A DNA stretch of 64,000 nucleotides. Source: Bacteroidales bacterium (GTDB lineage Bacteria > Bacteroidota > Bacteroidia > Bacteroidales > UBA12077). Below, in pieces: positions 1 through 64,000 of the stretch. The DNA is taken from the NCBI GenBank assembly GCA_016342685.1, contig JAEINU010000002.1:205085-269084 (forward strand), in the 5' to 3' direction. Each line of letters begins with the position of its first letter. The stretch's first letter is position 1. The notes beneath the pieces are model-generated. The model was not told the DNA's origin and did no database searches. It worked only from the letters and a program-made list of their open reading frames with translations. The position numbers and the translations under genes are program-made.

Positions 1-90
1 TCCCATAAAAACTATTACAGTTAAGGTAGCTATTGAAATCAACCTTATATAGTTTTTTAAATCGTTTGATATTCTGAATAACAAGCTCAT
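1..90 (-). CDS. N-terminus of an unidentified membrane protein (cut by window edge)
   Basis: An ATG at 88-90 on the minus strand opens a frame that runs to the window edge for 30 codons without a stop. The translation starts MSLLFRISNDLKNYIR and continues into a hydrophobic stretch (ISIATLTVIVFMG), which looks like an N-terminal membrane anchor. It starts 20 bases after the stop of the barrel-like gene, so it is probably the third gene of the same transcript. Too little is visible to name a family; a sensor or other anchored envelope protein would fit. No clear Shine-Dalgarno sequence is visible, which is common in this phylum. Confidence 0.5.
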   Translation of the reverse strand, partial: MSLLFRISNDLKNYIRLISIATLTVIVFMG

Positions 91-110
91 ATTATATGAT
101 TTATTTATTT

Positions 111-1784
111 CTAAAAATTAATATTGTACTGTATACTACCATAAATTTCGTTGTAATTCTGCGCTAGCACCCCATTACCATTATAGGTATTGTTTGAAAT
201 ATTAAAGCTTAAACTCCCCATTTTTCCTACATTATAACTTGCATTTACCCGAAAAACAAATTGTTTATTACTTTCGGTTACTTTAATAAAATTAGCACCC
301 ACACTCGCTGATGCGCTTAATTTATTATTAAAAAAACGCCTGCTTATTGTTTCACTTACATGATAAATTCGTGATGTTATGGTGGGCAACTCCGTGCTAT
401 TGTATAATGCAGTTGTTGCAAATGATAATGAACTTACATACGAAAGCGAGTGTACCAAGTAAACCGAATTGGTATGGTTATTTGAAATGGATTGTGTATA
501 AACATTTTTATCGGAAACATCCTGATAAGAATAAGTTGCGATAAGATTATTTGTACCACCAAAGCCCTGAAAAAACAATCGTGGTGAAATAGAAAACGAA
601 TTAAAAACATTCGATAACCTTAATGTATCATATTTATGTCCCGATTCAATTTGATTTTTATTGTAATTCACATCGATTCCAAAGGTTTTATTTACTTGAT
701 AATTCGCCGCAATAAATCCTGTAAATCGACTTGTTGTCGATAATTTTTGATCTTGCAAGTTATTATACCGAATACCTACTTTCGATCGAATATTCAATTT
801 ATTCTTTATTAATCGCAAACTTGGAGCTACATTGAACTCCACTAAATCGTTTGGCAAAAGTGCGTAACCCAATGTTCTATACCCCGGTCCTATCCATCGT
901 GATGATAAATTTACAGACCAAAACTTTGATGGTTTTATATTGATATTCACTTTTGCTGCGGCATCAACTTTAGTTGAAAAGTTTGGAGTAAATAAGTACG
1001 AAGAAATAGAAATATCATCGACTTCTTGCGCTCCCATATCACTCGAAAATGCCGACATTCCAAGTTCGCCCCTTACATTTAAGGCTTTTCCTAACCGAAC
1101 TCCAAAATCAATTGACCCAACTAGATTTTCATTTGGAGCAACCAATACAGAATCGCTTTTTATAGATGCTGAATCATCTTTTGCATGAAAAACATTTAGA
1201 TTAAAAAAGCTCTTCGACATGTTTCCATATCCTAAGGAAACACCATAAACATTTTGTTTATAAACTTCAGGAGCAAAACTGACTTTGTTTGGCTCCACTG
1301 CTTGACGAGATCGACCATAAAAAGCTTTTAATCGAAAATCACCTGGTGTTAATTCTATTCCACCACCTAAAACTCTTAGATCTCCAAAAGTAAAATCAGA
1401 AATTCGAGTTGAAAAATACCCCCCATGCAAGGTTAGCCAATCTGTTAAACGCGGACTTATACCAAACTGATTGAAAGGTTGCTGAAAAGCAGTTTGTTGC
1501 GTGGAATAATAAAACTCAAAAGGTAAATCGACTTGATTAAACAAACTGATGTTTGCTCTAAAGATTCCTGTAAAAAGATTCCCCGGTTGTCTAGGATCTA
1601 TTCCACTTGATGAATAAAAATTATCGGACAAATTAGCTGAGCCATTAAACGTAATGTTTTGATTATTTTCTTGTGCAAACAAAGTGTGTACAAAAGCAGT
1701 CGACAAAATTGTAATCAAAAGTAAAAGCCTTAAACTAGCCTTTACTCCTGATTCTTGTTTGTATAATCTGTTATCAAAAACCAT
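111..1784 (-). CDS. Secreted outer-membrane beta-barrel-like protein, unknown function
   Basis: The 557-residue product has an N-terminal hydrophobic segment ending in an Ala-x-Ala-like site (TAFVHTLFAQ, about residues 29-38), so it is exported. The rest is a long run of alternating polar and hydrophobic short strands with many Asn, Ser, Tyr and Phe residues, ending in an aromatic-rich strand (SIQYNINF). That pattern is typical of outer-membrane barrels, whose last residue is often Phe. No TonB box, plug domain or catalytic motif was seen. The gene lies 15 bases behind the 2368-residue secreted protein, so the two are almost certainly co-transcribed; a natural inference is that the barrel anchors or exports its giant partner. 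The start is unsure: about 28 residues precede the hydrophobic core. Confidence 0.75.
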   Translation of the reverse strand: MVFDNRLYKQESGVKASLRLLLLITILSTAFVHTLFAQENNQNITFNGSANLSDNFYSSSGIDPRQPGNLFTGIFRANISLFNQVDLPFEFYYSTQQTAFQQPFNQFGISPRLTDWLTLHGGYFSTRISDFTFGDLRVLGGGIELTPGDFRLKAFYGRSRQAVEPNKVSFAPEVYKQNVYGVSLGYGNMSKSFFNLNVFHAKDDSASIKSDSVLVAPNENLVGSIDFGVRLGKALNVRGELGMSAFSSDMGAQEVDDISISSYLFTPNFSTKVDAAAKVNINIKPSKFWSVNLSSRWIGPGYRTLGYALLPNDLVEFNVAPSLRLIKNKLNIRSKVGIRYNNLQDQKLSTTSRFTGFIAANYQVNKTFGIDVNYNKNQIESGHKYDTLRLSNVFNSFSISPRLFFQGFGGTNNLIATYSYQDVSDKNVYTQSISNNHTNSVYLVHSLSYVSSLSFATTALYNSTELPTITSRIYHVSETISRRFFNNKLSASASVGANFIKVTESNKQFVFRVNASYNVGKMGSLSFNISNNTYNGNGVLAQNYNEIYGSIQYNINF

Positions 1785-1799
1785 TTTACTTCCTTTTAA

Positions 1800-4700
1800 T
1801 TAGTAAATAAATGTTTTATTGATAATTGTATTATTTTCATCTACTCCTAAACATCCCCTATAATTATAGTAGAATTTTAAAGGATAATTGCCTCTAAGCA
1901 TCGGAACATAATCGGTATGAATTATGGAGTTTAACCTGCCAGATTCGTAATCTGATTTTGAAATATACCACCTCGACAATATATATGCTGCCTTATTCCT
2001 TAATCGATCAAAATCTACAGGTACAACTTTACCATGGTTATGTGTAACAATAATATTTGGGGTAGCAAACTCTAGATTCTGCAGATCACTAAAATTAGCT
2101 GCCGCAGCACTACTAGGAGTGAAACTTGCTCCAGATGTTGAACCAAACACTCCTGTTGATGAACTAGAATTAGTACTAAACATTCCTGCTGAAGAACTAG
2201 ATCCAAATGCATTTGCAGCTGAAACACCTGAACTTGAACTCACACCAAAAGTAGTTGTTTGTGCCAAGTTTGTTGTTCCAACAGTGCTAATTTGCCCCAT
2301 ACTTACCGCTCCCATACTTCCAGCACTATAACTATTTGTCGACATAGTTAATGGTATGAGCTGAGCTACTGGAATAGTAACTGGTTCATAATAACCATTC
2401 GCTTTTATTTCAATTAATTCTTTATTTGTTGAATATTGATAATGGTTGAACTCTGTCATCATGCTTGATTGCCACCATCCTTTGCTATTCATCCAGTTGA
2501 TATTATTGTATACTTTAGGATTTACAAACTGATTGTGCCAAGATGTGCTTCGATCATAACCATTTACTTTAAGAAGTGGCCCGAATGCATAAGTTGCTCC
2601 TGATTTATTCCATTCCAAAGGATGCAAATCATAATAACCAAAGGATTCATCTCCTTCGTAAGCTGCGCGGTGTTCTTCTACGTTATTAGCATAAAAGTAA
2701 GAATTAGTAGTGATGTAATTAAAACTATTCAGCTTTGCTTGAAGGCTGTTATACTTACTTGTTGTAAAGTGCATAGCATATAGTATTTTATCATCAACTC
2801 TAACTCGTTTTCCCATAATTTTACGCTCACTCTGTATTACTTTACCAGACTCAGTATCATAAGCGCTTCTTTCGTCAGTGCGAGTTGTCTCTGACGCATT
2901 CGTATTGTCTGCTTTTGCACCTCCGGCACCCTTGCTATCAGATGATTCTTTTAATGTTTGCTTTTTAACAAATTGTATATAATATTCTGTATTATTTTGT
3001 AGTGTTGGAATACTAAATCTTATTGATTTTGAACCAGAATCGTAATTAAATGGAACTTCAATTGTTTGTGCACCTTCATCCGAAGGAACAAAACGAGCAA
3101 TTAATTCCATATCGTAATTAAGACCTTTCGCAAACAAATAAGACATTCCAGTTTTTAATTGCACTTTACCCGATCGACATTCGTCCTGTAAGAAAAACCC
3201 TTGATTATTTATTGGGTATGAGTATGCAACATGCTGTTTTTCAATTTTATTTGGCGCTGCTCCTGTTTTAAAACTTGTACTTTCTGATTGTGTAACTAAG
3301 GATCCATCATTTTTAACTGCTGCATTCCAAACATTATTAACGTACTCTTCACCATAAGCAGAAACTTCTAAATTATAATTCGTATTTCCTGCTAGCATAT
3401 TGTGACTGGAATAGTATGCAGAAAACTTATCAGGAGAAATATTCACTTTGCCAGGAATAGAATCGATATTCGAGGCTTTTCTTAGTTCGAAATCCTTTAA
3501 CTTCACTTTAAATGTTCGAACACTTGGAGCTCCTCCTCCATCTGGCATTTCTTGCAAGTCGAACGACTCGTTTAACTGAAAATTAGATGCCACTTGTGGT
3601 TCGATCATAACTTCAACATCGGTAGAACCACCTACTGGTGATATATCGGTAATTAAATCGATTCTGCTTAATGGATTTTCCTGAATCATCTCACACTTTT
3701 CGCCCATACTAAACTGGAAGTTGCAATATCCTTTTACTTTTCCACCAAGTATGCGATAATTACCCCCAACATTACCCGACAACCAAGTTGGATTTGGACC
3801 AGCACCTTGTAATAAGGCTCCGCCATTTAGACTTAATATTTCGTAATTCCCTTCGGTAAACCAGAGATCAACATGCAAACCTATTGAAGCCGAAAGTGCT
3901 GAATAAATTTGTCCATTTGCATACCAACCATTTATTCCCAAAGGCCCATCCATTCCTTCGCAACGTGCTCCGTTAGTATAATTTAACATAGACATATCAA
4001 ATCCGGCAAGAGCCGAAAATTCGCCATAAAAAATTGAATAGGTTTTACGACCAGTATCGAAACTTGCATTTGCTCCAAAAGCAAAACCATTACCATTTGC
4101 TATTTGTGGGTTTCGATTTGCAATTTGCCCAGGGAATAATTCTAGAATCTCTGATGGAACAATAGGTGTAGGTAAATTTTGACCCATCATTAAATAACTC
4201 TGCGCTTCGAACCAATCTGCTAAACTTAATGTAATAGGATGACTTGGTTCTCCAATTTTTAAATACCATATATTTGGATCGACATGCATTACCATTCTCC
4301 CACCGCCATCTAAAGGCGATGCATTAATATCTACGTCAAAAATTCCATGGAAAGTATTGGTTGAAACATTGTATTCCAAATCTAAATCGGCTAATACTTT
4401 AGCTTTGTTTCTTTCTGTAATCTTACACATCATATATCCGTTTCCAACTAAACTAACCGTTCCTAAACCACCATCAGATAAAAACTGTGCTTCTAAACCA
4501 ACATCACCATTAAAGGCTTCTTCGGAAGGATGTGTTCCTATAATTACAGAAGCATTTAAGCCAAGATCAACATTTTTATCTGGAACATAACTATAACCTG
4601 AGTTTGTTCCTCCCGGACTTGTTGAATTATCTGATGTGTTTGCAGGATTCGATAAGTCGGTTAAACCGGATTTACGCATATGATACCACGCACCACCACC

Positions 4701-7700
4701 AAAACCATACATACCAACTCCTTGCGCAATAGGAATTGCTTCAGGGAAAATTGCTTTTGCATCAACATACCAGTACTGATAATTATTTACATTACCAAAC
4801 TGAGCTGTAGCTTCAACGGAAAGTTGATCGACAAATGTAGCACTTACTACTCCACGGAAACCATTTCCAAAAGTAGAATGAGCATCGTAAAGTTCTAATC
4901 CACCTGCAATTCGAACTGTCCCCATATCGGCATTTATTCCAATTGAATCTAACTCGACTCCATCGAATGAGAAATTTTGTCCGTTTGTCCCAAATACTAG
5001 TTTGCTCCAGATACTTAACTTTGTGGTTCCACTAATTGCATCTGATCCAGATTGTAACTCAACATTAAGATCAAATTGTAACCCTGCTCCAATACCTCCA
5101 CCTCTACTTGCAGAAATTATATCGAAGTTATCTATTGTTACCGGAAAACCTTCCATACTATGCTGTGGACTTGCAAAACCTATATTTCCTTTATCGAAGT
5201 ACGGACTTTTGGTACTCAGCTTTAAATTTTCAAAAGAAATACCTTTAAAATTTAGTTTCTTTAATCCACCCATATCTCCATCTATCGTAAACTTTCCAGT
5301 TAAATCAGCTGCAGCAAAAAACCCGTCGGTTGTATCACCTAATGTAATTTTAGATGTTGGATACAAATACATTTTTACCTTACCAAGTTCTGTATCTAAA
5401 GAATCTTTAGGATTAACTGTAAATAAGTATTTTATTTTTTTATCGCTTGATGAATTTGATAATATTCCCTTATAAACCAACGAAGTGTCGAAAATAGAAA
5501 CTTTTATTCGCCCGTTCATTTGACCAGACTCTAAAGAACTACTAACCATATTTATCTTAACGGTATCAATACTCGCTCCCCAATCTCCAAAATTACCTTT
5601 TGGGTATTGAATTAAATTGGCACCTTGTATATTTGCTGTAAATCCTGTTTTATCAATAATTAAATTGTTAACCGAAAAAACTGGATGATTATCTTCAAAA
5701 GTTTTAAACTTTTCAGGTAATTCAATACTTGCTGTTTTAATGTAAAATCCTTGCCAATGTAAATCTTTTAGGCCTTTATAACTTTTTGGATAAACAATTC
5801 CGACAGGGTTTCTAGCCTTAGAATAGTCGAAGACCATTTCCTGAACTTTTAATTTGTAACCTTCAGCACCTGACAATTCGCAGTCATCAAGATTTGCAAT
5901 TGCAAGCCATTCCCATCCATTCCCAAACTTATCGGCACGAGTTTTAAAATGCGCTTTAACCAATTTGGTTGGATCATTATCAGGAACCGGTTTCATCCAC
6001 GAACGTGGAAATTCCACATCGGCTGCAATAACTAATTCGTTAAAACCTTTACAATCCCAAATTGCATATGTTCCTGAATCTGTTGGTGTTGGTGCCTTAA
6101 ACAAGAAACTCCACGATTCATCATTTTCATAACCAAAATCTTGAGCTAAATAGATAGTTTTTTTGCCATTTCCTGCCAATCCATCCTTATGAAAACAAAC
6201 ATCTTTCACTCCAAATCCCAATCCTACATCAGGTCCTAATGATGGAAGTTCTATGTACATTGCTGCATTTAAACTGCCCCTTACTGGAGTAAACTTCATT
6301 CCAACAATACCTATTACAACTTTATAACCATCGTAATCTCTATCAAATCCTAATGGAAGTGAAACTGGAGTTGTTCCAACCAAAGCACTTACCAATTTTC
6401 CAGAACTACTAGAATATTCGTGTATTTCTTTAAACTTAGCTTTATCTTGAGCATAGCCTATTGCTTTTCCTTCAAAATCGTTTGCATCAGGCTTTGAATA
6501 AGGTGCCGCTTCATCAATTTTTCCAATAGCTTCGCCTTCGTAAACAACATTATCGCTGTTCACCTTCAATCCATTAAACTCGACAAGTATGTTTCCACGT
6601 AGATATGGAATGTCGATTGAACCTTCTCCACTCAAATTCGAAGCTGATCCTGTTACAGTACCTAGTTTCAATTTGAACTTGCCAATTGTAATGGTACTAT
6701 CCTTTTTTAGATCCTGAGTTCCAGGGGTTTTATTTGATGGCTCATCGGCATAACATTCGCCAGGACATGAACCTGAATCTGCTAATTCACTTGTTGGTTT
6801 TACTGTAAATATTCCATCGGTTGATAATACTGAGTCACAATCGCAAACCTGTTTATCAAATCGAATTGAATCTTTTTTGTAGTTTAATTTAAAGTTCCAT
6901 AAATACGTTGATGAAGTATCGGCAGTAAAGCTTTTCGATGTTGAATCTCCATTTACAATATTTATATCGTATCGGGTAAATCCAGACATATCTGTTGAGT
7001 AAGCAAATATTTTTTTATCGTCGTTACCCTTAAATGTAGTATCTATTGTTGCTTTAGACTTTTTTGCATCAATATTAGATTGTGTTGATGATGTTTTTTT
7101 CCACACCTTTATTCGTCCGCCTGTAATTGCAGACTTATTTATTTTTGGTGATATAGAAACCGAAAATTTGGGCTTCTTACTTTTCGTCCAAACTCCATTA
7201 TTAGCGGGTTCTTCAACCTTTATTTCAAAACAAGTTTTTATAGAATCAGTGACTATTTTAAATGATCGAGACGAACTTGTAAAGAATGCTTTATCTGCAA
7301 CATCTAAATAATTAATTCTGTAAAAATATGTAGTAGTATCTTTAATTCCATCCAATTCGACGGTGATATCATTAAATAAATCATCACAAGTATTTCCTGT
7401 AAAATAGATCTGACTTTCAGGAATTACCTTTGTTTTTGTTTGCACAATAGTGTCAAAAGATGATTTTTTTGATATTTCAACAGAAAATTTATTTAAGGCT
7501 TGAGATTTTATACCTGAAGCGTGGAATGCAGGCATTGTAAGTACATCAACATTCTCAAAATTTAAATTTTCAGGACGTGGAATTGAGAAAATACAATTGA
7601 TTTTAGTATTTACCTTTATTAAAGTATCCTTAACTGGTTTTTTTAAGCTTGGCTTTTTAAGTCCTATATAAAAGCTTGTTTCTTGGGAACTTACATTTTG

Positions 7701-8906
7701 AACAGATCCATCGTTTAAAGTAAATTCAACATCTACTTTCCAATTGTATTTAACGCTAGGTTCTAATTGCTTCATCCAATCGGGCACCACTTTATTTGTA
7801 CCCACATGAGTAACTAATAAACTAGCAAGATCAATTGATTTAAGCTGTTGACCAGCTTTTGGACCTCCATTAAATGTAATTTTTCGAGTATTCGTAAACT
7901 CTGTTTTTTCACCATCCTTAAAGAATCTTAAAGTAAATTCTATTGAAGATATATCGTCGGAATAAGGAGCATATTTTGTTACTAAATGTGGAACAATCCA
8001 AGGAACTGTGTCGTTATTTGCTGGATAAATATTTGTTAGATTAATTTGACTTTGGCTTTCGTCCTTTAATCTAAAAATTCCCAATTCGCTTTTTCCCTGA
8101 TTTTTTGTTGCAGGATTTCCGTTCATATCAAAAGCCTGAACCATCCACACAAACTGATTTACATTTCGATAATAACTGAAAGGCATATCGGATGGTAAAT
8201 ACATGTACGATGACGACAAAATATTGCTTTTATCAAGCAATACAGGATTCATATCCATCGCCATACGTGCTGACTGCCCCTTGTAAACAGGACAAATTTT
8301 AAGCTTATAACTAATTTGATTTCGAGCAGCATTATAACTTGTTACAGGAGTCCATAAAAAGTTAGGAAATGGACTATTAAGAACTTCATCTTCAATTGGT
8401 GATAATAAAATTGGTGGTTCCGGCATTAGAACTGAAAAGCTTGTACAATACTCTTCGCCATTGGTAATATTATTTCCACTTTGATCGTAAACACTTAAAC
8501 ATATATCATAATATCCTTCTGGTATTGAGTTTGCTGAAAGCAACAGCGATTTAAGCCTACTATTATATGAAATAGAATTTACATCGATAATTTGAGAACC
8601 ATTTAGCACCGTAATTTGTGGCATTGTTGCAATAGTAAAACGATTAGCTGTTCTACTATTCGGATTGCTTTCTGCAATTACTGTCCCATTCTCATTTGTT
8701 ACTTTGAATCCGAATGTTGCATTTCGATATTCATTCGATGATTGATTTGTAACAATAATTTGAATTATAGTAGGATCTTTTTGCCATTCATAAATTTCCG
8801 AAGGCGTTGGGTTTCGCATAATTAGTTTTAAATCGACTTGTGAATAAATAGGTGTTACTATAAGAATACTTATAATAAAGCTTAGAATAATGGATATTTT
8901 TCTCAT
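1800..8906 (-). CDS. Giant secreted multidomain surface protein (2368 aa)
   Basis: A signal peptide (residues 1-22, hydrophobic, ending in IYSQ) begins the protein. Residues about 25-160 form a beta-rich N-terminal domain, followed near 165 by a fibronectin/Ig-like module (PPILLSPIEDEVL, then a WTPV strand) and more beta-sandwich-like segments with conserved Trp positions (YNWKVDVEF near 390). The middle, about 700-1700, is glycine- and aspartate-rich, without recognised catalytic motifs. A Ser/Ala/Gly/Thr-rich low-complexity linker covers about 2190-2275. The architecture resembles the long Bacteroidota proteins annotated as TANFOR-domain proteins, but that is recollection of style rather than a search result. 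No typical type IX sorting domain is visible at the C-terminus. It is the first gene of a likely operon with the barrel-like gene. No function is assigned. Confidence 0.8.
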   Translation of the reverse strand: MRKISIILSFIISILIVTPIYSQVDLKLIMRNPTPSEIYEWQKDPTIIQIIVTNQSSNEYRNATFGFKVTNENGTVIAESNPNSRTANRFTIATMPQITVLNGSQIIDVNSISYNSRLKSLLLSANSIPEGYYDICLSVYDQSGNNITNGEEYCTSFSVLMPEPPILLSPIEDEVLNSPFPNFLWTPVTSYNAARNQISYKLKICPVYKGQSARMAMDMNPVLLDKSNILSSSYMYLPSDMPFSYYRNVNQFVWMVQAFDMNGNPATKNQGKSELGIFRLKDESQSQINLTNIYPANNDTVPWIVPHLVTKYAPYSDDISSIEFTLRFFKDGEKTEFTNTRKITFNGGPKAGQQLKSIDLASLLVTHVGTNKVVPDWMKQLEPSVKYNWKVDVEFTLNDGSVQNVSSQETSFYIGLKKPSLKKPVKDTLIKVNTKINCIFSIPRPENLNFENVDVLTMPAFHASGIKSQALNKFSVEISKKSSFDTIVQTKTKVIPESQIYFTGNTCDDLFNDITVELDGIKDTTTYFYRINYLDVADKAFFTSSSRSFKIVTDSIKTCFEIKVEEPANNGVWTKSKKPKFSVSISPKINKSAITGGRIKVWKKTSSTQSNIDAKKSKATIDTTFKGNDDKKIFAYSTDMSGFTRYDINIVNGDSTSKSFTADTSSTYLWNFKLNYKKDSIRFDKQVCDCDSVLSTDGIFTVKPTSELADSGSCPGECYADEPSNKTPGTQDLKKDSTITIGKFKLKLGTVTGSASNLSGEGSIDIPYLRGNILVEFNGLKVNSDNVVYEGEAIGKIDEAAPYSKPDANDFEGKAIGYAQDKAKFKEIHEYSSSSGKLVSALVGTTPVSLPLGFDRDYDGYKVVIGIVGMKFTPVRGSLNAAMYIELPSLGPDVGLGFGVKDVCFHKDGLAGNGKKTIYLAQDFGYENDESWSFLFKAPTPTDSGTYAIWDCKGFNELVIAADVEFPRSWMKPVPDNDPTKLVKAHFKTRADKFGNGWEWLAIANLDDCELSGAEGYKLKVQEMVFDYSKARNPVGIVYPKSYKGLKDLHWQGFYIKTASIELPEKFKTFEDNHPVFSVNNLIIDKTGFTANIQGANLIQYPKGNFGDWGASIDTVKINMVSSSLESGQMNGRIKVSIFDTSLVYKGILSNSSSDKKIKYLFTVNPKDSLDTELGKVKMYLYPTSKITLGDTTDGFFAAADLTGKFTIDGDMGGLKKLNFKGISFENLKLSTKSPYFDKGNIGFASPQHSMEGFPVTIDNFDIISASRGGGIGAGLQFDLNVELQSGSDAISGTTKLSIWSKLVFGTNGQNFSFDGVELDSIGINADMGTVRIAGGLELYDAHSTFGNGFRGVVSATFVDQLSVEATAQFGNVNNYQYWYVDAKAIFPEAIPIAQGVGMYGFGGGAWYHMRKSGLTDLSNPANTSDNSTSPGGTNSGYSYVPDKNVDLGLNASVIIGTHPSEEAFNGDVGLEAQFLSDGGLGTVSLVGNGYMMCKITERNKAKVLADLDLEYNVSTNTFHGIFDVDINASPLDGGGRMVMHVDPNIWYLKIGEPSHPITLSLADWFEAQSYLMMGQNLPTPIVPSEILELFPGQIANRNPQIANGNGFAFGANASFDTGRKTYSIFYGEFSALAGFDMSMLNYTNGARCEGMDGPLGINGWYANGQIYSALSASIGLHVDLWFTEGNYEILSLNGGALLQGAGPNPTWLSGNVGGNYRILGGKVKGYCNFQFSMGEKCEMIQENPLSRIDLITDISPVGGSTDVEVMIEPQVASNFQLNESFDLQEMPDGGGAPSVRTFKVKLKDFELRKASNIDSIPGKVNISPDKFSAYYSSHNMLAGNTNYNLEVSAYGEEYVNNVWNAAVKNDGSLVTQSESTSFKTGAAPNKIEKQHVAYSYPINNQGFFLQDECRSGKVQLKTGMSYLFAKGLNYDMELIARFVPSDEGAQTIEVPFNYDSGSKSIRFSIPTLQNNTEYYIQFVKKQTLKESSDSKGAGGAKADNTNASETTRTDERSAYDTESGKVIQSERKIMGKRVRVDDKILYAMHFTTSKYNSLQAKLNSFNYITTNSYFYANNVEEHRAAYEGDESFGYYDLHPLEWNKSGATYAFGPLLKVNGYDRSTSWHNQFVNPKVYNNINWMNSKGWWQSSMMTEFNHYQYSTNKELIEIKANGYYEPVTIPVAQLIPLTMSTNSYSAGSMGAVSMGQISTVGTTNLAQTTTFGVSSSSGVSAANAFGSSSSAGMFSTNSSSSTGVFGSTSGASFTPSSAAAANFSDLQNLEFATPNIIVTHNHGKVVPVDFDRLRNKAAYILSRWYISKSDYESGRLNSIIHTDYVPMLRGNYPLKFYYNYRGCLGVDENNTIINKTFIY

Positions 8907-9003
8907 AATACTACAGGTTATTTACTAAAATGTCTTTTATAAATGTCGATATAGTCTAATTATTATCTTAAGATGTTTTAGAATCCCTAATAAGGAATGT
9001 TCT

Positions 9004-9399
9004 TTATTCAATTCCCAATTCTTTCATTTTCTTTTCAGCCTTTTCGGAAATTTCATCGAAGCGTTCTTGGTATTTGTCTTGCGATGCACAATAAAATAAT
9101 TTGCTATTCCATTGATTCATCCAGGTCATACCTTCTTGAGCTAATTTCATGTATTCATTCAATAAAGTTGCGTCAGCTGGATTTTTCATGTATTTCTCAA
9201 TCATCACAATGTAATTGTCCATCCACTTTTCATACCGATCAATAAACTCATCGCAATCTTTTGCTTCGCCCACTTTAGAATCGCGTTCTTCAATAGATTC
9301 TTTAGTTGTTTCTTTTGTATTTTCCTTTGTTTGGCTATTACCACAAGATGTTACTAATATTAACACAAGAAAAATAATCGTAAGTCTTTTAGAATTCAT
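9004..9399 (-). CDS. Small lipoprotein, unknown function
   Basis: This 131-residue protein has a lipoprotein signal peptide with lipobox LVTSC, the acylated cysteine being residue 19. After a Lys/Thr/Glu-rich linker (about 20-47) comes a charged helical domain with KDCDEFIDRYEKWMDNYI and a second cysteine (FYCASQ). The domain looks like small helical lipoproteins of Bacteroidota annotated as domains of unknown function (DUF6591-like is my tentative association). It follows the stand-alone LuxR-type HTH gene by 14 bases, so the two probably share a transcript. Confidence 0.75.
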   Translation of the reverse strand: MNSKRLTIIFLVLILVTSCGNSQTKENTKETTKESIEERDSKVGEAKDCDEFIDRYEKWMDNYIVMIEKYMKNPADATLLNEYMKLAQEGMTWMNQWNSKLFYCASQDKYQERFDEISEKAEKKMKELGIE

Positions 9400-9413
9400 A
9401 ATAATTAGGATTT

Positions 9414-9620
9414 TTATAAGTTGTTTTTATTGATTTTACAAACTGCTTCCAAACGATTATGCACCTTAAGCTTTTTGTATATATTCTTAAGATGAAACTT
9501 TACCGTATTCTCTGAAATATCGCATTTTATAGAAATAGATTTATTAGATAATCCTTTTTCTAATAATTCAACTATTTTGACTTCAGTTTTCGAAAGATGA
9601 TATATAGATTCAGTATCCAT
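9414..9620 (-). CDS. Stand-alone LuxR-type HTH protein
   Basis: The 68-residue product is essentially only a LuxR/GerE DNA-binding domain: LSKTEVKIVELLEKGLSNKS, then SENTVKFHLKNIYKKLKVHN and RLEAV. No receiver, TPR or membrane segment precedes it. The ATG at 9620 is preferred; an in-frame TTG at 9641 would add 7 residues, and an in-frame TAA lies a little further up, so no longer reading frame was truncated at this spot. The domain is close in sequence to the C-terminus of the TPR-LuxR regulator encoded just upstream (NTIKYHIKNIYFKLDVKNRV), suggesting duplication. Such a protein could act as a minimal regulator or antagonise the larger one by dimerising with it. It may also be a relic. Confidence 0.65.
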   Translation of the reverse strand: MDTESIYHLSKTEVKIVELLEKGLSNKSISIKCDISENTVKFHLKNIYKKLKVHNRLEAVCKINKNNL

Positions 9621-9670
9621 AAATAAAATATCTTTACTCAAAGGTCTATATTGCAGACTATTTTACTGCC

Positions 9671-9709
9671 ACCCTTTTGGGTAGTTTTTATAAAACTACC
9701 CAAAAGGGT
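9671..9709. repeat. 18-bp perfect inverted repeat between two LuxR-type genes
   Basis: Arms at 9671-9688 and 9692-9709 are perfect reverse complements separated by three bases (TAT). Each arm itself contains the dyad ACCC-TTTT-GGGT. It lies between the TPR-LuxR gene and the stand-alone HTH gene. It can fold as a strong RNA hairpin in either direction, but no T-run follows it on the minus strand, so it is not a textbook terminator. It could be a processing or attenuating hairpin or an operator for a dimeric regulator. Confidence 0.7.
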
Positions 9710-9746
9710 AACTAAAATTTAAGTTTTAGGAAAGACTAATTCAGAA

Positions 9747-11426
9747 CTATTTATTAATCTTATTAAGTGCTTCAACTCGGTTCTTAACATCGAGTTTAAA
9801 GTAAATATTCTTGATGTGGTATTTTATTGTATTGGTAGAAACAAAAATTCTTTCGGCAATATCTGCATTCGACATTCCTTCGCTAATAAGATGTAAAACC
9901 TCCGTTTCTCTATCGGTTAAATCACCATTTCCAATATTTTGCGTAGATCTAACTCCTGAATTACTATTATTTTCTCTATATTTTTTATTATCATCTATAT
10001 CGGAATCCTTAATTTTAAGTAAATACTTCTGAAGTTCTGATTCCATTTGATTTAGTTTTTGCATTCCCCTTTGCCTAAAGAAATAAGCAATGCTAACAAT
10101 TACAATAACTAAAAGTATGAGGGTTATTATTAATTGATTACGAGCAGTTAGCTTTTGCTTTTTTGTCTCGTTCTCTTTATTTAATGATTCTATTTCACCT
10201 CGTTTTTTTTCGATATCATAAAGTATGGTAAGATCTGCTAAATACTGTTGATTTTTTTCATTTATAATACTATCATTATAAATATTAGCCTTTTTAGATA
10301 GTTGTAATGCTACGAGGTAATTACCCTTTTTTTGTTCCAACTCTGATAATAATTCATATCCCCTTAACAAAGCAGCTTTTTTACCTAATTTATTTGAAAT
10401 TAAAAGTGCCTTTTTTATATAAGACCTTGCACTGTCGATATTTCCAGTTTCTATATGATACCATCCAAGATTTAAATTCGAATTTACAATATAAGTGCTA
10501 CTACCTGATTTTTCGGCCATTTTTAAAGCCGGAATAAATAAATCATAAGCCTTTCGTTTTTTATTTTGATTCATGGCAATAGTTCCTAAACTATTATAAC
10601 AGATTGCTTTTCCAAAAATGGAATTCATCTGATTATTGTATTCTAAAGACTTGTTATGATAGAAATTTGCTGAATCATACTGACCTAATAATCCATAAGA
10701 TTTTCCTATATTATGGTTATCTATTGCCATTCCTAACAAACTATTCAGTTTCTCCTCATACTCAAGTGAACTCTTATAATATTTTATAGCTAGTTTATAT
10801 TGCTTGAGTAGACGATAAAGTCCCCCGATTCCTTCATTTGAAATTGCAATACTCTTAAGCATATAATCAGCTTGATTATTACTCTCTTCAGCAGTTTTAA
10901 GAGCTCTAACATAATACTCAAGAGCTGTTTTTACCGCCGATTTATGCCGATAAACAACTCCCATCATATTTAATGATAATGCTTCCAAGTATTCATCATT
11001 TATCAACAATGCTGTTTCATAAGCTTTTTTATGATATTGTATAGAACTTATATAATCACTGCCATTACGTTTATTTTTTCCGAACATATTATAAGCATAT
11101 GATAAAGCCTCAAGATTATTGGTACGCTCACTAAGAGTTTTAAATTTCTCTAAACGCTGAGTGTCACTTATAATCTCTTTTAGGAATTTATCGGGGTCGT
11201 ATATATTGATTGTTTTATTTATTACACGGGCGTTCAAAGAATCTATCCATTCAAGGTCATATACCTTAGACAATTTATTGGTTAATTTATGGGTAGAGTC
11301 GGTTAAAATAGATATGTTATTCTGTTTTATAGTTTTTTCTAAAATGCTTTCACTATTATTTTCGGAATAATTACATGAAAAGAAAAATAGTAAAACAACG
11401 AGAAGCCAATTTCTTAGCATTATCAT
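9747..11426 (-). CDS. Membrane-bound TPR regulator with LuxR-type HTH
   Basis: Residues 1-18 are a hydrophobic export signal ending in a lipobox-like FFFSC. Residues about 100-390 are tetratricopeptide repeats: successive helix pairs with the pattern ALSLNMMGVVYRHK, AISNEGIGGLYRLL, IDNHNIGKSYGLLGQYD, NLNLGWYHIETGNID. A single transmembrane helix (LIITLILLVIVIVSIAYFF, about 432-451) follows, then a short coiled segment and a C-terminal LuxR/GerE HTH (about 495-559, LTDRETEVLHLISEGMSN). The topology puts TPRs in the periplasm and the HTH in the cytoplasm, as in a common Bacteroidota regulator type. It is divergent from the repeat-rich type IX cargo at 11660 and upstream of the small HTH gene, so either may be a target. 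The signal it senses is unknown. Confidence 0.85.
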   Translation of the reverse strand: MIMLRNWLLVVLLFFFSCNYSENNSESILEKTIKQNNISILTDSTHKLTNKLSKVYDLEWIDSLNARVINKTINIYDPDKFLKEIISDTQRLEKFKTLSERTNNLEALSYAYNMFGKNKRNGSDYISSIQYHKKAYETALLINDEYLEALSLNMMGVVYRHKSAVKTALEYYVRALKTAEESNNQADYMLKSIAISNEGIGGLYRLLKQYKLAIKYYKSSLEYEEKLNSLLGMAIDNHNIGKSYGLLGQYDSANFYHNKSLEYNNQMNSIFGKAICYNSLGTIAMNQNKKRKAYDLFIPALKMAEKSGSSTYIVNSNLNLGWYHIETGNIDSARSYIKKALLISNKLGKKAALLRGYELLSELEQKKGNYLVALQLSKKANIYNDSIINEKNQQYLADLTILYDIEKKRGEIESLNKENETKKQKLTARNQLIITLILLVIVIVSIAYFFRQRGMQKLNQMESELQKYLLKIKDSDIDDNKKYRENNSNSGVRSTQNIGNGDLTDRETEVLHLISEGMSNADIAERIFVSTNTIKYHIKNIYFKLDVKNRVEALNKINK

Positions 11427-11659
11427 GATTTTAAGGGATTTAAAACACTAATATAAGAAAAACACTTCAATTATTCCAGAAAATCTGCTTTTCGATTTAC
11501 CAAAACATCAACAATTTATCTATCAAACATCTCAAATAACCATATAAAACTACCGCTATTTTTTTGACCATCACCTTATTTTAAGTGACGAATTCTTATA
11601 GTTTTTCTATAAATTAGCTATACTGTTTCATTCAAAATATTCATCTAAAAAATAACCTT

Positions 11660-14600
11660 ATGAGAAAAATTACTCTAATTACTTTAACATTTCTTCTAGC
11701 ATTTAGTTGTTTTACTTCTGCTCAAATTGAAGCCGAATATTATCGAAGCGATGATTCTAATAATGTTCAGTATAACAAGCCAATAACAATAATATACCCC
11801 GCCGAAATAATAGATACCAATGGCTTTGATCTAAACTCGGTTAATCTTAAAAATTATATTCGGTTTACAACAGAAGACAACGAAGTTGCTTTCTCAGCAT
11901 TTAACAACAAACCAAACCAGATTACTATTATCCCACATAATGATATGGCGGGAGGTCAGTATAATATTAGTTTAAGCCCCCTTAAATACAAAGAAAGTGA
12001 CGAACTTACAGAGTCTTTTCAATGTGAGTTTAAAGTTAATATATATGCACAACAACAAACTGTTGAAACAGCATACCTAAACTCGTTTAATTATTTAATT
12101 GAAAATTATGCCCGCGGAGAATTTCCTACAGATACATTCAAAAGAATTGAAGAATACCTTCTTCCTGAAAATCTATCATATCTAAATTTGGAACAAAACC
12201 AAGCCGAGCGAATGAGAGCTGTTGCTCCAATTTTTGAAGGAATGGAACGTAATCCGGAACTAGCAAAAGAAATGCTCATACAATCTGTTAATTCGCTGGG
12301 AACAATTGAAGATATTCTACCCTTATCGGATGAAGCAGAAGCTGAGCGAATGTATGCTCTCGCTTCTCTTTTCATATCTACAGCAAGGCAACCAGAAATT
12401 GCTGATACGCTCAATCTACTTGCAGATACATTATTAGGTATTCCTGATGATTTTGCAGCTTTAAGCGATAAAGCAAAAGCAGCTCGAATGAATTCATTAG
12501 GTGTAATTTTTGAATCTATAGCTCGACAACCCGAAGCATACCGTACTTTATTAAACCAAGGACTTCGTTACCATGGTGCTATTGATTTTTTAGGAAACAC
12601 AACATCTGAAACAGAAGCTGCAAGAATGATGGCTTTAAGTAATTTATTTGAAGCAACAGCACGTCAACCCGAGGCACATGATAGTTTAAATATTGCTACT
12701 GATACTCTTTTGGGTATTCCTGATGATTTTTCACAATTTGATGATCAAGTATTAGCTGCACGAATGAGAGCCTTTTCATCATTATTTGAAAGTACAGCCC
12801 GTCAGCCCGAAATGGCAGATAGTATGCTTCAACAAGCAATTCGCTATATGGGTAGATTTAAAGATTTGAGCGAATTAGACTCATTATCAGAAAGAGAAAG
12901 AATGATCTCCTTAGGTCTATTATGGGGATCAATGGCTCGACAACCAGAAGCTTCAGAGAAAATGTGTAGTATGGTCGATACCTTAATGGGTATTCCTGAA
13001 GATTTTTCAGCCTTAAGTAATCTAGGAAAAGAAGGTAGAATAATAGGATTAGATCCCTTATTTGAAGCAATGGCTCGTCAGCCAGAAATATCATTTTCCT
13101 TATTAGCTAAATCTATTCGGTTCTGCGGAACAAATGGACAAATAGGTGAATTATCAGAAAGAGCTCAAGCTTATCGAATGCATGTATTTGGATCTGTATT
13201 TGAATCTATCGCCCGACAACCTGAAATTTGGAAGAAAATAGATCTTGCAGCAGAAACCTTACTGGGAATTCCTGATAATTTTGAATCACTTACTGATTTT
13301 ATGCACGAAGGAAGAGTACATGGAATTGAAAGGTTATTTGAATCTATTGGTCGACAACCTGAATACTGCGATATCTTATTAACACTTGGGAAAAAATATT
13401 TAGGCACATTCGAGCAAACAAAACCTATTCCTGCCAAATACCGTTTTATGTCGGTTTCCTCATTAATAACAAGCATGTCGCGACAGTTCGAATATGCAGA
13501 CACCTTAGATTTAGCTGCCGAAAGTTTAATTGGGGTACCTAAAGATCTTAACAATCTTGATGATGAAGATATCCTTATGAGATTTAAAGCAATTGAAGGT
13601 CTTTTAAGATACTACCCAGAAACAAATGAAGAAGTGGATTATCTTTTAAATATAATGTATAAATATCTTGGTAAATGGTCCCAAATAAACAAAGAAAGTA
13701 AATTCTCGGAAATGGCACGCTTACAAGCAGCCCAATCTCTTTTTATAAAAATTTATGAATCACCTGAAAAGACATCTGAATATATTGCAGTATTTGACAC
13801 TCTCTTAGGAACAACCAATGATTTTACAAAACTTGATATAGAAGTAAGATATCATAGACAAATAGCATTGTATGAATTTTACAATGTCTATTTCCAAAGT
13901 ATAGGAACAACAACAACAGATAGCCTTTTAAAAGCCGCTCACAAAGTTTTGGGAACCAACACTGAATGTCCTATACAATCATGGACTGAAGCCGAAATAA
14001 GAATGGACGTACTAAATCACTCGTTTGAGGGACAGTATAGAGGATTCTATTCTAAAGGGTTTATTGAAGAAGAAAAACAATTTGTAGAATTCAATTATAA
14101 AGAATCTACAATAAAAGAACAAAAGCCAAAACAAGAAGCACTCGATAATGAATCTTTAGAGGAATTGGTAAGCATAATTGAGGAATTTTCAGGTAATCCC
14201 AACCCACAATTTAGTAATAACAATAAAGTAAATTATTCCAGACAAATGGCCGATGGACATTTAACAAACTGGTTAAAATCGAATGAAATTCATGATACCA
14301 TAATTGCCGATGTGCGTGAACGCTTATTAAGTTGTTATACTCCTGAGAAACCAATATTATTCGGAGCTCCTTCGGATAATTCTATTGATGTTCCAGTTGA
14401 TTATAAAATGCATTTGTTATTTACTGATATTATGTATGCTTATGATTCGACTTTAATAAGCAAAGCAACTATACAAGACTCAATAAAACTAACAACGATT
14501 GAGAATGAACCTGTTGAGTTTTCAATTGAGATTAATTCAAACAACCGCACAATAAGTATTATTCCAACTGAAGAGTTAACACACGGAATGCAATATAAAT

Positions 14601-15193
14601 TAATCGTTCCTGAGTGTTTTATAAATTTTGATGATTCTACTGCTAATGCAATTACAAATGTATTTAAAGTAGAAAAAGCATTACTTAAAGTAATTGCAGA
14701 AAATAAAGAAATAAATGAAGGAGATGATATTCCAGAATTAACAATGATCTTCGAAGGTTTTGTAGATAATGATACTGAAGAAGATATTACGAAACCAGAA
14801 ATTACAACCGAAGCAACATCAACAAGTGCTGCAGACGTTTATCCTATAATATTATCGGGAGGTAGTAGCGATAAATATGATTTTGAATTAACAAACGGAT
14901 CTTTAAATATCCTAGAAACTACCGGTATTGATTTTAGTGTCGAAAACACTAAAGTGAAATTATACCCTAATCCAGCAACCGATGTGTTATACTTTGAAAC
15001 GGGAAAAGATGATTTACAAATAACAGATATAGAAATAATTAACCAGCAAGGTCAAGTTGTTTTAATTAAACAAATAAGTGCTTCAAATAATATCTCAACG
15101 ATAAATATTTCAGCACTTAAAGTTGGATTGTATATCATATATATACATTTGGATGATCAAACGAAAGTCTCTTATAAAATAATGAAGCAATAA
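11660..15193 (+). CDS. Type IX-secreted protein with 13 alternating 46-residue helical repeats
   Basis: The 1177-residue protein has a signal peptide (1-21, ending TSAQ), an SbsA-like Ig domain (about 25-128), then about 600 residues of repeats (183-782). Each repeat carries a core like AARMNSLGVIFESIARQPE; the ARQPE motif recurs every 46 residues. Units alternate strictly: one type continues with an SLGTIEDI/IRYMGRF-like stretch, the other with DTLLGIPDDF. The last three units are degenerate. After a charged linker come a second Ig-like domain (about 908-1010), an MBG-like beta domain (about 1013-1090) and a type IX sorting domain (about 1100-1177, beginning YPNPATDVLYF). It is thus predicted to be exported by the type IX system and attached to the surface or released. 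No enzyme motif was seen. It has its own terminator at 15213. Confidence 0.85.
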   Translation: MRKITLITLTFLLAFSCFTSAQIEAEYYRSDDSNNVQYNKPITIIYPAEIIDTNGFDLNSVNLKNYIRFTTEDNEVAFSAFNNKPNQITIIPHNDMAGGQYNISLSPLKYKESDELTESFQCEFKVNIYAQQQTVETAYLNSFNYLIENYARGEFPTDTFKRIEEYLLPENLSYLNLEQNQAERMRAVAPIFEGMERNPELAKEMLIQSVNSLGTIEDILPLSDEAEAERMYALASLFISTARQPEIADTLNLLADTLLGIPDDFAALSDKAKAARMNSLGVIFESIARQPEAYRTLLNQGLRYHGAIDFLGNTTSETEAARMMALSNLFEATARQPEAHDSLNIATDTLLGIPDDFSQFDDQVLAARMRAFSSLFESTARQPEMADSMLQQAIRYMGRFKDLSELDSLSERERMISLGLLWGSMARQPEASEKMCSMVDTLMGIPEDFSALSNLGKEGRIIGLDPLFEAMARQPEISFSLLAKSIRFCGTNGQIGELSERAQAYRMHVFGSVFESIARQPEIWKKIDLAAETLLGIPDNFESLTDFMHEGRVHGIERLFESIGRQPEYCDILLTLGKKYLGTFEQTKPIPAKYRFMSVSSLITSMSRQFEYADTLDLAAESLIGVPKDLNNLDDEDILMRFKAIEGLLRYYPETNEEVDYLLNIMYKYLGKWSQINKESKFSEMARLQAAQSLFIKIYESPEKTSEYIAVFDTLLGTTNDFTKLDIEVRYHRQIALYEFYNVYFQSIGTTTTDSLLKAAHKVLGTNTECPIQSWTEAEIRMDVLNHSFEGQYRGFYSKGFIEEEKQFVEFNYKESTIKEQKPKQEALDNESLEELVSIIEEFSGNPNPQFSNNNKVNYSRQMADGHLTNWLKSNEIHDTIIADVRERLLSCYTPEKPILFGAPSDNSIDVPVDYKMHLLFTDIMYAYDSTLISKATIQDSIKLTTIENEPVEFSIEINSNNRTISIIPTEELTHGMQYKLIVPECFINFDDSTANAITNVFKVEKALLKVIAENKEINEGDDIPELTMIFEGFVDNDTEEDITKPEITTEATSTSAADVYPIILSGGSSDKYDFELTNGSLNILETTGIDFSVENTKVKLYPNPATDVLYFETGKDDLQITDIEIINQQGQVVLIKQISASNNISTINISALKVGLYIIYIHLDDQTKVSYKIMKQ

Positions 15194-15212
15194 ATTTATA
15201 ATATCATGATAC

Positions 15213-15249
15213 AAAAAGGGTGATCACTTTGACACCCTTTTTTATTTTT
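15213..15249 (+). terminator. Intrinsic terminator of the repeat-protein gene
   Basis: Stem AAAAAGGGTG (15213-15222) pairs with CACCCTTTTT (15233-15242) around a ten-base loop and is followed by a T-rich tail. It starts 20 bases after the stop codon of the repeat-rich secreted protein. Confidence 0.85.
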
Positions 15250-15366
15250 CAGTTAGTTTTCTCATGAACTTATTCCAAAGAATTTCTACAAGCAATAGAA
15301 ACTCAGGCTAAATTGAAGAATTTTAAATTTGAATAGTAAGATGTTTATTATATAGATAGTAAAAGT

Positions 15367-15420
15367 GTGTTCAAAAAGGCCCAATCAAGTTGGGATGACA
15401 AAGAAAGACTTTTTGGCAAG
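15367..15420. repeat. Dispersed intergenic repeat, short copy
   Basis: The segment begins TTCAAAAAGGCCCAATC, contains GTTGGGATGACAAAG and ends ACTTTTTGGCAAG. It shares the right half (GGGATGACA followed about 10 bases later by ACTTTTT) with the longer copies at 15723 and 52892. The ends are roughly inverted (TTCAAAAAG against CTTTTTGG). It looks like an internally deleted copy. Confidence 0.6.
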
Positions 15421-15425
15421 CTTTT

Positions 15426-15641
15426 TTAGCTTATAGAGTATTTCTTTAATTGATTTACGTTACCATACCAAGAACATCCTAAACAGAACACAATCGATTG
15501 ATCAAATCCTTCAAGACTCTTTGATTCATCTATAGGAATAATCAGAAGTTCTCGTGTAACTTTCACATTTAATCTTTCTCCTTTATCGTTTTTAATAAAG
15601 AAGTTTAAAATTCCACATTGCGGGCATACCATAAATTTCAT
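15426..15641 (-). CDS. Small zinc-ribbon-like protein
   Basis: The 71-residue product starts MKFMVCPQCGILNFFIKN and has a second pair FCLGCSWYG near residue 53. The two CxxC pairs about 45 residues apart are the usual ligand set of a zinc ribbon. Between them is a beta-rich stretch (VKVTRELLIIPIDESKSLEG). I have an impression of conserved Bacteroidota proteins of this form but no name for the family. The gene stands alone, flanked on both sides by dispersed repeats. Confidence 0.65.
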   Translation of the reverse strand: MKFMVCPQCGILNFFIKNDKGERLNVKVTRELLIIPIDESKSLEGFDQSIVFCLGCSWYGNVNQLKKYSIS

Positions 15642-15722
15642 GTAATGTGCTTATTTAGTTCTTGAAAGATAAAAAACCTAATGACAGGTTAAATATAATC
15701 AATTTACTTAAATGAAAAAGGC

Positions 15723-15871
15723 TGAACAAAAAGTAGTAAAACTGTCATTCCCTTGAACTTCTCTCATGAGCGAAGCGAGTAAGAAGGGAATCTCTTAGTG
15801 ATCTGATTAACAGAAAATAAACGAGACCCCCAATCAGGTTGGGGATGACAAAACAGAACTTTTTGAACAGC
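15723..15871. repeat. Dispersed intergenic repeat with terminal inverted repeats, full copy
   Basis: About 150 bases. The left end (TGAACAAAAAGTAGTAAAAC then GTCATTCCC) and the right end (GGGGATGACAAAACAGAAC then TTTTTGAACA) are imperfect inverted repeats of about 28 bases. Inside is a second hairpin, CATTCCCTT (15746-15754) against AAGGGAAT (15784-15791), whose loop holds CATGAGCGAAGCGAGT. A diverged copy lies at 52892-53021. The structure is that of a non-coding miniature repeat; no gene is inside. Confidence 0.75.
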
Positions 15872-15897
15872 ATCTTTATTTATAGTTGATATTATTT

Positions 15898-18270
15898 CTA
15901 TTCGTATCGTAAACTATCTACCGGATTTCTTCGAGATGCTAAAATTGCCTGATAAACTACAGTAAGCAATGATAAACCAAATGCTATTGAACCACCTATC
16001 AAGAACACCCAAACATTTAACTCATAGTGATATGGATAGTTATTTAGCCAATCGCTCATAAAATAATATGCAACAGGCCAGGCAATTATATTTGAAATTA
16101 ACACCCAACGTGTCATATCTTTTGACAACATAACTAAAATGCTTTTTACAGGAGCGCCTAGTGCTTTTCTTATTCCTATTTCTTTGGTACGTTTTTGTGC
16201 TGAAAATGCAGCTAAACCAAATAAACCTAAACAAGATATAAGTATTGCAAATAAAGTAAAGGATCTCATTATTTCTCCAATACGCTCTTCCGATTTATAT
16301 AAGTTATCATAACCCTGATCTAAGAAACCATATTCGAAAACAAAACCAGGATTAAATTCATTAAAAACCGATTCAATGTGCCTAGTTGCGTCTGGAGTAT
16401 TATTGCCCGTTATTCTTATAAAAATGTGTTGATAATAATCTGGTAAGAAATAAATTAATAATGGACCAATTTCTTTATTGGCAGGTAGAAAATGAAAATC
16501 ATCAATTACACCAATTATTGTATATTTTCTATCTCCGCCCCTTGTTAGATATTTTTCAGTAATACCATCATATCCAATTATTTCTGCAAATTTTTTATTA
16601 ATTATAATATTTATAAACTTCTCTGATTCAGTTACAGTATCCGATGGATGTTCCAGTGAAAAATATCTTCCTTCAAGTACATTAATCTTAAATGTTTCCG
16701 GGAAATCAACATCGGCCACCATAAAACCAACTAAAGGATTTACATTAGGGTCTTTACCATCCCATTCCCAGCCGCCACCATTACTCCCAACGGTATAAGG
16801 ATTTTCATGCGAAGTTCGTGTAACTAGTTCAATGTCGTTATGATTTAATAGTTCTCTTTTAATTAAATCAAATTTCTCCATCATCTTGCCTTGAGACTGA
16901 ACAAAAATCATATTGTTTTTATCAAAACCCAAATCTTTATCTTTTAAAAACTCTAACTGATTATTTACTATTAAAGAACAAATTATTAAAATAACAGATA
17001 ACGAGAATTGAATTACAACCAAAACCTTACGAAATATTCCGCCCTGAGAACTATTCCCTTTAGAACCTTTTAAAGTGCTTATTACTTTAAAAGATGATAG
17101 AACAAACGCAGGATACAAACCTGCAAAGATACTTGTAAATACCCAAATGAATACTAAGCTGATAACTAAGGTTATATTTGAATACTCCATAATGAGATTC
17201 TTACCAGCCATATTATTAAAAGCAGGTAAAAATAACTGAACTAAGATCAAAGAAAAATTAAGTGCCAAAAATGTAAAAATGAATGATTCTCCCAAAAATT
17301 GTCGGATAAGTTTTTTACGACTTGCACTTAAAACTTTTCTAATGGCAATTTCTTTTGCCCTATTCTCAGCTCTTGCTGTTGCTAAGTTTGTATAGTTAAA
17401 ACAAGCTATGAGCAAAATAAAAATTGCAATAATTCCAAATATTCTGACTATTTCTATTCCGCCTCCACCTTCGATATCATATAAATGAAGTCGTTTTAAA
17501 GGATTCAGAAAAACTTCATTTTTAGAATCTTCAGAATTTTCTTTCATCTCATCTAAAAACGTAACCGCTTTTTTCTCAAATTCTTTGTAATCAACACCTT
17601 CGTTTAGAAGAGCAAAAGTATAACACCAATTATTACCCCAACTCTCCAAATTTTGCCCAAAATCCTTCATCTTCTCAAAAGGAAATAACATATCAAACGA
17701 AAAATTTGTATTATCTGGGAAATCTTCAAAAACACCTTGAACAATAAAAGCAAATTGGTCATTTACCATTAGAGTATTTCCAACAGGATCTTCGTTTCCA
17801 AAATACTGTTTTGAGATTTTTTCAGAAATAACAATATTATTTATTCCGTTGGCAAAATTCTCCTTACTCCCATAAATAAAATTGCACGTATAAATATTTA
17901 ACAAATCGGGGTCAGCCGAAGATACAGTTTGTGTAAGCTTTTTATCTCCATAACTTACCAAACCAGTATATGCTTGAGTGTATCGAGCGGTAAATCCCAC
18001 TTCAGGATATTTTTCTTTAAAAGCTGGCGACATGGCTGATGGTGAAACCCAACAATGAAAATCTTCGTCACCATAATGTTGCCAATGCTGAACCAAATGT
18101 ATGCGATCAATATTTTCGTGATACTGATTAAAATTGAGCTCATCGTTAATCCATAAATAAAGTAGAATGGTGCAAGCCAAACCAAATGCTAATCCAACAA
18201 TATTAAGAATGGAATATAATTTACTCCTCAACATTATTCTAATAGATAAAATAAAATTCTTTATAAACAT
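15898..18270 (-). CDS. FtsX/MacB-type ABC permease (orphan)
   Basis: This 790-residue inner-membrane protein starts MFIKNFILSIRIMLRSKLYS and has the usual double layout: TM helix (about 20-42), a MacB-like periplasmic domain (about 45-270), three TM helices including FGIIAIFILLIACFNYTNLA, then a second half with one TM near 425, a periplasmic domain (about 445-655) and three C-terminal TM helices (RSFTLFAILISCLGLFGLAA first). The cytoplasmic motif ENRAKEIAIRKVLSASRKKL, its copy KRTKEIGIRKALGAPVKS and the C-terminus NPVDSLRYE are family hallmarks. No ATPase, adaptor or TolC gene is adjacent. It follows its close paralogue by 27 bases, so the two form an operon, perhaps a heterodimer. The substrate is unknown. 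Confidence 0.88.
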   Translation of the reverse strand: MFIKNFILSIRIMLRSKLYSILNIVGLAFGLACTILLYLWINDELNFNQYHENIDRIHLVQHWQHYGDEDFHCWVSPSAMSPAFKEKYPEVGFTARYTQAYTGLVSYGDKKLTQTVSSADPDLLNIYTCNFIYGSKENFANGINNIVISEKISKQYFGNEDPVGNTLMVNDQFAFIVQGVFEDFPDNTNFSFDMLFPFEKMKDFGQNLESWGNNWCYTFALLNEGVDYKEFEKKAVTFLDEMKENSEDSKNEVFLNPLKRLHLYDIEGGGGIEIVRIFGIIAIFILLIACFNYTNLATARAENRAKEIAIRKVLSASRKKLIRQFLGESFIFTFLALNFSLILVQLFLPAFNNMAGKNLIMEYSNITLVISLVFIWVFTSIFAGLYPAFVLSSFKVISTLKGSKGNSSQGGIFRKVLVVIQFSLSVILIICSLIVNNQLEFLKDKDLGFDKNNMIFVQSQGKMMEKFDLIKRELLNHNDIELVTRTSHENPYTVGSNGGGWEWDGKDPNVNPLVGFMVADVDFPETFKINVLEGRYFSLEHPSDTVTESEKFINIIINKKFAEIIGYDGITEKYLTRGGDRKYTIIGVIDDFHFLPANKEIGPLLIYFLPDYYQHIFIRITGNNTPDATRHIESVFNEFNPGFVFEYGFLDQGYDNLYKSEERIGEIMRSFTLFAILISCLGLFGLAAFSAQKRTKEIGIRKALGAPVKSILVMLSKDMTRWVLISNIIAWPVAYYFMSDWLNNYPYHYELNVWVFLIGGSIAFGLSLLTVVYQAILASRRNPVDSLRYE

Positions 18271-18297
18271 AATTTTAGTTTTTTTAATAGATTTAAA

Positions 18298-20664
18298 TTA
18301 TTCATAACGCAAGCTGTCAACAGGATTTTTGGTTGACGCAATCAATGCTTGAAAAATAACAGTTAACAGAGACAATATAAATGCAGCTACTCCAGCAAAT
18401 ACGAATACCCATATAGTAAGTTCATAATGAAATGGGTAATTATTCAACCAGTTATTCATAAAATAATACGCTACTGGCCAGGCAATTAGATTTGAAATGA
18501 GAATCCACCTTGTCATTTCTTTTGCAAGCATCAAAACAATACTTTTTACAGGAGCTCCCAGGGCTTTTCGTATTCCGATTTCTTTAGTTCTTTTCTGGGC
18601 AGAAAATGCAACTAAACCAAATAAACCTAAACAAGATATAAGTATTGCAAATAAAGTAAAAGATCTCATTATCTTACCTTCTCTTTCTTCACTTCTATAT
18701 AAAGTATCATAACTCTCATCTAAAAATCCATAATCGAATTCATATGCTGGATTATGTTCTTCAAAAACAGATTTAATATAACTTATAGTTGAAGAAGTTT
18801 CTTTTCCTGAAATTCTAATATAAATATATCTAATAGATTCCTCGTAGAAAATAATTAATGGATGCATCTCTCGATCAGCTGGTAAAAAAAGAAAATCATC
18901 AATAACTCCAATAATTGGTAATTTCATATTTCCCCACGATAATGTTTTTTCAGTTATTGCATCTGTTCCTATTATTTCTGCAAGGGTTTTATTTATTACC
19001 ACATGATGGATATTTGACTCTTCCACATTTAAATCAGAAACAAACTCAGGTGAAAAATACCTCCCACTTAAAAGCTGAATTTTAAATGTTTTAACGAAAT
19101 CTTCGTCGGTGTCCATATAATATATTGTAGGATCAACATCAGGATCTTTACCTTCCCATCCCAGACCTGCACCTGAACGTCCGATTGCATAAGGATGATC
19201 ATGAGATGTTCTTGTCATACTTTCTATATTATTATTTGAAAGTAATTCGTTTTTTATAATATCGTATTTTTCTGAAACCTCTCCTTTAATTGGTATATAA
19301 ATCAAGTTTTCTTTTTCTAAGCCAAGCTCTTTATTTTTAAGAAAATTTAATTGCTCGTTTACAACAATTGAACTAATAATTAATCCAATGGATAGTGAAA
19401 ACTGAATAATTACAAGCACCTTTCTTAAAAGGCCTCCTTTTACTCCTTGAGCTTTTGCTCCTTTTAAAGTATCTGTTATTTTGAATGATGACAAAACAAA
19501 TGCTGGATATAATCCTGCAACAAAACTGGTAAATATCCATACTATCAACAGACTAATTAATATGCTCGGGTTTAAATAATTTAATGATAAAGCTTTTCCC
19601 GACATTGAATTAAACAATGGCAACATTAGACGAACTATTATGAGAGAAAAATTAAGCGCCAAAAAAGTAAAGATGAAAGATTCACCTAAGAATTGTCGAA
19701 TTAATCTTCCTTTTGATGAACTTAAAACTTTTCGAAGAGCAATTTCCTTTGCCCTACCCTCGGCTCTTGCTGTTGCAAGATTTGTATAATTAAAACATGC
19801 AATTAATAATATAAAAATAGCAATCATCCCGAATAACCTTACCATTTCAATCGGACCTCCACCATCCATATCATACAGATATAAACGATTTAAGGGACGT
19901 AAGAACACTTCGTCTTTATAACCTTCCGGATTATTCTTACTATCCTCTAGCAGATGAACAATTTTTTTCCCAAACTCAGTATAATCTACATCTTCTTTTA
20001 AAAGAGCAAAGGTATAACACCAATTCGTACCCCATTCATCCCAATATTGACCAAAATCCGTATTATCTTCAAACGGAACCATTAATTCAAATGAAAAAGT
20101 TACATTATCCGGAAAGTCTTCAAATACCCCTTGAACGGTATAAGCGAATTTATCTTCTAACATTAAGACCTTACCTACCGGATTAATATCTCCAAAAAAT
20201 TGTTTTGAAATACTCTCTGAGATGATTATGTTTTTTACCCCATTAATATAACCCTCTTTGCTTCCATAAATGAACTTACATGTAAAAATATCTAACAGAT
20301 CAGGATCAGCCCTGCGCAAATGTTTTACTATCTTCTTATCTTCATAACTTATTTGCTTTCCATAACTCGTAAAATATCTTGCTGATAATTCAACTTCAGG
20401 ATACTTTTCCTTAAGAGCTTTAGCCAATGGGGCCTCAGTAACCGAAACTGCGCTCTTATCATTACCATGATGCGCCCAATGTTGTACCAAATGAATTCGA
20501 TCTATTTTCTTATGATATGAATCATATCCTACTTCATTATTAATCCATAGATATAATAGTATTGTACAAGCCAATCCAAAAGATAATCCTATTATATTTA
20601 ATGCTGAGAATAATTTATTTCTTAACATCAATCTTATTGTCAATATGGTATTTTTTATAAACAT
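18298..20664 (-). CDS. FtsX/MacB-type ABC permease (orphan), first gene of a pair
   Basis: The 788-residue product is a close paralogue of the next gene downstream, with the same order of TM helices and periplasmic domains and the same C-terminus (NPVDSLRYE). The start at 20664 (MFIKNTILTIRLMLRN) is chosen because it aligns exactly with the paralogue; a longer frame from 20721 would add 19 unrelated residues and cover the promoter. Motifs EGRAKEIALRKVLSSSKG and KRTKEIGIRKALGAPVKS mark the two FtsX cytoplasmic loops. It is divergent from an NtrC-type regulator gene; a candidate sigma-54 promoter at 20698-20714 sits 34 bases before the start, so activation by that regulator is likely. Family members export lipids, peptides or drugs or transmit mechanical signals; which applies cannot be told. 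Confidence 0.88.
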   Translation of the reverse strand: MFIKNTILTIRLMLRNKLFSALNIIGLSFGLACTILLYLWINNEVGYDSYHKKIDRIHLVQHWAHHGNDKSAVSVTEAPLAKALKEKYPEVELSARYFTSYGKQISYEDKKIVKHLRRADPDLLDIFTCKFIYGSKEGYINGVKNIIISESISKQFFGDINPVGKVLMLEDKFAYTVQGVFEDFPDNVTFSFELMVPFEDNTDFGQYWDEWGTNWCYTFALLKEDVDYTEFGKKIVHLLEDSKNNPEGYKDEVFLRPLNRLYLYDMDGGGPIEMVRLFGMIAIFILLIACFNYTNLATARAEGRAKEIALRKVLSSSKGRLIRQFLGESFIFTFLALNFSLIIVRLMLPLFNSMSGKALSLNYLNPSILISLLIVWIFTSFVAGLYPAFVLSSFKITDTLKGAKAQGVKGGLLRKVLVIIQFSLSIGLIISSIVVNEQLNFLKNKELGLEKENLIYIPIKGEVSEKYDIIKNELLSNNNIESMTRTSHDHPYAIGRSGAGLGWEGKDPDVDPTIYYMDTDEDFVKTFKIQLLSGRYFSPEFVSDLNVEESNIHHVVINKTLAEIIGTDAITEKTLSWGNMKLPIIGVIDDFLFLPADREMHPLIIFYEESIRYIYIRISGKETSSTISYIKSVFEEHNPAYEFDYGFLDESYDTLYRSEEREGKIMRSFTLFAILISCLGLFGLVAFSAQKRTKEIGIRKALGAPVKSIVLMLAKEMTRWILISNLIAWPVAYYFMNNWLNNYPFHYELTIWVFVFAGVAAFILSLLTVIFQALIASTKNPVDSLRYE

Positions 20665-20697
20665 ATCGTTCAGGTTTTTATGTTTAAACATCCTTCT

Positions 20698-20714
20698 TTC
20701 CAAACCTGTGCCAA
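20698..20714 (-). promoter_or_regulatory. Candidate sigma-54 promoter for the FtsX gene pair
   Basis: On the minus strand the sequence reads TTGGCACAGGTTTGGAA. The -24 element TTGGCAC is a near-perfect match; the -12 element has GG-N10-GA in place of the consensus GG-N10-GC. The spacing would start RNA about 23 bases before the ATG at 20664. The neighbouring divergent gene encodes a sigma-54 activator, which supports the call. Confidence 0.55.
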
Positions 20715-20777
20715 AACACATTACAATCTCGCTTGCTGCAACTTACATAAGTCCAATTAGTTTTTAAATATATTAAG

Positions 20778-20812
20778 TGTTCCAAAATCACATAGCACAT
20801 GTTCCAAAATCA
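20778..20812. promoter_or_regulatory. Direct repeat, likely activator (enhancer) site
   Basis: TGTTCCAAAATCA occurs at 20778-20790 and again at 20800-20812, 22 bases apart, which is about two helical turns, so both copies face the same side of the DNA. It lies 65-100 bases upstream of the candidate sigma-54 promoter of the FtsX pair and 60-95 bases upstream of the regulator's own ATG. That is the expected place for binding sites of an NtrC-type protein. Confidence 0.55.
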
Positions 20813-20873
20813 TACAATTCATTTTGAATCATTGCATATTCGACTTATTTTTGATCTAAATATAATTTATAAA

Positions 20874-22241
20874 ATGAAATCAGAAGGTAAAATTATAATT
20901 ATTGATGATAATCAGAGTGTTCTAAACTCTCTTAAACTTTTTTTAAAATACAAGTTTCAGGAAGTTGCTACAATTAGTAATCCCAATCAGATTATTTCAG
21001 AGTTAAGTAAATCTAGTTTCGATCTGATTTTGTTAGATATGAACTTTTCTGCTGGAATAAATACCGGTAACGAAGGTATATACTGGTTAAGGGAAATAAA
21101 AAATAAAAATCCTGACATTCCTATTATAATGATTACCGCTTATGGTGATTCTGAATTGGCTGTTAAAGCAATTAAATCCGGAGCTTTTGATTTTATTGAA
21201 AAACCATGGAACAACCAAAAACTATTAGCCACTTTAAACGCAGCCTTCGAACTCCGAAAGTCAAAACTAAAAGTAAAACATCTCGAAGAGCAAAAAAAAG
21301 AAATAACCTTAAACACATCGAAAGGAGTTTCGCTAATATATAAATCTCCAGAAATGGAGAAAATAATGAGTACAATTAAAAAGGTTGCAAAAACGGATGC
21401 TAACGTACTCATATTAGGCGAAAATGGAACAGGAAAAGAGTTAATTGCACAAAAGATTCACGAATTATCGGCAAGAAAAGATGAAATTTTTATGAATGTT
21501 GATATGGCATCGTTAAATGAAAATTTATTTGAAAGTGAATTGTTTGGATATAAAAAAGGTGCTTTTACAGATGCCAAAGAAGATCGCACAGGTAAATTTG
21601 AAACTGCAAATGGCGGAACCCTGTTTCTTGATGAAATTGGAAACCTTTCTTACCTTATGCAAGCAAAATTACTTACTACACTTCAAAACAGAACTATTTC
21701 CAAATTAGGATCAACTGAGAAAGTACCCATAGATGTTCGATTAGTTTCTGCAACAAATAAAGACTTAGATAGATGTGTTGAAGAAAATCTATTTCGCGAA
21801 GATTTATTATACAGAATTAATACGGTAAAAATAACGATTCCACCTTTAAGGGATCGAAAAGATGACATTGTTCCTCTTCTTAATTTCTATTTAGAATCAT
21901 TTGCAAACAGATACAACAAAATTGGTGTAAAAATAAATAACAAAGCCATTGATAAGATGATTTCGTATCATTGGCCAGGTAATATAAGAGAGTTAAAACA
22001 TACGGTAGAAAAAGCAATAATTCTTTGCGAAAATAATACACTAACTTCCGATGATTTTATTTTTGATAAAACTTCAAATAATGATTCTAAGCTAAACAAA
22101 CCTCTATCTCTGGAAGAAGGCGAGCGAATAATTATTCAAAATGCATTAAATAGAAATAATTGGAATATAAGTGAAACTGCCAAGGAATTGAATGTTGGCC
22201 GTCAGACTTTATATCGAAAAATTGAAAAGTATGATATTTAA
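20874..22241 (+). CDS. NtrC-family sigma-54-dependent response regulator
   Basis: The 456-residue protein has three parts. A receiver domain (1-120) has its phospho-acceptor Asp55 in [16 protein letters not shown]+ ATPase (about 150-375) has Walker A GENGTGKE at 182-189, the sigma-54 contact loop as GAFTDA at 229-234 (family consensus GAFTGA), Walker [11 protein letters not shown] and the arginine-finger region RLVSATNKDLDRCVE. A Fis-type HTH ends the protein (WNISETAKELNVGRQTLYRK). The ATG at 20874 is chosen because the receiver begins right after it. The stop overlaps the start of the cognate kinase gene by 11 bases. It is divergent from the FtsX pair, its likely target, and the direct repeat in the shared upstream region is its likely binding site. 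Confidence 0.93.
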   Translation: MKSEGKIIIIDDNQSVLNSLKLFLKYKFQEVATISNPNQIISELSKSSFDLILLDMNFSAGINTGNEGIYWLREIKNKNPDIPIIMITAYGDSELAVKAIKSGAFDFIEKPWNNQKLLATLNAAFELRKSKLKVKHLEEQKKEITLNTSKGVSLIYKSPEMEKIMSTIKKVAKTDANVLILGENGTGKELIAQKIHELSARKDEIFMNVDMASLNENLFESELFGYKKGAFTDAKEDRTGKFETANGGTLFLDEIGNLSYLMQAKLLTTLQNRTISKLGSTEKVPIDVRLVSATNKDLDRCVEENLFREDLLYRINTVKITIPPLRDRKDDIVPLLNFYLESFANRYNKIGVKINNKAIDKMISYHWPGNIRELKHTVEKAIILCENNTLTSDDFIFDKTSNNDSKLNKPLSLEEGERIIIQNALNRNNWNISETAKELNVGRQTLYRKIEKYDI

Positions 22242-23589
22242 AAATCTATATATTAACATAATAGTCAGGATCATTCTAATATCTGCAACTTGTATATTAT
22301 TCCCAATTGCTTATATAAAATACCACGATTGGATTATTAATGCAAATATCATAGCATTTATAATAATTCAAATTATTTTTTTGATTCGAAGATTAAATTT
22401 TACAAACCGAGATTTGATTTCTTTTTTAGATTCTATAAAATATGACGATTCATCAATAATCTTAAGTAATGAATATCAGAATCAAGATTATTACAGATTA
22501 AGTAGAAGATTACAAAATGTTAACAAACAAATTTTAAAACTAAAAGAACAAAATATTCAAAAGGATCAGTACTTTAAAACCGTATCGGAGCATGCAACAG
22601 TCGGCTTACTTAGCTTTGACAAAAAAGGCATTATAAAGCTCTGTAACAAAGCATTTAAAGATTTATTTAGTATTGATTCTATTCGTAATATTTCTGATCT
22701 GAACATGTACAATGCTAATTTTGAAAATCTCCTTCAAGACATAAAACCATCGGAACAGAATCTAATTAAAATACAGATTAACAACAGAATATATCAGTTA
22801 ACAATCCATGCCACTCAATTTATATTAAAAGAGGAAAAATTGAAATTAGTTTCGATACAAGACATAAAAAATGAACTTGACGAAAAGGAATTGGAATCGT
22901 GGCAAAAATTAGTTCAAATTTTACGTCACGAGATAATGAATTCCATAGGCCCAATATCCTCAACAATAGATACCTTAAATGAAATAATTACAAATCCGGA
23001 AAACGAAGAAACGCGAAAACTACAAGAACTTAATAATGAAATGATTGATGATATTGCATCTGGGCTAAAAATTATTAAAGATCGAAACCTTGGTATTCAG
23101 GTATTTATTGATAAGTTTAGATCATTATCGAGGCTTCCGAAACCCGAATTCGCCCTTGTGAATGTAAAAACTTTATTTTCTAACCTTGAACTACTTTGGG
23201 AAAAAGAATCAAAGAAAAAGAACATCAACTTGGAATCAACAATTAAAGATAATATTAAAACGGTTTATGCCGATAAAAATCAGTTAGAACAAGTAATTAT
23301 CAACTTAATAAAAAATTCAATTGAAGCAATCGGTGATAAATCAAATGGCAGTATCGAAATTAGTGTGTTTAATTTAGCAAACCAGAAAATTGCAATACAA
23401 GTAACAGACAATGGAAAAGGAATAAATCTAGACGATGTTGATAATATTTTTCTACCGTTTTACACCACCAAACTCAACGGTTCTGGAATTGGCTTAAGTC
23501 TTGCAAAACAAATTATTAGATTACATGGTGGAACAATAAATCTTGATTTATCAGAAAAAAACAGGACATCATTTACTATCGAAATATAG
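22231..23589 (+). CDS. Membrane sensor histidine kinase (partner of upstream regulator)
   Basis: This 452-residue kinase has two N-terminal TM helices (about 6-26 and 34-53) with almost no periplasmic loop, so it probably senses a signal in or under the membrane. A PAS domain follows (about 112-215, FKTVSEHATVGLLSFDKKG). The dimerisation/phosphoacceptor helix has His233 in QILRHEIMNSIGPISS, and the HATPase domain has N-box NQLEQVIINLIKNSIEA, G1 DNGKGI and G2 GSGIGLSLAK. The start at 22231 (MIFKNLYINIIVRII) matches the start of the second kinase in the window; it overlaps the regulator's stop codon, indicating translational coupling. The organisation is NtrY/AtoS-like. Confidence 0.92.
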   Translation: MIFKNLYINIIVRIILISATCILFPIAYIKYHDWIINANIIAFIIIQIIFLIRRLNFTNRDLISFLDSIKYDDSSIILSNEYQNQDYYRLSRRLQNVNKQILKLKEQNIQKDQYFKTVSEHATVGLLSFDKKGIIKLCNKAFKDLFSIDSIRNISDLNMYNANFENLLQDIKPSEQNLIKIQINNRIYQLTIHATQFILKEEKLKLVSIQDIKNELDEKELESWQKLVQILRHEIMNSIGPISSTIDTLNEIITNPENEETRKLQELNNEMIDDIASGLKIIKDRNLGIQVFIDKFRSLSRLPKPEFALVNVKTLFSNLELLWEKESKKKNINLESTIKDNIKTVYADKNQLEQVIINLIKNSIEAIGDKSNGSIEISVFNLANQKIAIQVTDNGKGINLDDVDNIFLPFYTTKLNGSGIGLSLAKQIIRLHGGTINLDLSEKNRTSFTIEI

Positions 23590-23650
23590 ATTTTACATCA
23601 AATATGATTAACAACAGTCTTAATCGTTTTAAACAAAACTTTTATAAAAC

Positions 23651-23658
23651 TATATTTG
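23651..23658 (+). promoter_or_regulatory. Candidate Bacteroidota-type promoter (-7 box) for the SulP gene
   Basis: TATATTTG matches the Bacteroidota -7 consensus TAnnTTTG exactly. A good -33 TTTG is not visible at the expected 19-21 base distance (the region reads CGTTTTAAAC), so only half of the promoter is convincing. It would give a leader of about 95 bases before the ATG at 23762. Confidence 0.4.
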
Positions 23659-23761
23659 CACGCTAATTCCACAATCTTTTTCTAATAATACTATAAGATA
23701 ATCTTTGCGGATTGCATTAATAAATTACTATTGATGTATAAGAGTAAAATTAAATCTGTAT

Positions 23762-25396
23762 ATGAGAAATATTTTTAAACCCAAATTTTTCAGTTTATTA
23801 AAAGCTGGAATTAGCAAAAAGCAAATCTCGTCCGATATAATGGCTGGGATCGTTGTTGGAATAGTAGCTTTACCTTTAGGAATAGCATTTGCCGTAGCAT
23901 CAGGAGTTTCTCCCGAAAAAGGACTTATAACGGCAATAATTGCAGGTTTTCTAGTTTCCTTTGTAGGAGGCAGCAGAGTTCAAATTGGAGGACCAACAGG
24001 TGCCTTTATTATAATTGTATACGGAATCGTTGAAAAATACGGAATCGACGGCCTTATTATTTCTACAGTTTTAGCTGGAATAATCTTAATTATATTTGGA
24101 TTATTGAAACTAGGTTCATTATTAAAATACTTCCCACACCCTTTAATAGTGGGCTTTACAAGTGGTATTGCCTTGGTGATTTTTTCGACACAGATAAAAG
24201 ATGCCTTCGGATTAAATATTGATAAAGTGCCTTCGGGATTTATTGATAAATGGGGAGTTTACTTTTCAAACATTCACAATTTTAACATTTATGCTACAGC
24301 TCTTACAATTATTACCATATTAATAACTATTTACTCTTCGAAATTCATTCGTAAAATTCCGGGATCGTTTATAGCCATTATTCTCATTACAATCGTAGTT
24401 CAAATATTCGATATTCCGGTTACAACAATTGAATCCTTTTTTGGTGATATTCCAAATAAATTTAGTTTTACAATACCAAATGTTGATTTCAATAATTTCT
24501 CACAATATCTGCTCCCTGCTTTTACAATAGCAATGTTAGGAAGTATTGAATCGCTTCTTTCTGCTGTTGTTTCGGATGGTATGATTGGAGGAAATCATCG
24601 TTCTAACACAGAACTTATTGCACAAGGAATTGCAAATATTGTTGCACCATTCTTTGGCGGAATTCCAGCAACTGGAGCAATTGCAAGAACTGCCACAAAC
24701 GTAAAAAACGGTGGACGAACACCAATTGCAGGAATAACCCACGCAATTACATTACTGCTAATTATGTTGTTCTTTGGTAAATGGGCCAAATTAATTCCTA
24801 TGTCGTGCCTTGCAGGGATTCTTATTGTAATATCCTATAATATGAGCGAATGGAGATCTTTTCGTTCTATCTTGAAAGGTTCATCTTTCGATATTATCAT
24901 TTTACTTTCCACGTTTCTTTTAACTGTTTTAGTTGATTTAACAGTTGCAATTGAGGTTGGAATTGTATTGTCGGCCTTACTATTCATGAAACGAATGGCA
25001 GATATTGGAGGCAAAATTCCACCAGATAAAGACATTGATTTAATCGATGATTATTCTGATTTACCCAAAGGTGTTTCGGTATACGAAATTAGTGGTCCGT
25101 TATTTTTTGCTTCTGCAAAACAATACACCGAATTATTAAAAGACATTGGATTTAAAAGCAAAGTTCTGATAATAAGAATGCGCCATGTCCCATTTGTCGA
25201 TTCTACGGGCCTTCATAATCTGGAAGATGTAATAAAATCATTACACAAATCTCATGTGAAAATTATTCTTTCGGGAGTAAATAATTCTGTACTCAAAACA
25301 ATTAAAGAATACCAGTTAGTTTCCTTAATTGATGAATCAAATATTTTCGATTCGTTTAAAGGAGCAATTCAACACTCGAAAAAGATATTAAACTAA
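23762..25396 (+). CDS. SulP-family anion transporter with STAS domain
   Basis: The 544-residue inner-membrane protein starts MRNIFKPKFFSLLKAGISKK and enters the SulP signature region at once (DIMAGIVVGIVALPLGIAFAVASGVSPEKG, quoted in pieces: MAGIVVGIVALPLG and AFAVASGVSPEKG). Around a dozen hydrophobic helices extend to about residue 415, including GGPTGAFIIIVYGI and GGIPATGAIARTATNVKNG. A cytoplasmic STAS domain (about 430-540) has the conserved loop HVPFVDSTGLHNLEDV. Family members move sulfate, bicarbonate or other anions, usually with sodium or protons or in exchange; substrate cannot be told from sequence. It stands alone between the kinase gene and a FAD oxidoreductase gene. Confidence 0.92.
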   Translation: MRNIFKPKFFSLLKAGISKKQISSDIMAGIVVGIVALPLGIAFAVASGVSPEKGLITAIIAGFLVSFVGGSRVQIGGPTGAFIIIVYGIVEKYGIDGLIISTVLAGIILIIFGLLKLGSLLKYFPHPLIVGFTSGIALVIFSTQIKDAFGLNIDKVPSGFIDKWGVYFSNIHNFNIYATALTIITILITIYSSKFIRKIPGSFIAIILITIVVQIFDIPVTTIESFFGDIPNKFSFTIPNVDFNNFSQYLLPAFTIAMLGSIESLLSAVVSDGMIGGNHRSNTELIAQGIANIVAPFFGGIPATGAIARTATNVKNGGRTPIAGITHAITLLLIMLFFGKWAKLIPMSCLAGILIVISYNMSEWRSFRSILKGSSFDIIILLSTFLLTVLVDLTVAIEVGIVLSALLFMKRMADIGGKIPPDKDIDLIDDYSDLPKGVSVYEISGPLFFASAKQYTELLKDIGFKSKVLIIRMRHVPFVDSTGLHNLEDVIKSLHKSHVKIILSGVNNSVLKTIKEYQLVSLIDESNIFDSFKGAIQHSKKILN

Positions 25397-25522
25397 GAAT
25401 AATCTATTTTTCAATTCATTTGTAGTTTGGAAATTGTAATTTGCGATTTTATTACAAAAATTGAATTAAGTTCTACATTTTGCGCTCTTTAAAGTTTTTA
25501 ACTATAAGAAATTACAGAAAAT

Positions 25523-27058
25523 ATGGGTTATCAAGAAATATCGATCAAACTACCAACAGATTATACCGAAGATCAGCTAAAAAAAACAATTAAGCGAGAA
25601 CTTGGAATAACAGAATTTAACTATCAAATTATTAATAAAAGTCTGGATGCCCGTCAAAAAAGAAATATTCATTGGCTGTTGCGCATTTTTATTTTATCGG
25701 ATGAACTAAAGGGTGAAAATCCTGAAGCTCCATTATCATTAGAAATTCCGCATAAAAAAAGAAAAGAAAAAGTGACTATTGTTGGCAGCGGTCCAGCTGG
25801 TTTCTTTTCAGCATATGTTTTACAAAAAGCAGGTTTCAATACTACAATTATTGAGCGTGGTTGTGATGTTGATAAAAGAGATGAAGGAATTCAAAAGTTT
25901 GAGCAAACGGGAGTTTTCGATCCTAAAAGCAATTATTCGTTCGGCGAAGGTGGCGCTGGTACATTTTCGGATGGAAAACTCACATCAAGATCAAAACGTA
26001 TAGGAAAGGAAAAACAATTTATTCTTGATAGCTATATTCAAGCAGGAGCTCCACAAGAAATTGCGTATTTAGCACATCCACATTTGGGCAGCGATAATTT
26101 AAAAATCATTGTAAAAAATCTAAGAAATATTTACCAAAGTATTGGTGGGAAAATTCTATTTGAAACAAACCTTAATGATTTAACAAATACAAATGGTAAA
26201 ATAAAACAAGCAGAGTTAAGTTCCGGAAGTATTGAAACTGATTATGTGATAATTGCATCGGGACATTCGGCCTATGAAACTTACCGAATGCTAATAAATC
26301 GTGGTGTAAAGTTCCGAGCTAAAAATTTTGCAATTGGAAGTAGAATTGAACACTATCAGGAAGTAATTAATGTTGCACAATGGGGCAAAAAACAATTGCA
26401 AGGAGTTAAAGCTGCTGAGTATCGTTTAACATCACAAAATGAGAATAGTTTGCCTGTTTATACATTTTGTATGTGCCCTGGAGGAATTGTTGTTCCCTCT
26501 ACTGCTTATGAAAATACAAATATTGTAAACGGAATGAGTTTGTATAAACGCAACGGCGAATTTGCAAACGCTGGATGTGTTGCCGGTGTAAATCCTGAAA
26601 AGCTATTTGGAAGTGACACATCACCTTTAAAAGTTTTAGATTGGGTTGAAAATCTGGAACGTAGTTTTTATGAATTATCCAACGATTATAGTGCTCCCTT
26701 TTGCAGCATAAATGCATTTATAAATAAAAAAGAAGATAACGCTGAGAAAAAATCCAGCTATCCCTTAGGATTAAAAGCCGCACCATTGTGGGAACTTCTA
26801 CCTGAATCGGTAAGTAATTCGTTGCGAAGTGGATTAATTGATTTCACAAAAAAGAAAAAAGGTTTTGAGACCGGAAATATAATGGGCTTAGAAAGTAAAA
26901 CTTCTGCTCCTATCCAAGTTCTAAGAGACAAAGATGGTTTATGCGAAGATTTTGAAAATCTTTATATTGTTGGTGAAGGAAGCGGTTATGCAGGTGGAAT
27001 TATTTCCAGTGGTGCCGATGGCATTAAAGCCGCAATGAATATTATTGAAAAAAGTTAA
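25523..27058 (+). CDS. FAD-dependent oxidoreductase (COG2509-like)
   Basis: The 511-residue protein begins with a small alpha/beta domain (1-75, IKLPTDYTEDQLKKTIKREL) followed by a Rossmann dinucleotide fold with VTIVGSGPAGFFSAYVLQKA (about 86-105) and the acidic end of strand 2 (IIERG). The motif FGEGGAGTFSDGKLTSR near 140, and a C-terminal FAD-binding stretch (NLYIVGEGSGYAGGIISSGA) before the last helix, match the uncharacterised FAD-dependent dehydrogenase family of about 510-540 residues. Substrate and reaction are unknown for this family. It is cytoplasmic, with no signal peptide. No neighbour in the same direction suggests a pathway. Confidence 0.85.
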   Translation: MGYQEISIKLPTDYTEDQLKKTIKRELGITEFNYQIINKSLDARQKRNIHWLLRIFILSDELKGENPEAPLSLEIPHKKRKEKVTIVGSGPAGFFSAYVLQKAGFNTTIIERGCDVDKRDEGIQKFEQTGVFDPKSNYSFGEGGAGTFSDGKLTSRSKRIGKEKQFILDSYIQAGAPQEIAYLAHPHLGSDNLKIIVKNLRNIYQSIGGKILFETNLNDLTNTNGKIKQAELSSGSIETDYVIIASGHSAYETYRMLINRGVKFRAKNFAIGSRIEHYQEVINVAQWGKKQLQGVKAAEYRLTSQNENSLPVYTFCMCPGGIVVPSTAYENTNIVNGMSLYKRNGEFANAGCVAGVNPEKLFGSDTSPLKVLDWVENLERSFYELSNDYSAPFCSINAFINKKEDNAEKKSSYPLGLKAAPLWELLPESVSNSLRSGLIDFTKKKKGFETGNIMGLESKTSAPIQVLRDKDGLCEDFENLYIVGEGSGYAGGIISSGADGIKAAMNIIEKS

Positions 27059-27108
27059 ATCACTTCTAAAAATCATTAAAACATAAAAGAGCTTATTCTA
27101 GTAAAAAG

Positions 27109-27167
27109 TTATCTATACTTCGACAAGCTCAGCATGACACATTTGTCACACTGAGCTTGTCGAAGTG
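27109..27167. repeat. Intergenic inverted repeat (ACTTCGACAAGCTCAG type)
   Basis: ACTTCGACAAGCTCAG near 27117-27132 is mirrored by CTGAGCTTGTCGAAGT near 27152-27167, with a centre reading CATGACACATTTGTCACA. The arms are 16 bases and perfect. This exact motif is a widespread dispersed repeat in many bacterial genomes, including Bacteroidota. It sits between the convergent FAD oxidoreductase and FtsX genes and may work as a bidirectional hairpin terminator, though it lacks strong T-runs. Confidence 0.8.
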
Positions 27168-27216
27168 TATTTGAAAGAATATTATTAAAAAATATTCTTG
27201 TTGCAATTATAGTTTT

Positions 27217-29598
27217 CTATTCAATTCTTAAAGAATCTGCAGGATTTGAATTAGCTGCTTTCCATGCTTGATAACTGATTGTAATAAAAGTTATTGCAAT
27301 CGTAATTAATCCTGCCAAAATAAAAACAAATAATCCCAAATTTGTTCTGAAAACAAAGTTTTGCAACCAATCGCTCATGAAATAATAAGTCAATGGAAAT
27401 GCAATAACAATTGCTATTGAAACTAAAATTATAAACTCTTTTGAAATTAATTTCACAACAGTTCCTTCACTTGCTCCTACTACTTTTCGAATACCAATTT
27501 CTTTTTTGCGCTGTTCGACAGTATACGAAGCCAATCCGAATAAACCCAAACAAGCTATTAATATTGCAAGAACCGTGAATAATGTGAATATGAAACCACG
27601 CTTTTCGTCGGCACCAAATTGTTCACTAAATCGATCGGATACAAACGAATACTCAAATGGATGATCAGGAAATATTTCGTTCCATTGATCTTCGATATAA
27701 CGAATTGTCCCTTGTACATTCTCTTCGCTCAATTTTGCATAAACCACTCTATTATTCACTCTGTAAAGTAACATCAGAGTTTCAATTTCGTTATACATTC
27801 CTGTCTGATGATAATCTTGCATAACGCCAACAACCGTTGCCATAATTATATCTGTTCCGTCTCTCCTCTGCATCTGAACTTTTTTACCCATAGGTTTATC
27901 CCAATTCAAACGTTTAGCCATAGTTTCATTTATAACTACGCCTCGCATGGTATCTGAAGGCATATCTTCCTGAAAATCTCTTCCTTCGAGCATTGTAATT
28001 CCTAAAGTTTCAACGAAATCGTGATCGACCATGGCGAAGTTTATTCCTCGCTGCTGCATTCCTTCATCTGTTTCGACGTTAAAAATAACTTTCCCTGATC
28101 CATCACCAATCGTTGTATTTGTTGAAGAAACACTCAAAATATCTGAATTATTCAACAATGCTTGTTTCAATACCGGATATTTCTCAATCATTTCACGATT
28201 CGAAAATTCCAGACTGATAATATTATCCATATCGTAACCTAAATCTTTTGTTTTTAAATAATTTAATTGCTTAAAAACAACCAAAGTAGATACAATCATG
28301 GCGACAGATATTGTAAACTGTATAACAACTAAAACTTTTCGGAAAATACCTCCTGATGCTCCCTTTGTTACATCGCCTTTTAGTACTGAAATTGGATTAA
28401 ACTTCGATAAGTAAAATGCTGGATAGCTACCTCCTATTATACCAACAAAAACAATGATTCCAATAATACTAAAAACAATTGTAGGCGTATATAACACTCC
28501 AAGTTCGAATGACTTTCCTGCCAAGTGATTAAACTGAGGCAATAACAGCACCAACAATACTACACTTAATATTAAGGAGATAAAAGTTAAAACTATTGAC
28601 TCTGTAATAAACTGGAAAATAAGATTTCCTCTGTGCGAACCAACTACTTTTCTCAAACCAACTTCGCGGGCACGTTTCGTTGAACGGGCTGTTGCTAAAT
28701 TCATATAATTCATTGCTGCAATTAAAATCAGGAACAAAGCAACAATACCAAAAATTATTACATAAGCATTACTTCCTGTAGGCTCTGGTTCACCAGAACT
28801 TGTCGATTTTAAATGGATATCAAGAATTGGTTCAAGAATGTAATTAATCTTAATATCCATTCTTTCAAAAATTTCTGCCATATATTTACCATACATTTCC
28901 TGAATCTTTGCTTCAAAATCCTTATAATTCATTCCTTCTGGAAGCATAACATAGGTAAAAACACCGAAATTACCCCAACTTCCCATTTCTTCTGGCAAAC
29001 TTTTCCGCGAAGCAATTGCGTCATATCTATAATGCGAATTAAATGGAATATTTTTAATTACACCGGTAACCTTATATATATCTTCTCCATTAACCAGAGA
29101 TTTGCCCATTGGATCTTCTTTTCCAAAATACTTGGCGGCAATATCCTCTGTTAAAACAATTGTATATGGTTCTATTAATGCATTTTGAGGATTTCCTTTT
29201 AAAAATTCATATGTAAACACATCAAATACCGCAGTATCTGCATATATAAAGTCCTCTTCGAAAAATTCTTTATCTTCATATTCAAATAATTCACGACCAA
29301 ATGGAATAAATCGCACAGATGCTTCTATTTCCGGATAATCTTCAACAACTTGCGGCCCGAAAGGAATCTGAGCTACATTCCACGTAAACTCGTCATCTGT
29401 TTCTTGTATGCGCGAAGAAACTCTATAAATTCGTTCAGCATTTTCATGATGTCGATCATAGCTAACCTCATCGGATATATATATTATTAAAAATAATGCA
29501 CTTGTAATACCAAGTGTAAGTCCTAAAATATTTAAACTACTATAACCGAAATCTTTAAAGATATTTCGGATGGCTGTTTTTATAAGATTTTTTAGCAT
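27217..29598 (-). CDS. FtsX/MacB-type ABC permease (orphan)
   Basis: This 793-residue permease starts MLKNLIKTAIRNIFKDFGYS and keeps the two-halves layout: an N-terminal TM helix, a MacB-like periplasmic domain, three TM helices (FGIVALFLILIAAMNYMNLA first), a central TM near residue 430, a second periplasmic domain and three C-terminal TM helices (FTLFTVLAILIACLGLFGLA first). The cytoplasmic loops read STKRAREVGLRKVVGSHRGN and QRKKEIGIRKVVGASEGTV; the C-terminus is NPADSLRIE, with Ile where the others have Tyr. It is the most diverged of the five permeases here. The upstream permease gene is followed by a strong terminator, so this one probably has its own promoter in 29599-29790, but no convincing box was found. 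No ATPase partner is adjacent. Confidence 0.87.
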   Translation of the reverse strand: MLKNLIKTAIRNIFKDFGYSSLNILGLTLGITSALFLIIYISDEVSYDRHHENAERIYRVSSRIQETDDEFTWNVAQIPFGPQVVEDYPEIEASVRFIPFGRELFEYEDKEFFEEDFIYADTAVFDVFTYEFLKGNPQNALIEPYTIVLTEDIAAKYFGKEDPMGKSLVNGEDIYKVTGVIKNIPFNSHYRYDAIASRKSLPEEMGSWGNFGVFTYVMLPEGMNYKDFEAKIQEMYGKYMAEIFERMDIKINYILEPILDIHLKSTSSGEPEPTGSNAYVIIFGIVALFLILIAAMNYMNLATARSTKRAREVGLRKVVGSHRGNLIFQFITESIVLTFISLILSVVLLVLLLPQFNHLAGKSFELGVLYTPTIVFSIIGIIVFVGIIGGSYPAFYLSKFNPISVLKGDVTKGASGGIFRKVLVVIQFTISVAMIVSTLVVFKQLNYLKTKDLGYDMDNIISLEFSNREMIEKYPVLKQALLNNSDILSVSSTNTTIGDGSGKVIFNVETDEGMQQRGINFAMVDHDFVETLGITMLEGRDFQEDMPSDTMRGVVINETMAKRLNWDKPMGKKVQMQRRDGTDIIMATVVGVMQDYHQTGMYNEIETLMLLYRVNNRVVYAKLSEENVQGTIRYIEDQWNEIFPDHPFEYSFVSDRFSEQFGADEKRGFIFTLFTVLAILIACLGLFGLASYTVEQRKKEIGIRKVVGASEGTVVKLISKEFIILVSIAIVIAFPLTYYFMSDWLQNFVFRTNLGLFVFILAGLITIAITFITISYQAWKAANSNPADSLRIE

Positions 29599-29792
29599 AA
29601 TATGATATTTTTATTAATTGCGAACCAATACGTAATAAAAGTAGTTGATGTATATTAACTTGTCAATACCCTACTGAGTTAAAGTTTTGTTAAAATTTCA
29701 TTTTTGATATAAGATTAATACCCAGGAAACACTTTTATCACACACCGTACCATTAAATATAAAACACTACACTGTAGGGAGTTATAATAATA

Positions 29793-29845
29793 CAATAAAA
29801 AAAACAAACGTTCGGTTTCTATACAGTATTGTACAAAACCGAACG
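29793..29845 (-). terminator. Intrinsic terminator after the 809-residue permease gene
   Basis: Arms CGTTCGGTTT (29809-29818) and AAACCGAACG (29836-29845) pair perfectly over ten bases. On the minus strand the hairpin is followed by TTTGTTTTTTTTATT. It lies 25 bases behind the stop codon and separates the two permease genes of this region. Confidence 0.88.
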
Positions 29846-29870
29846 CCTAATTCTTCTTATTTAACTTTTC

Positions 29871-32300
29871 TTACTCGTATCTTAAACTATTAACAGGATT
29901 ATTTCTTGCAGCTTTTAAAGCTTGGAAAGAAACTGTAAACATTGCAATAAGTAAACCTAGTATTGCCGATGCAATGAAAATCCACCAACTCATATCAATT
30001 CTGTATGCAAAGTTTGTTAACCAGTTTTTCATAAAAAAGTATGCTAACGGCCATGCTATAATATTTGCCAACACAACCCATTTTGTAAATTGCTTTAACA
30101 ATAAACCAACTACTAAAGTTGTTGAAGCACCTAATGCTTTTCGTATTCCAATTTCCTTCGTTTTTTGTTCTGCCATAAATGATGCTAACCCAAATAAGCC
30201 CAGACATGCAATAAAAATAGCCAATATAGAAAATAAGACAAAAACATCTCCGGTTCTAAACTCCTCGCTATGTAAATTATCAAATTCATCTTCCATTATA
30301 TAGTAACTAAATGGAACTTCTGATTCAAAACTCTTCCATTTATCATCAATAAATTTGATTATGTCTTGAGATACATTTGATTTCAACTTTACAGAAACTA
30401 AACTTGTACCGTTCACTATAGGACTTGTCATTATTAAAGATCCAACATCCTGATGTAAAGACTTGAAATTAAAATTCTTAACAACACCAATTATATTCCA
30501 AGTATAAATATCACCGTAAAAACTCGTAACCAACTGCTTACCTATAACATTATCATCAAATCCAAATTCCTTAACAGCCGCTTCATTTAAAACTACAGCA
30601 AAAGAATCTGTCGAGAAATCTTCTGAAAAGAATCTTCCATCTTTTATTCTAAGATTATATGTTTCAGCAAATTTATAATCTACAGACATCATTCTTGGCG
30701 CAAAAGATTTATTTGAATTATCGCCTTTAATAGAACAAGGAAGTCCCCCAAACAATCGAGCGGGCAATGTACTTGAAGATGCAACACCTTCTATTAAAGG
30801 GTTAGATTCTAGTTCGTCGCAAAAAGTATTGAATGAGTTCCCTAAAATATCCGCTTTTTCAATTACAATAATATTTTTCTTTTCAAACCCAATATCCTTA
30901 TTTCGAATTAAATCCAATTGACTGTAAATTATAAAAGTACAAATGAAAAGCGTTATGGAGATTGAAAACTGGAAAATTACTAAAGAACTCCTAAACCAAT
31001 CATGTTTAGGGCCAGATAAAGCCTTCCCTTTAATTACGCTTAAAACTTTAGATGAAGATAAATAACTTGCCGAATAGATTCCAGAAACTAAACCTACTGT
31101 AACTGCAAGTAGTATTAGTGAAGGTAAAACATAAATATTTGAAAAATAACCTATAGATAATTCTTTTAAAGTAAAACTATTAAAATATGGCAGAACAGAT
31201 TCAATAATTACCATCCCTAATATTAGGGATATAATACTCATCACAATTGATTCAAAAAGAAATTGATAAAATAAATTTTTTCTCACTGCACCAATAACTT
31301 TTCTGATCCCAACTTCTTTCGCTCTTGTTGCAGATCTTGCAGTAGAAAGATTCATAAAATTTATGATGGCTATAAATAAAATAAATACTGCTATAATGGA
31401 GAAAATATATACATAAACAATATTTGAATTTGCCTCAATTTCATAATCAGTATGCGATTTTAAATGTATATCCGTTAAAGGCTGAAGAATATAATCAAAA
31501 GAATTCCCTGCATCTAAAAATTCATCCAAAGTAACTCCAAATACAGCTTGCAGCTCCGGCGAAATATATTTCTTAGCAACTTTAACCATTTTGTCCTCTA
31601 CCATTTCAGAATCAATATTTTTATCCAGCAATAGATATGTATACGACATATCATTTGACATCCATGTCTCATAATGTGCATTGGGTATACTAACAATTGA
31701 AGCTAAAATATCATAATGAACATGCGAATTTGAAGGACAATCCTTTATAATTCCCTGGATCAGATATTCGCTTCCCTGAATATTTAAGGATTTACCCACG
31801 GGGTTTTCATTCTTAAAGTATTTTACACCTATTGATTCCGTTATAACTATCATATTAGGCGAATTAAGAACCTTTCGGGAATCTCCACTTATAAATTCAA
31901 CATTAAACATCTCGAAGTAAGTACTATCAACAAATAATAGTCTTTCTTCAACAAACTTAATATCTCCATATTTAACAACCGTTTCTGAATCATCAAACTG
32001 CATTCGAACAATTCTTGTAGATTTAATAACTTCAGGCACTTCGCTTACAAAAGTTCGTCCCAATGGAGATCCTGTAACAAATCCCTTCATTTCGTTTCCC
32101 TGCATACTTGCATCTATCCCAACTCGATATATGTTATTGGCATTGTCATGATACCTATCATAACTTACTTCATCCAGTATAAACAAGAAAATAATTATAC
32201 TACAGGCCATCCCAATGGATAAACCCAAAATATTTATTATCGAATAGATTTTATTTCTAACTAAGTTTCTAATTGATATTTTCAAAAAATTTCTAAGCAT
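29871..32300 (-). CDS. FtsX/MacB-type ABC permease (orphan)
   Basis: The 809-residue permease starts MLRNFLKISIRNLVRNKIYS and shows the standard order: TM helix, MacB-like periplasmic domain, three TM helices (FSIIAVFILFIAIINFMNLS first), a second half starting near residue 400, and three C-terminal TM helices. Family loops are SATRAKEVGIRKVIGAVRKN and QKTKEIGIRKALGASTTLV, and the C-terminus is NPVNSLRYE. It is divergent from the second NtrC-type regulator gene, with a candidate sigma-54 promoter at 32337-32354, and ends at a strong terminator, so it is likely a single-gene transcript activated by that regulator. No partner ATPase, adaptor or TolC gene is adjacent. Confidence 0.88.
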   Translation of the reverse strand: MLRNFLKISIRNLVRNKIYSIINILGLSIGMACSIIIFLFILDEVSYDRYHDNANNIYRVGIDASMQGNEMKGFVTGSPLGRTFVSEVPEVIKSTRIVRMQFDDSETVVKYGDIKFVEERLLFVDSTYFEMFNVEFISGDSRKVLNSPNMIVITESIGVKYFKNENPVGKSLNIQGSEYLIQGIIKDCPSNSHVHYDILASIVSIPNAHYETWMSNDMSYTYLLLDKNIDSEMVEDKMVKVAKKYISPELQAVFGVTLDEFLDAGNSFDYILQPLTDIHLKSHTDYEIEANSNIVYVYIFSIIAVFILFIAIINFMNLSTARSATRAKEVGIRKVIGAVRKNLFYQFLFESIVMSIISLILGMVIIESVLPYFNSFTLKELSIGYFSNIYVLPSLILLAVTVGLVSGIYSASYLSSSKVLSVIKGKALSGPKHDWFRSSLVIFQFSISITLFICTFIIYSQLDLIRNKDIGFEKKNIIVIEKADILGNSFNTFCDELESNPLIEGVASSSTLPARLFGGLPCSIKGDNSNKSFAPRMMSVDYKFAETYNLRIKDGRFFSEDFSTDSFAVVLNEAAVKEFGFDDNVIGKQLVTSFYGDIYTWNIIGVVKNFNFKSLHQDVGSLIMTSPIVNGTSLVSVKLKSNVSQDIIKFIDDKWKSFESEVPFSYYIMEDEFDNLHSEEFRTGDVFVLFSILAIFIACLGLFGLASFMAEQKTKEIGIRKALGASTTLVVGLLLKQFTKWVVLANIIAWPLAYFFMKNWLTNFAYRIDMSWWIFIASAILGLLIAMFTVSFQALKAARNNPVNSLRYE

Positions 32301-32336
32301 GTCTTTTGTTTTAAATTAAACATTTTAATGATTCCA

Positions 32337-32354
32337 TGCCAATTAAAATGCCAA
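32337..32354 (-). promoter_or_regulatory. Candidate sigma-54 promoter for the 809-residue permease gene
   Basis: On the minus strand the site reads TTGGCATTTTAATTGGCA. The -24 part TTGGCA fits well; the -12 part gives GG-N10-GG (or GG-N11-GC with one extra base), so it departs from consensus at one position. It starts 37 bases before the ATG, nearly the same distance as in the first FtsX/regulator pair. Confidence 0.5.
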
Positions 32355-32417
32355 AACAAGTATCGTATTGATATCTTAAGCTTTAAGATATTCAAATTTT
32401 AAGTTTCTTTTTTATTA

Positions 32418-32454
32418 TGTAAAAAATTTTTACATTTAGGTCAATGATTTTTAC
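32418..32454. promoter_or_regulatory. Repeated TTTTTAC half-sites, likely activator site
   Basis: TTTTTAC occurs at 32427-32433 and 32448-32454, 21 bases apart, and the first copy is part of a dyad with GTAAAAA just to its left (TGTAAAAAATTTTTACA). The element lies 65-100 bases upstream of the candidate sigma-54 promoter at 32337, the same geometry as the direct repeat at 20778, but with a different sequence. This suggests that each regulator recognises its own site. Confidence 0.5.
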
Positions 32455-32481
32455 GTTAAATTTCATTATTATTATAATTGC

Positions 32482-33843
32482 ATGCAAGAATCAGGTAAAA
32501 TATTAATTGTTGATGATGATAAAAATATTCTTCGCTCTTTAAAGATCTTACTCGAAGATGAATTTACAGAAATTAAAACCATATCCAATCCCAATTTAAT
32601 CCTTTCTGAATATCAAAAAGAAAACTTCGATGTTGTTTTACTTGATATGAATTTTTCGGCAGGATTAAATACTGGGAACGAAGGAATTTTTTGGCTTAAT
32701 GAAATTCTGAAAATTGATGAACACTCCATTGTTATTTTGATAACTGCATACGGTGATGTCGATTTGGTTGTAAAAGCTATGAAAGAAGGTGCAACAGATT
32801 TTATTATAAAACCTTGGAGCAACGAAAAGCTTATTTCTACATTAAAAGCAGCCTTGAAAATTCGAAAATCTCAAACAAAAATTAAAAAGTTATCGAAAGA
32901 AAAGGAATCTTTAAGTGCCGAAATAAACAAAGCAAAGGAAAAGATAATTGCGTCGTCTAAAGCTATGTTGGATGTATTCTCATTAATAGATAAAGTTGCA
33001 TCAACTGATGTAAATATAATAATTTTAGGCGAAAACGGAACCGGAAAAGAACTTATTGCTCAAGAGATTCATCGAAAATCAAAGCGTAGTTTAAAGCCAA
33101 TTATTAGTGTTGATATGGGTTCTATTTCGAATTCATTATTTGAAAGTGAAATATTTGGTCATAAGAAAGGTTCGTTCACCGATGCAAAAGAGGATCGTAT
33201 TGGCCGATTCGAGATTGCTAATGAAGGAACTTTATTTCTCGATGAAATTGGGAATATTCCCTTATCATTGCAAACAAAACTACTAACTACACTTCAGAAA
33301 CGAGAAATAACATCGGTTGGCGATAATAAACCAAAACCTATAAACGTAAGATTGATAACTGCTACAAATAAGAATCTGGAAGAATTAATAAATCAAGGAT
33401 TATTTCGAGAAGATTTATACTATAGAATAAATACAGTTAAAATTGAGCTTCCACCCCTTCGCGAAAGAAATGGTGATATTGTCTTAATAGCCGATTATTA
33501 TTTAAAGATATTTGCAGCAAAATATGAAAAACACAATTTAAAATTCAGTACAAATGCAATAAAAACTTTAAATAATTATCAATGGCCTGGAAATATTCGG
33601 GAGTTAAAGCACACTATCGAAAAAGCTGTAATTCTATGCGAGAATAATACTTTGCAACCCAACGATTTTATGTTAAAACAAGAATCAAAGCGAACTGATT
33701 GGCCCTTAAAATTTGAGGAAATTGAAAAACAGGCTATTAAAAGAGCTTTAACAAATAATTTTGGTAAAATTATCGACGCTGCATCTGAACTAGGATTAAC
33801 AAGACAAACTTTACACAATAAAATCAAAAAATACAATTTGTAA
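32482..33843 (+). CDS. NtrC-family sigma-54-dependent response regulator (second)
   Basis: The 453-residue protein has a receiver domain with Asp55 in [12 protein letters not shown], a AAA+ domain with Walker A GENGTGKE, sigma-54 contact loop GSFTDA at 230-235 (consensus GAFTGA, so two changes), Walker [11 protein letters not shown], and a Fis-type C-terminal HTH ([20 protein letters not shown]). It is closely similar to the regulator at 20874 through all three domains, and the pairs (regulator, kinase, divergent FtsX permease) are organised the same way, so they look like duplicated modules. The kinase gene follows after one base. Its probable target is the divergent permease gene. Confidence 0.93.
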
Positions 33844-33844
33844 T

Positions 33845-35185
33845 ATGTTAAGTAAAAAATTCTATTTCAATATAATTGTTCGAATCATTCTAATTCTTTT
33901 TACATGTATTGCTATTATTCCATTTATCGATAATAAAGAAAAATTATTTACAATCACCAGCATATTATTGATTTTTATTTTACAGATATACCTATTAATT
34001 AGCTACATAAATAGATTTAATAGAGAAGTAGCCAATTTCTTCGCAGCTTTAAAAACAAACGATGCTTCTTTTGCTTTTCACGATAAAACTTTTAAATATA
34101 TTAGCGACGAATTCAGGAATGATATAAATTATGTAAAGCGACAACTTTTTAATGTTACCGAACTGAAAGAAATTCAACAATCCTATTTTAAAACACTAAT
34201 AGAGAATGCTCAAACCGGAATAATTACAATAACCAAAAATGGAAATATAGATATCATAAATGCCTATGCACTTAAGGTTTTAAATATTAAACGAATTTTT
34301 AATATTCAAGATCTAAAAAGCATTCATCCAGGATTTTACAATATACTATCTGGTTTTACCAGTATTGATAAAACAATTGTAATAAAAGGGAATTCGTCAA
34401 TAATACCACTCTCAGTAAGAATTACAGAATTTAAGCAAAAGGAACAGAGATTTAAGCTTGTTTCTTTTCAAAATATTAAATTAGAGCTTGAGGAAAAAGA
34501 GATTGAATCGTGGCATAAATTAATTCGTGTATTAACTCACGAAATAAACAACACCATATCTCCAATTACCTCCTTAGCCAGTTCTCTCGAAAAACTTTAC
34601 ACGAAGGAATCTTTAAATATTAAAAAGGAAATTTCGGAAAATGTAATTGAAAAAACACAAGAAGGCTTGCATATCATTTCGGAGCGAGGTCAGGGTTTAA
34701 TGGAATTTGTAAGCAATTACAAAGATATTTCGTCGCTTAAGAAAATGGATTTTACGAAATTTAAAGTTGCAGAATTATTTTATAATCTAGAGCTTTTATT
34801 AAAAGCCAAACTCGATTCGAAAAACATTGAGTTAACTATTGATATAAAGCCCTTTGATCTTGAATTAAATGCTGACAAAAAGTACATCGAACAAATTTTT
34901 ATAAACTTAATTAAGAATGCCTTTGACTCTATTTCGAATTCGTCTGGAAAAATAATTCTAAGTGCATATTCCAATATGGATAAAGTTATACTTGAAATTA
35001 CAGATAATGGAGTAGGAATTCCAGAAAACATCTTAGATCAGATTTTTGTACCCTTTTTCTCGACAAAAGAACAAGGCTCTGGAATTGGTTTAAGCCTTGC
35101 ACAACAAATTGTACACTTGCATGGAGGAAATATATCTGTAAGGTCTGAACCTAAAATTAAAACGACTTTTATTATTTCTTTTTAA
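33845..35185 (+). CDS. Membrane sensor histidine kinase (partner of second regulator)
   Basis: The 446-residue kinase has two closely spaced N-terminal TM helices (about 6-25 and 31-52) with only a few residues between them, a PAS-like domain (about 110-210, FKTLIENAQTGIITITKNGN), a phosphoacceptor His232 in RVLTHEINNTISPITS, and a HATPase domain with N-box KKYIEQIFINLIKNAFDS, G1 DNGVGI and G2 GSGIGLSLAQ. The start aligns with that of the first kinase (FYFNIIVRIIL against LYINIIVRIIL). The lack of a periplasmic sensor domain implies a signal from the membrane or cytoplasm. Confidence 0.92.
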   Translation: MLSKKFYFNIIVRIILILFTCIAIIPFIDNKEKLFTITSILLIFILQIYLLISYINRFNREVANFFAALKTNDASFAFHDKTFKYISDEFRNDINYVKRQLFNVTELKEIQQSYFKTLIENAQTGIITITKNGNIDIINAYALKVLNIKRIFNIQDLKSIHPGFYNILSGFTSIDKTIVIKGNSSIIPLSVRITEFKQKEQRFKLVSFQNIKLELEEKEIESWHKLIRVLTHEINNTISPITSLASSLEKLYTKESLNIKKEISENVIEKTQEGLHIISERGQGLMEFVSNYKDISSLKKMDFTKFKVAELFYNLELLLKAKLDSKNIELTIDIKPFDLELNADKKYIEQIFINLIKNAFDSISNSSGKIILSAYSNMDKVILEITDNGVGIPENILDQIFVPFFSTKEQGSGIGLSLAQQIVHLHGGNISVRSEPKIKTTFIISF

Positions 35186-35263
35186 CATCACAATTAAACT
35201 CTTTACTCATTTCTCAATCTTATAGTTAAATCAATTTAAAACCCTTAAACAAATCCTTATACC

Positions 35264-36781
35264 ATGAAAACATCAAAATTTACAATGATTACTTTTCTAG
35301 TTGCAGTCATTCTGAGCATTTCTCTTTCTGCCTGTACGAACAAAATAAATAATTTAGAAGAATATTTAACCAAAATGGAAGCCCAATATGAGGATGTTGC
35401 TTTTGAGCTTGGCAACGCATATTGGAACTACTATTCGGCCGAAGCCGAAACCGACTTAAAAACACCCAAGAAAAAATTCTACAATATTCTTGTAAACGAC
35501 ACTTTAAATAACTTGGTTGATACTTGGTATCCAATGCGTACGGAAATAAAAGATACCATACTTAGAAGACGAGTTGAGATGTGGCATAATGTTCTGCTTT
35601 CGGCGAAAGTTGAGTACGATGCTGAAATTATGGAACTCAGAGGTGAGCTAGAAGAAATGATGGAAGTTTCTGGAGATAAAGATAAAACGAATTATGATTT
35701 TGAAGAAAAAATTCTTCTATTAATCAAATTAAGAAATGCTAAATCTGTTGAATTGGGTTTCGATAATTATGCACATTTAACCTACGAAACAAACGGAATT
35801 GGATATGAATGGTTTCTCAATTTTGTTGATCAAATGGATAAATTAACTCAAGAATCATATCAAAAGCTTGTTAATCAAATAAAATCTGAGAATAAGTTAG
35901 ATGAGTTTGGACAAAGAAACGCCTACATGTTTATCGGTCAATTTTATGGAAACCAAGATGCTACTGAATTAAAAATCGAAAATAACATTGAACTTGTTCA
36001 AACATCTTTAAATAATATTGGTATTGATTACGCTACTCTTCCAGCTAAATTAGTTGAAACTCAACTTCCTGAAGGTATTGGTGGACAAGGTTTAATGATA
36101 AATATCCCGAACGATTTTAGATCTGTTATGACATTAGGAATGGATATTTCTGTTTGGATGCACGAAATGGGTCATGGCTTACATGGTTTGTTCAACTCAA
36201 TAAATTCAGCAATATTAGAAGGATATGAGTGGGTTCCAGGAAATGCAAACCCTTGTTTTGCTGAAGGAATGGCAGAAACATCGGCTTATTTCACAAGGAA
36301 TATGGAATGGCAAAAAAAATACACCAATTTAACCGAAGAACAAATAATCGAAAAAACTGAATTAACAAACAAATATGCACCAGCATTTATCAGATTCCAT
36401 CTTTTCAATTTTATGAAAGAAACGGAACTTTATTTGCATCCCGAAAAATCATATGAAGAAATTCAAAAAGACCTAGCTAAAAAATATCTGATGATCGAAA
36501 CGGAAGAAATGAGAACAAGAAATCTTGACGACATTATTTATGTAACCTATCCTCTTTATTTGCAAAATTACCTAATTGCCGATATGGTTGCAATACAAGC
36601 TCATAAAGCACTATTTGATAAATTTGGTGAGGATTATGCATTCAATAAAGAAGTTGGAACGTATCTAATAAATAATTTCTATTATGCAGGCGAATATTTT
36701 AGCTGGGAAGATCGCATGATACAAGGAACAGGCAAACCACTAGACATTGAGGCCTATCTTGAACATTATAAAATTCAGTAA
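35264..36781 (+). CDS. Zinc metallopeptidase lipoprotein (M2/M3-like)
   Basis: The 505-residue protein has a lipoprotein signal with lipobox LSAC, Cys24 being the lipid attachment residue, so it is membrane-attached outside the cytoplasm. The zinc motif HEMGH is at 300-304 in SVWMHEMGHGLHGLF; HEMGH is the form seen in the angiotensin-converting-enzyme family (M2), while M3 enzymes have HEFGH or HELGH. The third zinc ligand is probably a Glu in CFAEGMAETSAYF (Glu334 or Glu338). Most of the chain is predicted helix, as in these peptidases. Role: probably cleavage of peptides in the periplasm. The gene is 78 bases behind the kinase gene and has its own terminator, so it is likely an independent unit. 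Confidence 0.78.
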   Translation: MKTSKFTMITFLVAVILSISLSACTNKINNLEEYLTKMEAQYEDVAFELGNAYWNYYSAEAETDLKTPKKKFYNILVNDTLNNLVDTWYPMRTEIKDTILRRRVEMWHNVLLSAKVEYDAEIMELRGELEEMMEVSGDKDKTNYDFEEKILLLIKLRNAKSVELGFDNYAHLTYETNGIGYEWFLNFVDQMDKLTQESYQKLVNQIKSENKLDEFGQRNAYMFIGQFYGNQDATELKIENNIELVQTSLNNIGIDYATLPAKLVETQLPEGIGGQGLMINIPNDFRSVMTLGMDISVWMHEMGHGLHGLFNSINSAILEGYEWVPGNANPCFAEGMAETSAYFTRNMEWQKKYTNLTEEQIIEKTELTNKYAPAFIRFHLFNFMKETELYLHPEKSYEEIQKDLAKKYLMIETEEMRTRNLDDIIYVTYPLYLQNYLIADMVAIQAHKALFDKFGEDYAFNKEVGTYLINNFYYAGEYFSWEDRMIQGTGKPLDIEAYLEHYKIQ

Positions 36782-36825
36782 AAAAATCTGTTAGACATAA
36801 ACTCTAACACAAGTAATACAATTAA

Positions 36826-36868
36826 AAAATCCAAAGAGCAATTTTTACAAGACTCTTTGGATTTTTTT
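36826..36868 (+). terminator. Intrinsic terminator after the peptidase gene
   Basis: AATCCAAAGAG (36828-36838) pairs with CTCTTTGGATT (36853-36863) and is followed by a run of T. It lies 45 bases after the peptidase stop codon. Confidence 0.88.
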
Positions 36869-37006
36869 ATGATATATGCAGCTTTTCAAAAACAAATAAG
36901 TCATTGAGGTGTTTAAATTTAACCTAAATTTATAATTCTCTCAAAAAATAAACACCCCTAACAGTCTCGATCACAGTGTTTTTTTCAAAATGCCTCTAAA
37001 GTATTT

Positions 37007-37029
37007 AGTACTATGTCTTGCATAGTACT
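37007..37029. promoter_or_regulatory. Perfect 9-bp inverted repeat, likely repressor operator
   Basis: AGTACTATG (37007-37015) and CATAGTACT (37021-37029) are perfect reverse complements with a five-base centre (TCTTG). The centre supplies the TTG that would serve as the -33 element of the promoter, so a bound protein would block RNA polymerase. PadR-type repressors often bind dyads of this general kind in front of ABC exporter genes; no such regulator gene is adjacent, so the binder is unknown. Confidence 0.6.
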
Positions 37030-37049
37030 TTAATAAATACATATCTTTG
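37018..37049 (+). promoter_or_regulatory. Candidate Bacteroidota promoter of the export operon
   Basis: TATCTTTG (37042-37049) matches TAnnTTTG exactly. TTG at 37018-37020, 21 bases upstream, serves as the -33 element. RNA would start near 37056, leaving a leader of about 200 bases before the ATG at 37259. Confidence 0.6.
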
Positions 37050-37258
37050 TATAGCAATTTAACTGGATTAATTCTATTACAATTTGTAATTTAACAAAGT
37101 ATTCTAAATTAATCTTTTATCATTATTCGATAAAAAATAGTTAAAATAATGTGTAACCGATTATACACTTAATCGTCTTACTTGAACATAATAAAATAAG
37201 AAACAATTTTTACATGGATTTTATAGTTTTATTAAACTACCGGAACCTAAAATAGAAA

Positions 37259-38149
37259 ATGAAGATTAAAATTGAGAATCTCGATAAGATTTATAAAAAT
37301 GGGAAACGCGCACTTTCAAATGTAGATCTAGAAATTGAAAATGGAATGTTTGGATTACTTGGTCCGAACGGTGCAGGAAAGTCCACTTTAATGCGAATAC
37401 TTGTAACATTAATGAAACCCAGTAATGGAATTGTTAACATTAACGGGTTCGATTTAATGAAAAACCGAGAAGACATTCGTAAAATATTGGGTTATTTACC
37501 CCAGGATTTTAGATTTTTTTCGAAACTAAAAACTTGGGAATTTCTTGATTATGCTGCTGGACTTTCGGGTATTACAAGCAAAAGTATACGATCAACTAAG
37601 GTTGACGAATGGCTCGAGAAAGTAGGCTTATTTGATGTTCGAGAACGAAATGCCAATAAGCTTTCTGGAGGAATGAAACGTCGTTTGGGTATTGCACAAG
37701 CTTTAATTGGTGATCCTAAAATTATTGTAGTAGATGAACCAACAACAGGACTTGATCCCGAGGAAAGAATACGATTCCGAAATATATTATCAGAACTCAG
37801 CCAAAAAGATGTAATTATAATTCTATCTACACATATTGTTGGTGATATTTCCAGTGTTTGTCAGGATTTAGCATTGTTAAACAAAGGACAAGTTGAGTTT
37901 AAAGGATCGCCCGAAGAATTAATTAATAAAACCCGTGGGCATGTCTGGCAAGTAAGCACTTCTGGTTTCGAGTATGAAACACTCAAAGAAAAATATGCTA
38001 TTATTTCTACAATTCCATCCGAAGAAGGGTGGGAAGTTCAGTTAGTTGGAGATACTTTAAATGTTAAAAATGCGATTGAAATTGAGCCCAACCTCGAACA
38101 TGCATATGTTTATTTCATGGAATACCTAACCAATCAAAAGAGTTTTTAA
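37259..38149 (+). CDS. ABC transporter ATPase (ABC-2 type)
   Basis: The 296-residue ATPase has Walker A GPNGAGKST at 35-43, a Q-loop (YLPQDFRFF, about 80), signature LSGGMKRR (about 135-142), Walker B IIVVDEP with the following TTGLDP (about 155-167) and switch His in LSTHIVGD. About 70 C-terminal residues beyond the nucleotide-binding fold are typical of ATPases paired with ABC-2 permeases. It is separated by three bases from the large permease gene, its evident partner. The stretch IENGMFGLLGPNGAGKST is repeated exactly in the ATPase part of the RND fusion encoded later in the operon. Confidence 0.93.
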   Translation: MKIKIENLDKIYKNGKRALSNVDLEIENGMFGLLGPNGAGKSTLMRILVTLMKPSNGIVNINGFDLMKNREDIRKILGYLPQDFRFFSKLKTWEFLDYAAGLSGITSKSIRSTKVDEWLEKVGLFDVRERNANKLSGGMKRRLGIAQALIGDPKIIVVDEPTTGLDPEERIRFRNILSELSQKDVIIILSTHIVGDISSVCQDLALLNKGQVEFKGSPEELINKTRGHVWQVSTSGFEYETLKEKYAIISTIPSEEGWEVQLVGDTLNVKNAIEIEPNLEHAYVYFMEYLTNQKSF

Positions 38150-38152
38150 GAT

Positions 38153-41100
38153 ATGAATTCTATTCAAACCATACGAATGATTGCTCGTTTCGAAATGAAA
38201 ACCCTTTTACGGAGTTGGTTTTTTCGAATCTTTGCCGGATTGTCTATCATCGGTCTGGGAATATTTAATGTAGCTGTTTTTGTTGAATCGACAAACGCTC
38301 CCTGGTTATACCGTGCTATTCCTGCCTCAATACCATATGCAAATCTTATTATTTTGAACTTAGGACAGGCCATTGTTGCCGTTTTTCTGGCATCGGAGTT
38401 TCTTAAACAGGATCGTAAAAACGATACAGTCGAAGTTATTTATGCCCGATCAATGACCAATAGTCAGTATATTATAGGAAAAGCACTTGGGATTTTATCC
38501 GTATTTATTTTTCTAAATCTTGTGATTTTAATTTTTGGAATGGGATTTTCATTTCTAAGTGCCGATTCTGCAAAAGGCCTTGGCGAGTTCTTTCTTTATC
38601 CAATCTTAATAAGTATTCCAACGCTTGTTTTTATTTTGGGACTTTCATTCTTTCTTATGACAATCCTAAAAAATCAAGCTATAACCTTTATAATTCTTTT
38701 AGGATATATTGCTGTTTCAATTTTCTATTTAAGCGATAAAGCATATCATCTTTTCGATTATATAGCCTATCGCATACCTATGATGAACTCTATGATTGGT
38801 GGATTTGGAAACTTATATGAAATTGTAATACATCGAAGCATTTATTTGCTAATTGGTATTGGTTTAATATTATTTACTGTTTTTAAACTTCAGCGTTTAC
38901 CACAATCAAATCATTACAAATATTTTCCTCTTATATTAGGTTTATTATTTACATTCTCAGGAGTTTATTTGGGTTTCAAGTATGTTAAAATAAAAGAAGA
39001 TGCCATTACTCAAAAGAAACAATTTGTACAATTAAATAATCAAAATGTATTATCGCCACGTGTGCACATTCAAGAATGTAATTTAAACTTAACACATTTA
39101 GAAAAAAAAATTCAGGTTCAGGCTGATTTAATCATAATTAACAAAAATAAAAAACCAATTGATACACTTGTTTTTAGTTTAAATCCTGATTTAATAATTG
39201 AAAAAATCACTTTTAATAAGAACGAAGTTTATTTTAAGAGAGAGTTGCATCTTGTAAAAATTAAAACTCCTGGTTTAATCAATCCGGGATCAGAAAATCA
39301 CATTTCTTTTTACTACCAAGGAAGCATAAATGAAAACACATATTCTCTCGATAAAAATCTGGATGAATATAAAGATTACTTTCCAATGGAAATGTTTAAA
39401 GCCCGTAAACGATTTGCTTATTTACAAAAAGATTTTGTTTGCTTAACAAGTGAGGCTTTATGGTATCCACTATCGGGAGTAACTTACTCCACCGAAAAAC
39501 CGGCTTACCATCATACTGATTTTACAAATTACAAACTCCATGTAAAAACCTCTGATGATTTAGTTGCGGTTTCTCAAGGTGAGGTTAAAGATCTTGGAAA
39601 TGGCGAATTTTCGTTTACAAATGATGCAGCACTTCCTCAAATTAGTTTATTAATTGCCGATTATGAAAAACGATCAGTAACTGTCGATTCTGTTGAATAT
39701 TCAATTTACTCGACAAAAGGAAATGATTTTTATTTGAGTCATTTTACCGAATTTAAAGATACAATGCCTGCAATAATTCGTGAACTTAGAGATGAATATG
39801 AAACTTTGCTCAATTTAAAATATGGATTTAAAAGATTCTCTTTTGCCGAAGTTCCAGTTCACTTTGCATTAGATAAACATGTTTGGTCGGTTACAAGCAA
39901 TGCAGTGCAGCCCGAGATAATTTTTTACCCCGAAAAAGGTGTAATTATGGAAGAAACCGATTTTAGAAATCGACGTAAGGGCTTCGAAAAAAGAATGAAA
40001 GAAAATAATGAAGAAGTTTCTCCTGAGGAATTACAATGTCGCATTTTTAAGCGTTTTATAAGAGGTAATTTAATGGCTCCACCAACTGAATGGTATCAAT
40101 TTAGTGAAGTTGTCGATAAATACACGTATTCTCTAATTCCAAATTATTACTCGTTTATTACACAATTAGAATCAGAAGATTGGCCGGTTTTAAATCTAGC
40201 TCTAGAGGTTTATTTGCGTGAGCGCAATGTTAATAATGTATCGTCGTCTCGTTGGTTTTTTAGAGGAATAAGTAAGGGTGAAAAAATTAACCTCGAACTT
40301 AAACAATCGAACTTATCAGATTTAATTAAGAATGGAGTAGAAAAAGAAAAGGAAAATCGAGAAAATGGCGATCCATTAACAATTAATGATCTTATTCTTG
40401 CAAAAGGAGATTATCTGTTTTCTTTATTCAGAGCTAGATATGGAGATTATGAGTTTAATAAAGTTCTTAACGACCTTATCAAACAAAATCAGCACAAAGC
40501 ATTCTCAGTTGATGATTTTGAATCACAAATTAAAGCTCAACTGGAAGATTCAATCAATAAAAAATCATTCTTAAAAAATCCTGTAAAATATAAATATATC
40601 GATTCTATTAAAAGCGAAATAGATAGATGGTATACAAGCACGCAATTGCCCGGCTTTTTAATTAAAGATCTGCAAACCTATAAAGTATTGGATGGAGAAT
40701 ACACTAAATACCAAGTAAGATTCAAAATTGCAAATCCTGAGAATATAGACGGAATAATAACCATGAATATCGACCTTGATGATAAAAGTAATAGTAGAAG
40801 TTTCACTTCCGATGCACCTGAACAACCTGATTATACAAGAAAAATTTATATTCCGGGTAAATCAGCAAAAGAAATAGGAATTATTTTCCCAACGGAACCA
40901 ACTCGAATGAATATTTTCACAAGCATTTCGGAAAATCTACCTAATAATTTAATTTATGAATTTACTGGTTTCGACGATCTAAAAAAAGTTGCTATTCTTG
41001 ATGGAATAAAAGAATATCCATTATTTGATGACATTGCTGGCACAAACGAGTTTATAGTTGATAACGAAGACGATAACTTCTCTTTCATACAGGAATCGAA

Positions 41101-41563
41101 CGAAAGTTATTTAAAATCAATAATTAATAAAGACAAAAAAGACCGATATAAATATTCAGGAATTCATTTTTGGAATCCTCCTTCGGAATGGAAACCCGTT
41201 CTTCGATCTGGTTTTTACGGTAAATATGTTCGGTCGGGGATGTATACTCGCTCTGGCGATGGAACACGAATTTCTCAATGGAAACCTGAATTACCTTCAG
41301 GTGCATATTACGATGTGTATTGCAATATTGTTAAAATCGATATCGAATGGAATCAAGAGAAAAGAAAATCGAACTATAACTTTAAAATATACCACGACGA
41401 TGGAATGGATGAAATAACACTTTCAGATGAAGAAATTGATGTCGGATGGAATTATATGGGAACATTCTATATTTCGCCTGAAAATGCTAAAGTAGAATTA
41501 ACAAATAAATCTATTGGTAAAATGGTATTTGCCGATGCCATTAAATGGGTTAAAAACGATTAG
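38153..41563 (+). CDS. ABC-2 permease fused to M1-peptidase-like and golvesin-like parts
   Basis: The 1136-residue protein starts with about 280 residues of ABC-2 permease: TM helices near 22-43, 58-80, 104-128, 138-165, 172-192, 230-248 and 258-280. A large extracytoplasmic region follows (about 285-900) that resembles the M1 aminopeptidase-like domain found in Bacteroidota ABC-2 permeases (EVPVHFALDKHVWS, then VQPEIIFYPEKG). No HExxH motif occurs anywhere, so it is unlikely to be an active zinc peptidase. The C-terminal 110 residues (SGMYTRSGDGTRISQWKPEL, then a YYDVYCNIVKI strand) look like a golvesin C-terminal-type beta domain, a part more often seen in surface proteins and sugar-acting enzymes. 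It partners the ATPase encoded three bases upstream. Confidence 0.8.
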   Translation: MNSIQTIRMIARFEMKTLLRSWFFRIFAGLSIIGLGIFNVAVFVESTNAPWLYRAIPASIPYANLIILNLGQAIVAVFLASEFLKQDRKNDTVEVIYARSMTNSQYIIGKALGILSVFIFLNLVILIFGMGFSFLSADSAKGLGEFFLYPILISIPTLVFILGLSFFLMTILKNQAITFIILLGYIAVSIFYLSDKAYHLFDYIAYRIPMMNSMIGGFGNLYEIVIHRSIYLLIGIGLILFTVFKLQRLPQSNHYKYFPLILGLLFTFSGVYLGFKYVKIKEDAITQKKQFVQLNNQNVLSPRVHIQECNLNLTHLEKKIQVQADLIIINKNKKPIDTLVFSLNPDLIIEKITFNKNEVYFKRELHLVKIKTPGLINPGSENHISFYYQGSINENTYSLDKNLDEYKDYFPMEMFKARKRFAYLQKDFVCLTSEALWYPLSGVTYSTEKPAYHHTDFTNYKLHVKTSDDLVAVSQGEVKDLGNGEFSFTNDAALPQISLLIADYEKRSVTVDSVEYSIYSTKGNDFYLSHFTEFKDTMPAIIRELRDEYETLLNLKYGFKRFSFAEVPVHFALDKHVWSVTSNAVQPEIIFYPEKGVIMEETDFRNRRKGFEKRMKENNEEVSPEELQCRIFKRFIRGNLMAPPTEWYQFSEVVDKYTYSLIPNYYSFITQLESEDWPVLNLALEVYLRERNVNNVSSSRWFFRGISKGEKINLELKQSNLSDLIKNGVEKEKENRENGDPLTINDLILAKGDYLFSLFRARYGDYEFNKVLNDLIKQNQHKAFSVDDFESQIKAQLEDSINKKSFLKNPVKYKYIDSIKSEIDRWYTSTQLPGFLIKDLQTYKVLDGEYTKYQVRFKIANPENIDGIITMNIDLDDKSNSRSFTSDAPEQPDYTRKIYIPGKSAKEIGIIFPTEPTRMNIFTSISENLPNNLIYEFTGFDDLKKVAILDGIKEYPLFDDIAGTNEFIVDNEDDNFSFIQESNESYLKSIINKDKKDRYKYSGIHFWNPPSEWKPVLRSGFYGKYVRSGMYTRSGDGTRISQWKPELPSGAYYDVYCNIVKIDIEWNQEKRKSNYNFKIYHDDGMDEITLSDEEIDVGWNYMGTFYISPENAKVELTNKSIGKMVFADAIKWVKND

Positions 41564-41636
41564 TAAATAGCAGTTTATATATAAATACTAGAAACACCTA
41601 CACCTTTAAGTTGCAGGTTAACAACAAAATATAAAA

Positions 41637-43133
41637 ATGATGAACAAATTTAAAACCATACTAATTATTGCAGTTGCTTTGGTTCTATCCAGTTTGCTTA
41701 CAAATGCACAAACCGTAATTACTTTAGAAGATGCTATGGATATTGCTCTTGAAAATAGTCCTGAAATTAAGCAATCGAAGCTAACAATGGAACAAAATAG
41801 GCAGTATTTAAATGCTCAGTTAGCCGCGTTGAAATCTAATTTTTCGTTGAATGTTACTCCAATAGAATATTCAAACAATGAAGTTTTTGATAAATTTAAT
41901 GCTCAATGGTATACCAATGAGAGTATTGGAGCTAAAGGAAATTTGGCAGTTTCTCAACCCATCAAACTAACAGATGGTCGAATCACACTTACCAACGAAC
42001 TAGCATATAATGATGAATATTCCGAAGGAACCAATACCAGCTTTGCAGGATTCAGTAACAACCTTTACCTAAGCTATAATCAACCTTTATTTACTTACAA
42101 TCGTGTAAAACTGAATTTAAAGCGCTACGAATATACGCTGGAGAATTCTACCCTCGCCTATTCAATTCAAATGCTTGGAATGGAAAGACAAGTGACTCAG
42201 GCATTTTATTTAATTTATCAGAAACAAAAATCGGTTCAAATTTCCCAAGAGGAATTCGAGAATCAGAAAGTGAGTTTAGAAATCACTCAAAGTAAAGTAG
42301 AAGCTGGATTATCGGCACAAGAAGAATTGCTTCAAGCGGAGTTAAACTATTTTACAAGTAAATCAACTGTCGATAATGCTATTGTTGATTTAGAAAATGC
42401 TAAAGATGAGTTTAAAAAGCTAATCGGAATTGCGTTAACCGATGAATTTGATATAGAAACAAATATTGAATACAAGCCAGTTTTAATAGATATGGATAAA
42501 GCTATTGAGAATGGATTAACACAACGACTAGAATTAACGCAACGTAAAATAGATTTAAACAATGCGGAACTTGATTTAATCGAGACCAGTGCAAACAATG
42601 AATTTCGTGGGGACGTGGATCTCTCGATTGGTCTGAGAGGAAACAATGAAAATTTCATAAACATCTACGAAGAACCAACCCGAACCCCAATGGTTGGAGT
42701 CACTTTTGCAATTCCTATTTTTGATTGGGGTGCACGCAAAGCCAAAATTAAAGCCGCAGAGTTAGCTGTTGAATCGCGCGAAATAGATATAAAAAGTATG
42801 GAAGACGATATTGTAATTAGTATCCGAAAAATATATCGAAATCTTCAAAATCAGACAAATCAGATAAAAATTGCCGAACAAAACGAAAAGAATGCTCAGT
42901 TAACCTATGAAATTAATCTGGAAAGATATAAGAATGGCGATTTAACAAGCATCGATTTGGAAAGATTCCAAAATCAGTTATCACAAAAGAAACTTGATTT
43001 ATCAAATGCTCTAATAAGCTATAAATTAGAATTATTGAATATGAAAATACAATCTCTTTGGGATTTTGAGTACAATACCTCATTTGTTCCTCAAGAGTTT
43101 CAAAAGAATGTAACACCAAAAACTAACAACTAA
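41637..43133 (+). CDS. TolC-family outer-membrane efflux protein
   Basis: The 498-residue protein has a signal peptide (about 1-25, ending LLTNAQ) and the two-fold helical layout of TolC: ITLEDAMDIALENSPEIKQS at the start, long helices such as ISQEEFENQKVSLEITQSKV, and the repeat half beginning DMDKAIENGLTQRLELTQRK. The segment GVTFAIPIFDWGARKAKIKA is the family's characteristic barrel-to-helix turn. It would form the outer-membrane duct for the pumps encoded next to it. Start: the second Met (41640) is equally possible. It is 73 bases after the ABC-2 permease gene in the operon. Confidence 0.9.
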   Translation: MMNKFKTILIIAVALVLSSLLTNAQTVITLEDAMDIALENSPEIKQSKLTMEQNRQYLNAQLAALKSNFSLNVTPIEYSNNEVFDKFNAQWYTNESIGAKGNLAVSQPIKLTDGRITLTNELAYNDEYSEGTNTSFAGFSNNLYLSYNQPLFTYNRVKLNLKRYEYTLENSTLAYSIQMLGMERQVTQAFYLIYQKQKSVQISQEEFENQKVSLEITQSKVEAGLSAQEELLQAELNYFTSKSTVDNAIVDLENAKDEFKKLIGIALTDEFDIETNIEYKPVLIDMDKAIENGLTQRLELTQRKIDLNNAELDLIETSANNEFRGDVDLSIGLRGNNENFINIYEEPTRTPMVGVTFAIPIFDWGARKAKIKAAELAVESREIDIKSMEDDIVISIRKIYRNLQNQTNQIKIAEQNEKNAQLTYEINLERYKNGDLTSIDLERFQNQLSQKKLDLSNALISYKLELLNMKIQSLWDFEYNTSFVPQEFQKNVTPKTNN

Positions 43134-43186
43134 CTCAATTTGAGTTAAATATAAAAATATAATTAGAAATAAAACAACCATACAAA

Positions 43187-44236
43187 ATGAAAAGAGTAAT
43201 CATATTATTAATTACAGTTGCTGTATTTGCATCATGTAATAATGAAGACAAAGAATTGAATAAAGATATTTCAGTTCCTGTATCTGTTCTTGATCTTAAA
43301 TTACAGTCGATCGAAAAATACCTTGAAACTACCGGAACTGTAAATCCTATTAAAGAAATTAGCCAAAAATCAGAAATATCGGCTAAATACAATTTACTAA
43401 TAAATCCCTCTACCGGAAAAAAATATTCTTTAGGAGATTATGTTAAAGAAGGCGAAACAATTATTCGCTTGGAGGATGCTGAATATGAAAACAATATTAA
43501 AATTGCTTCCTTAACTCTAAACAAAGAAATTTCGGGGCAAACACTCGAAAAACAAAAATCTTTATACAAAAAAGGTGGTGTAACATTAAGCGAATTAAAA
43601 AAAGCTGAGATTGATTATATAAATGCCGAATACAATTACAACGATGCAATAATTCGTAAAGCAAAAATGCAAGTAAGAGCTCCATTTTCAGGTGTTATTG
43701 TTGATTTACCTTACTATACTTCAAACACCAAGATCGATGCAAATACATTGCTTTTTAAACTAATGGATTACAGTAATTTATATATGGAGATAAACTTAGC
43801 CGAGAAAGATTTGACTTATATAAAAACTGGTCAGAAAGTGAACATTACAAACTATACCCTTCCGAATGACACCTTAATCGGAAAAATAACACAAATTTCT
43901 CCTGCAATTGATCCCGATACACGTTCATTTAAAACAGTAATAAGTATTAAAAATTCTAATTTATTAATGCGTCCGGGAATGTTTGCTAAAGGAGAAATCA
44001 TTGTTGCATCAGCCAAAAATACGATTGTAATATCGAAAGATGTAATTCTTTCTAAACAAAGAGGAAGTACCGTTTTTGTTGTTGATAAAGGCCTTGCTCA
44101 AGAAAGAGTTATAACCTTCGGACTAGAGAATCCTGACGAAGTTCAGATTTTATCTGGTTTAGAAAACAACGACCGATTGGTTATTAAAGGATTTGAGACT
44201 CTAAGAAATAGATCAAAAGTTAAAGTTATTAAGTAA
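43187..44236 (+). CDS. RND/HlyD-type periplasmic adaptor lipoprotein
   Basis: The 349-residue protein has lipobox FASC with Cys17, so it is anchored in the inner membrane by lipid. It shows the adaptor order: lipoyl-like half motif (GKKYSLGDYVKEGETIIRLE), a short helical hairpin (LEKQKSLYKKGGVTLSELKK, about 115-160), second lipoyl half (VRAPFSGVIVDLPYYTSNTK), beta-barrel (INLAEKDLTYIKTGQKVNIT) and membrane-proximal domain (RPGMFAKGEIIVASAKNTIV). It should link TolC to the RND pumps encoded next. The short hairpin is usual for RND rather than MacB adaptors. Confidence 0.9.
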   Translation: MKRVIILLITVAVFASCNNEDKELNKDISVPVSVLDLKLQSIEKYLETTGTVNPIKEISQKSEISAKYNLLINPSTGKKYSLGDYVKEGETIIRLEDAEYENNIKIASLTLNKEISGQTLEKQKSLYKKGGVTLSELKKAEIDYINAEYNYNDAIIRKAKMQVRAPFSGVIVDLPYYTSNTKIDANTLLFKLMDYSNLYMEINLAEKDLTYIKTGQKVNITNYTLPNDTLIGKITQISPAIDPDTRSFKTVISIKNSNLLMRPGMFAKGEIIVASAKNTIVISKDVILSKQRGSTVFVVDKGLAQERVITFGLENPDEVQILSGLENNDRLVIKGFETLRNRSKVKVIK

Positions 44237-44304
44237 ACAATTGTACTTAATAATTAGATTAAAGAGCTCAAATTCAGATGATTTAAATTAAAGAAAAATC
44301 ACAA

Positions 44305-47300
44305 ATGAAAAAAATAACACAATTTTCGGTTAATAATCCTGTAACAGTTTCAATGATTGTTATTGCCATTATCTTACTTGGATATATTTCCTTCGGAAAG
44401 CTAAGCGTTGATCTGTTTCCAGATATGAATGCTCCAAGAATATTTGTAGAGATAAAGGCTGGGGAGCGTCCTCCAGAGGAAATCGAAAAACAATTTATAG
44501 ATGATATCGAAGCCCAGGCAATTCGCCAAAAGGGAGTATCACAAGTCTCGTCAATTTGTATGGTTGGTTCAGCGAGAGTTACTGTGGAATATACTTGGGG
44601 CAGAGATATGGACGAAGCTTTCCTTGATTTACAAAAGGCTTTAACAACATATAGTCAAAATTCTGAAATCGACGAATTTACAATTACTCAACACGATCCA
44701 AACGCATCACCAATAATGATAATTGGGATGTTGCAACCCGAAATTACGGATATGGATGAGTTGCGAAAAGTTGGAGAAAATTACATTCGTAACGAGTTAA
44801 TTCGATTGGAAGGAATTGCCGACGTAACGCTTACAGGTACCGAAGAAAAAGAAATCCTGATTGAAACAGAACAATACAAACTCGATGCTTTTGGATTAAC
44901 TACCAGTCAGATTGTTCAAGAAATTCAGGATGTTAACCGAAATGTATCGGGCGGAACAATCGTCGAAATGGGTAAGAAATATATTATTAAAGGCACAAGC
45001 CTAATTGATAATATTAAAGACATAGAAAATATAGTTTTAAGTTACAAATTGGTTAACAGCACAAACAATCAGCAATCTGTCGAAAAAACCCCTATATTTT
45101 TAAAAGATGTTGCAAAAGTAAGTTTTGTAAATAAAGATCCTCAAAACATTGTTCGAATTAATGGGCAACGTTGTGTAGGTTTATCTATTTATAAAGAAAC
45201 AGGGTTCAATACCGTAAAAGCTGTCGAAGATCTTACTAAATCATTCGAAACAATTAAAAAAGCTTTACCAAGCTACGATTTTATAATAATTCAGAATCAA
45301 GGAGAATTTATTCAAACTGCCATTGATGAAGTTCAAGAAACAGCTTTGATAGGTATTCTTATAGCCATATTTGTTCTTTTCATATTCTTACGTCGCTTAA
45401 AGGTTACAGCAATAATTAGTTTTGCCATTCCTATTTCGGTAATCGCCACATTTAATCTAATGTATTTTAATGGCTTATCGCTTAACATAATGACACTGGG
45501 AGGCCTTGCGCTTGGAGCAGGAATGCTCGTTGACAATGCCATTGTGGTAATGGAAAATATTTTCCGGAACATGGAAAAAGGTTTATCGGTTCGCGAAGCA
45601 GCAATACAGGGAACTGCCGAAGTTGGTGGTGCAATTGTAGCCTCAACACTTACAACAATTGTTGTTTTTCTTCCTATTGTTTATTTGCAAGGAGCTTCTG
45701 GGGCTTTATTCAAAGATCAGGCATGGACAGTAGCATTCTCGTTACTCGCTTCCTTATTTGTTGCCATTCTTGTTATTCCAATGCTCTTTAATTATGCCTA
45801 TAGAAATCATAAAAAAGATCAGAAGTTAAAATCAGTTCGCATTGAATGGTACGGAAAATTATTATCGAAAATATTAGATCGAAAAGGAATTGTACTTATT
45901 TCTTCGGCGTTACTTCTTGCCCTTACAGCATATATTTTCCCAATGGTAGGTTCCGAATATTTACCAAAAAGCGGAACTGAAGAATTCAGCATTGAAATAA
46001 AACTTAAAGAAGGAACAAAACTGGAAAGAACTTCTGGAACGGTCAAAAATATCGAATCGATGTTAAATGAAATGTTGGGCGATGATGTAGAAATAATTTA
46101 TAGTCAGATTGGACCAACAGGATCGTCGGGAAATGAAAAGTCAGTATTTCAGAATGAAAATACCGCTACACTTAAAATCCATTTAAAAGATGATTTAATT
46201 AGACAATCGGAATATATTATTTCATCGATTGAAGAATTAATGGGTACAATTCCCGATACAGAAATATCCATCATTCGCGATGAAACTGCTTTACAATCGA
46301 CCTTGGGAACAGATGAAGCACCACTTGTTGTCGAAGTAAAAGGTAAGGATTTAGAGGTTTTAGATCAAATATCATCTGAAATTAAAACAAAGTTGCAAGA
46401 AATTCCTGAACTTCTAAATATCAAAACAAATATTGAAGAAGGAGCTCCTGAAATTGATGTGGTAATAGATCGTTATAAGGCTGGTATTTACAATATGAGT
46501 GTCGACGATATTATATCTCAGCTAAAAGATTTACTTATGGGTAAAAACGCTGGAAAATACGAGAAAGATGGTGAGATGAATGACATTACGGTAAAATTGC
46601 CCGATATGAGTTTATCTGAATTTAACTCAATTACATTAAAAAATGGGAATAATAAAGTTCCCTTATATGAATTGGCACATATTGAAAAATCCGTATCACC
46701 AAAACAATTGTTCCGCCGTAATCAGAATCGGATAGGAAAAGTTATGGCCGATATAGATCGAAGTATTCCCTTTGATCAGGTTATTGAAAAAGTTAGACTC
46801 AAGTTAGACGAAATTACTTTTCCGCAGGAATATCAAGTAGAGGTTGTTGGTGAAGAACAAAAAAGACAAGAAGCAATGTCTAGTTTAAGCTTTGCATTAA
46901 TCTTATCTATTGTATTGGTTTATATGGTAATGGCTTCGCAATTTGAATCCTTAATTCATCCATTTACCATTTTACTTACAATTCCTCTTGCAGGTGTTGG
47001 AGCAATATGGGCATTCTTTATTTTGGGTAAATCGCTAAGTATTATGGCTTACATTGGAATAATTATGCTTGCTGGAATAGCCGTAAATGATTCAATTATT
47101 CTGGTTGATGCCATAAATAAATTCAAACAACAGGGATTATCGCTTAAAGATTCTATTCTTAGTGCAGGTGAAAATCGAATTAGACCAATTATAATGACCA
47201 GTTTAACTACAATCCTTGCTTTATTGCCTTTAACTTTTGGATTTGGAGAAAGTGCTGCATTAAGATCACCAATGGCAATAGCCGTAATTGCAGGACTTAT

Positions 47301-47382
47301 AACTTCCACCCTATTAACTCTGGTTGTTATTCCGTGTGTTTATTATGTTTTTGAAAAAATCAAAGTGAGGTTATTTTCCTAG
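44305..47382 (+). CDS. RND efflux pump (AcrB/HAE-like)
   Basis: The 1025-residue inner-membrane pump starts MKKITQFSVNNPVTVSMIVI and has the twelve-helix RND pattern with two large periplasmic loops. The TM4 proton-relay Asp is visible in GGLALGAGMLVDNAIVVMEN, followed by TM5-6 with GGAIVASTLTTIVVFLPIV. The second half carries the repeated helices (IILVDAINKFKQ, then RPIIMTSLTTILALLPL). Length and motifs are normal for the family. It is driven by proton or sodium gradient and probably works with the adaptor and TolC encoded just upstream. It precedes a second, unusual RND gene by 48 bases, suggesting a heteromeric pump, as known for MdtB/MdtC. Confidence 0.93.
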   Translation: MKKITQFSVNNPVTVSMIVIAIILLGYISFGKLSVDLFPDMNAPRIFVEIKAGERPPEEIEKQFIDDIEAQAIRQKGVSQVSSICMVGSARVTVEYTWGRDMDEAFLDLQKALTTYSQNSEIDEFTITQHDPNASPIMIIGMLQPEITDMDELRKVGENYIRNELIRLEGIADVTLTGTEEKEILIETEQYKLDAFGLTTSQIVQEIQDVNRNVSGGTIVEMGKKYIIKGTSLIDNIKDIENIVLSYKLVNSTNNQQSVEKTPIFLKDVAKVSFVNKDPQNIVRINGQRCVGLSIYKETGFNTVKAVEDLTKSFETIKKALPSYDFIIIQNQGEFIQTAIDEVQETALIGILIAIFVLFIFLRRLKVTAIISFAIPISVIATFNLMYFNGLSLNIMTLGGLALGAGMLVDNAIVVMENIFRNMEKGLSVREAAIQGTAEVGGAIVASTLTTIVVFLPIVYLQGASGALFKDQAWTVAFSLLASLFVAILVIPMLFNYAYRNHKKDQKLKSVRIEWYGKLLSKILDRKGIVLISSALLLALTAYIFPMVGSEYLPKSGTEEFSIEIKLKEGTKLERTSGTVKNIESMLNEMLGDDVEIIYSQIGPTGSSGNEKSVFQNENTATLKIHLKDDLIRQSEYIISSIEELMGTIPDTEISIIRDETALQSTLGTDEAPLVVEVKGKDLEVLDQISSEIKTKLQEIPELLNIKTNIEEGAPEIDVVIDRYKAGIYNMSVDDIISQLKDLLMGKNAGKYEKDGEMNDITVKLPDMSLSEFNSITLKNGNNKVPLYELAHIEKSVSPKQLFRRNQNRIGKVMADIDRSIPFDQVIEKVRLKLDEITFPQEYQVEVVGEEQKRQEAMSSLSFALILSIVLVYMVMASQFESLIHPFTILLTIPLAGVGAIWAFFILGKSLSIMAYIGIIMLAGIAVNDSIILVDAINKFKQQGLSLKDSILSAGENRIRPIIMTSLTTILALLPLTFGFGESAALRSPMAIAVIAGLITSTLLTLVVIPCVYYVFEKIKVRLFS

Positions 47383-47430
47383 TAAAACTTAAACTTTGAA
47401 CTTGAAATTTTGAACTTGAAACTATTTTAA

Positions 47431-50400
47431 ATGAATTTCATCATAAAACGAAAAGTACTTATTGCAATGCTCTTTACAGGGCTAACAATGCTTGGTTATA
47501 TTTCTTATAAACAGCTTCCTGTTGAGTTATATCCGAATGCCACCTACCCTATGCTTTTTGTGCAGGTTGGCACGTATATAGAAGTTGACCCAAAATACAT
47601 GGAGAATCAGGCGATTATTCCGCTAGAAGGTGCAATAGGAACATTGGAAGGAATTGAAAAAATTGAATCAACTGCAGGTCAACAATCTGGAAGTATTCAA
47701 ATATCCTTTCAAAAAGGGGTCGATCTTAAATTTGCTTATTTAAAACTGGTTGAAAAAATAGATGAGACCAAGAAATCTCTACCTAAAGAATTTCAGGTTC
47801 AGGCATTTAAGTTTGATTTGGAGCAACTGAATAATATTTTCATGACAATTCAGGTTCGTGGTAGCGGAGGTGTCGACCGTGTGCGACAAGTTACGAATCA
47901 GGAAATTATTAATGAAATAAAGAATATTGATGGAATTGCAAATGCCGAAGTTTTTGGAGGACGCGAAAAATCAATAGAAATTATTTTAAACGAGGATGTA
48001 TGCAACAGTTATGGAATTTCTCCTTCCGATGTTCGCTCTGCCCTCACCAGCAATAGCAAATCCAGAACATTTGCCGGAAAAGTTACAAACAACAATCAAC
48101 TGCATTTTGTAAATGTAATTTCTGAATTTGACAATATTCAGGATATCCATAATCTTATTGTAAAAGAGCAAGGAAAAATTAAACTTACCGATATCGCCAT
48201 CATAAATTATGGCGTAAAAGAACAAGAATCCTATAGTAGAATAAATGGCAAAGAAGCTGTTACAATAAGTCTCACAAAAGATTCGCAAGCAAACATCATT
48301 GCATTAGCAAATAGTGTTAAGGATCAAATTGAGATTTTAAACTCCGAACTTGCCGAAAAAGATATTGAATTGGTTGTGCAAAAAAACGATGCAGAAACCA
48401 TGGAGAAAAATATCGATTCAATTATTCAACTAGCATTAATTGGTGGAATTTTAGCCATTTTTATTTTATGGATTTTTCTTAGAAATATACGGCTTGTAAT
48501 TGCTATTGCTTTGGCGATTCCTATTTCGGTTTATACTGCATTTAATTTCTTTTATGCGTTTGGAATTACAATAAACAGTTTAACACTGCTTGGAATGGCT
48601 CTGGCTATAGGAATGCTATTGGATAATAGTGTCGTCGTACTGGAAAACATTTATCGGCTTGCATCTAAAAAGATGCATCCTGATCAGGCTGTAATTCAAG
48701 GAACAAAAGAAGTTTGGAAATCGATATTTGCTGCTACGCTTACAACAATTACGGTATTTCTTCCATTTGTATTTTCGACCGATTTCTTTATCGGATTAAT
48801 CGGCAAACATGTTGGTGTATCTATCATATCAACATTATTAGTTTCATTAGCTGTAGCCTTATTGCTTATTCCAATGATAACGCATGCTCTTTTAAAATTC
48901 AGGGTAAACGACAAACCAATTCAGTTCGAAAAAATATCCTATCACAATCGACTTATACAGATATACATGGTGTTATTAAAAACCTGTATGCGTAGTCCCG
49001 GAAAAACAATCTTAAGTGCAATAGGAATCTTTTTCATCACTCTTTTAATTAGTTTGGGAGTAAGTATTGTTAGCTCGCAAGAAGCAGAAATAAAGGATAT
49101 TTCACTTTATGTTACTTTGCCTAGCGGAACAACACTAGAAAACACAGATATTCTAATTGTAGAAGTCGAAAAAAACTTAGCAGATCTTGAGGAGATGAAA
49201 GATTTAGTGAGTCAGGTTTACGAAGAAGAATCTGTGTTAACCATATCCTTAAAAGATGATTATAAAGATCTTAGAAACTTTTCAATTCCTAAAATTAAAA
49301 ATGAGATTCTTGAGCGAGTATCAGAATTAAGCCCAGCCGAGTTTAGTTGGGATCCTCCGGCCGCGGGTCGTCGATTTGGTGGTAGCAATTACAACGACGA
49401 TGAATTTGGACAGTTTTTAGGTATCGGAACACAAAAAGAAAAGGTTCTGATTAAAGGTCAAGATTTCGATAAAATGTTAAATCAGGCAAACGATGTAGAA
49501 TACTATTTAACTCAGCTTACATCGGTTGAAAGAGTTGAGATCAGGGTTCCCAATAAACGTCCTGAGCTTATGCTAAATTTCGACAAACAGTTAATGGCTC
49601 TGTATGATATTCCTGTTACATCGGTGTTATCAGAATTAAATTCGTTTCAGCATGAATTTGCAAGCGGTGTAACTTTTAAACATGATAACGAAGAATACGA
49701 TATTCTAATTAAAACGATTGGGAACAAGGATAAAAAAGAGAAAGATGTAAAAGATCTTAAAAAATTAGAAGTTCGAGGTAGCAAAGGGAGCAAGTTTGAA
49801 TTGCAAGAAATAAGCAAATTCAATTTCACCGAAGGATTGTCTACCATTAAAAGAACAAATCAGGAAAAACAACTCGAATTAGTTTACGAATATATTGGAG
49901 AAGTAAAAGACGAGAAAGACTTACTCGAAGCAGCACGTGTTGAAATAGATGATTTAATTGCAGGAATGACATTGCCATCGGGCATTACTTTGGAGGTTGT
50001 TCATGATGAAAACGAACTGGGAGAATTTGCCTTTTTATTACTAATGGCATTTATACTGATTTACATGATTTTATCATCGGTATTTGAATCATTTACAGTG
50101 CCTATTGTAATGATGTTTTCGATTCCAATGGCTGCAATTGGTTCTATCATATTTTTAATACTAACCGGAACTTCTATTTTAAATCCATATGTTCTAACTG
50201 GATTTCTGATTCTTCTGGGAATTGTTGTAAACAACGGAATTATTTTAATCGATTACTCAAGAGTTTTACGTAAGCGAGGATACTCAGATTCAAGAGCCTT
50301 AATGATGGCTGGATTGGCGCGGGTGCGTCCAATATTAATTACTGCAATAACTACCATAATAGCTTTAATTCCTCTAGCATTAGGAAAAGCCGAATATGTG

Positions 50401-52143
50401 TCATTAATTGGAGTTCCTTTTGCTGTTACCATAATTGGCGGTTTATCGTTAAGCACCTTGTTAACTCTGGTATTTATTCCTACTCTAAACTCTGGATTGC
50501 AATCTTCTTTAAAATGGATGCGCGGACAGAATCCATATATCAAAATAATACAAATTACACTTTGGGTAATTGGAACCTATTTCATTTTTAAAGAGGTCGA
50601 TCGCAGAGTATGGCAAATAATCGACTTTATAGTTTTAATGCTTATTGTGCCAGCCAGCATCTATTTTATTCAAAATAGTTTACGAAAAGCAAACGAAAAA
50701 CTTATAGGTAATAACGATGCTCTGCATATTAGAGTTCGTAATCTTGTGAAAATTTACGATTGGGATAGCCGCTTTATGCGCGAATGGAAATCGGGAATAA
50801 ATATCCGAAAAAGACTTGGAATAGAACATGAGTTTAAATCGATAAAAGATTTTGACCAACTAATTTGGCAATTCCCATTAATCGGATTTATTGTCTATTT
50901 TATCTATTCCCATTTAGAAAGTGGATTTTGGTACTTCATATTACCTATTATACTATATATCTTAACAGTATATATTTTAAGTCCGCTTAAAAAGTATGCC
51001 AATAATCTAAAAATAGACAACAAAGGAATAATTCTGCGAAGAATACTTAAACTAACTTACGGGCTTTTCTTTTGGATTTTCCCAGCATTAGCAATGTTTC
51101 TCTTTTATTCGAAATATAAATTAATGGGCTTAGTAATTCCTATGGGATCAATCTGGTACTTACTAATCTTTATAAAAGTTACATCAGATAATTTATATCG
51201 AAAAAATGTAAATGTCAATCGAATAAAAGGCAGCTTTAAAGGCTTGCGAAAAGGGTTTTATCGATTTGTTTTAGTGATTCCGATAATTGGTAAAAAGAAA
51301 ACTCCATTTAAAGCTTTAAAAGGCGTTTCAATCGATATTGAAAACGGAATGTTTGGATTGCTTGGCCCTAATGGTGCAGGTAAATCAACTTTAATGCGTA
51401 TTATTTGCGGAATTTTAGAACAAAGTTATGGTCAAATAACAATTAATGGAATTGATGTTCGAGAAAAACGTGAAGAATTGCAGGGTTTAATTGGTTATTT
51501 GCCTCAGGAGTTTGGAATGTACGAGAACATGACTGCATGGGATTTCCTACATTATATGGGAATCTTAAAGAAACTATTTAACAAGGAAGAAAGAAGTAAA
51601 CGTGTTGAATATGTTTTGAAAGCTGTTCATATGTTCGACAATAAGGATGAAAAAATTGGTTCATTCTCTGGTGGTATGAAACAACGTATCGGAATTGCTC
51701 AGATTCTGTTGCACTTACCCAAAATATTAGTTGTTGATGAACCTACTGCCGGTCTTGATCCTAGAGAACGAATACGTTTCCGCAATTTATTGGTTGAGTT
51801 GAGTAAAAATAGAATTGTTATTTTCTCAACCCATATTATCGAAGATGTAGCAAGTTCATGTAATAAAGTTGCTGTAATGAAAAAAGGCGAAGTAAGATAC
51901 ATGGGGGCACCTATCGACATGGCTAAAATTGCTAAAGAAAAAGTGTGGATGATGAATATTCCTGCAGCGGAATTTGATACAGAAAAAGACAATTACACCA
52001 TTATTCACCACATGAAAGATGGAGATTATATACGTTGTCGTTGTTTATCTGATGGAGCTCCAACAGCCGATGCTAAACTTGCAAAAGCAAATCTTGAAGA
52101 TGCTTATTTGTATTTATTAAAGAATGATAACCCTGATATTTAA
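47431..52143 (+). CDS. RND efflux pump fused to an ABC ATPase, with membrane insert
   Basis: One uninterrupted frame of 1570 codons. Residues 1-1030 are a complete RND pump: start MNFIIKRKVLIAMLFTGLTM, TM4 Asp in GMLLDNSVVVLENIYR, and the second-half helices ending TLLTLVFIPTL. Two more TM helices follow (about 1037-1053, 1061-1080). Residues 1099-1110 (HIRVRNLVKIYD) look like the first strand of an ABC ATPase, but the next ATPase part (KALKGVSIDIENG) comes only at 1294. Between them are four TM helices (about 1145-1160, 1165-1184, 1208-1227, 1231-1249). The ATPase then continues with Walker A GPNGAGKST from 1312, signature FSGGMKQR at 1412, Walker B ILVVDEP with Asp1436-Glu1437, and His1468. 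All ATPase motifs are intact. The ABC-2 permease encoded 17 bases downstream is a likely partner. RND proteins are normally about 1000-1100 residues and gradient-driven. Confidence 0.9.
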   Translation: MNFIIKRKVLIAMLFTGLTMLGYISYKQLPVELYPNATYPMLFVQVGTYIEVDPKYMENQAIIPLEGAIGTLEGIEKIESTAGQQSGSIQISFQKGVDLKFAYLKLVEKIDETKKSLPKEFQVQAFKFDLEQLNNIFMTIQVRGSGGVDRVRQVTNQEIINEIKNIDGIANAEVFGGREKSIEIILNEDVCNSYGISPSDVRSALTSNSKSRTFAGKVTNNNQLHFVNVISEFDNIQDIHNLIVKEQGKIKLTDIAIINYGVKEQESYSRINGKEAVTISLTKDSQANIIALANSVKDQIEILNSELAEKDIELVVQKNDAETMEKNIDSIIQLALIGGILAIFILWIFLRNIRLVIAIALAIPISVYTAFNFFYAFGITINSLTLLGMALAIGMLLDNSVVVLENIYRLASKKMHPDQAVIQGTKEVWKSIFAATLTTITVFLPFVFSTDFFIGLIGKHVGVSIISTLLVSLAVALLLIPMITHALLKFRVNDKPIQFEKISYHNRLIQIYMVLLKTCMRSPGKTILSAIGIFFITLLISLGVSIVSSQEAEIKDISLYVTLPSGTTLENTDILIVEVEKNLADLEEMKDLVSQVYEEESVLTISLKDDYKDLRNFSIPKIKNEILERVSELSPAEFSWDPPAAGRRFGGSNYNDDEFGQFLGIGTQKEKVLIKGQDFDKMLNQANDVEYYLTQLTSVERVEIRVPNKRPELMLNFDKQLMALYDIPVTSVLSELNSFQHEFASGVTFKHDNEEYDILIKTIGNKDKKEKDVKDLKKLEVRGSKGSKFELQEISKFNFTEGLSTIKRTNQEKQLELVYEYIGEVKDEKDLLEAARVEIDDLIAGMTLPSGITLEVVHDENELGEFAFLLLMAFILIYMILSSVFESFTVPIVMMFSIPMAAIGSIIFLILTGTSILNPYVLTGFLILLGIVVNNGIILIDYSRVLRKRGYSDSRALMMAGLARVRPILITAITTIIALIPLALGKAEYVSLIGVPFAVTIIGGLSLSTLLTLVFIPTLNSGLQSSLKWMRGQNPYIKIIQITLWVIGTYFIFKEVDRRVWQIIDFIVLMLIVPASIYFIQNSLRKANEKLIGNNDALHIRVRNLVKIYDWDSRFMREWKSGINIRKRLGIEHEFKSIKDFDQLIWQFPLIGFIVYFIYSHLESGFWYFILPIILYILTVYILSPLKKYANNLKIDNKGIILRRILKLTYGLFFWIFPALAMFLFYSKYKLMGLVIPMGSIWYLLIFIKVTSDNLYRKNVNVNRIKGSFKGLRKGFYRFVLVIPIIGKKKTPFKALKGVSIDIENGMFGLLGPNGAGKSTLMRIICGILEQSYGQITINGIDVREKREELQGLIGYLPQEFGMYENMTAWDFLHYMGILKKLFNKEERSKRVEYVLKAVHMFDNKDEKIGSFSGGMKQRIGIAQILLHLPKILVVDEPTAGLDPRERIRFRNLLVELSKNRIVIFSTHIIEDVASSCNKVAVMKKGEVRYMGAPIDMAKIAKEKVWMMNIPAAEFDTEKDNYTIIHHMKDGDYIRCRCLSDGAPTADAKLAKANLEDAYLYLLKNDNPDI

Positions 52144-52160
52144 AATAAGGATTTTAAAAA

Positions 52161-52865
52161 ATGAGAACAAACAAATTAAAACTTGGAATAGATATTATCA
52201 GATACAATCTCAAAATTGTATTTGCTAACAAATTCATATACTTTTTAATTGCAGCAATTGCGTTTTTTCTATTAATAACAGGAATATTACTATTCTCGAA
52301 TAATGTAGCAGCAAATCAAGATATTTATGCCACTTTAATATTCCCGGGAATATTAATTATTTTCTACCCTGTAATATTTAATATTCAGAATGATAAAGAT
52401 GCCAGAATGCTCGAAATTATATTTGGAGTTCCGAACTATAGATACAAAGTATACTTGGTTCGATTTATTATAAGTATGGTTTTGTTGTTTGCAATTTTAC
52501 TACTAATGTCGTGGTTTACAGTTTTTGCTGTGCTTCGAATTCCTGTGTTGGAAATGGTTTATCAGTTAATGTATCCCCTACTTTTTTTATCGTGCCTGTC
52601 GTTTCTTTTCTCGACATTGGTTCGAAATGCAAGTGGAGCTGCTGTTATTATGATCATTATCGGACTCATATTTTGGGTTCTTCATGAATCATTACAATAT
52701 AGCAAATGGAATATCTTTTTAAATCCATTCGATGTACCCAGTGAAATTAGTCATTCCGTATGGAAAAATGTATTAAGTCAAAACAGATTAATGTTAATTA
52801 TAGGCTCAGTAGTTTCTTTGCTGTGGTCGCTAATTAACCTACAAAAACGTGAAAAGTTTATTTAA
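52161..52865 (+). CDS. ABC-2 type permease
   Basis: The 234-residue protein has six hydrophobic helices: about 21-45 (FANKFIYFLIAAIAFFLLIT), 58-75, 98-122 (IISMVLLFAILLLMSWFTVF), 130-150, 158-180 (AAVIMIIIGLIFWVLHES) and 208-226. NKDARMLEIIFGVP-like wording near 75-90 (KDARMLEIIFGVPNYRYKVY) fits the loop after TM2 in ABC-2 permeases, where the ATPase docks. It has no fused extracytoplasmic domain. As last gene of the operon, 17 bases after the RND-ABC fusion, it is the natural membrane partner of that fused ATPase. Confidence 0.8.
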   Translation: MRTNKLKLGIDIIRYNLKIVFANKFIYFLIAAIAFFLLITGILLFSNNVAANQDIYATLIFPGILIIFYPVIFNIQNDKDARMLEIIFGVPNYRYKVYLVRFIISMVLLFAILLLMSWFTVFAVLRIPVLEMVYQLMYPLLFLSCLSFLFSTLVRNASGAAVIMIIIGLIFWVLHESLQYSKWNIFLNPFDVPSEISHSVWKNVLSQNRLMLIIGSVVSLLWSLINLQKREKFI

Positions 52866-52891
52866 TATTATATGTTTGATTAACATGAGCG

Positions 52892-53021
52892 TGTCCAAAA
52901 AGTAAAGAAACTATCATTCCCTTGAACTTTTCTCATGAGCGAAGCAAGTAAAAAGGGAATCCTTTTATTTGATTGTTTAACAATTAATTTGGGATGACAA
53001 TAATCGACTTTTTGAACAACC
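52892..53021. repeat. Dispersed intergenic repeat with terminal inverted repeats, second full copy
   Basis: It is a diverged copy of the element at 15723-15871: CCAAAAAGTAAAGAAAC at the left, ATCATTCCCTTGAAC and CATGAGCGAAGCAAGT in the middle, and GGGATGACAATAATCGAC then TTTTTGAACA at the right. It lies directly behind the export operon and may also end its transcription, since its inner part (ATTCCCTT against AAGGGAAT) can form a hairpin. Confidence 0.72.
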
Positions 53022-53085
53022 TCATTCTTACGAATATCCTATATTCAATTATTTTTAGTAATTTCGAATTAAAAATATTTAAAGA

Positions 53086-53499
53086 ATGAAGAAAACATCT
53101 TTAATCCTTTTAATATTGGGATTGATTTTTGGACAATTGCTAATATTCACTTTTAATCTTAATAATGGATTTGAATTCCATGAAGTCCTAATAAAGCTTA
53201 TTCCAATTGCTGATTATGCAGGAAAAACATCTACAGCTTTATATCTAACATCAACAATTTTAGGTTATATTGCTTTTGTTATTTTTGGAATTATTAACAC
53301 AAACAAAGTAAAATCGCCTACAATCTTTAAGTCGGCAATCATGTTTTCTGGAATCGCAATTATAGTTGCATTTTTCGAGTTTACAAGTATTCTGGAGGAT
53401 TTAAACAACTCGTTTCAAGGTAAATATTTCCACATTGGATGGTTGTTGTTTTTTCTTGGAATCTGGATTTTTAGCAAAAAATATTTATCAAAAAAATAA
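53086..53499 (+). CDS. Small four-helix membrane protein, unknown function
   Basis: The 137-residue protein has four predicted TM helices (about 4-24, 55-75, 83-103, 115-133). The first could serve as an uncleaved signal. No residues point to a catalytic or transport role, and I do not recognise a family. It is followed after three bases by a soluble protein gene, with which it is probably co-transcribed. Confidence 0.65.
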   Translation: MKKTSLILLILGLIFGQLLIFTFNLNNGFEFHEVLIKLIPIADYAGKTSTALYLTSTILGYIAFVIFGIINTNKVKSPTIFKSAIMFSGIAIIVAFFEFTSILEDLNNSFQGKYFHIGWLLFFLGIWIFSKKYLSKK

Positions 53500-53502
53500 G
53501 TT

Positions 53503-54099
53503 ATGCCAAACGCCATAAGCACTGGTTTAGAAATTGCAGAAAGCTCATTAACACTTATCGATAAACTTATTGATAAGATTGATAAGTACAAACAAATTAA
53601 ACAAGACACTACCACTTTTTTAAGGTTATTGTACCTTGAAGTTTTAAAAAATATAGAGATTCTAAATGTTATAGATTTTAAAGCTTATAAATCATTACAT
53701 CCAAACGATCCAAATATTAAATCGCTAATAAAACTTCTAGAAACTAGTGTTGCGGAAGCCATCTTCTTTAAAGAGGATAATACTAAAAATGCAAACCTAT
53801 ACGAAAAGCTACGTAAGCAAGGTCAAGTTAAAAATAAAGAACGTAAGTTGGTTAGACTTGAAGACGGACAGGAAAGGCTTGTTAAAGGAAAATTTATATA
53901 TGAAAATGTGCTTCAAGCAATATCTTTTGTTGTTGTTAAGATTGATTTATTAAGCGAATTATCAGAACTTAAAGATGAAGAGTTGGAGATTTTAAGACCT
54001 ATAAAAATTGATATTAGATTGCTTAATATTAACCAACGTTTACTGATGATAAAATCGTCTTTAGATAAAATGCCTGAGGTAAAAGAAATGGCTCGATAA
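53503..54099 (+). CDS. Hypothetical soluble helical protein
   Basis: The 198-residue protein has no signal peptide or TM helix. It is rich in Leu, Lys, Ile and Glu with long predicted helices (ESSLTLIDKLIDKIDKYKQI, then TTTFLRLLYLEVLKNIEILN), suggesting a helical bundle. No motif was recognised. It is coupled to the four-helix membrane protein gene and ends at a strong terminator, so these two make a small operon, perhaps a membrane protein and its cytoplasmic partner. Confidence 0.65.
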   Translation: MPNAISTGLEIAESSLTLIDKLIDKIDKYKQIKQDTTTFLRLLYLEVLKNIEILNVIDFKAYKSLHPNDPNIKSLIKLLETSVAEAIFFKEDNTKNANLYEKLRKQGQVKNKERKLVRLEDGQERLVKGKFIYENVLQAISFVVVKIDLLSELSELKDEELEILRPIKIDIRLLNINQRLLMIKSSLDKMPEVKEMAR

Positions 54100-54108
54100 T
54101 CCAAATAT

Positions 54109-54141
54109 AAAGAGAGTGTACAAAACACTCTCTTTTCTTTT
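54109..54141. terminator. Terminator between convergent genes
   Basis: AAAGAGAGTGT (54109-54119) pairs with ACACTCTCTTT (54125-54135) around a five-base loop, with a T-rich tail on the plus strand. On the minus strand the tail is TTTATATTT, weaker but usable, so it probably serves both the plus-strand pair and asnA. Confidence 0.85.
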
Positions 54142-54146
54142 TTACT

Positions 54147-55127
54147 CTAAATACTTGCTTGTACCTGACTAATAGCACACTTACTAAGTAATAGCATTGC
54201 TAGTCGGGATTGACCTATTCCGCCGCCAATTGACAAAGGCAACTCACCATTTAAAAGCTTTTTATGAAATGACAACTCGATTCTATCTTCCGTTTTAGTA
54301 ATTTCAAGTTGCTTCAATAACGATTCTCTATCTACGCGAATTCCCATGGATGATAATTCAAAAGCATCTTTCAAAACAGGATTCCATACAATAATATCGC
54401 CATTCAGTCCACGATAACTCCCAATTGTTTCTGTCGACCAATCGTCATAATCCGGAGCGCGTAAATCGTGCGGAACTCCATCTTTTAACTCATAACCAAT
54501 TCCAATAATAAACACAGCTCCATAATCTTTTGCAATAACTTTCTCACGCTCTTTAGGAGTTAGTTTTGGATATCTGTATTGCAATTCTTCGGAATGAATA
54601 AATGTAATTTGTTCAGGCAAAAAAGACTTTAACTCTGGATAGATTCCAACAATAAATCTATCCGTTTCCTTAATTGTAGAATAAATTCTTTGTACTTCCT
54701 GTTTTAAATAATCCAAGCTCCTATCTTGCTCGGAGATTCTCTTCTCCCAATCCCATTGATCCACAAAGATAGAATGTATCGGACTAATTATTTCATCGGG
54801 GCGCAAAGCTTTCATATCTGTTATAATACCTTTTCCAGATTTCAAATCTAAATGCCCCAGAGTTAATCTTTTCCATTTTGCCAATGATTGCACAATTTCT
54901 AATTTTCTATCGGGATAAGATTTAGCTAAGAATCGAACAGGTTTTTCAATTCCATTCAAATCATCGTTAATTCCTGTGCCAGATGTAACAACCATTGGAG
55001 CCGAAACTTCCATTAAGTTTAGAGTTTCGGATAAACTCTTTTTAAAATAATCTTTTAACTCAAACAAAGCTTTCTGAGTAGTAACTCTGTCTAAAATTTC
55101 TTTTTGTTTTTTAATTGTTTTCAACAT
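54147..55127 (-). CDS. asnA: Aspartate-ammonia ligase (asparagine synthetase A)
   Basis: AsnA makes asparagine from aspartate, ammonia and ATP in the cytoplasm. The 326-residue product (E. coli AsnA has 330) shows the class II synthetase-like motifs: APMVVTSGTGINDDLNG, GKGIITDMKALRPDE, HSIFVDQWDWEK, DLRAPDYDDWS and the C-terminal GGGIGQSRLAMLLL with the ATP-binding Arg. The start at 55127 (MLKTIKKQKEI) fits the family; a longer frame from a GTG at 55181 would run through the leader terminator and is rejected. It is preceded by a 300-base leader with two asparagine-rich mini-ORFs and two terminators, so expression is probably set by the level of charged tRNA-Asn. Confidence 0.97.
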   Translation of the reverse strand: MLKTIKKQKEILDRVTTQKALFELKDYFKKSLSETLNLMEVSAPMVVTSGTGINDDLNGIEKPVRFLAKSYPDRKLEIVQSLAKWKRLTLGHLDLKSGKGIITDMKALRPDEIISPIHSIFVDQWDWEKRISEQDRSLDYLKQEVQRIYSTIKETDRFIVGIYPELKSFLPEQITFIHSEELQYRYPKLTPKEREKVIAKDYGAVFIIGIGYELKDGVPHDLRAPDYDDWSTETIGSYRGLNGDIIVWNPVLKDAFELSSMGIRVDRESLLKQLEITKTEDRIELSFHKKLLNGELPLSIGGGIGQSRLAMLLLSKCAISQVQASI

Positions 55128-55154
55128 TTTAAATTGATTTAAGGTTTTATATTT

Positions 55155-55194
55155 AATAAAAAACCCTTCATCTGAATTCACAGAGAAGGGTTTT
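55155..55194 (-). terminator. Leader terminator 2 (attenuator) of asnA
   Basis: AAAACCCTTC (55160-55169 as read on the plus strand) pairs with GAAGGGTTTT (55185-55194); the inner TCTG/CAGA pair extends the stem. On the minus strand it ends in TTTTTTATT. It lies 20 bases behind the stop of the second mini-ORF and 28 bases before the asnA start. The last codons of that mini-ORF (CGCAGGGAAGG on the minus strand) can pair with its 5' arm (CCTTCTCTGTG) over 11 positions including two G-U pairs, which would prevent termination. Confidence 0.85.
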
Positions 55195-55213
55195 AGTTAA
55201 TACAATACTATTA

Positions 55214-55276
55214 CTACCTTCCCTGCGGAGGAGGACGATTATTATTATTGTTATTATTTATCTTAATCAAAATCAT
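55214..55276 (-). CDS. Asn-rich leader peptide 2 of asnA
   Basis: A 20-codon frame: it starts MILIKI, has seven Asn codons in a row (codons 7-13), then RPPPQGR and TAG, followed directly by TAA. The ATG is seven bases after the T-run of terminator 1, so only RNA that escapes that terminator carries this peptide. Stalling on the Asn codons would leave the antiterminator sequence over the last codons free. The three Pro codons may add a pause of their own. Asparagine codons in front of an asparagine synthesis gene are the expected signal for ribosome-mediated attenuation. Confidence 0.75.
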   Translation of the reverse strand: MILIKINNNNNNNRPPPQGR

Positions 55277-55282
55277 TATATA

Positions 55283-55310
55283 CAAAAAAAGCCTTCCAAA
55301 TTGGAAGGCT
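55283..55310 (-). terminator. Leader terminator 1 (attenuator) of asnA
   Basis: AGCCTTCC (55290-55297) pairs with GGAAGGCT (55303-55310) over eight perfect bases, with seven T on the minus strand. It follows the first mini-ORF. On the minus strand the RNA also has GGAAGGCT earlier (55344-55351), over codons 20-22 of that mini-ORF; this copy can pair with the 5' arm and block the terminator. Confidence 0.85.
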
Positions 55311-55336
55311 CATAGGTTTTAAAATATCTTTTTTTA

Positions 55337-55408
55337 CTACAATAGCCTTCCAGTCTGTATATTATTTACAGAATTATTAGAAAGATTATTATTTGTAATT
55401 TGAATCAT
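55337..55408 (-). CDS. Asn-rich leader peptide 1 of asnA
   Basis: A 23-codon frame beginning MIQITNNN, with seven Asn codons (three, two and two, separated by one or two other codons), ending GRLL and TAG, directly followed by TAA as in the second leader. Its ATG is about 15 bases after the predicted transcription start. Codons 20-22 make up the antiterminator copy GGAAGGCT; a ribosome reaching the stop codon would cover it and let terminator 1 form, while a ribosome stalled at the Asn codons would leave it free. The design is that of the classical his or trp leaders. Confidence 0.75.
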   Translation of the reverse strand: MIQITNNNLSNNSVNNIQTGRLL

Positions 55409-55427
55409 TTTATTGCTTATTGGTTGA

Positions 55428-55459
55428 CAAATATAGATTTAAAAATCTCTAGATCAAAA
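55428..55459 (-). promoter_or_regulatory. Promoter of the asnA leader
   Basis: On the minus strand TTTTG (55459-55455) is followed after 19 bases by TATATTTG (55435-55428). This fits the Bacteroidota housekeeping promoter (TTTG, 19-21 bases, TAnnTTTG) in both boxes and spacing. RNA would start near 55421-55424. The promoter begins immediately after the stop codon of the upstream permease gene. Confidence 0.75.
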
Positions 55460-55462
55460 TAA

Positions 55463-57829
55463 CTACTCGTATCGTAAACTTTCAGCTGGATTTTTAGTCG
55501 CTGCTTTAAACGATTGATAGCTTATGGTTATCACAACAACAACAATTGATAAAACAGCTCCTATTGCGTACATCCACCAAGACAATTCGGTATGGTAGGC
55601 AAAGTTACCAAGCCATTTATTCATTATATAATAGGCAATTGGCCAAGCCAAAATATTACCTATAATAACAAGTTTCGTAAATTCTGCTGAAAACATTCGA
55701 ACTACTGTAGTAACCGATGCACCCATAACCTTTCTAATTCCAATTTCTTTTGTTTTCTGTTCGGCCATAAAAGAAGCTAAACCGAAAATTCCAAGACATG
55801 AAATAAAAATTGCAAAAATTGTGAAGTAATTAATTAGAGTGTTACTACGCTGTTCTGCACGATACAAACCCTCTAATCTTTCATCCAGGAACTGATAATT
55901 AAATTCATGATCAGGCTCAAAAGATTTCCATGTATCTTGGATATAATCCAGTGTTTTCTGAACATTATTTCCGCTTATACGAATAAAACAAATTCTTGAC
56001 TGATCTGGATCTATATAAAGCATTAATGGCGCAATTTTATTTCGGATATTATTAAAGTTAAAATCCCTCATCACACCAATAATATGAGCAGGTTCTTGCC
56101 CTTCTAAAGTTACGGTTTTGCCAATTGGATTTTCCAGCTTCATTTGCCGAACAGCCTCTTCGTTTAAAATATATGAATTTATAGTATCCGAAGATATATC
56201 TTTACTAAATGCTCGCCCTTCAGCCATGGATATTTCCATCGTTTCAAAAAAATCAAATCCGATAGGAAAAAAATGTAAAGTCAATGTGCGATCGTCGGTT
56301 TTGCCTTCCCACTGACTTAGCCCAAGTGAAGGACATGCATAAATTGGTAGTACCTGACTTGTTGAAACATTTTTGATATTGGGGTCTTGAAATAATTGTT
56401 GTTTTATTGTTTCATAATTCTGTCTAATATTAGTATTCATTCTTAAATAAACCAATTGGTGATTATTATAACCAAGGTCTTTATTTTTAATAAATCTTAT
56501 TTGTTCAGAAATTAATATTGTTGAAATTATTAATGCTACTGACAAGGTAAATTGCACTACTACCAATGATTTTCTTAATAAAGAACTTCTTGCACCACTT
56601 TTCAGCTTTCCTTTTAATACTCTAATAGGATTAAATGATGATAAATATAAGGCAGGATAACTCCCTGCAATTATTCCTGTAATTAAAGCAATGCCAATTA
56701 GCGTTGACAATATGAATGGATCAAATAATAAATCAACTAATAACTCTTTTCCAGCTAAATCATTAAATTTTGGTAACAAAAGAATAACTAAAATTAAGGC
56801 TATAACAAAAGAAAGCAAAGACATAAAAATAGATTCGCTAAAAAACTGCAATATCACATTTTCTCTTTTTGCACCTACCACTTTTCTTAATCCGATTTCT
56901 TTCGCTCTATTGCTTGAGCGAGCTGTAGTTAAGTTCATAAAATTAATGCATGCAATTAGCAATACTAGAAATGCGATTGCAGAAAAAGTTATAACACTAT
57001 TTAAATCTCCTCGCATTGTAAAATCATATGCAAAATCTGATCTTAAATAAATATCATTTAAAGATTGAGAAAATAATTGCGTTGTATTTTCTTCATCAAA
57101 CTTATCTAGGTAATTCTTTAGTTTATCGTTAACGGCAACTGATAAATTTTGATTTTTAAGCAAAAAGTATGTAGTAAAATTATATGCCCCTTGTCCCATT
57201 TCATCGATATTCTCTCCATCACCTTTCAAAATCTCAAAAGGAAATAAAAACTCAAAATCGAAATGAGAATGATCAATATTTGCTATTACACCAGTTACTT
57301 TAAAAGCACCTCTATCTTTAACCTCCAATAGTTGTCCAACTGGCTCATTGTTTCCAAAAATGCGCTCAGCCACTTCTTCGGTTAAAACTACACTATGAGG
57401 ATCAGACAAGGCTCCATTTGCAGTTCCTTTAATAAATTTAAAATCAAAAAGATCGAACGCAGTTGAATCTATTGCTGCACTTCCTGCCTCAATGTATTCT
57501 CCATCTTTGTATTTAAACAACCAAGAGCCCCAATTCTTAAATCGGCAAACACTTTCAATTTCCGGAAAATCCTTTTGCATATTAGGCCCCAGTGCAGCAG
57601 GAGTAACTGCTACATGATAAGGTTCTCCATCGTTCATTATACTTACCAAAACACGCTCAATACGATCTGCCTTTGAGTGCCATTTATCGAATTTTAATTC
57701 GTCTTGTACCCATAATAGAATTAATATACTACAAGCCATTCCAATTGCTAAACCTATAATATTTATTAAAGAATATGCAGTATGTTTTCTTAGATTACGA
57801 ACTGCCGTTAAAATGTAATTTTTAATCAT
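55463..57829 (-). CDS. FtsX/MacB-type ABC permease (orphan, fifth)
   Basis: The 788-residue permease starts at 57829 (MIKNYILTAVRNLRKHTAYS), matching the starts of the other four; a longer frame from 57868 adds 13 unrelated residues. It has the standard TM and periplasmic domain order, family loops SSNRAKEIGLRKVVGAKREN and QKTKEIGIRKVMGASVTTV, and the C-terminus NPAESLRYE. No ATPase, adaptor, TolC or regulator gene is adjacent, but a candidate sigma-54 promoter is at 57864-57880, so it may belong to the regulon of one of the NtrC-type proteins. No clear terminator follows it; the asnA promoter starts right behind it. Confidence 0.88.
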   Translation of the reverse strand: MIKNYILTAVRNLRKHTAYSLINIIGLAIGMACSILILLWVQDELKFDKWHSKADRIERVLVSIMNDGEPYHVAVTPAALGPNMQKDFPEIESVCRFKNWGSWLFKYKDGEYIEAGSAAIDSTAFDLFDFKFIKGTANGALSDPHSVVLTEEVAERIFGNNEPVGQLLEVKDRGAFKVTGVIANIDHSHFDFEFLFPFEILKGDGENIDEMGQGAYNFTTYFLLKNQNLSVAVNDKLKNYLDKFDEENTTQLFSQSLNDIYLRSDFAYDFTMRGDLNSVITFSAIAFLVLLIACINFMNLTTARSSNRAKEIGLRKVVGAKRENVILQFFSESIFMSLLSFVIALILVILLLPKFNDLAGKELLVDLLFDPFILSTLIGIALITGIIAGSYPALYLSSFNPIRVLKGKLKSGARSSLLRKSLVVVQFTLSVALIISTILISEQIRFIKNKDLGYNNHQLVYLRMNTNIRQNYETIKQQLFQDPNIKNVSTSQVLPIYACPSLGLSQWEGKTDDRTLTLHFFPIGFDFFETMEISMAEGRAFSKDISSDTINSYILNEEAVRQMKLENPIGKTVTLEGQEPAHIIGVMRDFNFNNIRNKIAPLMLYIDPDQSRICFIRISGNNVQKTLDYIQDTWKSFEPDHEFNYQFLDERLEGLYRAEQRSNTLINYFTIFAIFISCLGIFGLASFMAEQKTKEIGIRKVMGASVTTVVRMFSAEFTKLVIIGNILAWPIAYYIMNKWLGNFAYHTELSWWMYAIGAVLSIVVVVITISYQSFKAATKNPAESLRYE

Positions 57830-57863
57830 AACAAGGTATATTTTAAATCTACTCTGCTCAATT

Positions 57864-57880
57864 ATCAACTTTTATACCAA
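57864..57880 (-). promoter_or_regulatory. Candidate sigma-54 promoter for the fifth FtsX gene
   Basis: On the minus strand it reads TTGGTATAAAAGTTGAT: -24 TTGG, -12 TTGA, with GG-N10-GA spacing. The same GA variant at -12 is seen in front of the first FtsX pair. It lies 35 bases before the ATG, matching the distance of the other two candidates (34 and 37 bases). No local activator gene or clear enhancer repeat was seen. Confidence 0.42.
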
Positions 57881-57993
57881 GCAATATAAGATACTCATTT
57901 TATGAATATTAAATTAAATTTAACCATTAAATTAATAATTAAAATTTGTTTGATATCGTTACAAATGATGTACGTTAACGAACAGTTGACATT

Positions 57994-58032
57994 AAAAAAA
58001 AAGCTTCCGCAGAATTTACTCCTCGGAAGCTT
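57994..58032 (-). terminator. Intrinsic terminator after the DsrE-like gene
   Basis: AAGCTTCCG (58001-58009) pairs with CGGAAGCTT (58024-58032); on the minus strand the hairpin is followed by a long T-run. It lies 20 bases behind the stop codon of the lipoprotein gene. Confidence 0.9.
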
Positions 58033-58052
58033 TATTCAAATATTAATATATT

Positions 58053-58517
58053 CTAATAATCCAGCGACAAAATTCGGCCTTTTGTAAAATCAAAAAACTT
58101 CTCTTTTTCTGCAATAATTATTCCTTCTTTATAATCTTCGGGATTTATTCCTGCAGCTTTTGTGCACATCGGACAGGCCATAATAATTACTTTCTGCTCA
58201 ATTAATTTGTTTAAAGCATCATGAAGAGTCATGTAATTCTCCATTATAATATCTTCCGATGTTTTAGTTAAAAGCTTTACACCTTCAATATCAAAAAATA
58301 AACACACATCTTGTGTTTCAGCCATTTTATTTGCTAAAGACAAGGCCATTAAAACCTTTTTTGGATTATCATATCCACTACTAATATGAATGAATAATCC
58401 GTCTTTGACCTGACATTCTTCCATATCATGTGATTCCATAGCTTCAGGAGCTGATGTATTTTGACAAGAAACAAAAGTTAAAACGATTGCAATTAATAAA
58501 AGGTTTAAGATTTTCAT
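58053..58517 (-). CDS. DsrE/DsrF-like lipoprotein
   Basis: The 154-residue protein has lipobox FVSC (Cys18), so it sits on the periplasmic or outer side of a membrane. The remaining domain has a DsrE-like alpha/beta pattern: GLFIHISSGYDNPKKVLMAL, then DVCLFFDIEGVKLL and VIIMACPMCTKAAGI. The CPMC pair at 115-118 is placed where DsrE-type sulfur carriers have their reactive cysteine. A lipid-anchored form is less usual, since most DsrE proteins are cytoplasmic. It ends the transcript that may begin with the WYL regulator, but 72 bases separate it from the DUF3795-type gene and a TAAATTTG box lies at 58550-58557, so it may have its own promoter. Confidence 0.78.
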   Translation of the reverse strand: MKILNLLLIAIVLTFVSCQNTSAPEAMESHDMEECQVKDGLFIHISSGYDNPKKVLMALSLANKMAETQDVCLFFDIEGVKLLTKTSEDIIMENYMTLHDALNKLIEQKVIIMACPMCTKAAGINPEDYKEGIIIAEKEKFFDFTKGRILSLDY

Positions 58518-58589
58518 AATATGATTATTAGGGTTAATAACTATTTAATCAAATTTACAAAAAGCGTTTTAGAATGTAAAACAATAAAT

Positions 58590-58946
58590 TTAGTTTTTAG
58601 ATTTCTTCATCGATACCAATTCGTTTTCTGCCATAAATTTCGCAAATTCATCATAACCTGACTCTTTTATCATTTTTATGCCAGCTTTACGATCCGATTT
58701 AAATACAAACTCAAACATTTTTGCCACAAAATTATCGAACTTTTTGCAATCCTTAACATTTTGGAATTCTTTGCAATTGGCACAAGATTTAATTCCCTTT
58801 TCAATGCAACAGGATCTAATTTTGCACCATGTAGCCTTTTCATTTTCTGCGCAGCCAGGACATTTTCCTTTTTTATATTTGCTACAAGAACCACAATATA
58901 AGCCACAAAAGCTTACCAATTCTGATTTAACTAGAGTATCTTTCAT
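58590..58946 (-). CDS. Cysteine-rich DUF3795-type protein
   Basis: The 118-residue protein has eleven or more cysteines in its first 75 residues: SFCGLYCGSCSKYKKGKCPG, then WCKIRSCC, SCANCKEF and DCKKF. That is the DUF3795 pattern, thought to bind metal, probably zinc. The C-terminal 40 residues are a charged helix. It is cytoplasmic. It follows the GyrI-like gene by seven bases, so the two are co-transcribed. Confidence 0.85.
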   Translation of the reverse strand: MKDTLVKSELVSFCGLYCGSCSKYKKGKCPGCAENEKATWCKIRSCCIEKGIKSCANCKEFQNVKDCKKFDNFVAKMFEFVFKSDRKAGIKMIKESGYDEFAKFMAENELVSMKKSKN

Positions 58947-58953
58947 AGCTTAA

Positions 58954-59397
58954 CTATTTTATTCCAATTTGAATCTCGGTTACGTTATTATCCATATTCT
59001 CGAAATCTACATTATGATAGACTTCCCTACATTCACCAGTCATTTGTAAGCCGTTTTGCATAAGTTCCCCAATAATAGAACAATAAGATTCTTGAAATTT
59101 AGCCCAAGTACCTCTATGGATTGTTGTTACACATTTAAAATCTTCAAGTGCAGTTATATCAACGTCCATTTTATCATTTGCTACTGGAAATCCAACTAAC
59201 AAATCAAATTCCGTTTCCGGTTTTCCATCTGCTCCAGTATAAATCCATACTTGAGGCCCTTCAGTTGAAAATCCTTTCTGGTTTAATTCCTTTAAAATCT
59301 GTTCAGGTAAAACTTGAACATGCTCACCTATTGTTTCGAGTGTAGTTTTAATTTCTTTCCCAAATACTTTTGACTGACTTACTTGCTTTATTTCCAT
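58954..59397 (-). CDS. GyrI-like (AraC effector-binding type) protein
   Basis: The 147-residue protein is a single GyrI-like small-molecule-binding domain: VFGKEIKTTLETIGEHVQVL, VWIYTGADGKPETEFDLLVG, TTIHRGTWAKFQESYCSIIG and the terminal NVTEIQIGIK. It has no DNA-binding part, so it could be a ligand-binding or hydrolase-type member. It lies 57 bases downstream of the WYL regulator gene, with a dyad (59442-59457) overlapping that gene's stop codon, and leads directly into the DUF3795-type gene. Confidence 0.85.
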   Translation of the reverse strand: MEIKQVSQSKVFGKEIKTTLETIGEHVQVLPEQILKELNQKGFSTEGPQVWIYTGADGKPETEFDLLVGFPVANDKMDVDITALEDFKCVTTIHRGTWAKFQESYCSIIGELMQNGLQMTGECREVYHNVDFENMDNNVTEIQIGIK

Positions 59398-59441
59398 CTT
59401 TTCTTGTTTTAAGTTAATAAAACAAAGATCATGGTTGGGAG

Positions 59442-59457
59442 TGACAACAGTATGTCA
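59442..59457. promoter_or_regulatory. TGACA-N6-TGTCA dyad, possible operator of the WYL regulator
   Basis: TGACAACAGTATGTCA contains the arms TGACA (59442-59446) and TGTCA (59453-59457), 11 bases apart from start to start. It overlaps the stop codon of the WYL regulator gene and lies about 45 bases before the GyrI-like gene. A regulator of this class could bind here to control the downstream genes separately from its own. Confidence 0.4.
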
Positions 59458-60411
59458 ACTAGGTAAATATTTTTTTTGAAGCCTTTTAACAAACTCACTT
59501 ACAGTTAACTTAAGTGATTCTGGTTCAATTATTTCAACATCATCTAATAAAGAAAGAATCCATTTTCCAATATAATCTTCTGAATTACTTAAAAAACTCA
59601 TCTCCATTTTATCTCCTAAATCTTTTTCCTCAATAAATCCAAAGTAATATTTAGCTTGATTTATTTCGGGAAGAAGTTTCTTGCTAAATAATAACTTAAC
59701 TAAAAACACTTCGCTATTGGATGTGAACGAATTAAAATAATCACGTATTGAAGGTTTGTTATCTTCTGTGAATTTGGAATCTGTAATCTTGATATTCTTA
59801 ATCCTATCAATCCTAAAATCACGATAATCGTTACGTAATTTGCAGAATGCGATTAAATGCCAATTAAAACTATAATGACATATTCCAACCGGTTCAATCA
59901 CACGTATTGTATCTTCTTCTTTCGAGAAGGAATTATATTGTATTTCTAATGCTAATTTTTTGTCAATACCTTTTAGTATGGTATCCATTATTTTCTCAGG
60001 AATATTACTCTTCTGTATTGCTGATGAACTAAATACTTCGATATGCCGATCTATATTTTCGATAAATTCTTTTTCTGTGTTATTTAGAATTGATCGTATC
60101 TTAAATAAAGCCGAATTTAAATTTTCCTGTAGTGTTTTATCCGTTAACTTCTCGGTTAATTTATTTGCTATTAACAAAGCACTTGCTTCTTCTTTAGAAA
60201 AACCAACCGGGGGCAAATGATAACTATCTACAATAAAATACCCCACTCCAATTTCCGATCCAATGGGAATTCCAGCTTCTTCCAGAGAACGAATATCTCT
60301 ATAAACTGTTCTTTTACTTATATTGAATCGTTCGGCTATTTCTCCTGCAGTAACAATCTTTTTGGACTGTAAATGAATTAATATGGCGCTCAACCTATCT
60401 ATCCTGTTCAT
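59455..60411 (-). CDS. YafY-type transcriptional regulator (HTH + WYL)
   Basis: The 318-residue protein starts MNRIDRLSAILIHLQSKKIV and has a DeoR/HTH_11-type winged helix (1-60, AGEIAERFNISKRTVYRDIR), a linker, a WYL domain (about 140-215, with the WHLIAFCKLRNDYRDFRIDR core) and a WCX-like C-terminal extension. Such proteins often respond to small ligands or nucleic acids and commonly repress a neighbouring GyrI-like gene in this phylum. It is the first gene in front of the GyrI-like and DUF3795-type genes. Confidence 0.9.
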   Translation of the reverse strand: MNRIDRLSAILIHLQSKKIVTAGEIAERFNISKRTVYRDIRSLEEAGIPIGSEIGVGYFIVDSYHLPPVGFSKEEASALLIANKLTEKLTDKTLQENLNSALFKIRSILNNTEKEFIENIDRHIEVFSSSAIQKSNIPEKIMDTILKGIDKKLALEIQYNSFSKEEDTIRVIEPVGICHYSFNWHLIAFCKLRNDYRDFRIDRIKNIKITDSKFTEDNKPSIRDYFNSFTSNSEVFLVKLLFSKKLLPEINQAKYYFGFIEEKDLGDKMEMSFLSNSEDYIGKWILSLLDDVEIIEPESLKLTVSEFVKRLQKKYLPS

Positions 60412-60464
60412 AATATGATTATTGTAAAACCTAAATAAAATCTAAAATTAGACTTTAATATTCC

Positions 60465-62867
60465 TTATTCTCTTTTCAAGACTTTATTTAATATAGAAAG
60501 TAATTTGTCTTTTCTAATTGGTTTTGAAATATAATCATCACATCCTGCATTTATAGCTTTTTCTTTATCGCCAGGGATAGCATGAGCAGTTTGAGCTATT
60601 ACTTTCACATCGGGGCGTTGTTTTTTAATAAGCTGAGTTGCATCATATCCATTCATCAAAGGCATCTTAATATCCATTAAAACCAGATCGATATTCGGGT
60701 TTTCAGCACAAGCTTTAACAGCTTCTTTTCCATTTTCGACTGTTATATACCTTAATTCCAAATCACTCAATATTTCTTCTAAAAGTTTAGAGCTAACCTC
60801 ATCGTCTTCGGCAACTAAAATTGTTTTCTTCGAAAACGATAATGGATTGGAAACTTTATCTTGCTTAATATCTTTTTCTATCTCATCTACAGGTAGTGTA
60901 ACATAAAAAACAGATCCTTTCCCTTCCTCCGATTCCATATCAATTTTCCCACCCAAGATTTCAGTAAATCTCTGTGCAATAAATAATCCTATTCCTGTAC
61001 CCCCATAAAATCTCGTTAATGTTTCATCAACTTGTCTAAAAATATTAAAAATAATGTTCTGCTTATCCTTTGCAATTCCGATGCCCGTATCTTTAACAAA
61101 AAATCGCACCATTGGAATACCATCTTCTTGAACCTTTTCATAACCATATTCAACAGATCCTTCTTTGGTAAATTTTATGGCGTTTTTAAGAAGATTAATG
61201 AGAATTTGTTTAAACTTTGACTTATCTGTATAGATATGTGAAACATCCTCTGTTGGGGAATAAATAATTTTCAGGTCGCAATTGTTTTTTAACAATTCAG
61301 CTTGAATTAATTCATTCACCGTTTGCATCAAATCTTCAATTGCATATCTGTCTTTTACAAGATTCACTTCTCCGACCTCAAGTAATGTTACATCAAAAAT
61401 ATCTTCAACAATTTCAAGTAAATGTCGCCCACTACGATTAATAATATCCGAAAAATTAAATATTTTATCTATTGGAAGATCTTTTTTAATTAAATCGGAA
61501 AAACCAATAACTGCATTAAGAGGCGTTCTTAGTTCATGAGACATTGTAGCAAGAAATGCTGATTTTAGCCGATCCGATTCCATTGCTTTTGCATAAGCAA
61601 TCCGTAGTTCCTCTTCTGCTTTTTTTCTTTCAATAGAAATACTCATCTGGTGAGATACAAATTCTAATATTTCTAAATCCTTTTTAGTAAGAGCGTCTTT
61701 ATTCTCATAATCCTGTACAGCAAACACTCCATAAGTTTTTCCCTTAAGCTTTAATGGAACTCCAAGCCATACTTCAGGCAAACTACCGATAACTTCAACC
61801 TTTCCTGCTTTTTCTAAACTCCATATTGTATCCTTTGTTAACAATATTGGTTTTTGAGTTTTGTACACATAAGCTGTTATGCTTTTCCCAGCAGGCCAAG
61901 TAGTAAGGCTATCCCTTTCATCCAGCATATATGGGCTTGAAAAAGAATCATCTTTATCATTATAAAATGCAATGTAAAAATTCTTAACATCTATAATAAG
62001 TTGAAGTTGTTCTTTTATAATATTAATTAACTCATCAAGGCCTCCAGCAGTATTTGCTGCATGTGATATATTATAAACTATTTTTTGCAATAAATTTATT
62101 CTATTACTCTCAGTTATGTCACTTGCAGTATAAGTAATTCCTTTGCTTAAATCATCTTTTTTAATAGGAGATAAAGACAATAATACATCGATTATTTTCC
62201 CATCTTTATGTTTCCATTTTACTTCAGTGCTTTTATAGCCTGTTTCTGCAATCTCACTATATATTTCTTTCCCTGCAATTTCGTAATCTTCTTTGCTTAA
62301 ATAAAACAATTCTACATCTTTACCAATCAATTCCATTTTCGAATACCCCATCATCTGACAAAGCATATCGTTTACCTCTATAATAATTCTATTTACGATC
62401 ACTCCTATCCCAATGGGTGAAGCTCTAAAAACACTTTCTATTCTTTCTTTTTCTTTTCTAATAGATTCTTCTGCAAGTTTATTCTCAAGTTTTATTTGAT
62501 ATTCTTTAATTGCCCGGTTAATTGCAGGAACTAATCTAACGAGATTATTTTTCAATAAATAATCCGTAGCTCCCTGTTTCAAAGTTTCTACGGCTACTTC
62601 TTCACCAACAATTCCTGAAACAATAATAATCGGCAAATAGTCAAAACGTTCTCTTATTATTTTTAAGGCATCGAGTCCTGAAAAACCTGGTATTACATAA
62701 TCTGAAATTACAAGATCCCACTTATCTTCAAGTGCATTTATCAATTCTTTTGGGGTTTCAACTCTTTTCCAATCAACGTTCAGGTTCTTTCTTTTTAATT
62801 CTAGTAATATTAATTCGGCATCGTCGGGAGAATCTTCCACAAACAGAATTTTCAATAGTTCGCTCAT
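60465..62867 (-). CDS. Hybrid sensor histidine kinase (REC-PAS-GAF-HisKA-HATPase-REC)
   Basis: The 800-residue soluble protein has a receiver (1-120, LVISDYVIPGFSGLDALKII), a PAS domain (about 145-255), a GAF domain (about 265-415, VIGSLPEVWLGVPLKLKGKT), HisKA (FLATMSHELRTPLNAVIGFS), HATPase (N-box KFKQILINLLKNAIKF, G2 GGTGIGLFIAQ) and a C-terminal receiver (DLVLMDIKMPLMNGYDATQL). No TM helix is present, so it senses an internal signal or receives phosphate at its first receiver. ATG at 62867 is chosen (MSELLKILFVEDSPDD); a TTG nine bases upstream is possible. It follows the CheY-like gene by ten bases, so kinase, CheY-like protein and hybrid kinase form one phosphorelay operon. Confidence 0.92.
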   Translation of the reverse strand: MSELLKILFVEDSPDDAELILLELKRKNLNVDWKRVETPKELINALEDKWDLVISDYVIPGFSGLDALKIIRERFDYLPIIIVSGIVGEEVAVETLKQGATDYLLKNNLVRLVPAINRAIKEYQIKLENKLAEESIRKEKERIESVFRASPIGIGVIVNRIIIEVNDMLCQMMGYSKMELIGKDVELFYLSKEDYEIAGKEIYSEIAETGYKSTEVKWKHKDGKIIDVLLSLSPIKKDDLSKGITYTASDITESNRINLLQKIVYNISHAANTAGGLDELINIIKEQLQLIIDVKNFYIAFYNDKDDSFSSPYMLDERDSLTTWPAGKSITAYVYKTQKPILLTKDTIWSLEKAGKVEVIGSLPEVWLGVPLKLKGKTYGVFAVQDYENKDALTKKDLEILEFVSHQMSISIERKKAEEELRIAYAKAMESDRLKSAFLATMSHELRTPLNAVIGFSDLIKKDLPIDKIFNFSDIINRSGRHLLEIVEDIFDVTLLEVGEVNLVKDRYAIEDLMQTVNELIQAELLKNNCDLKIIYSPTEDVSHIYTDKSKFKQILINLLKNAIKFTKEGSVEYGYEKVQEDGIPMVRFFVKDTGIGIAKDKQNIIFNIFRQVDETLTRFYGGTGIGLFIAQRFTEILGGKIDMESEEGKGSVFYVTLPVDEIEKDIKQDKVSNPLSFSKKTILVAEDDEVSSKLLEEILSDLELRYITVENGKEAVKACAENPNIDLVLMDIKMPLMNGYDATQLIKKQRPDVKVIAQTAHAIPGDKEKAINAGCDDYISKPIRKDKLLSILNKVLKRE

Positions 62868-62877
62868 GATTAACAAT

Positions 62878-63315
62878 TTAATTGATTGGTTTTTTATTAA
62901 ATATCAGCCAATAAAATCCGAGTTGTTGGATAGCTTCTTTAAATTTTTGAAAATCAACCGGCTTTTGTATATAACTATTAGCACCTAATTTATAACTTTC
63001 TACAATATCTTTTTCCTGATCTGAAGATGTAAAAATAGTAACTGGAATTAAACAGGTTTTTTCGTTTGATCGTATTTCTTTTAATACTTCTAAACCATTA
63101 ACCTTGGGAAGATTTAAATCGAGTAAAATTAATGCTGGCATTTCCTTACTGTTTCTATTCTCAAAATTACCTTCACAACGCAAATAGTCTAAAGCTTCGG
63201 CACCATCTCGCACCACATCAAGCTGATTGGCTATAAGTCCTGAACTCAATGCAAGTTCTACCAGTTCAACGTCATCTTCATTATCCTCTACAAGAAGAAT
63301 TTTATTTTGTACCAT
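62878..63315 (-). CDS. CheY-like response regulator (Rcp1 type)
   Basis: The 145-residue single-domain receiver has the acidic pair in LLVEDNEDDVELVELAL, phospho-acceptor Asp in ALILLDLNLPKVNGLEVLKE, the Thr/Ser in VTIFTSSDQEKD and Lys in SYIQKPVDFQKF. The longer loop between strand 2 and helix 2 (YLRCEGNFENRNSKEMP) is the mark of Rcp1-type regulators that serve phytochrome-like kinases. It lies between a histidine kinase gene and the hybrid kinase gene and probably passes phosphate between them. Confidence 0.92.
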   Translation of the reverse strand: MVQNKILLVEDNEDDVELVELALSSGLIANQLDVVRDGAEALDYLRCEGNFENRNSKEMPALILLDLNLPKVNGLEVLKEIRSNEKTCLIPVTIFTSSDQEKDIVESYKLGANSYIQKPVDFQKFKEAIQQLGFYWLIFNKKPIN

Positions 63316-63392
63316 TTTAATTAACTTTATTCTTTTTATTAAACTTTTTAATAACTACAAATTAGTGTTAATATGCTAAAAAAGCAATAGCC

Positions 63393-64000
63393 TTATTTAT
63401 TTGTAAAAGTTAAATAAAAAGTTGTTCCACGGCCTATTTTACTTTCTACATTTATTTGAGCATTATGTTTTCTTACAATTCTCTTTACTGTGGCCATACC
63501 AATTCCAGTTCCTGCAAACTCACTTTCAGTGTGTAATCTTTGAAATGGCAAAAATACTTTATCGGAATATTTTACATCAAACCCAACACCATTGTCTTTT
63601 ATAAAAATGACATTAGTATTATTAATTATTGCTTTTCCTATTTCAATTATTGCTTTTTTGTTTTTCGAGGTAAATTTCCAAGCATTAGAAAGAATGTTTT
63701 CCAATAAAATAGTTATTAATTTAGGATCGCAAAAAATCTTGATTGATTCTTCGATCTTAATATCTGTAATTCTTTCAGGTTCTGCTTTCTGATATTTATT
63801 GATAATTTCTTCTGAAATAACTGATATATCAACTTCTGATTTTACTATTTCCTGACGCGAAATTCTAGAAAGAGAAAGTATATCATTAATTAGTTGTTCC
63901 ATTTTATGACTAGAAGCTATAATTCTATTCAAATAATGAATACCTTTTTCATCAAGCTTATCTTTATATAACTCGCTAATTATTGAACTAAATCCAGCCA
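63393..64000 (-). CDS. Histidine kinase, C-terminal part (cut by window edge)
   Basis: The frame is open to the window edge, giving at least 202 residues. The visible start (GFSSIISELYKDKLDEKGIH, then MEQLINDILSLSRISRQEI) is the second half of a phytochrome-type phosphoacceptor domain; the His itself is outside. The HATPase domain has N-box ITILLENILSNAWKFTSKN, G1 DNGVGFD and G2 GTGIGMATVKRIV. It begins the phosphorelay operon, since the Rcp1-type regulator gene follows after 77 bases. Confidence 0.9.
   Translation of the reverse strand, partial: AGFSSIISELYKDKLDEKGIHYLNRIIASSHKMEQLINDILSLSRISRQEIVKSEVDISVISEEIINKYQKAEPERITDIKIEESIKIFCDPKLITILLENILSNAWKFTSKNKKAIIEIGKAIINNTNVIFIKDNGVGFDVKYSDKVFLPFQRLHTESEFAGTGIGMATVKRIVRKHNAQINVESKIGRGTTFYLTFTNK

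Follow-up and report, generated by a model that had tools for sequence, protein, structure and literature searches.

Two putative asparagine attenuators of different design in series upstream of asnA in a Bacteroidales bacterium

A Bacteroidales bacterium carries, upstream of its asnA gene, what are very probably two ribosome-mediated asparagine attenuators of different design, placed one after the other on a single transcript that starts at one promoter, and reading charged tRNA-Asn. By sequence tests the doubled attenuator is real and conserved, and its second gate departs from the classical design. The enteric his, trp and leu operons are governed by ribosome-mediated attenuators in which the leader holds codons for the product amino acid and a pairing of regions 2 and 3 competes with a terminator formed by regions 3 and 4. 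Both leaders described here resemble the his and trp type in that their open reading frames (ORFs) are rich in codons of the product (7 of 23 and 7 of 20 specify Asn), in the alternative 2:3 and 3:4 pairings, and in the intrinsic terminator that lies between each leader ORF and the next gene; the first leader also possesses a 1:2 element. They differ in their signal, asparagine, in their occurrence in Bacteroidota, in being two in series, and in the second leader, which lacks a significant 1:2 element and has a conserved Pro-Pro sequence instead. From the sequences we establish the anatomy of the leaders, their conservation, their locus-specific complementarity, their geometry and their link to asparagine synthesis genes.

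The stretch of DNA analysed, hereafter the window, comprises 64,000 nucleotides. On its minus strand, from 55459 to 55155, the elements follow in the order promoter, leader 1, terminator 1, leader 2, terminator 2 and asnA; a preliminary description had proposed a promoter, two Asn-rich mini-ORFs and two terminators ahead of asnA, and each was confirmed in the minus-strand sequence. The gene upstream of the leaders encodes a permease and ends at 55463. What we take to be the promoter, from the Bacteroidota consensus, lies at 55428-55459 (TTTTG at 55455-55459, a gap of 19 nt, and TATATTTG at 55428-55435). The regulated gene, encoding aspartate--ammonia ligase, occupies 54147-55127 on the minus strand, scores 407.3 bits against TIGR00669 (cut-off 292.8), and is the only match to that model in its genome.

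Leader 1 (55334-55408, minus strand) encodes MIQITNNNLSNNSVNNIQTGRLL followed by TAG TAA, and translation bears out the proposed mini-ORF of 23 codons, seven of them Asn; the ORF is conserved in relatives. Its region 1:2 structure (55346-55384) consists of an outer stem, 55378-55384 with 55346-55352, and an inner hairpin (55367-55372 against 55354-55359) that carries the last two Asn codons in its loop; the whole structure folds at -8.2 kcal/mol, with a z score of only -1.64 for this single sequence. Region 2, the antiterminator strand TGGAAGGCT at 55344-55352, pairs with the 5' arm of terminator 1 in a duplex of -16.6 kcal/mol, in agreement with the complementarity noted earlier. Terminator 1, comprising regions 3 and 4 and seven T residues, was placed at 55284-55311 from its fold and T run, and the fold of 55287-55313 (-15.0 kcal/mol, z -4.1) beats all 200 shuffles.

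Leader 2 (55211-55276, minus strand) encodes MILIKINNNNNNNRPPPQGR, likewise followed by TAG TAA, and is, as described, a 20-codon mini-ORF with seven consecutive Asn codons (55238-55258) on translation. A single Arg codon separates the Asn run from three Pro codons (55226-55234). The antiterminator strand of this leader, CGCAGGGAAGG at 55217-55227, makes the 11 pairs, G-U pairs included, that had been claimed for it with the 5' arm of terminator 2, at -17.6 kcal/mol. Terminator 2 with its six T residues spans 55158-55194 by fold and T run; its fold (55160-55194) reaches -17.5 kcal/mol, z -5.4, and again beats all 200 shuffles. In both leaders the antiterminator (2:3) and the terminator (3:4) are predicted to be mutually exclusive.

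Within the family of this bacterium asnA was found in 13 of 25 genomes, and both leaders precede it in all nine family loci with sufficient upstream sequence. Four further family loci are cut by contig ends (L003, L004, L008 and L010); L003 and L008 retain a complete leader of the second type, and the sequence of L004 begins within its Asn run. At L010 the second Asn run is intact and, by eye, has no in-frame start codon, which could reflect either a lost leader or an assembly error. Three near-complete congeners (G006, G007 and G013) have neither an asnA match nor the type-2 pattern. In a sample of the order, 113 of 295 genomes have asnA; upstream DNA of up to 700 nt was read for 109 of the 122 asnA rows besides that of the window (7 nt for L198 and 287 nt for L167), with thirteen order rows and the fragment L014 left out of the comparison. 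Outside the family, ten of these 109 loci carry a double leader (L032, L135, L154, L171, L172, L179, L183, L192, L194 and L200), five a type-1 leader alone (L139, L158, L187, L190 and L196) and one a type-2 leader alone (L153); the other 93 have no leader in the up to 700 nt read.

Among 80 named loci, 17 have a clear leader, and in 16 of the 17 it is of type 1 and single (12 Hymenobacter, one Flavobacterium, Myroides phaeus and two Bacteroidales MAGs), the sole double being that of Cesiribacter andamanensis. Across the phylum only 21 of 395 sampled genomes have asnA; of the 19 upstream stretches read, three repeat loci of the order sample. Two loci in this sample, L235 and L247, were flagged by our scan and judged real, and a third, L240, shows an Asn run and terminator by eye and went unflagged. 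At L247, from the same phylum and another class, the Asn-rich mini-ORF MNANLNSNLNLNANNNAMTAGG and a terminator lie at -251 to -119 from asnA. L064 (-153 to -48) and L242 (-156 to -51) share an identical 18-codon mini-ORF, MSNIYNSLLNYPCNLAGS, with only four Asn codons, and a terminator; their asnA genes, from Sphingobacteriaceae, fall on one tree tip with zero branch length, and the two are perhaps one species sampled twice, perhaps a strayed Asn leader. In the last 320 nt before asnA at L076 (Flavobacteriales), two near-identical terminators each follow an Asn-poor short ORF, which may be a double leader of a weaker kind.

A tree built from 82 AsnA proteins chosen among these loci (41 leaderless, 20 double, 16 type 1, one type 2 and four truncated) scatters the leader-bearing proteins over many branches. 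A single group, whose support of 81/86 is not strong, holds 27 of the 41 leaderless proteins, and the two genera of the window's family, both with double leaders, are placed apart. The double state requires eight changes on this tree, with the truncated loci either omitted or scored as double. The leader appears to travel with the asnA gene, and the doubles may be either old, with losses, or the product of multiple gains, since the tree fits either.

From these loci we curated 41 type-1 leaders, which either come first in a double or stand alone, and 23 type-2 leaders: the leader adjoining asnA in 20 doubles, those of the contig-end loci L003 and L008, and that of L153, which stands alone and was assigned by its form. 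L004 and L010 belong to neither set; the doubtful rows L064 with its twin L242, L178 with its repeat L244, and L076 were set aside (L076 entering as type 1 in the tree only), and L240, L235 and L247 served only for the tree. The motif TAnnTTTG occurs within 75 nt upstream of the ATG in 19 of 41 type-1 leaders and in one of the 22 type-2 leaders with sufficient upstream sequence, against a background of 129 in 1756 sequence windows (7.3%). In all 20 doubles the arm of terminator 1 and the second ATG are only 10-27 nt apart, leaving scant space for a second promoter. Given this short spacing and the rarity of the motif before type-2 leaders, transcription most likely arrives at leader 2 by reading through terminator 1; one promoter is visible, and the two leaders, each with its own attenuator, would lie on a single transcript.

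Conservation of the mini-ORFs and hairpins next to asnA in relatives had been named as a sequence-level test of the attenuation hypothesis, and the outcome did not refute it: both leaders, their terminators and their antiterminators are kept, with compensatory change. We measured region 2:3 pairing with partners swapped between loci, choosing the per-family sequences by hand. Type-1 leaders (n=41) pair at -15.3 kcal/mol with their own terminators and at -13.1 with those of other loci, and type-2 leaders (n=23) at -15.1 versus -10.3; none of 5000 permutations did as well in either set, nor any of 10,000 in subsets of 19 and 13 leaders holding at most three per family. With one sequence per family label the values are -13.8 versus -10.6 for type 1 (n=15) and -13.8 versus -8.3 for type 2 (n=10), again with 0 of 10,000 permutations each. 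In the 20 doubles, region 2 favours its own terminator in 18 first leaders and 17 second leaders; the second leader of L135 has no antiterminator (-4.4 kcal/mol).

The two leaders are built differently upstream of region 2. Type-1 leaders fold better than their shuffles up to region 2 (mean z -1.7, with 17 of 41 below -2). Their inner hairpin holds the last Asn codons in its loop immediately 5' of region 2, and its arms change together, from CTGTA..TACAG in the window to CTCGAAT..ATTCGAG in Hymenobacter. In 40 type-1 leaders, L085 being left out, the inner hairpin pairs at -7.7 kcal/mol within its own locus and at -3.6 across loci (0 of 5000 permutations); with one sequence per family (n=15) the values are -6.7 and -3.1 (0 of 10,000). 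It is weak in L183, L108 and L009, and the outer 1:2 pairing has a modest locus-specificity (25 of 5000 permutations). As judged from this covariation, leader 1 is a putative his/trp-like attenuator with a third element, the 1:2 pairing together with an inner hairpin around the last Asn codons.

Type-2 leaders have no fold up to region 2 that is better than shuffles on average (mean z +0.5, none of 23 below -1), and their 1:2 pairing has no locus-specificity (2658 of 5000 permutations), the last 8 nt before region 2 having been outside that search. What distinguishes them is Pro-Pro after the Asn run, present in 19 of 23 type-2 leaders and in none of 41 type-1 leaders (Fisher p ~1e-12, a value that ignores relatedness), or in 18 of 22 when L153 is removed; it is absent from L002, L003, L135 and L172. 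Over the first 30 residues of these leaders the Pro codons are CCT 18, CCG 17, CCC 14 and CCA 15 times, and this use of all four third bases points towards the peptide as the conserved feature. Eight type-2 ORFs extend into or up to the terminator, and all eight contain Pro-Pro. A ribosome placed with its A site one codon past Pro-Pro masks region 2 completely in 19 of 19 leaders. We considered the Pro-Pro codons as a strand of a 1:2 pairing and rejected this, as no type-2 leader falls below z -1 up to region 2. The C-rich Pro codons may nevertheless have a role in the RNA of L006 and L153, where region 2 is predicted to be closed without a ribosome; such closure is predicted in six of 23 type-2 leaders, besides L135 with its missing antiterminator.

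A polyproline stall ahead of an intrinsic terminator is reported to increase termination in E. coli without EF-P (PMC5021804). Pro-Pro would keep the ribosome of a well-fed cell over region 2. Tentatively, and with slightly more doubt than conviction, we propose that gate 2 is a leaner attenuator: a programmed pause at Pro-Pro, no more than a few codons past the Asn run, would substitute for the 1:2 hairpin and, in eight of 23 leaders, for the stop codon. Slow Pro-Pro bond formation would hold the ribosome over region 2, the switch would weigh the rate of decoding Asn against the rate of making Pro-Pro, and the serial gates would combine different failure modes.

From this architecture we infer the stalling, the order of folding, the read-through and the response in vivo. 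With ample asparagine, the ribosome would pass the Asn codons and come to sit over region 2, in leader 1 on reaching the stop codons and in leader 2 on reaching Pro-Pro-Pro or the stop; with region 2 masked, region 3 would pair with region 4, and RNA polymerase would terminate. With uncharged tRNA-Asn, the ribosome would stall on an Asn codon and leave region 2 free, so that 2:3 would form while region 3 emerges and polymerase would pass. Polymerase would have to pass two gates before asnA, the first having a third element like that of his and trp, and the second, with none that is significant, depending on the position of the ribosome. Two gates would be expected to give a steeper response and lower leakage.

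This scheme was modelled with a ribosome masking positions -18 to +12 relative to the A site, taking the probability of the antiterminator before region 4 has been made. When the stall is at the last free Asn codon, this probability averages 0.84 for type 1 and 0.93 for type 2; with the ribosome at the stop it is 0.30 and 0.00, and without a ribosome 0.70 and 0.71. In the window a ribosome at the stop gives 0.00 in both leaders. The antiterminator is at or below 0.5 with the ribosome at the stop in 29 of 41 type-1 leaders and in all 15 type-2 leaders having a stop before the terminator; in 12 of 41 type-1 leaders, eight of them from Hymenobacter, the stop lies past region 2, and a ribosome there would leave region 2 unmasked. 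In 30 of 41 type-1 leaders, that of the window included, regions 2 and 3 are predicted to pair when no ribosome is present, and 1:2 therefore looks like a weak brake. For the full transcript at equilibrium, terminator 1 of the window has a probability of 0.73 with the ribosome at Asn and at the stop alike, so that gate 1 must act kinetically; for terminator 2 the probability rises from 0.32 when the ribosome sits at Asn to 0.79 when it sits at the stop. On these values the switch must be largely co-transcriptional.

Leaders before a different asparagine synthesis gene bear on the identity of the signal. AsnA and AsnB are non-homologous enzymes with a common product, asparagine. A pattern of four Asn codons, one codon of any kind and Pro-Pro, sought in 291 genomes of the order, returned 38 rows in 34 genomes, and in the window's own genome leader 2 only. 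Ten rows lie upstream of asnA, those of G169 and G263 being placed by coordinates only; among 26 further rows examined, one, L279, is an ORF followed by a terminator. The leader of L279 is doubled in full, as MRKNSLNNNSSNNALNNNYS and MKDNSLLNNNLNNNNNNNLPP with a terminator behind each, and precedes a gene for asparagine synthase B (NF006949, 700 bits, cut-off 499); regions 2 and 3 pair at -13.7 kcal/mol in the first and -11.8 kcal/mol in the second, and its genome (G301, 92% complete) gave no asnA match in the order search. A single leader with a duplex of -10.8 kcal/mol precedes asnB at L326, found among 49 asnB upstream sequences of 54 rows. Within the genus, the asnB-family genes have no Asn leader in the 30 loci scanned besides a match at L210 that was judged spurious. 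A leader before asnB, seen at two asnB loci only, is the strongest sequence evidence that asparagine is the signal. The reading of the locus as ribosome-mediated Asn attenuation, put forward earlier by analogy, is supported by the conserved leaders, by compensatory change and by the doubled asnB leader of L279, whose genome gave no asnA match. The earlier account of the leaders stands for the ORFs, terminators and antiterminators; it had missed the third element of leader 1, the Pro-Pro of leader 2 and the existence of single leaders.

Other explanations of the arrangement were weighed. Gate 2 might sense proline or the state of EF-P besides asparagine, Pro-Pro being regulatory as in Salmonella mgtP, so that the signals of the two gates would partly differ. 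The conservation of Pro-Pro and the use of all Pro third bases speak for this, as do the tandem attenuators of mgtCBR, which carry different signals (PMC3641672). However, Asn codons outnumber Pro codons in these leaders, and a stall at Pro-Pro masks region 2 fully (19 of 19), favouring termination; a shortage of proline would therefore reduce asnA expression, for which no physiological sense is evident, and we regard this explanation as unlikely. Somewhat less likely again is that one leader alone is a working Asn gate and the other a decaying duplicate or a plain terminator. Single leaders do exist, of type 1 (5 of 109 in the order, 16 of 17 clear named loci) and of type 2 (L153), the second leader of L135 lacks an antiterminator, and the second Asn run of L010 lacks an in-frame start. 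Against this, both antiterminators of the 20 doubles are strong on average and best with their own terminators (18 and 17 of 20), and there is a systematic contrast between the two kinds of leader, both in structure (mean z -1.7 versus +0.5) and in Pro-Pro (0 of 41 versus 19 of 23), such that neither looks like a fresh copy.

It is exceedingly improbable that the terminators belong to the upstream gene or to an unrelated small RNA and that the Asn-rich frames are a coincidence of A/T-rich sequence. The region is AT-rich, AAT runs arise easily, and the permease gene ends close by at 55463. We scanned for mini-ORFs that start with ATG, contain many Asn codons and precede a G+C-rich hairpin with a T run; on both strands of the window the only matches are the two leader sites. 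In 80 other asnA loci there are 20 matches in 19 loci (two of which, L064 and L076, are doubtful), all on the sense strand and less than 400 nt upstream of asnA, and none in 992,644 nt, both strands, beside the 700-nt upstream stretches of these loci. Thirty asnB-family loci of the genus gave one weak match, L210, with four Asn in 18 codons. The Asn spans of type-2 leaders contain 107 AAT, 30 AAC, 15 other codons and no AAA or AAG, although these counts are partly selected, the leaders having been found by Asn content, and at L012 the sequence before the leader differs and carries, by eye, its own hairpin with a T run. Chance Asn runs are ruled out by the control scan, and coincidence is largely excluded by comparison of relatives. 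T-box control of asparagine genes is known in Gram-positive bacteria, and a T-box or riboswitch at asnA is just as remote a prospect, as no Rfam family reaches its gathering score in the window and a permissive scan of 55100-55480 gave only weak sub-gathering matches, T-box not among them.

The preferred reading, two Asn attenuators in series, has partial precedents. Salmonella mgtCBR has two leader ORFs on one mRNA before the gene, and its tandem attenuators, called a singular example, respond to different signals, ATP and proline, whereas the asnA leaders have Asn codons in both; the mgtCBR stem-loops are said to be unlike intrinsic terminators, which both leaders here possess (PMC3641672). 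The tandem riboswitches of B. clausii metE share with this locus two serial terminators on one leader and differ in that the RNA senses two different signals directly, with no leader peptide (as described in PMC3641672). Our searches of the open literature yielded neither a ribosome-stalling Asn attenuator nor two serial leader-peptide attenuators reading the same amino acid; Bacteroidota asn leaders may figure in a survey of bacterial attenuation (Lopatovskaya et al. 2010, Mol Biol 44:128). Leader-peptide attenuation has been hinted at in the phylum (PMC9723704; PMC7366714), in the first of these studies upstream of amino-acid operons in Flavobacterium psychrophilum, with neither asnA nor asparagine in its main text. 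Bacteroid-trp RNA, RF01692, tabulated in PMC2864571, is a candidate cis-regulatory leader in Bacteroidota. This RNA had no match in the window's own genome. Its role is in attenuation by Trp, another amino acid than Asn.

Other features of this genome may be recorded. No clear amino-acid leader lies upstream of its ilvB match, which is below cut-off, or of two aspartate kinases. The genome (G000), rated 100% complete, has no hisG match and no ilvB match above cut-off, and the cell may accordingly need histidine and branched-chain amino acids from outside. On the plus strand of the window, an ORF of 1570 aa at 47431-52143 fuses an AcrB-type RND transporter (ACR_tran, residues 2-1019) with an ABC ATPase domain (1296-1440), a fusion that, judged from the window, seems unusual.

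If the serial attenuators operate as proposed, Bacteroidota would control asparagine synthesis at the RNA level, before both asnA and the unrelated asnB. A polyproline pause may then be a working part of a switch. The locus would offer a natural case for asking why a cell reads one signal twice, and, since single and double versions exist in nature, the value of the second gate could be tested directly.
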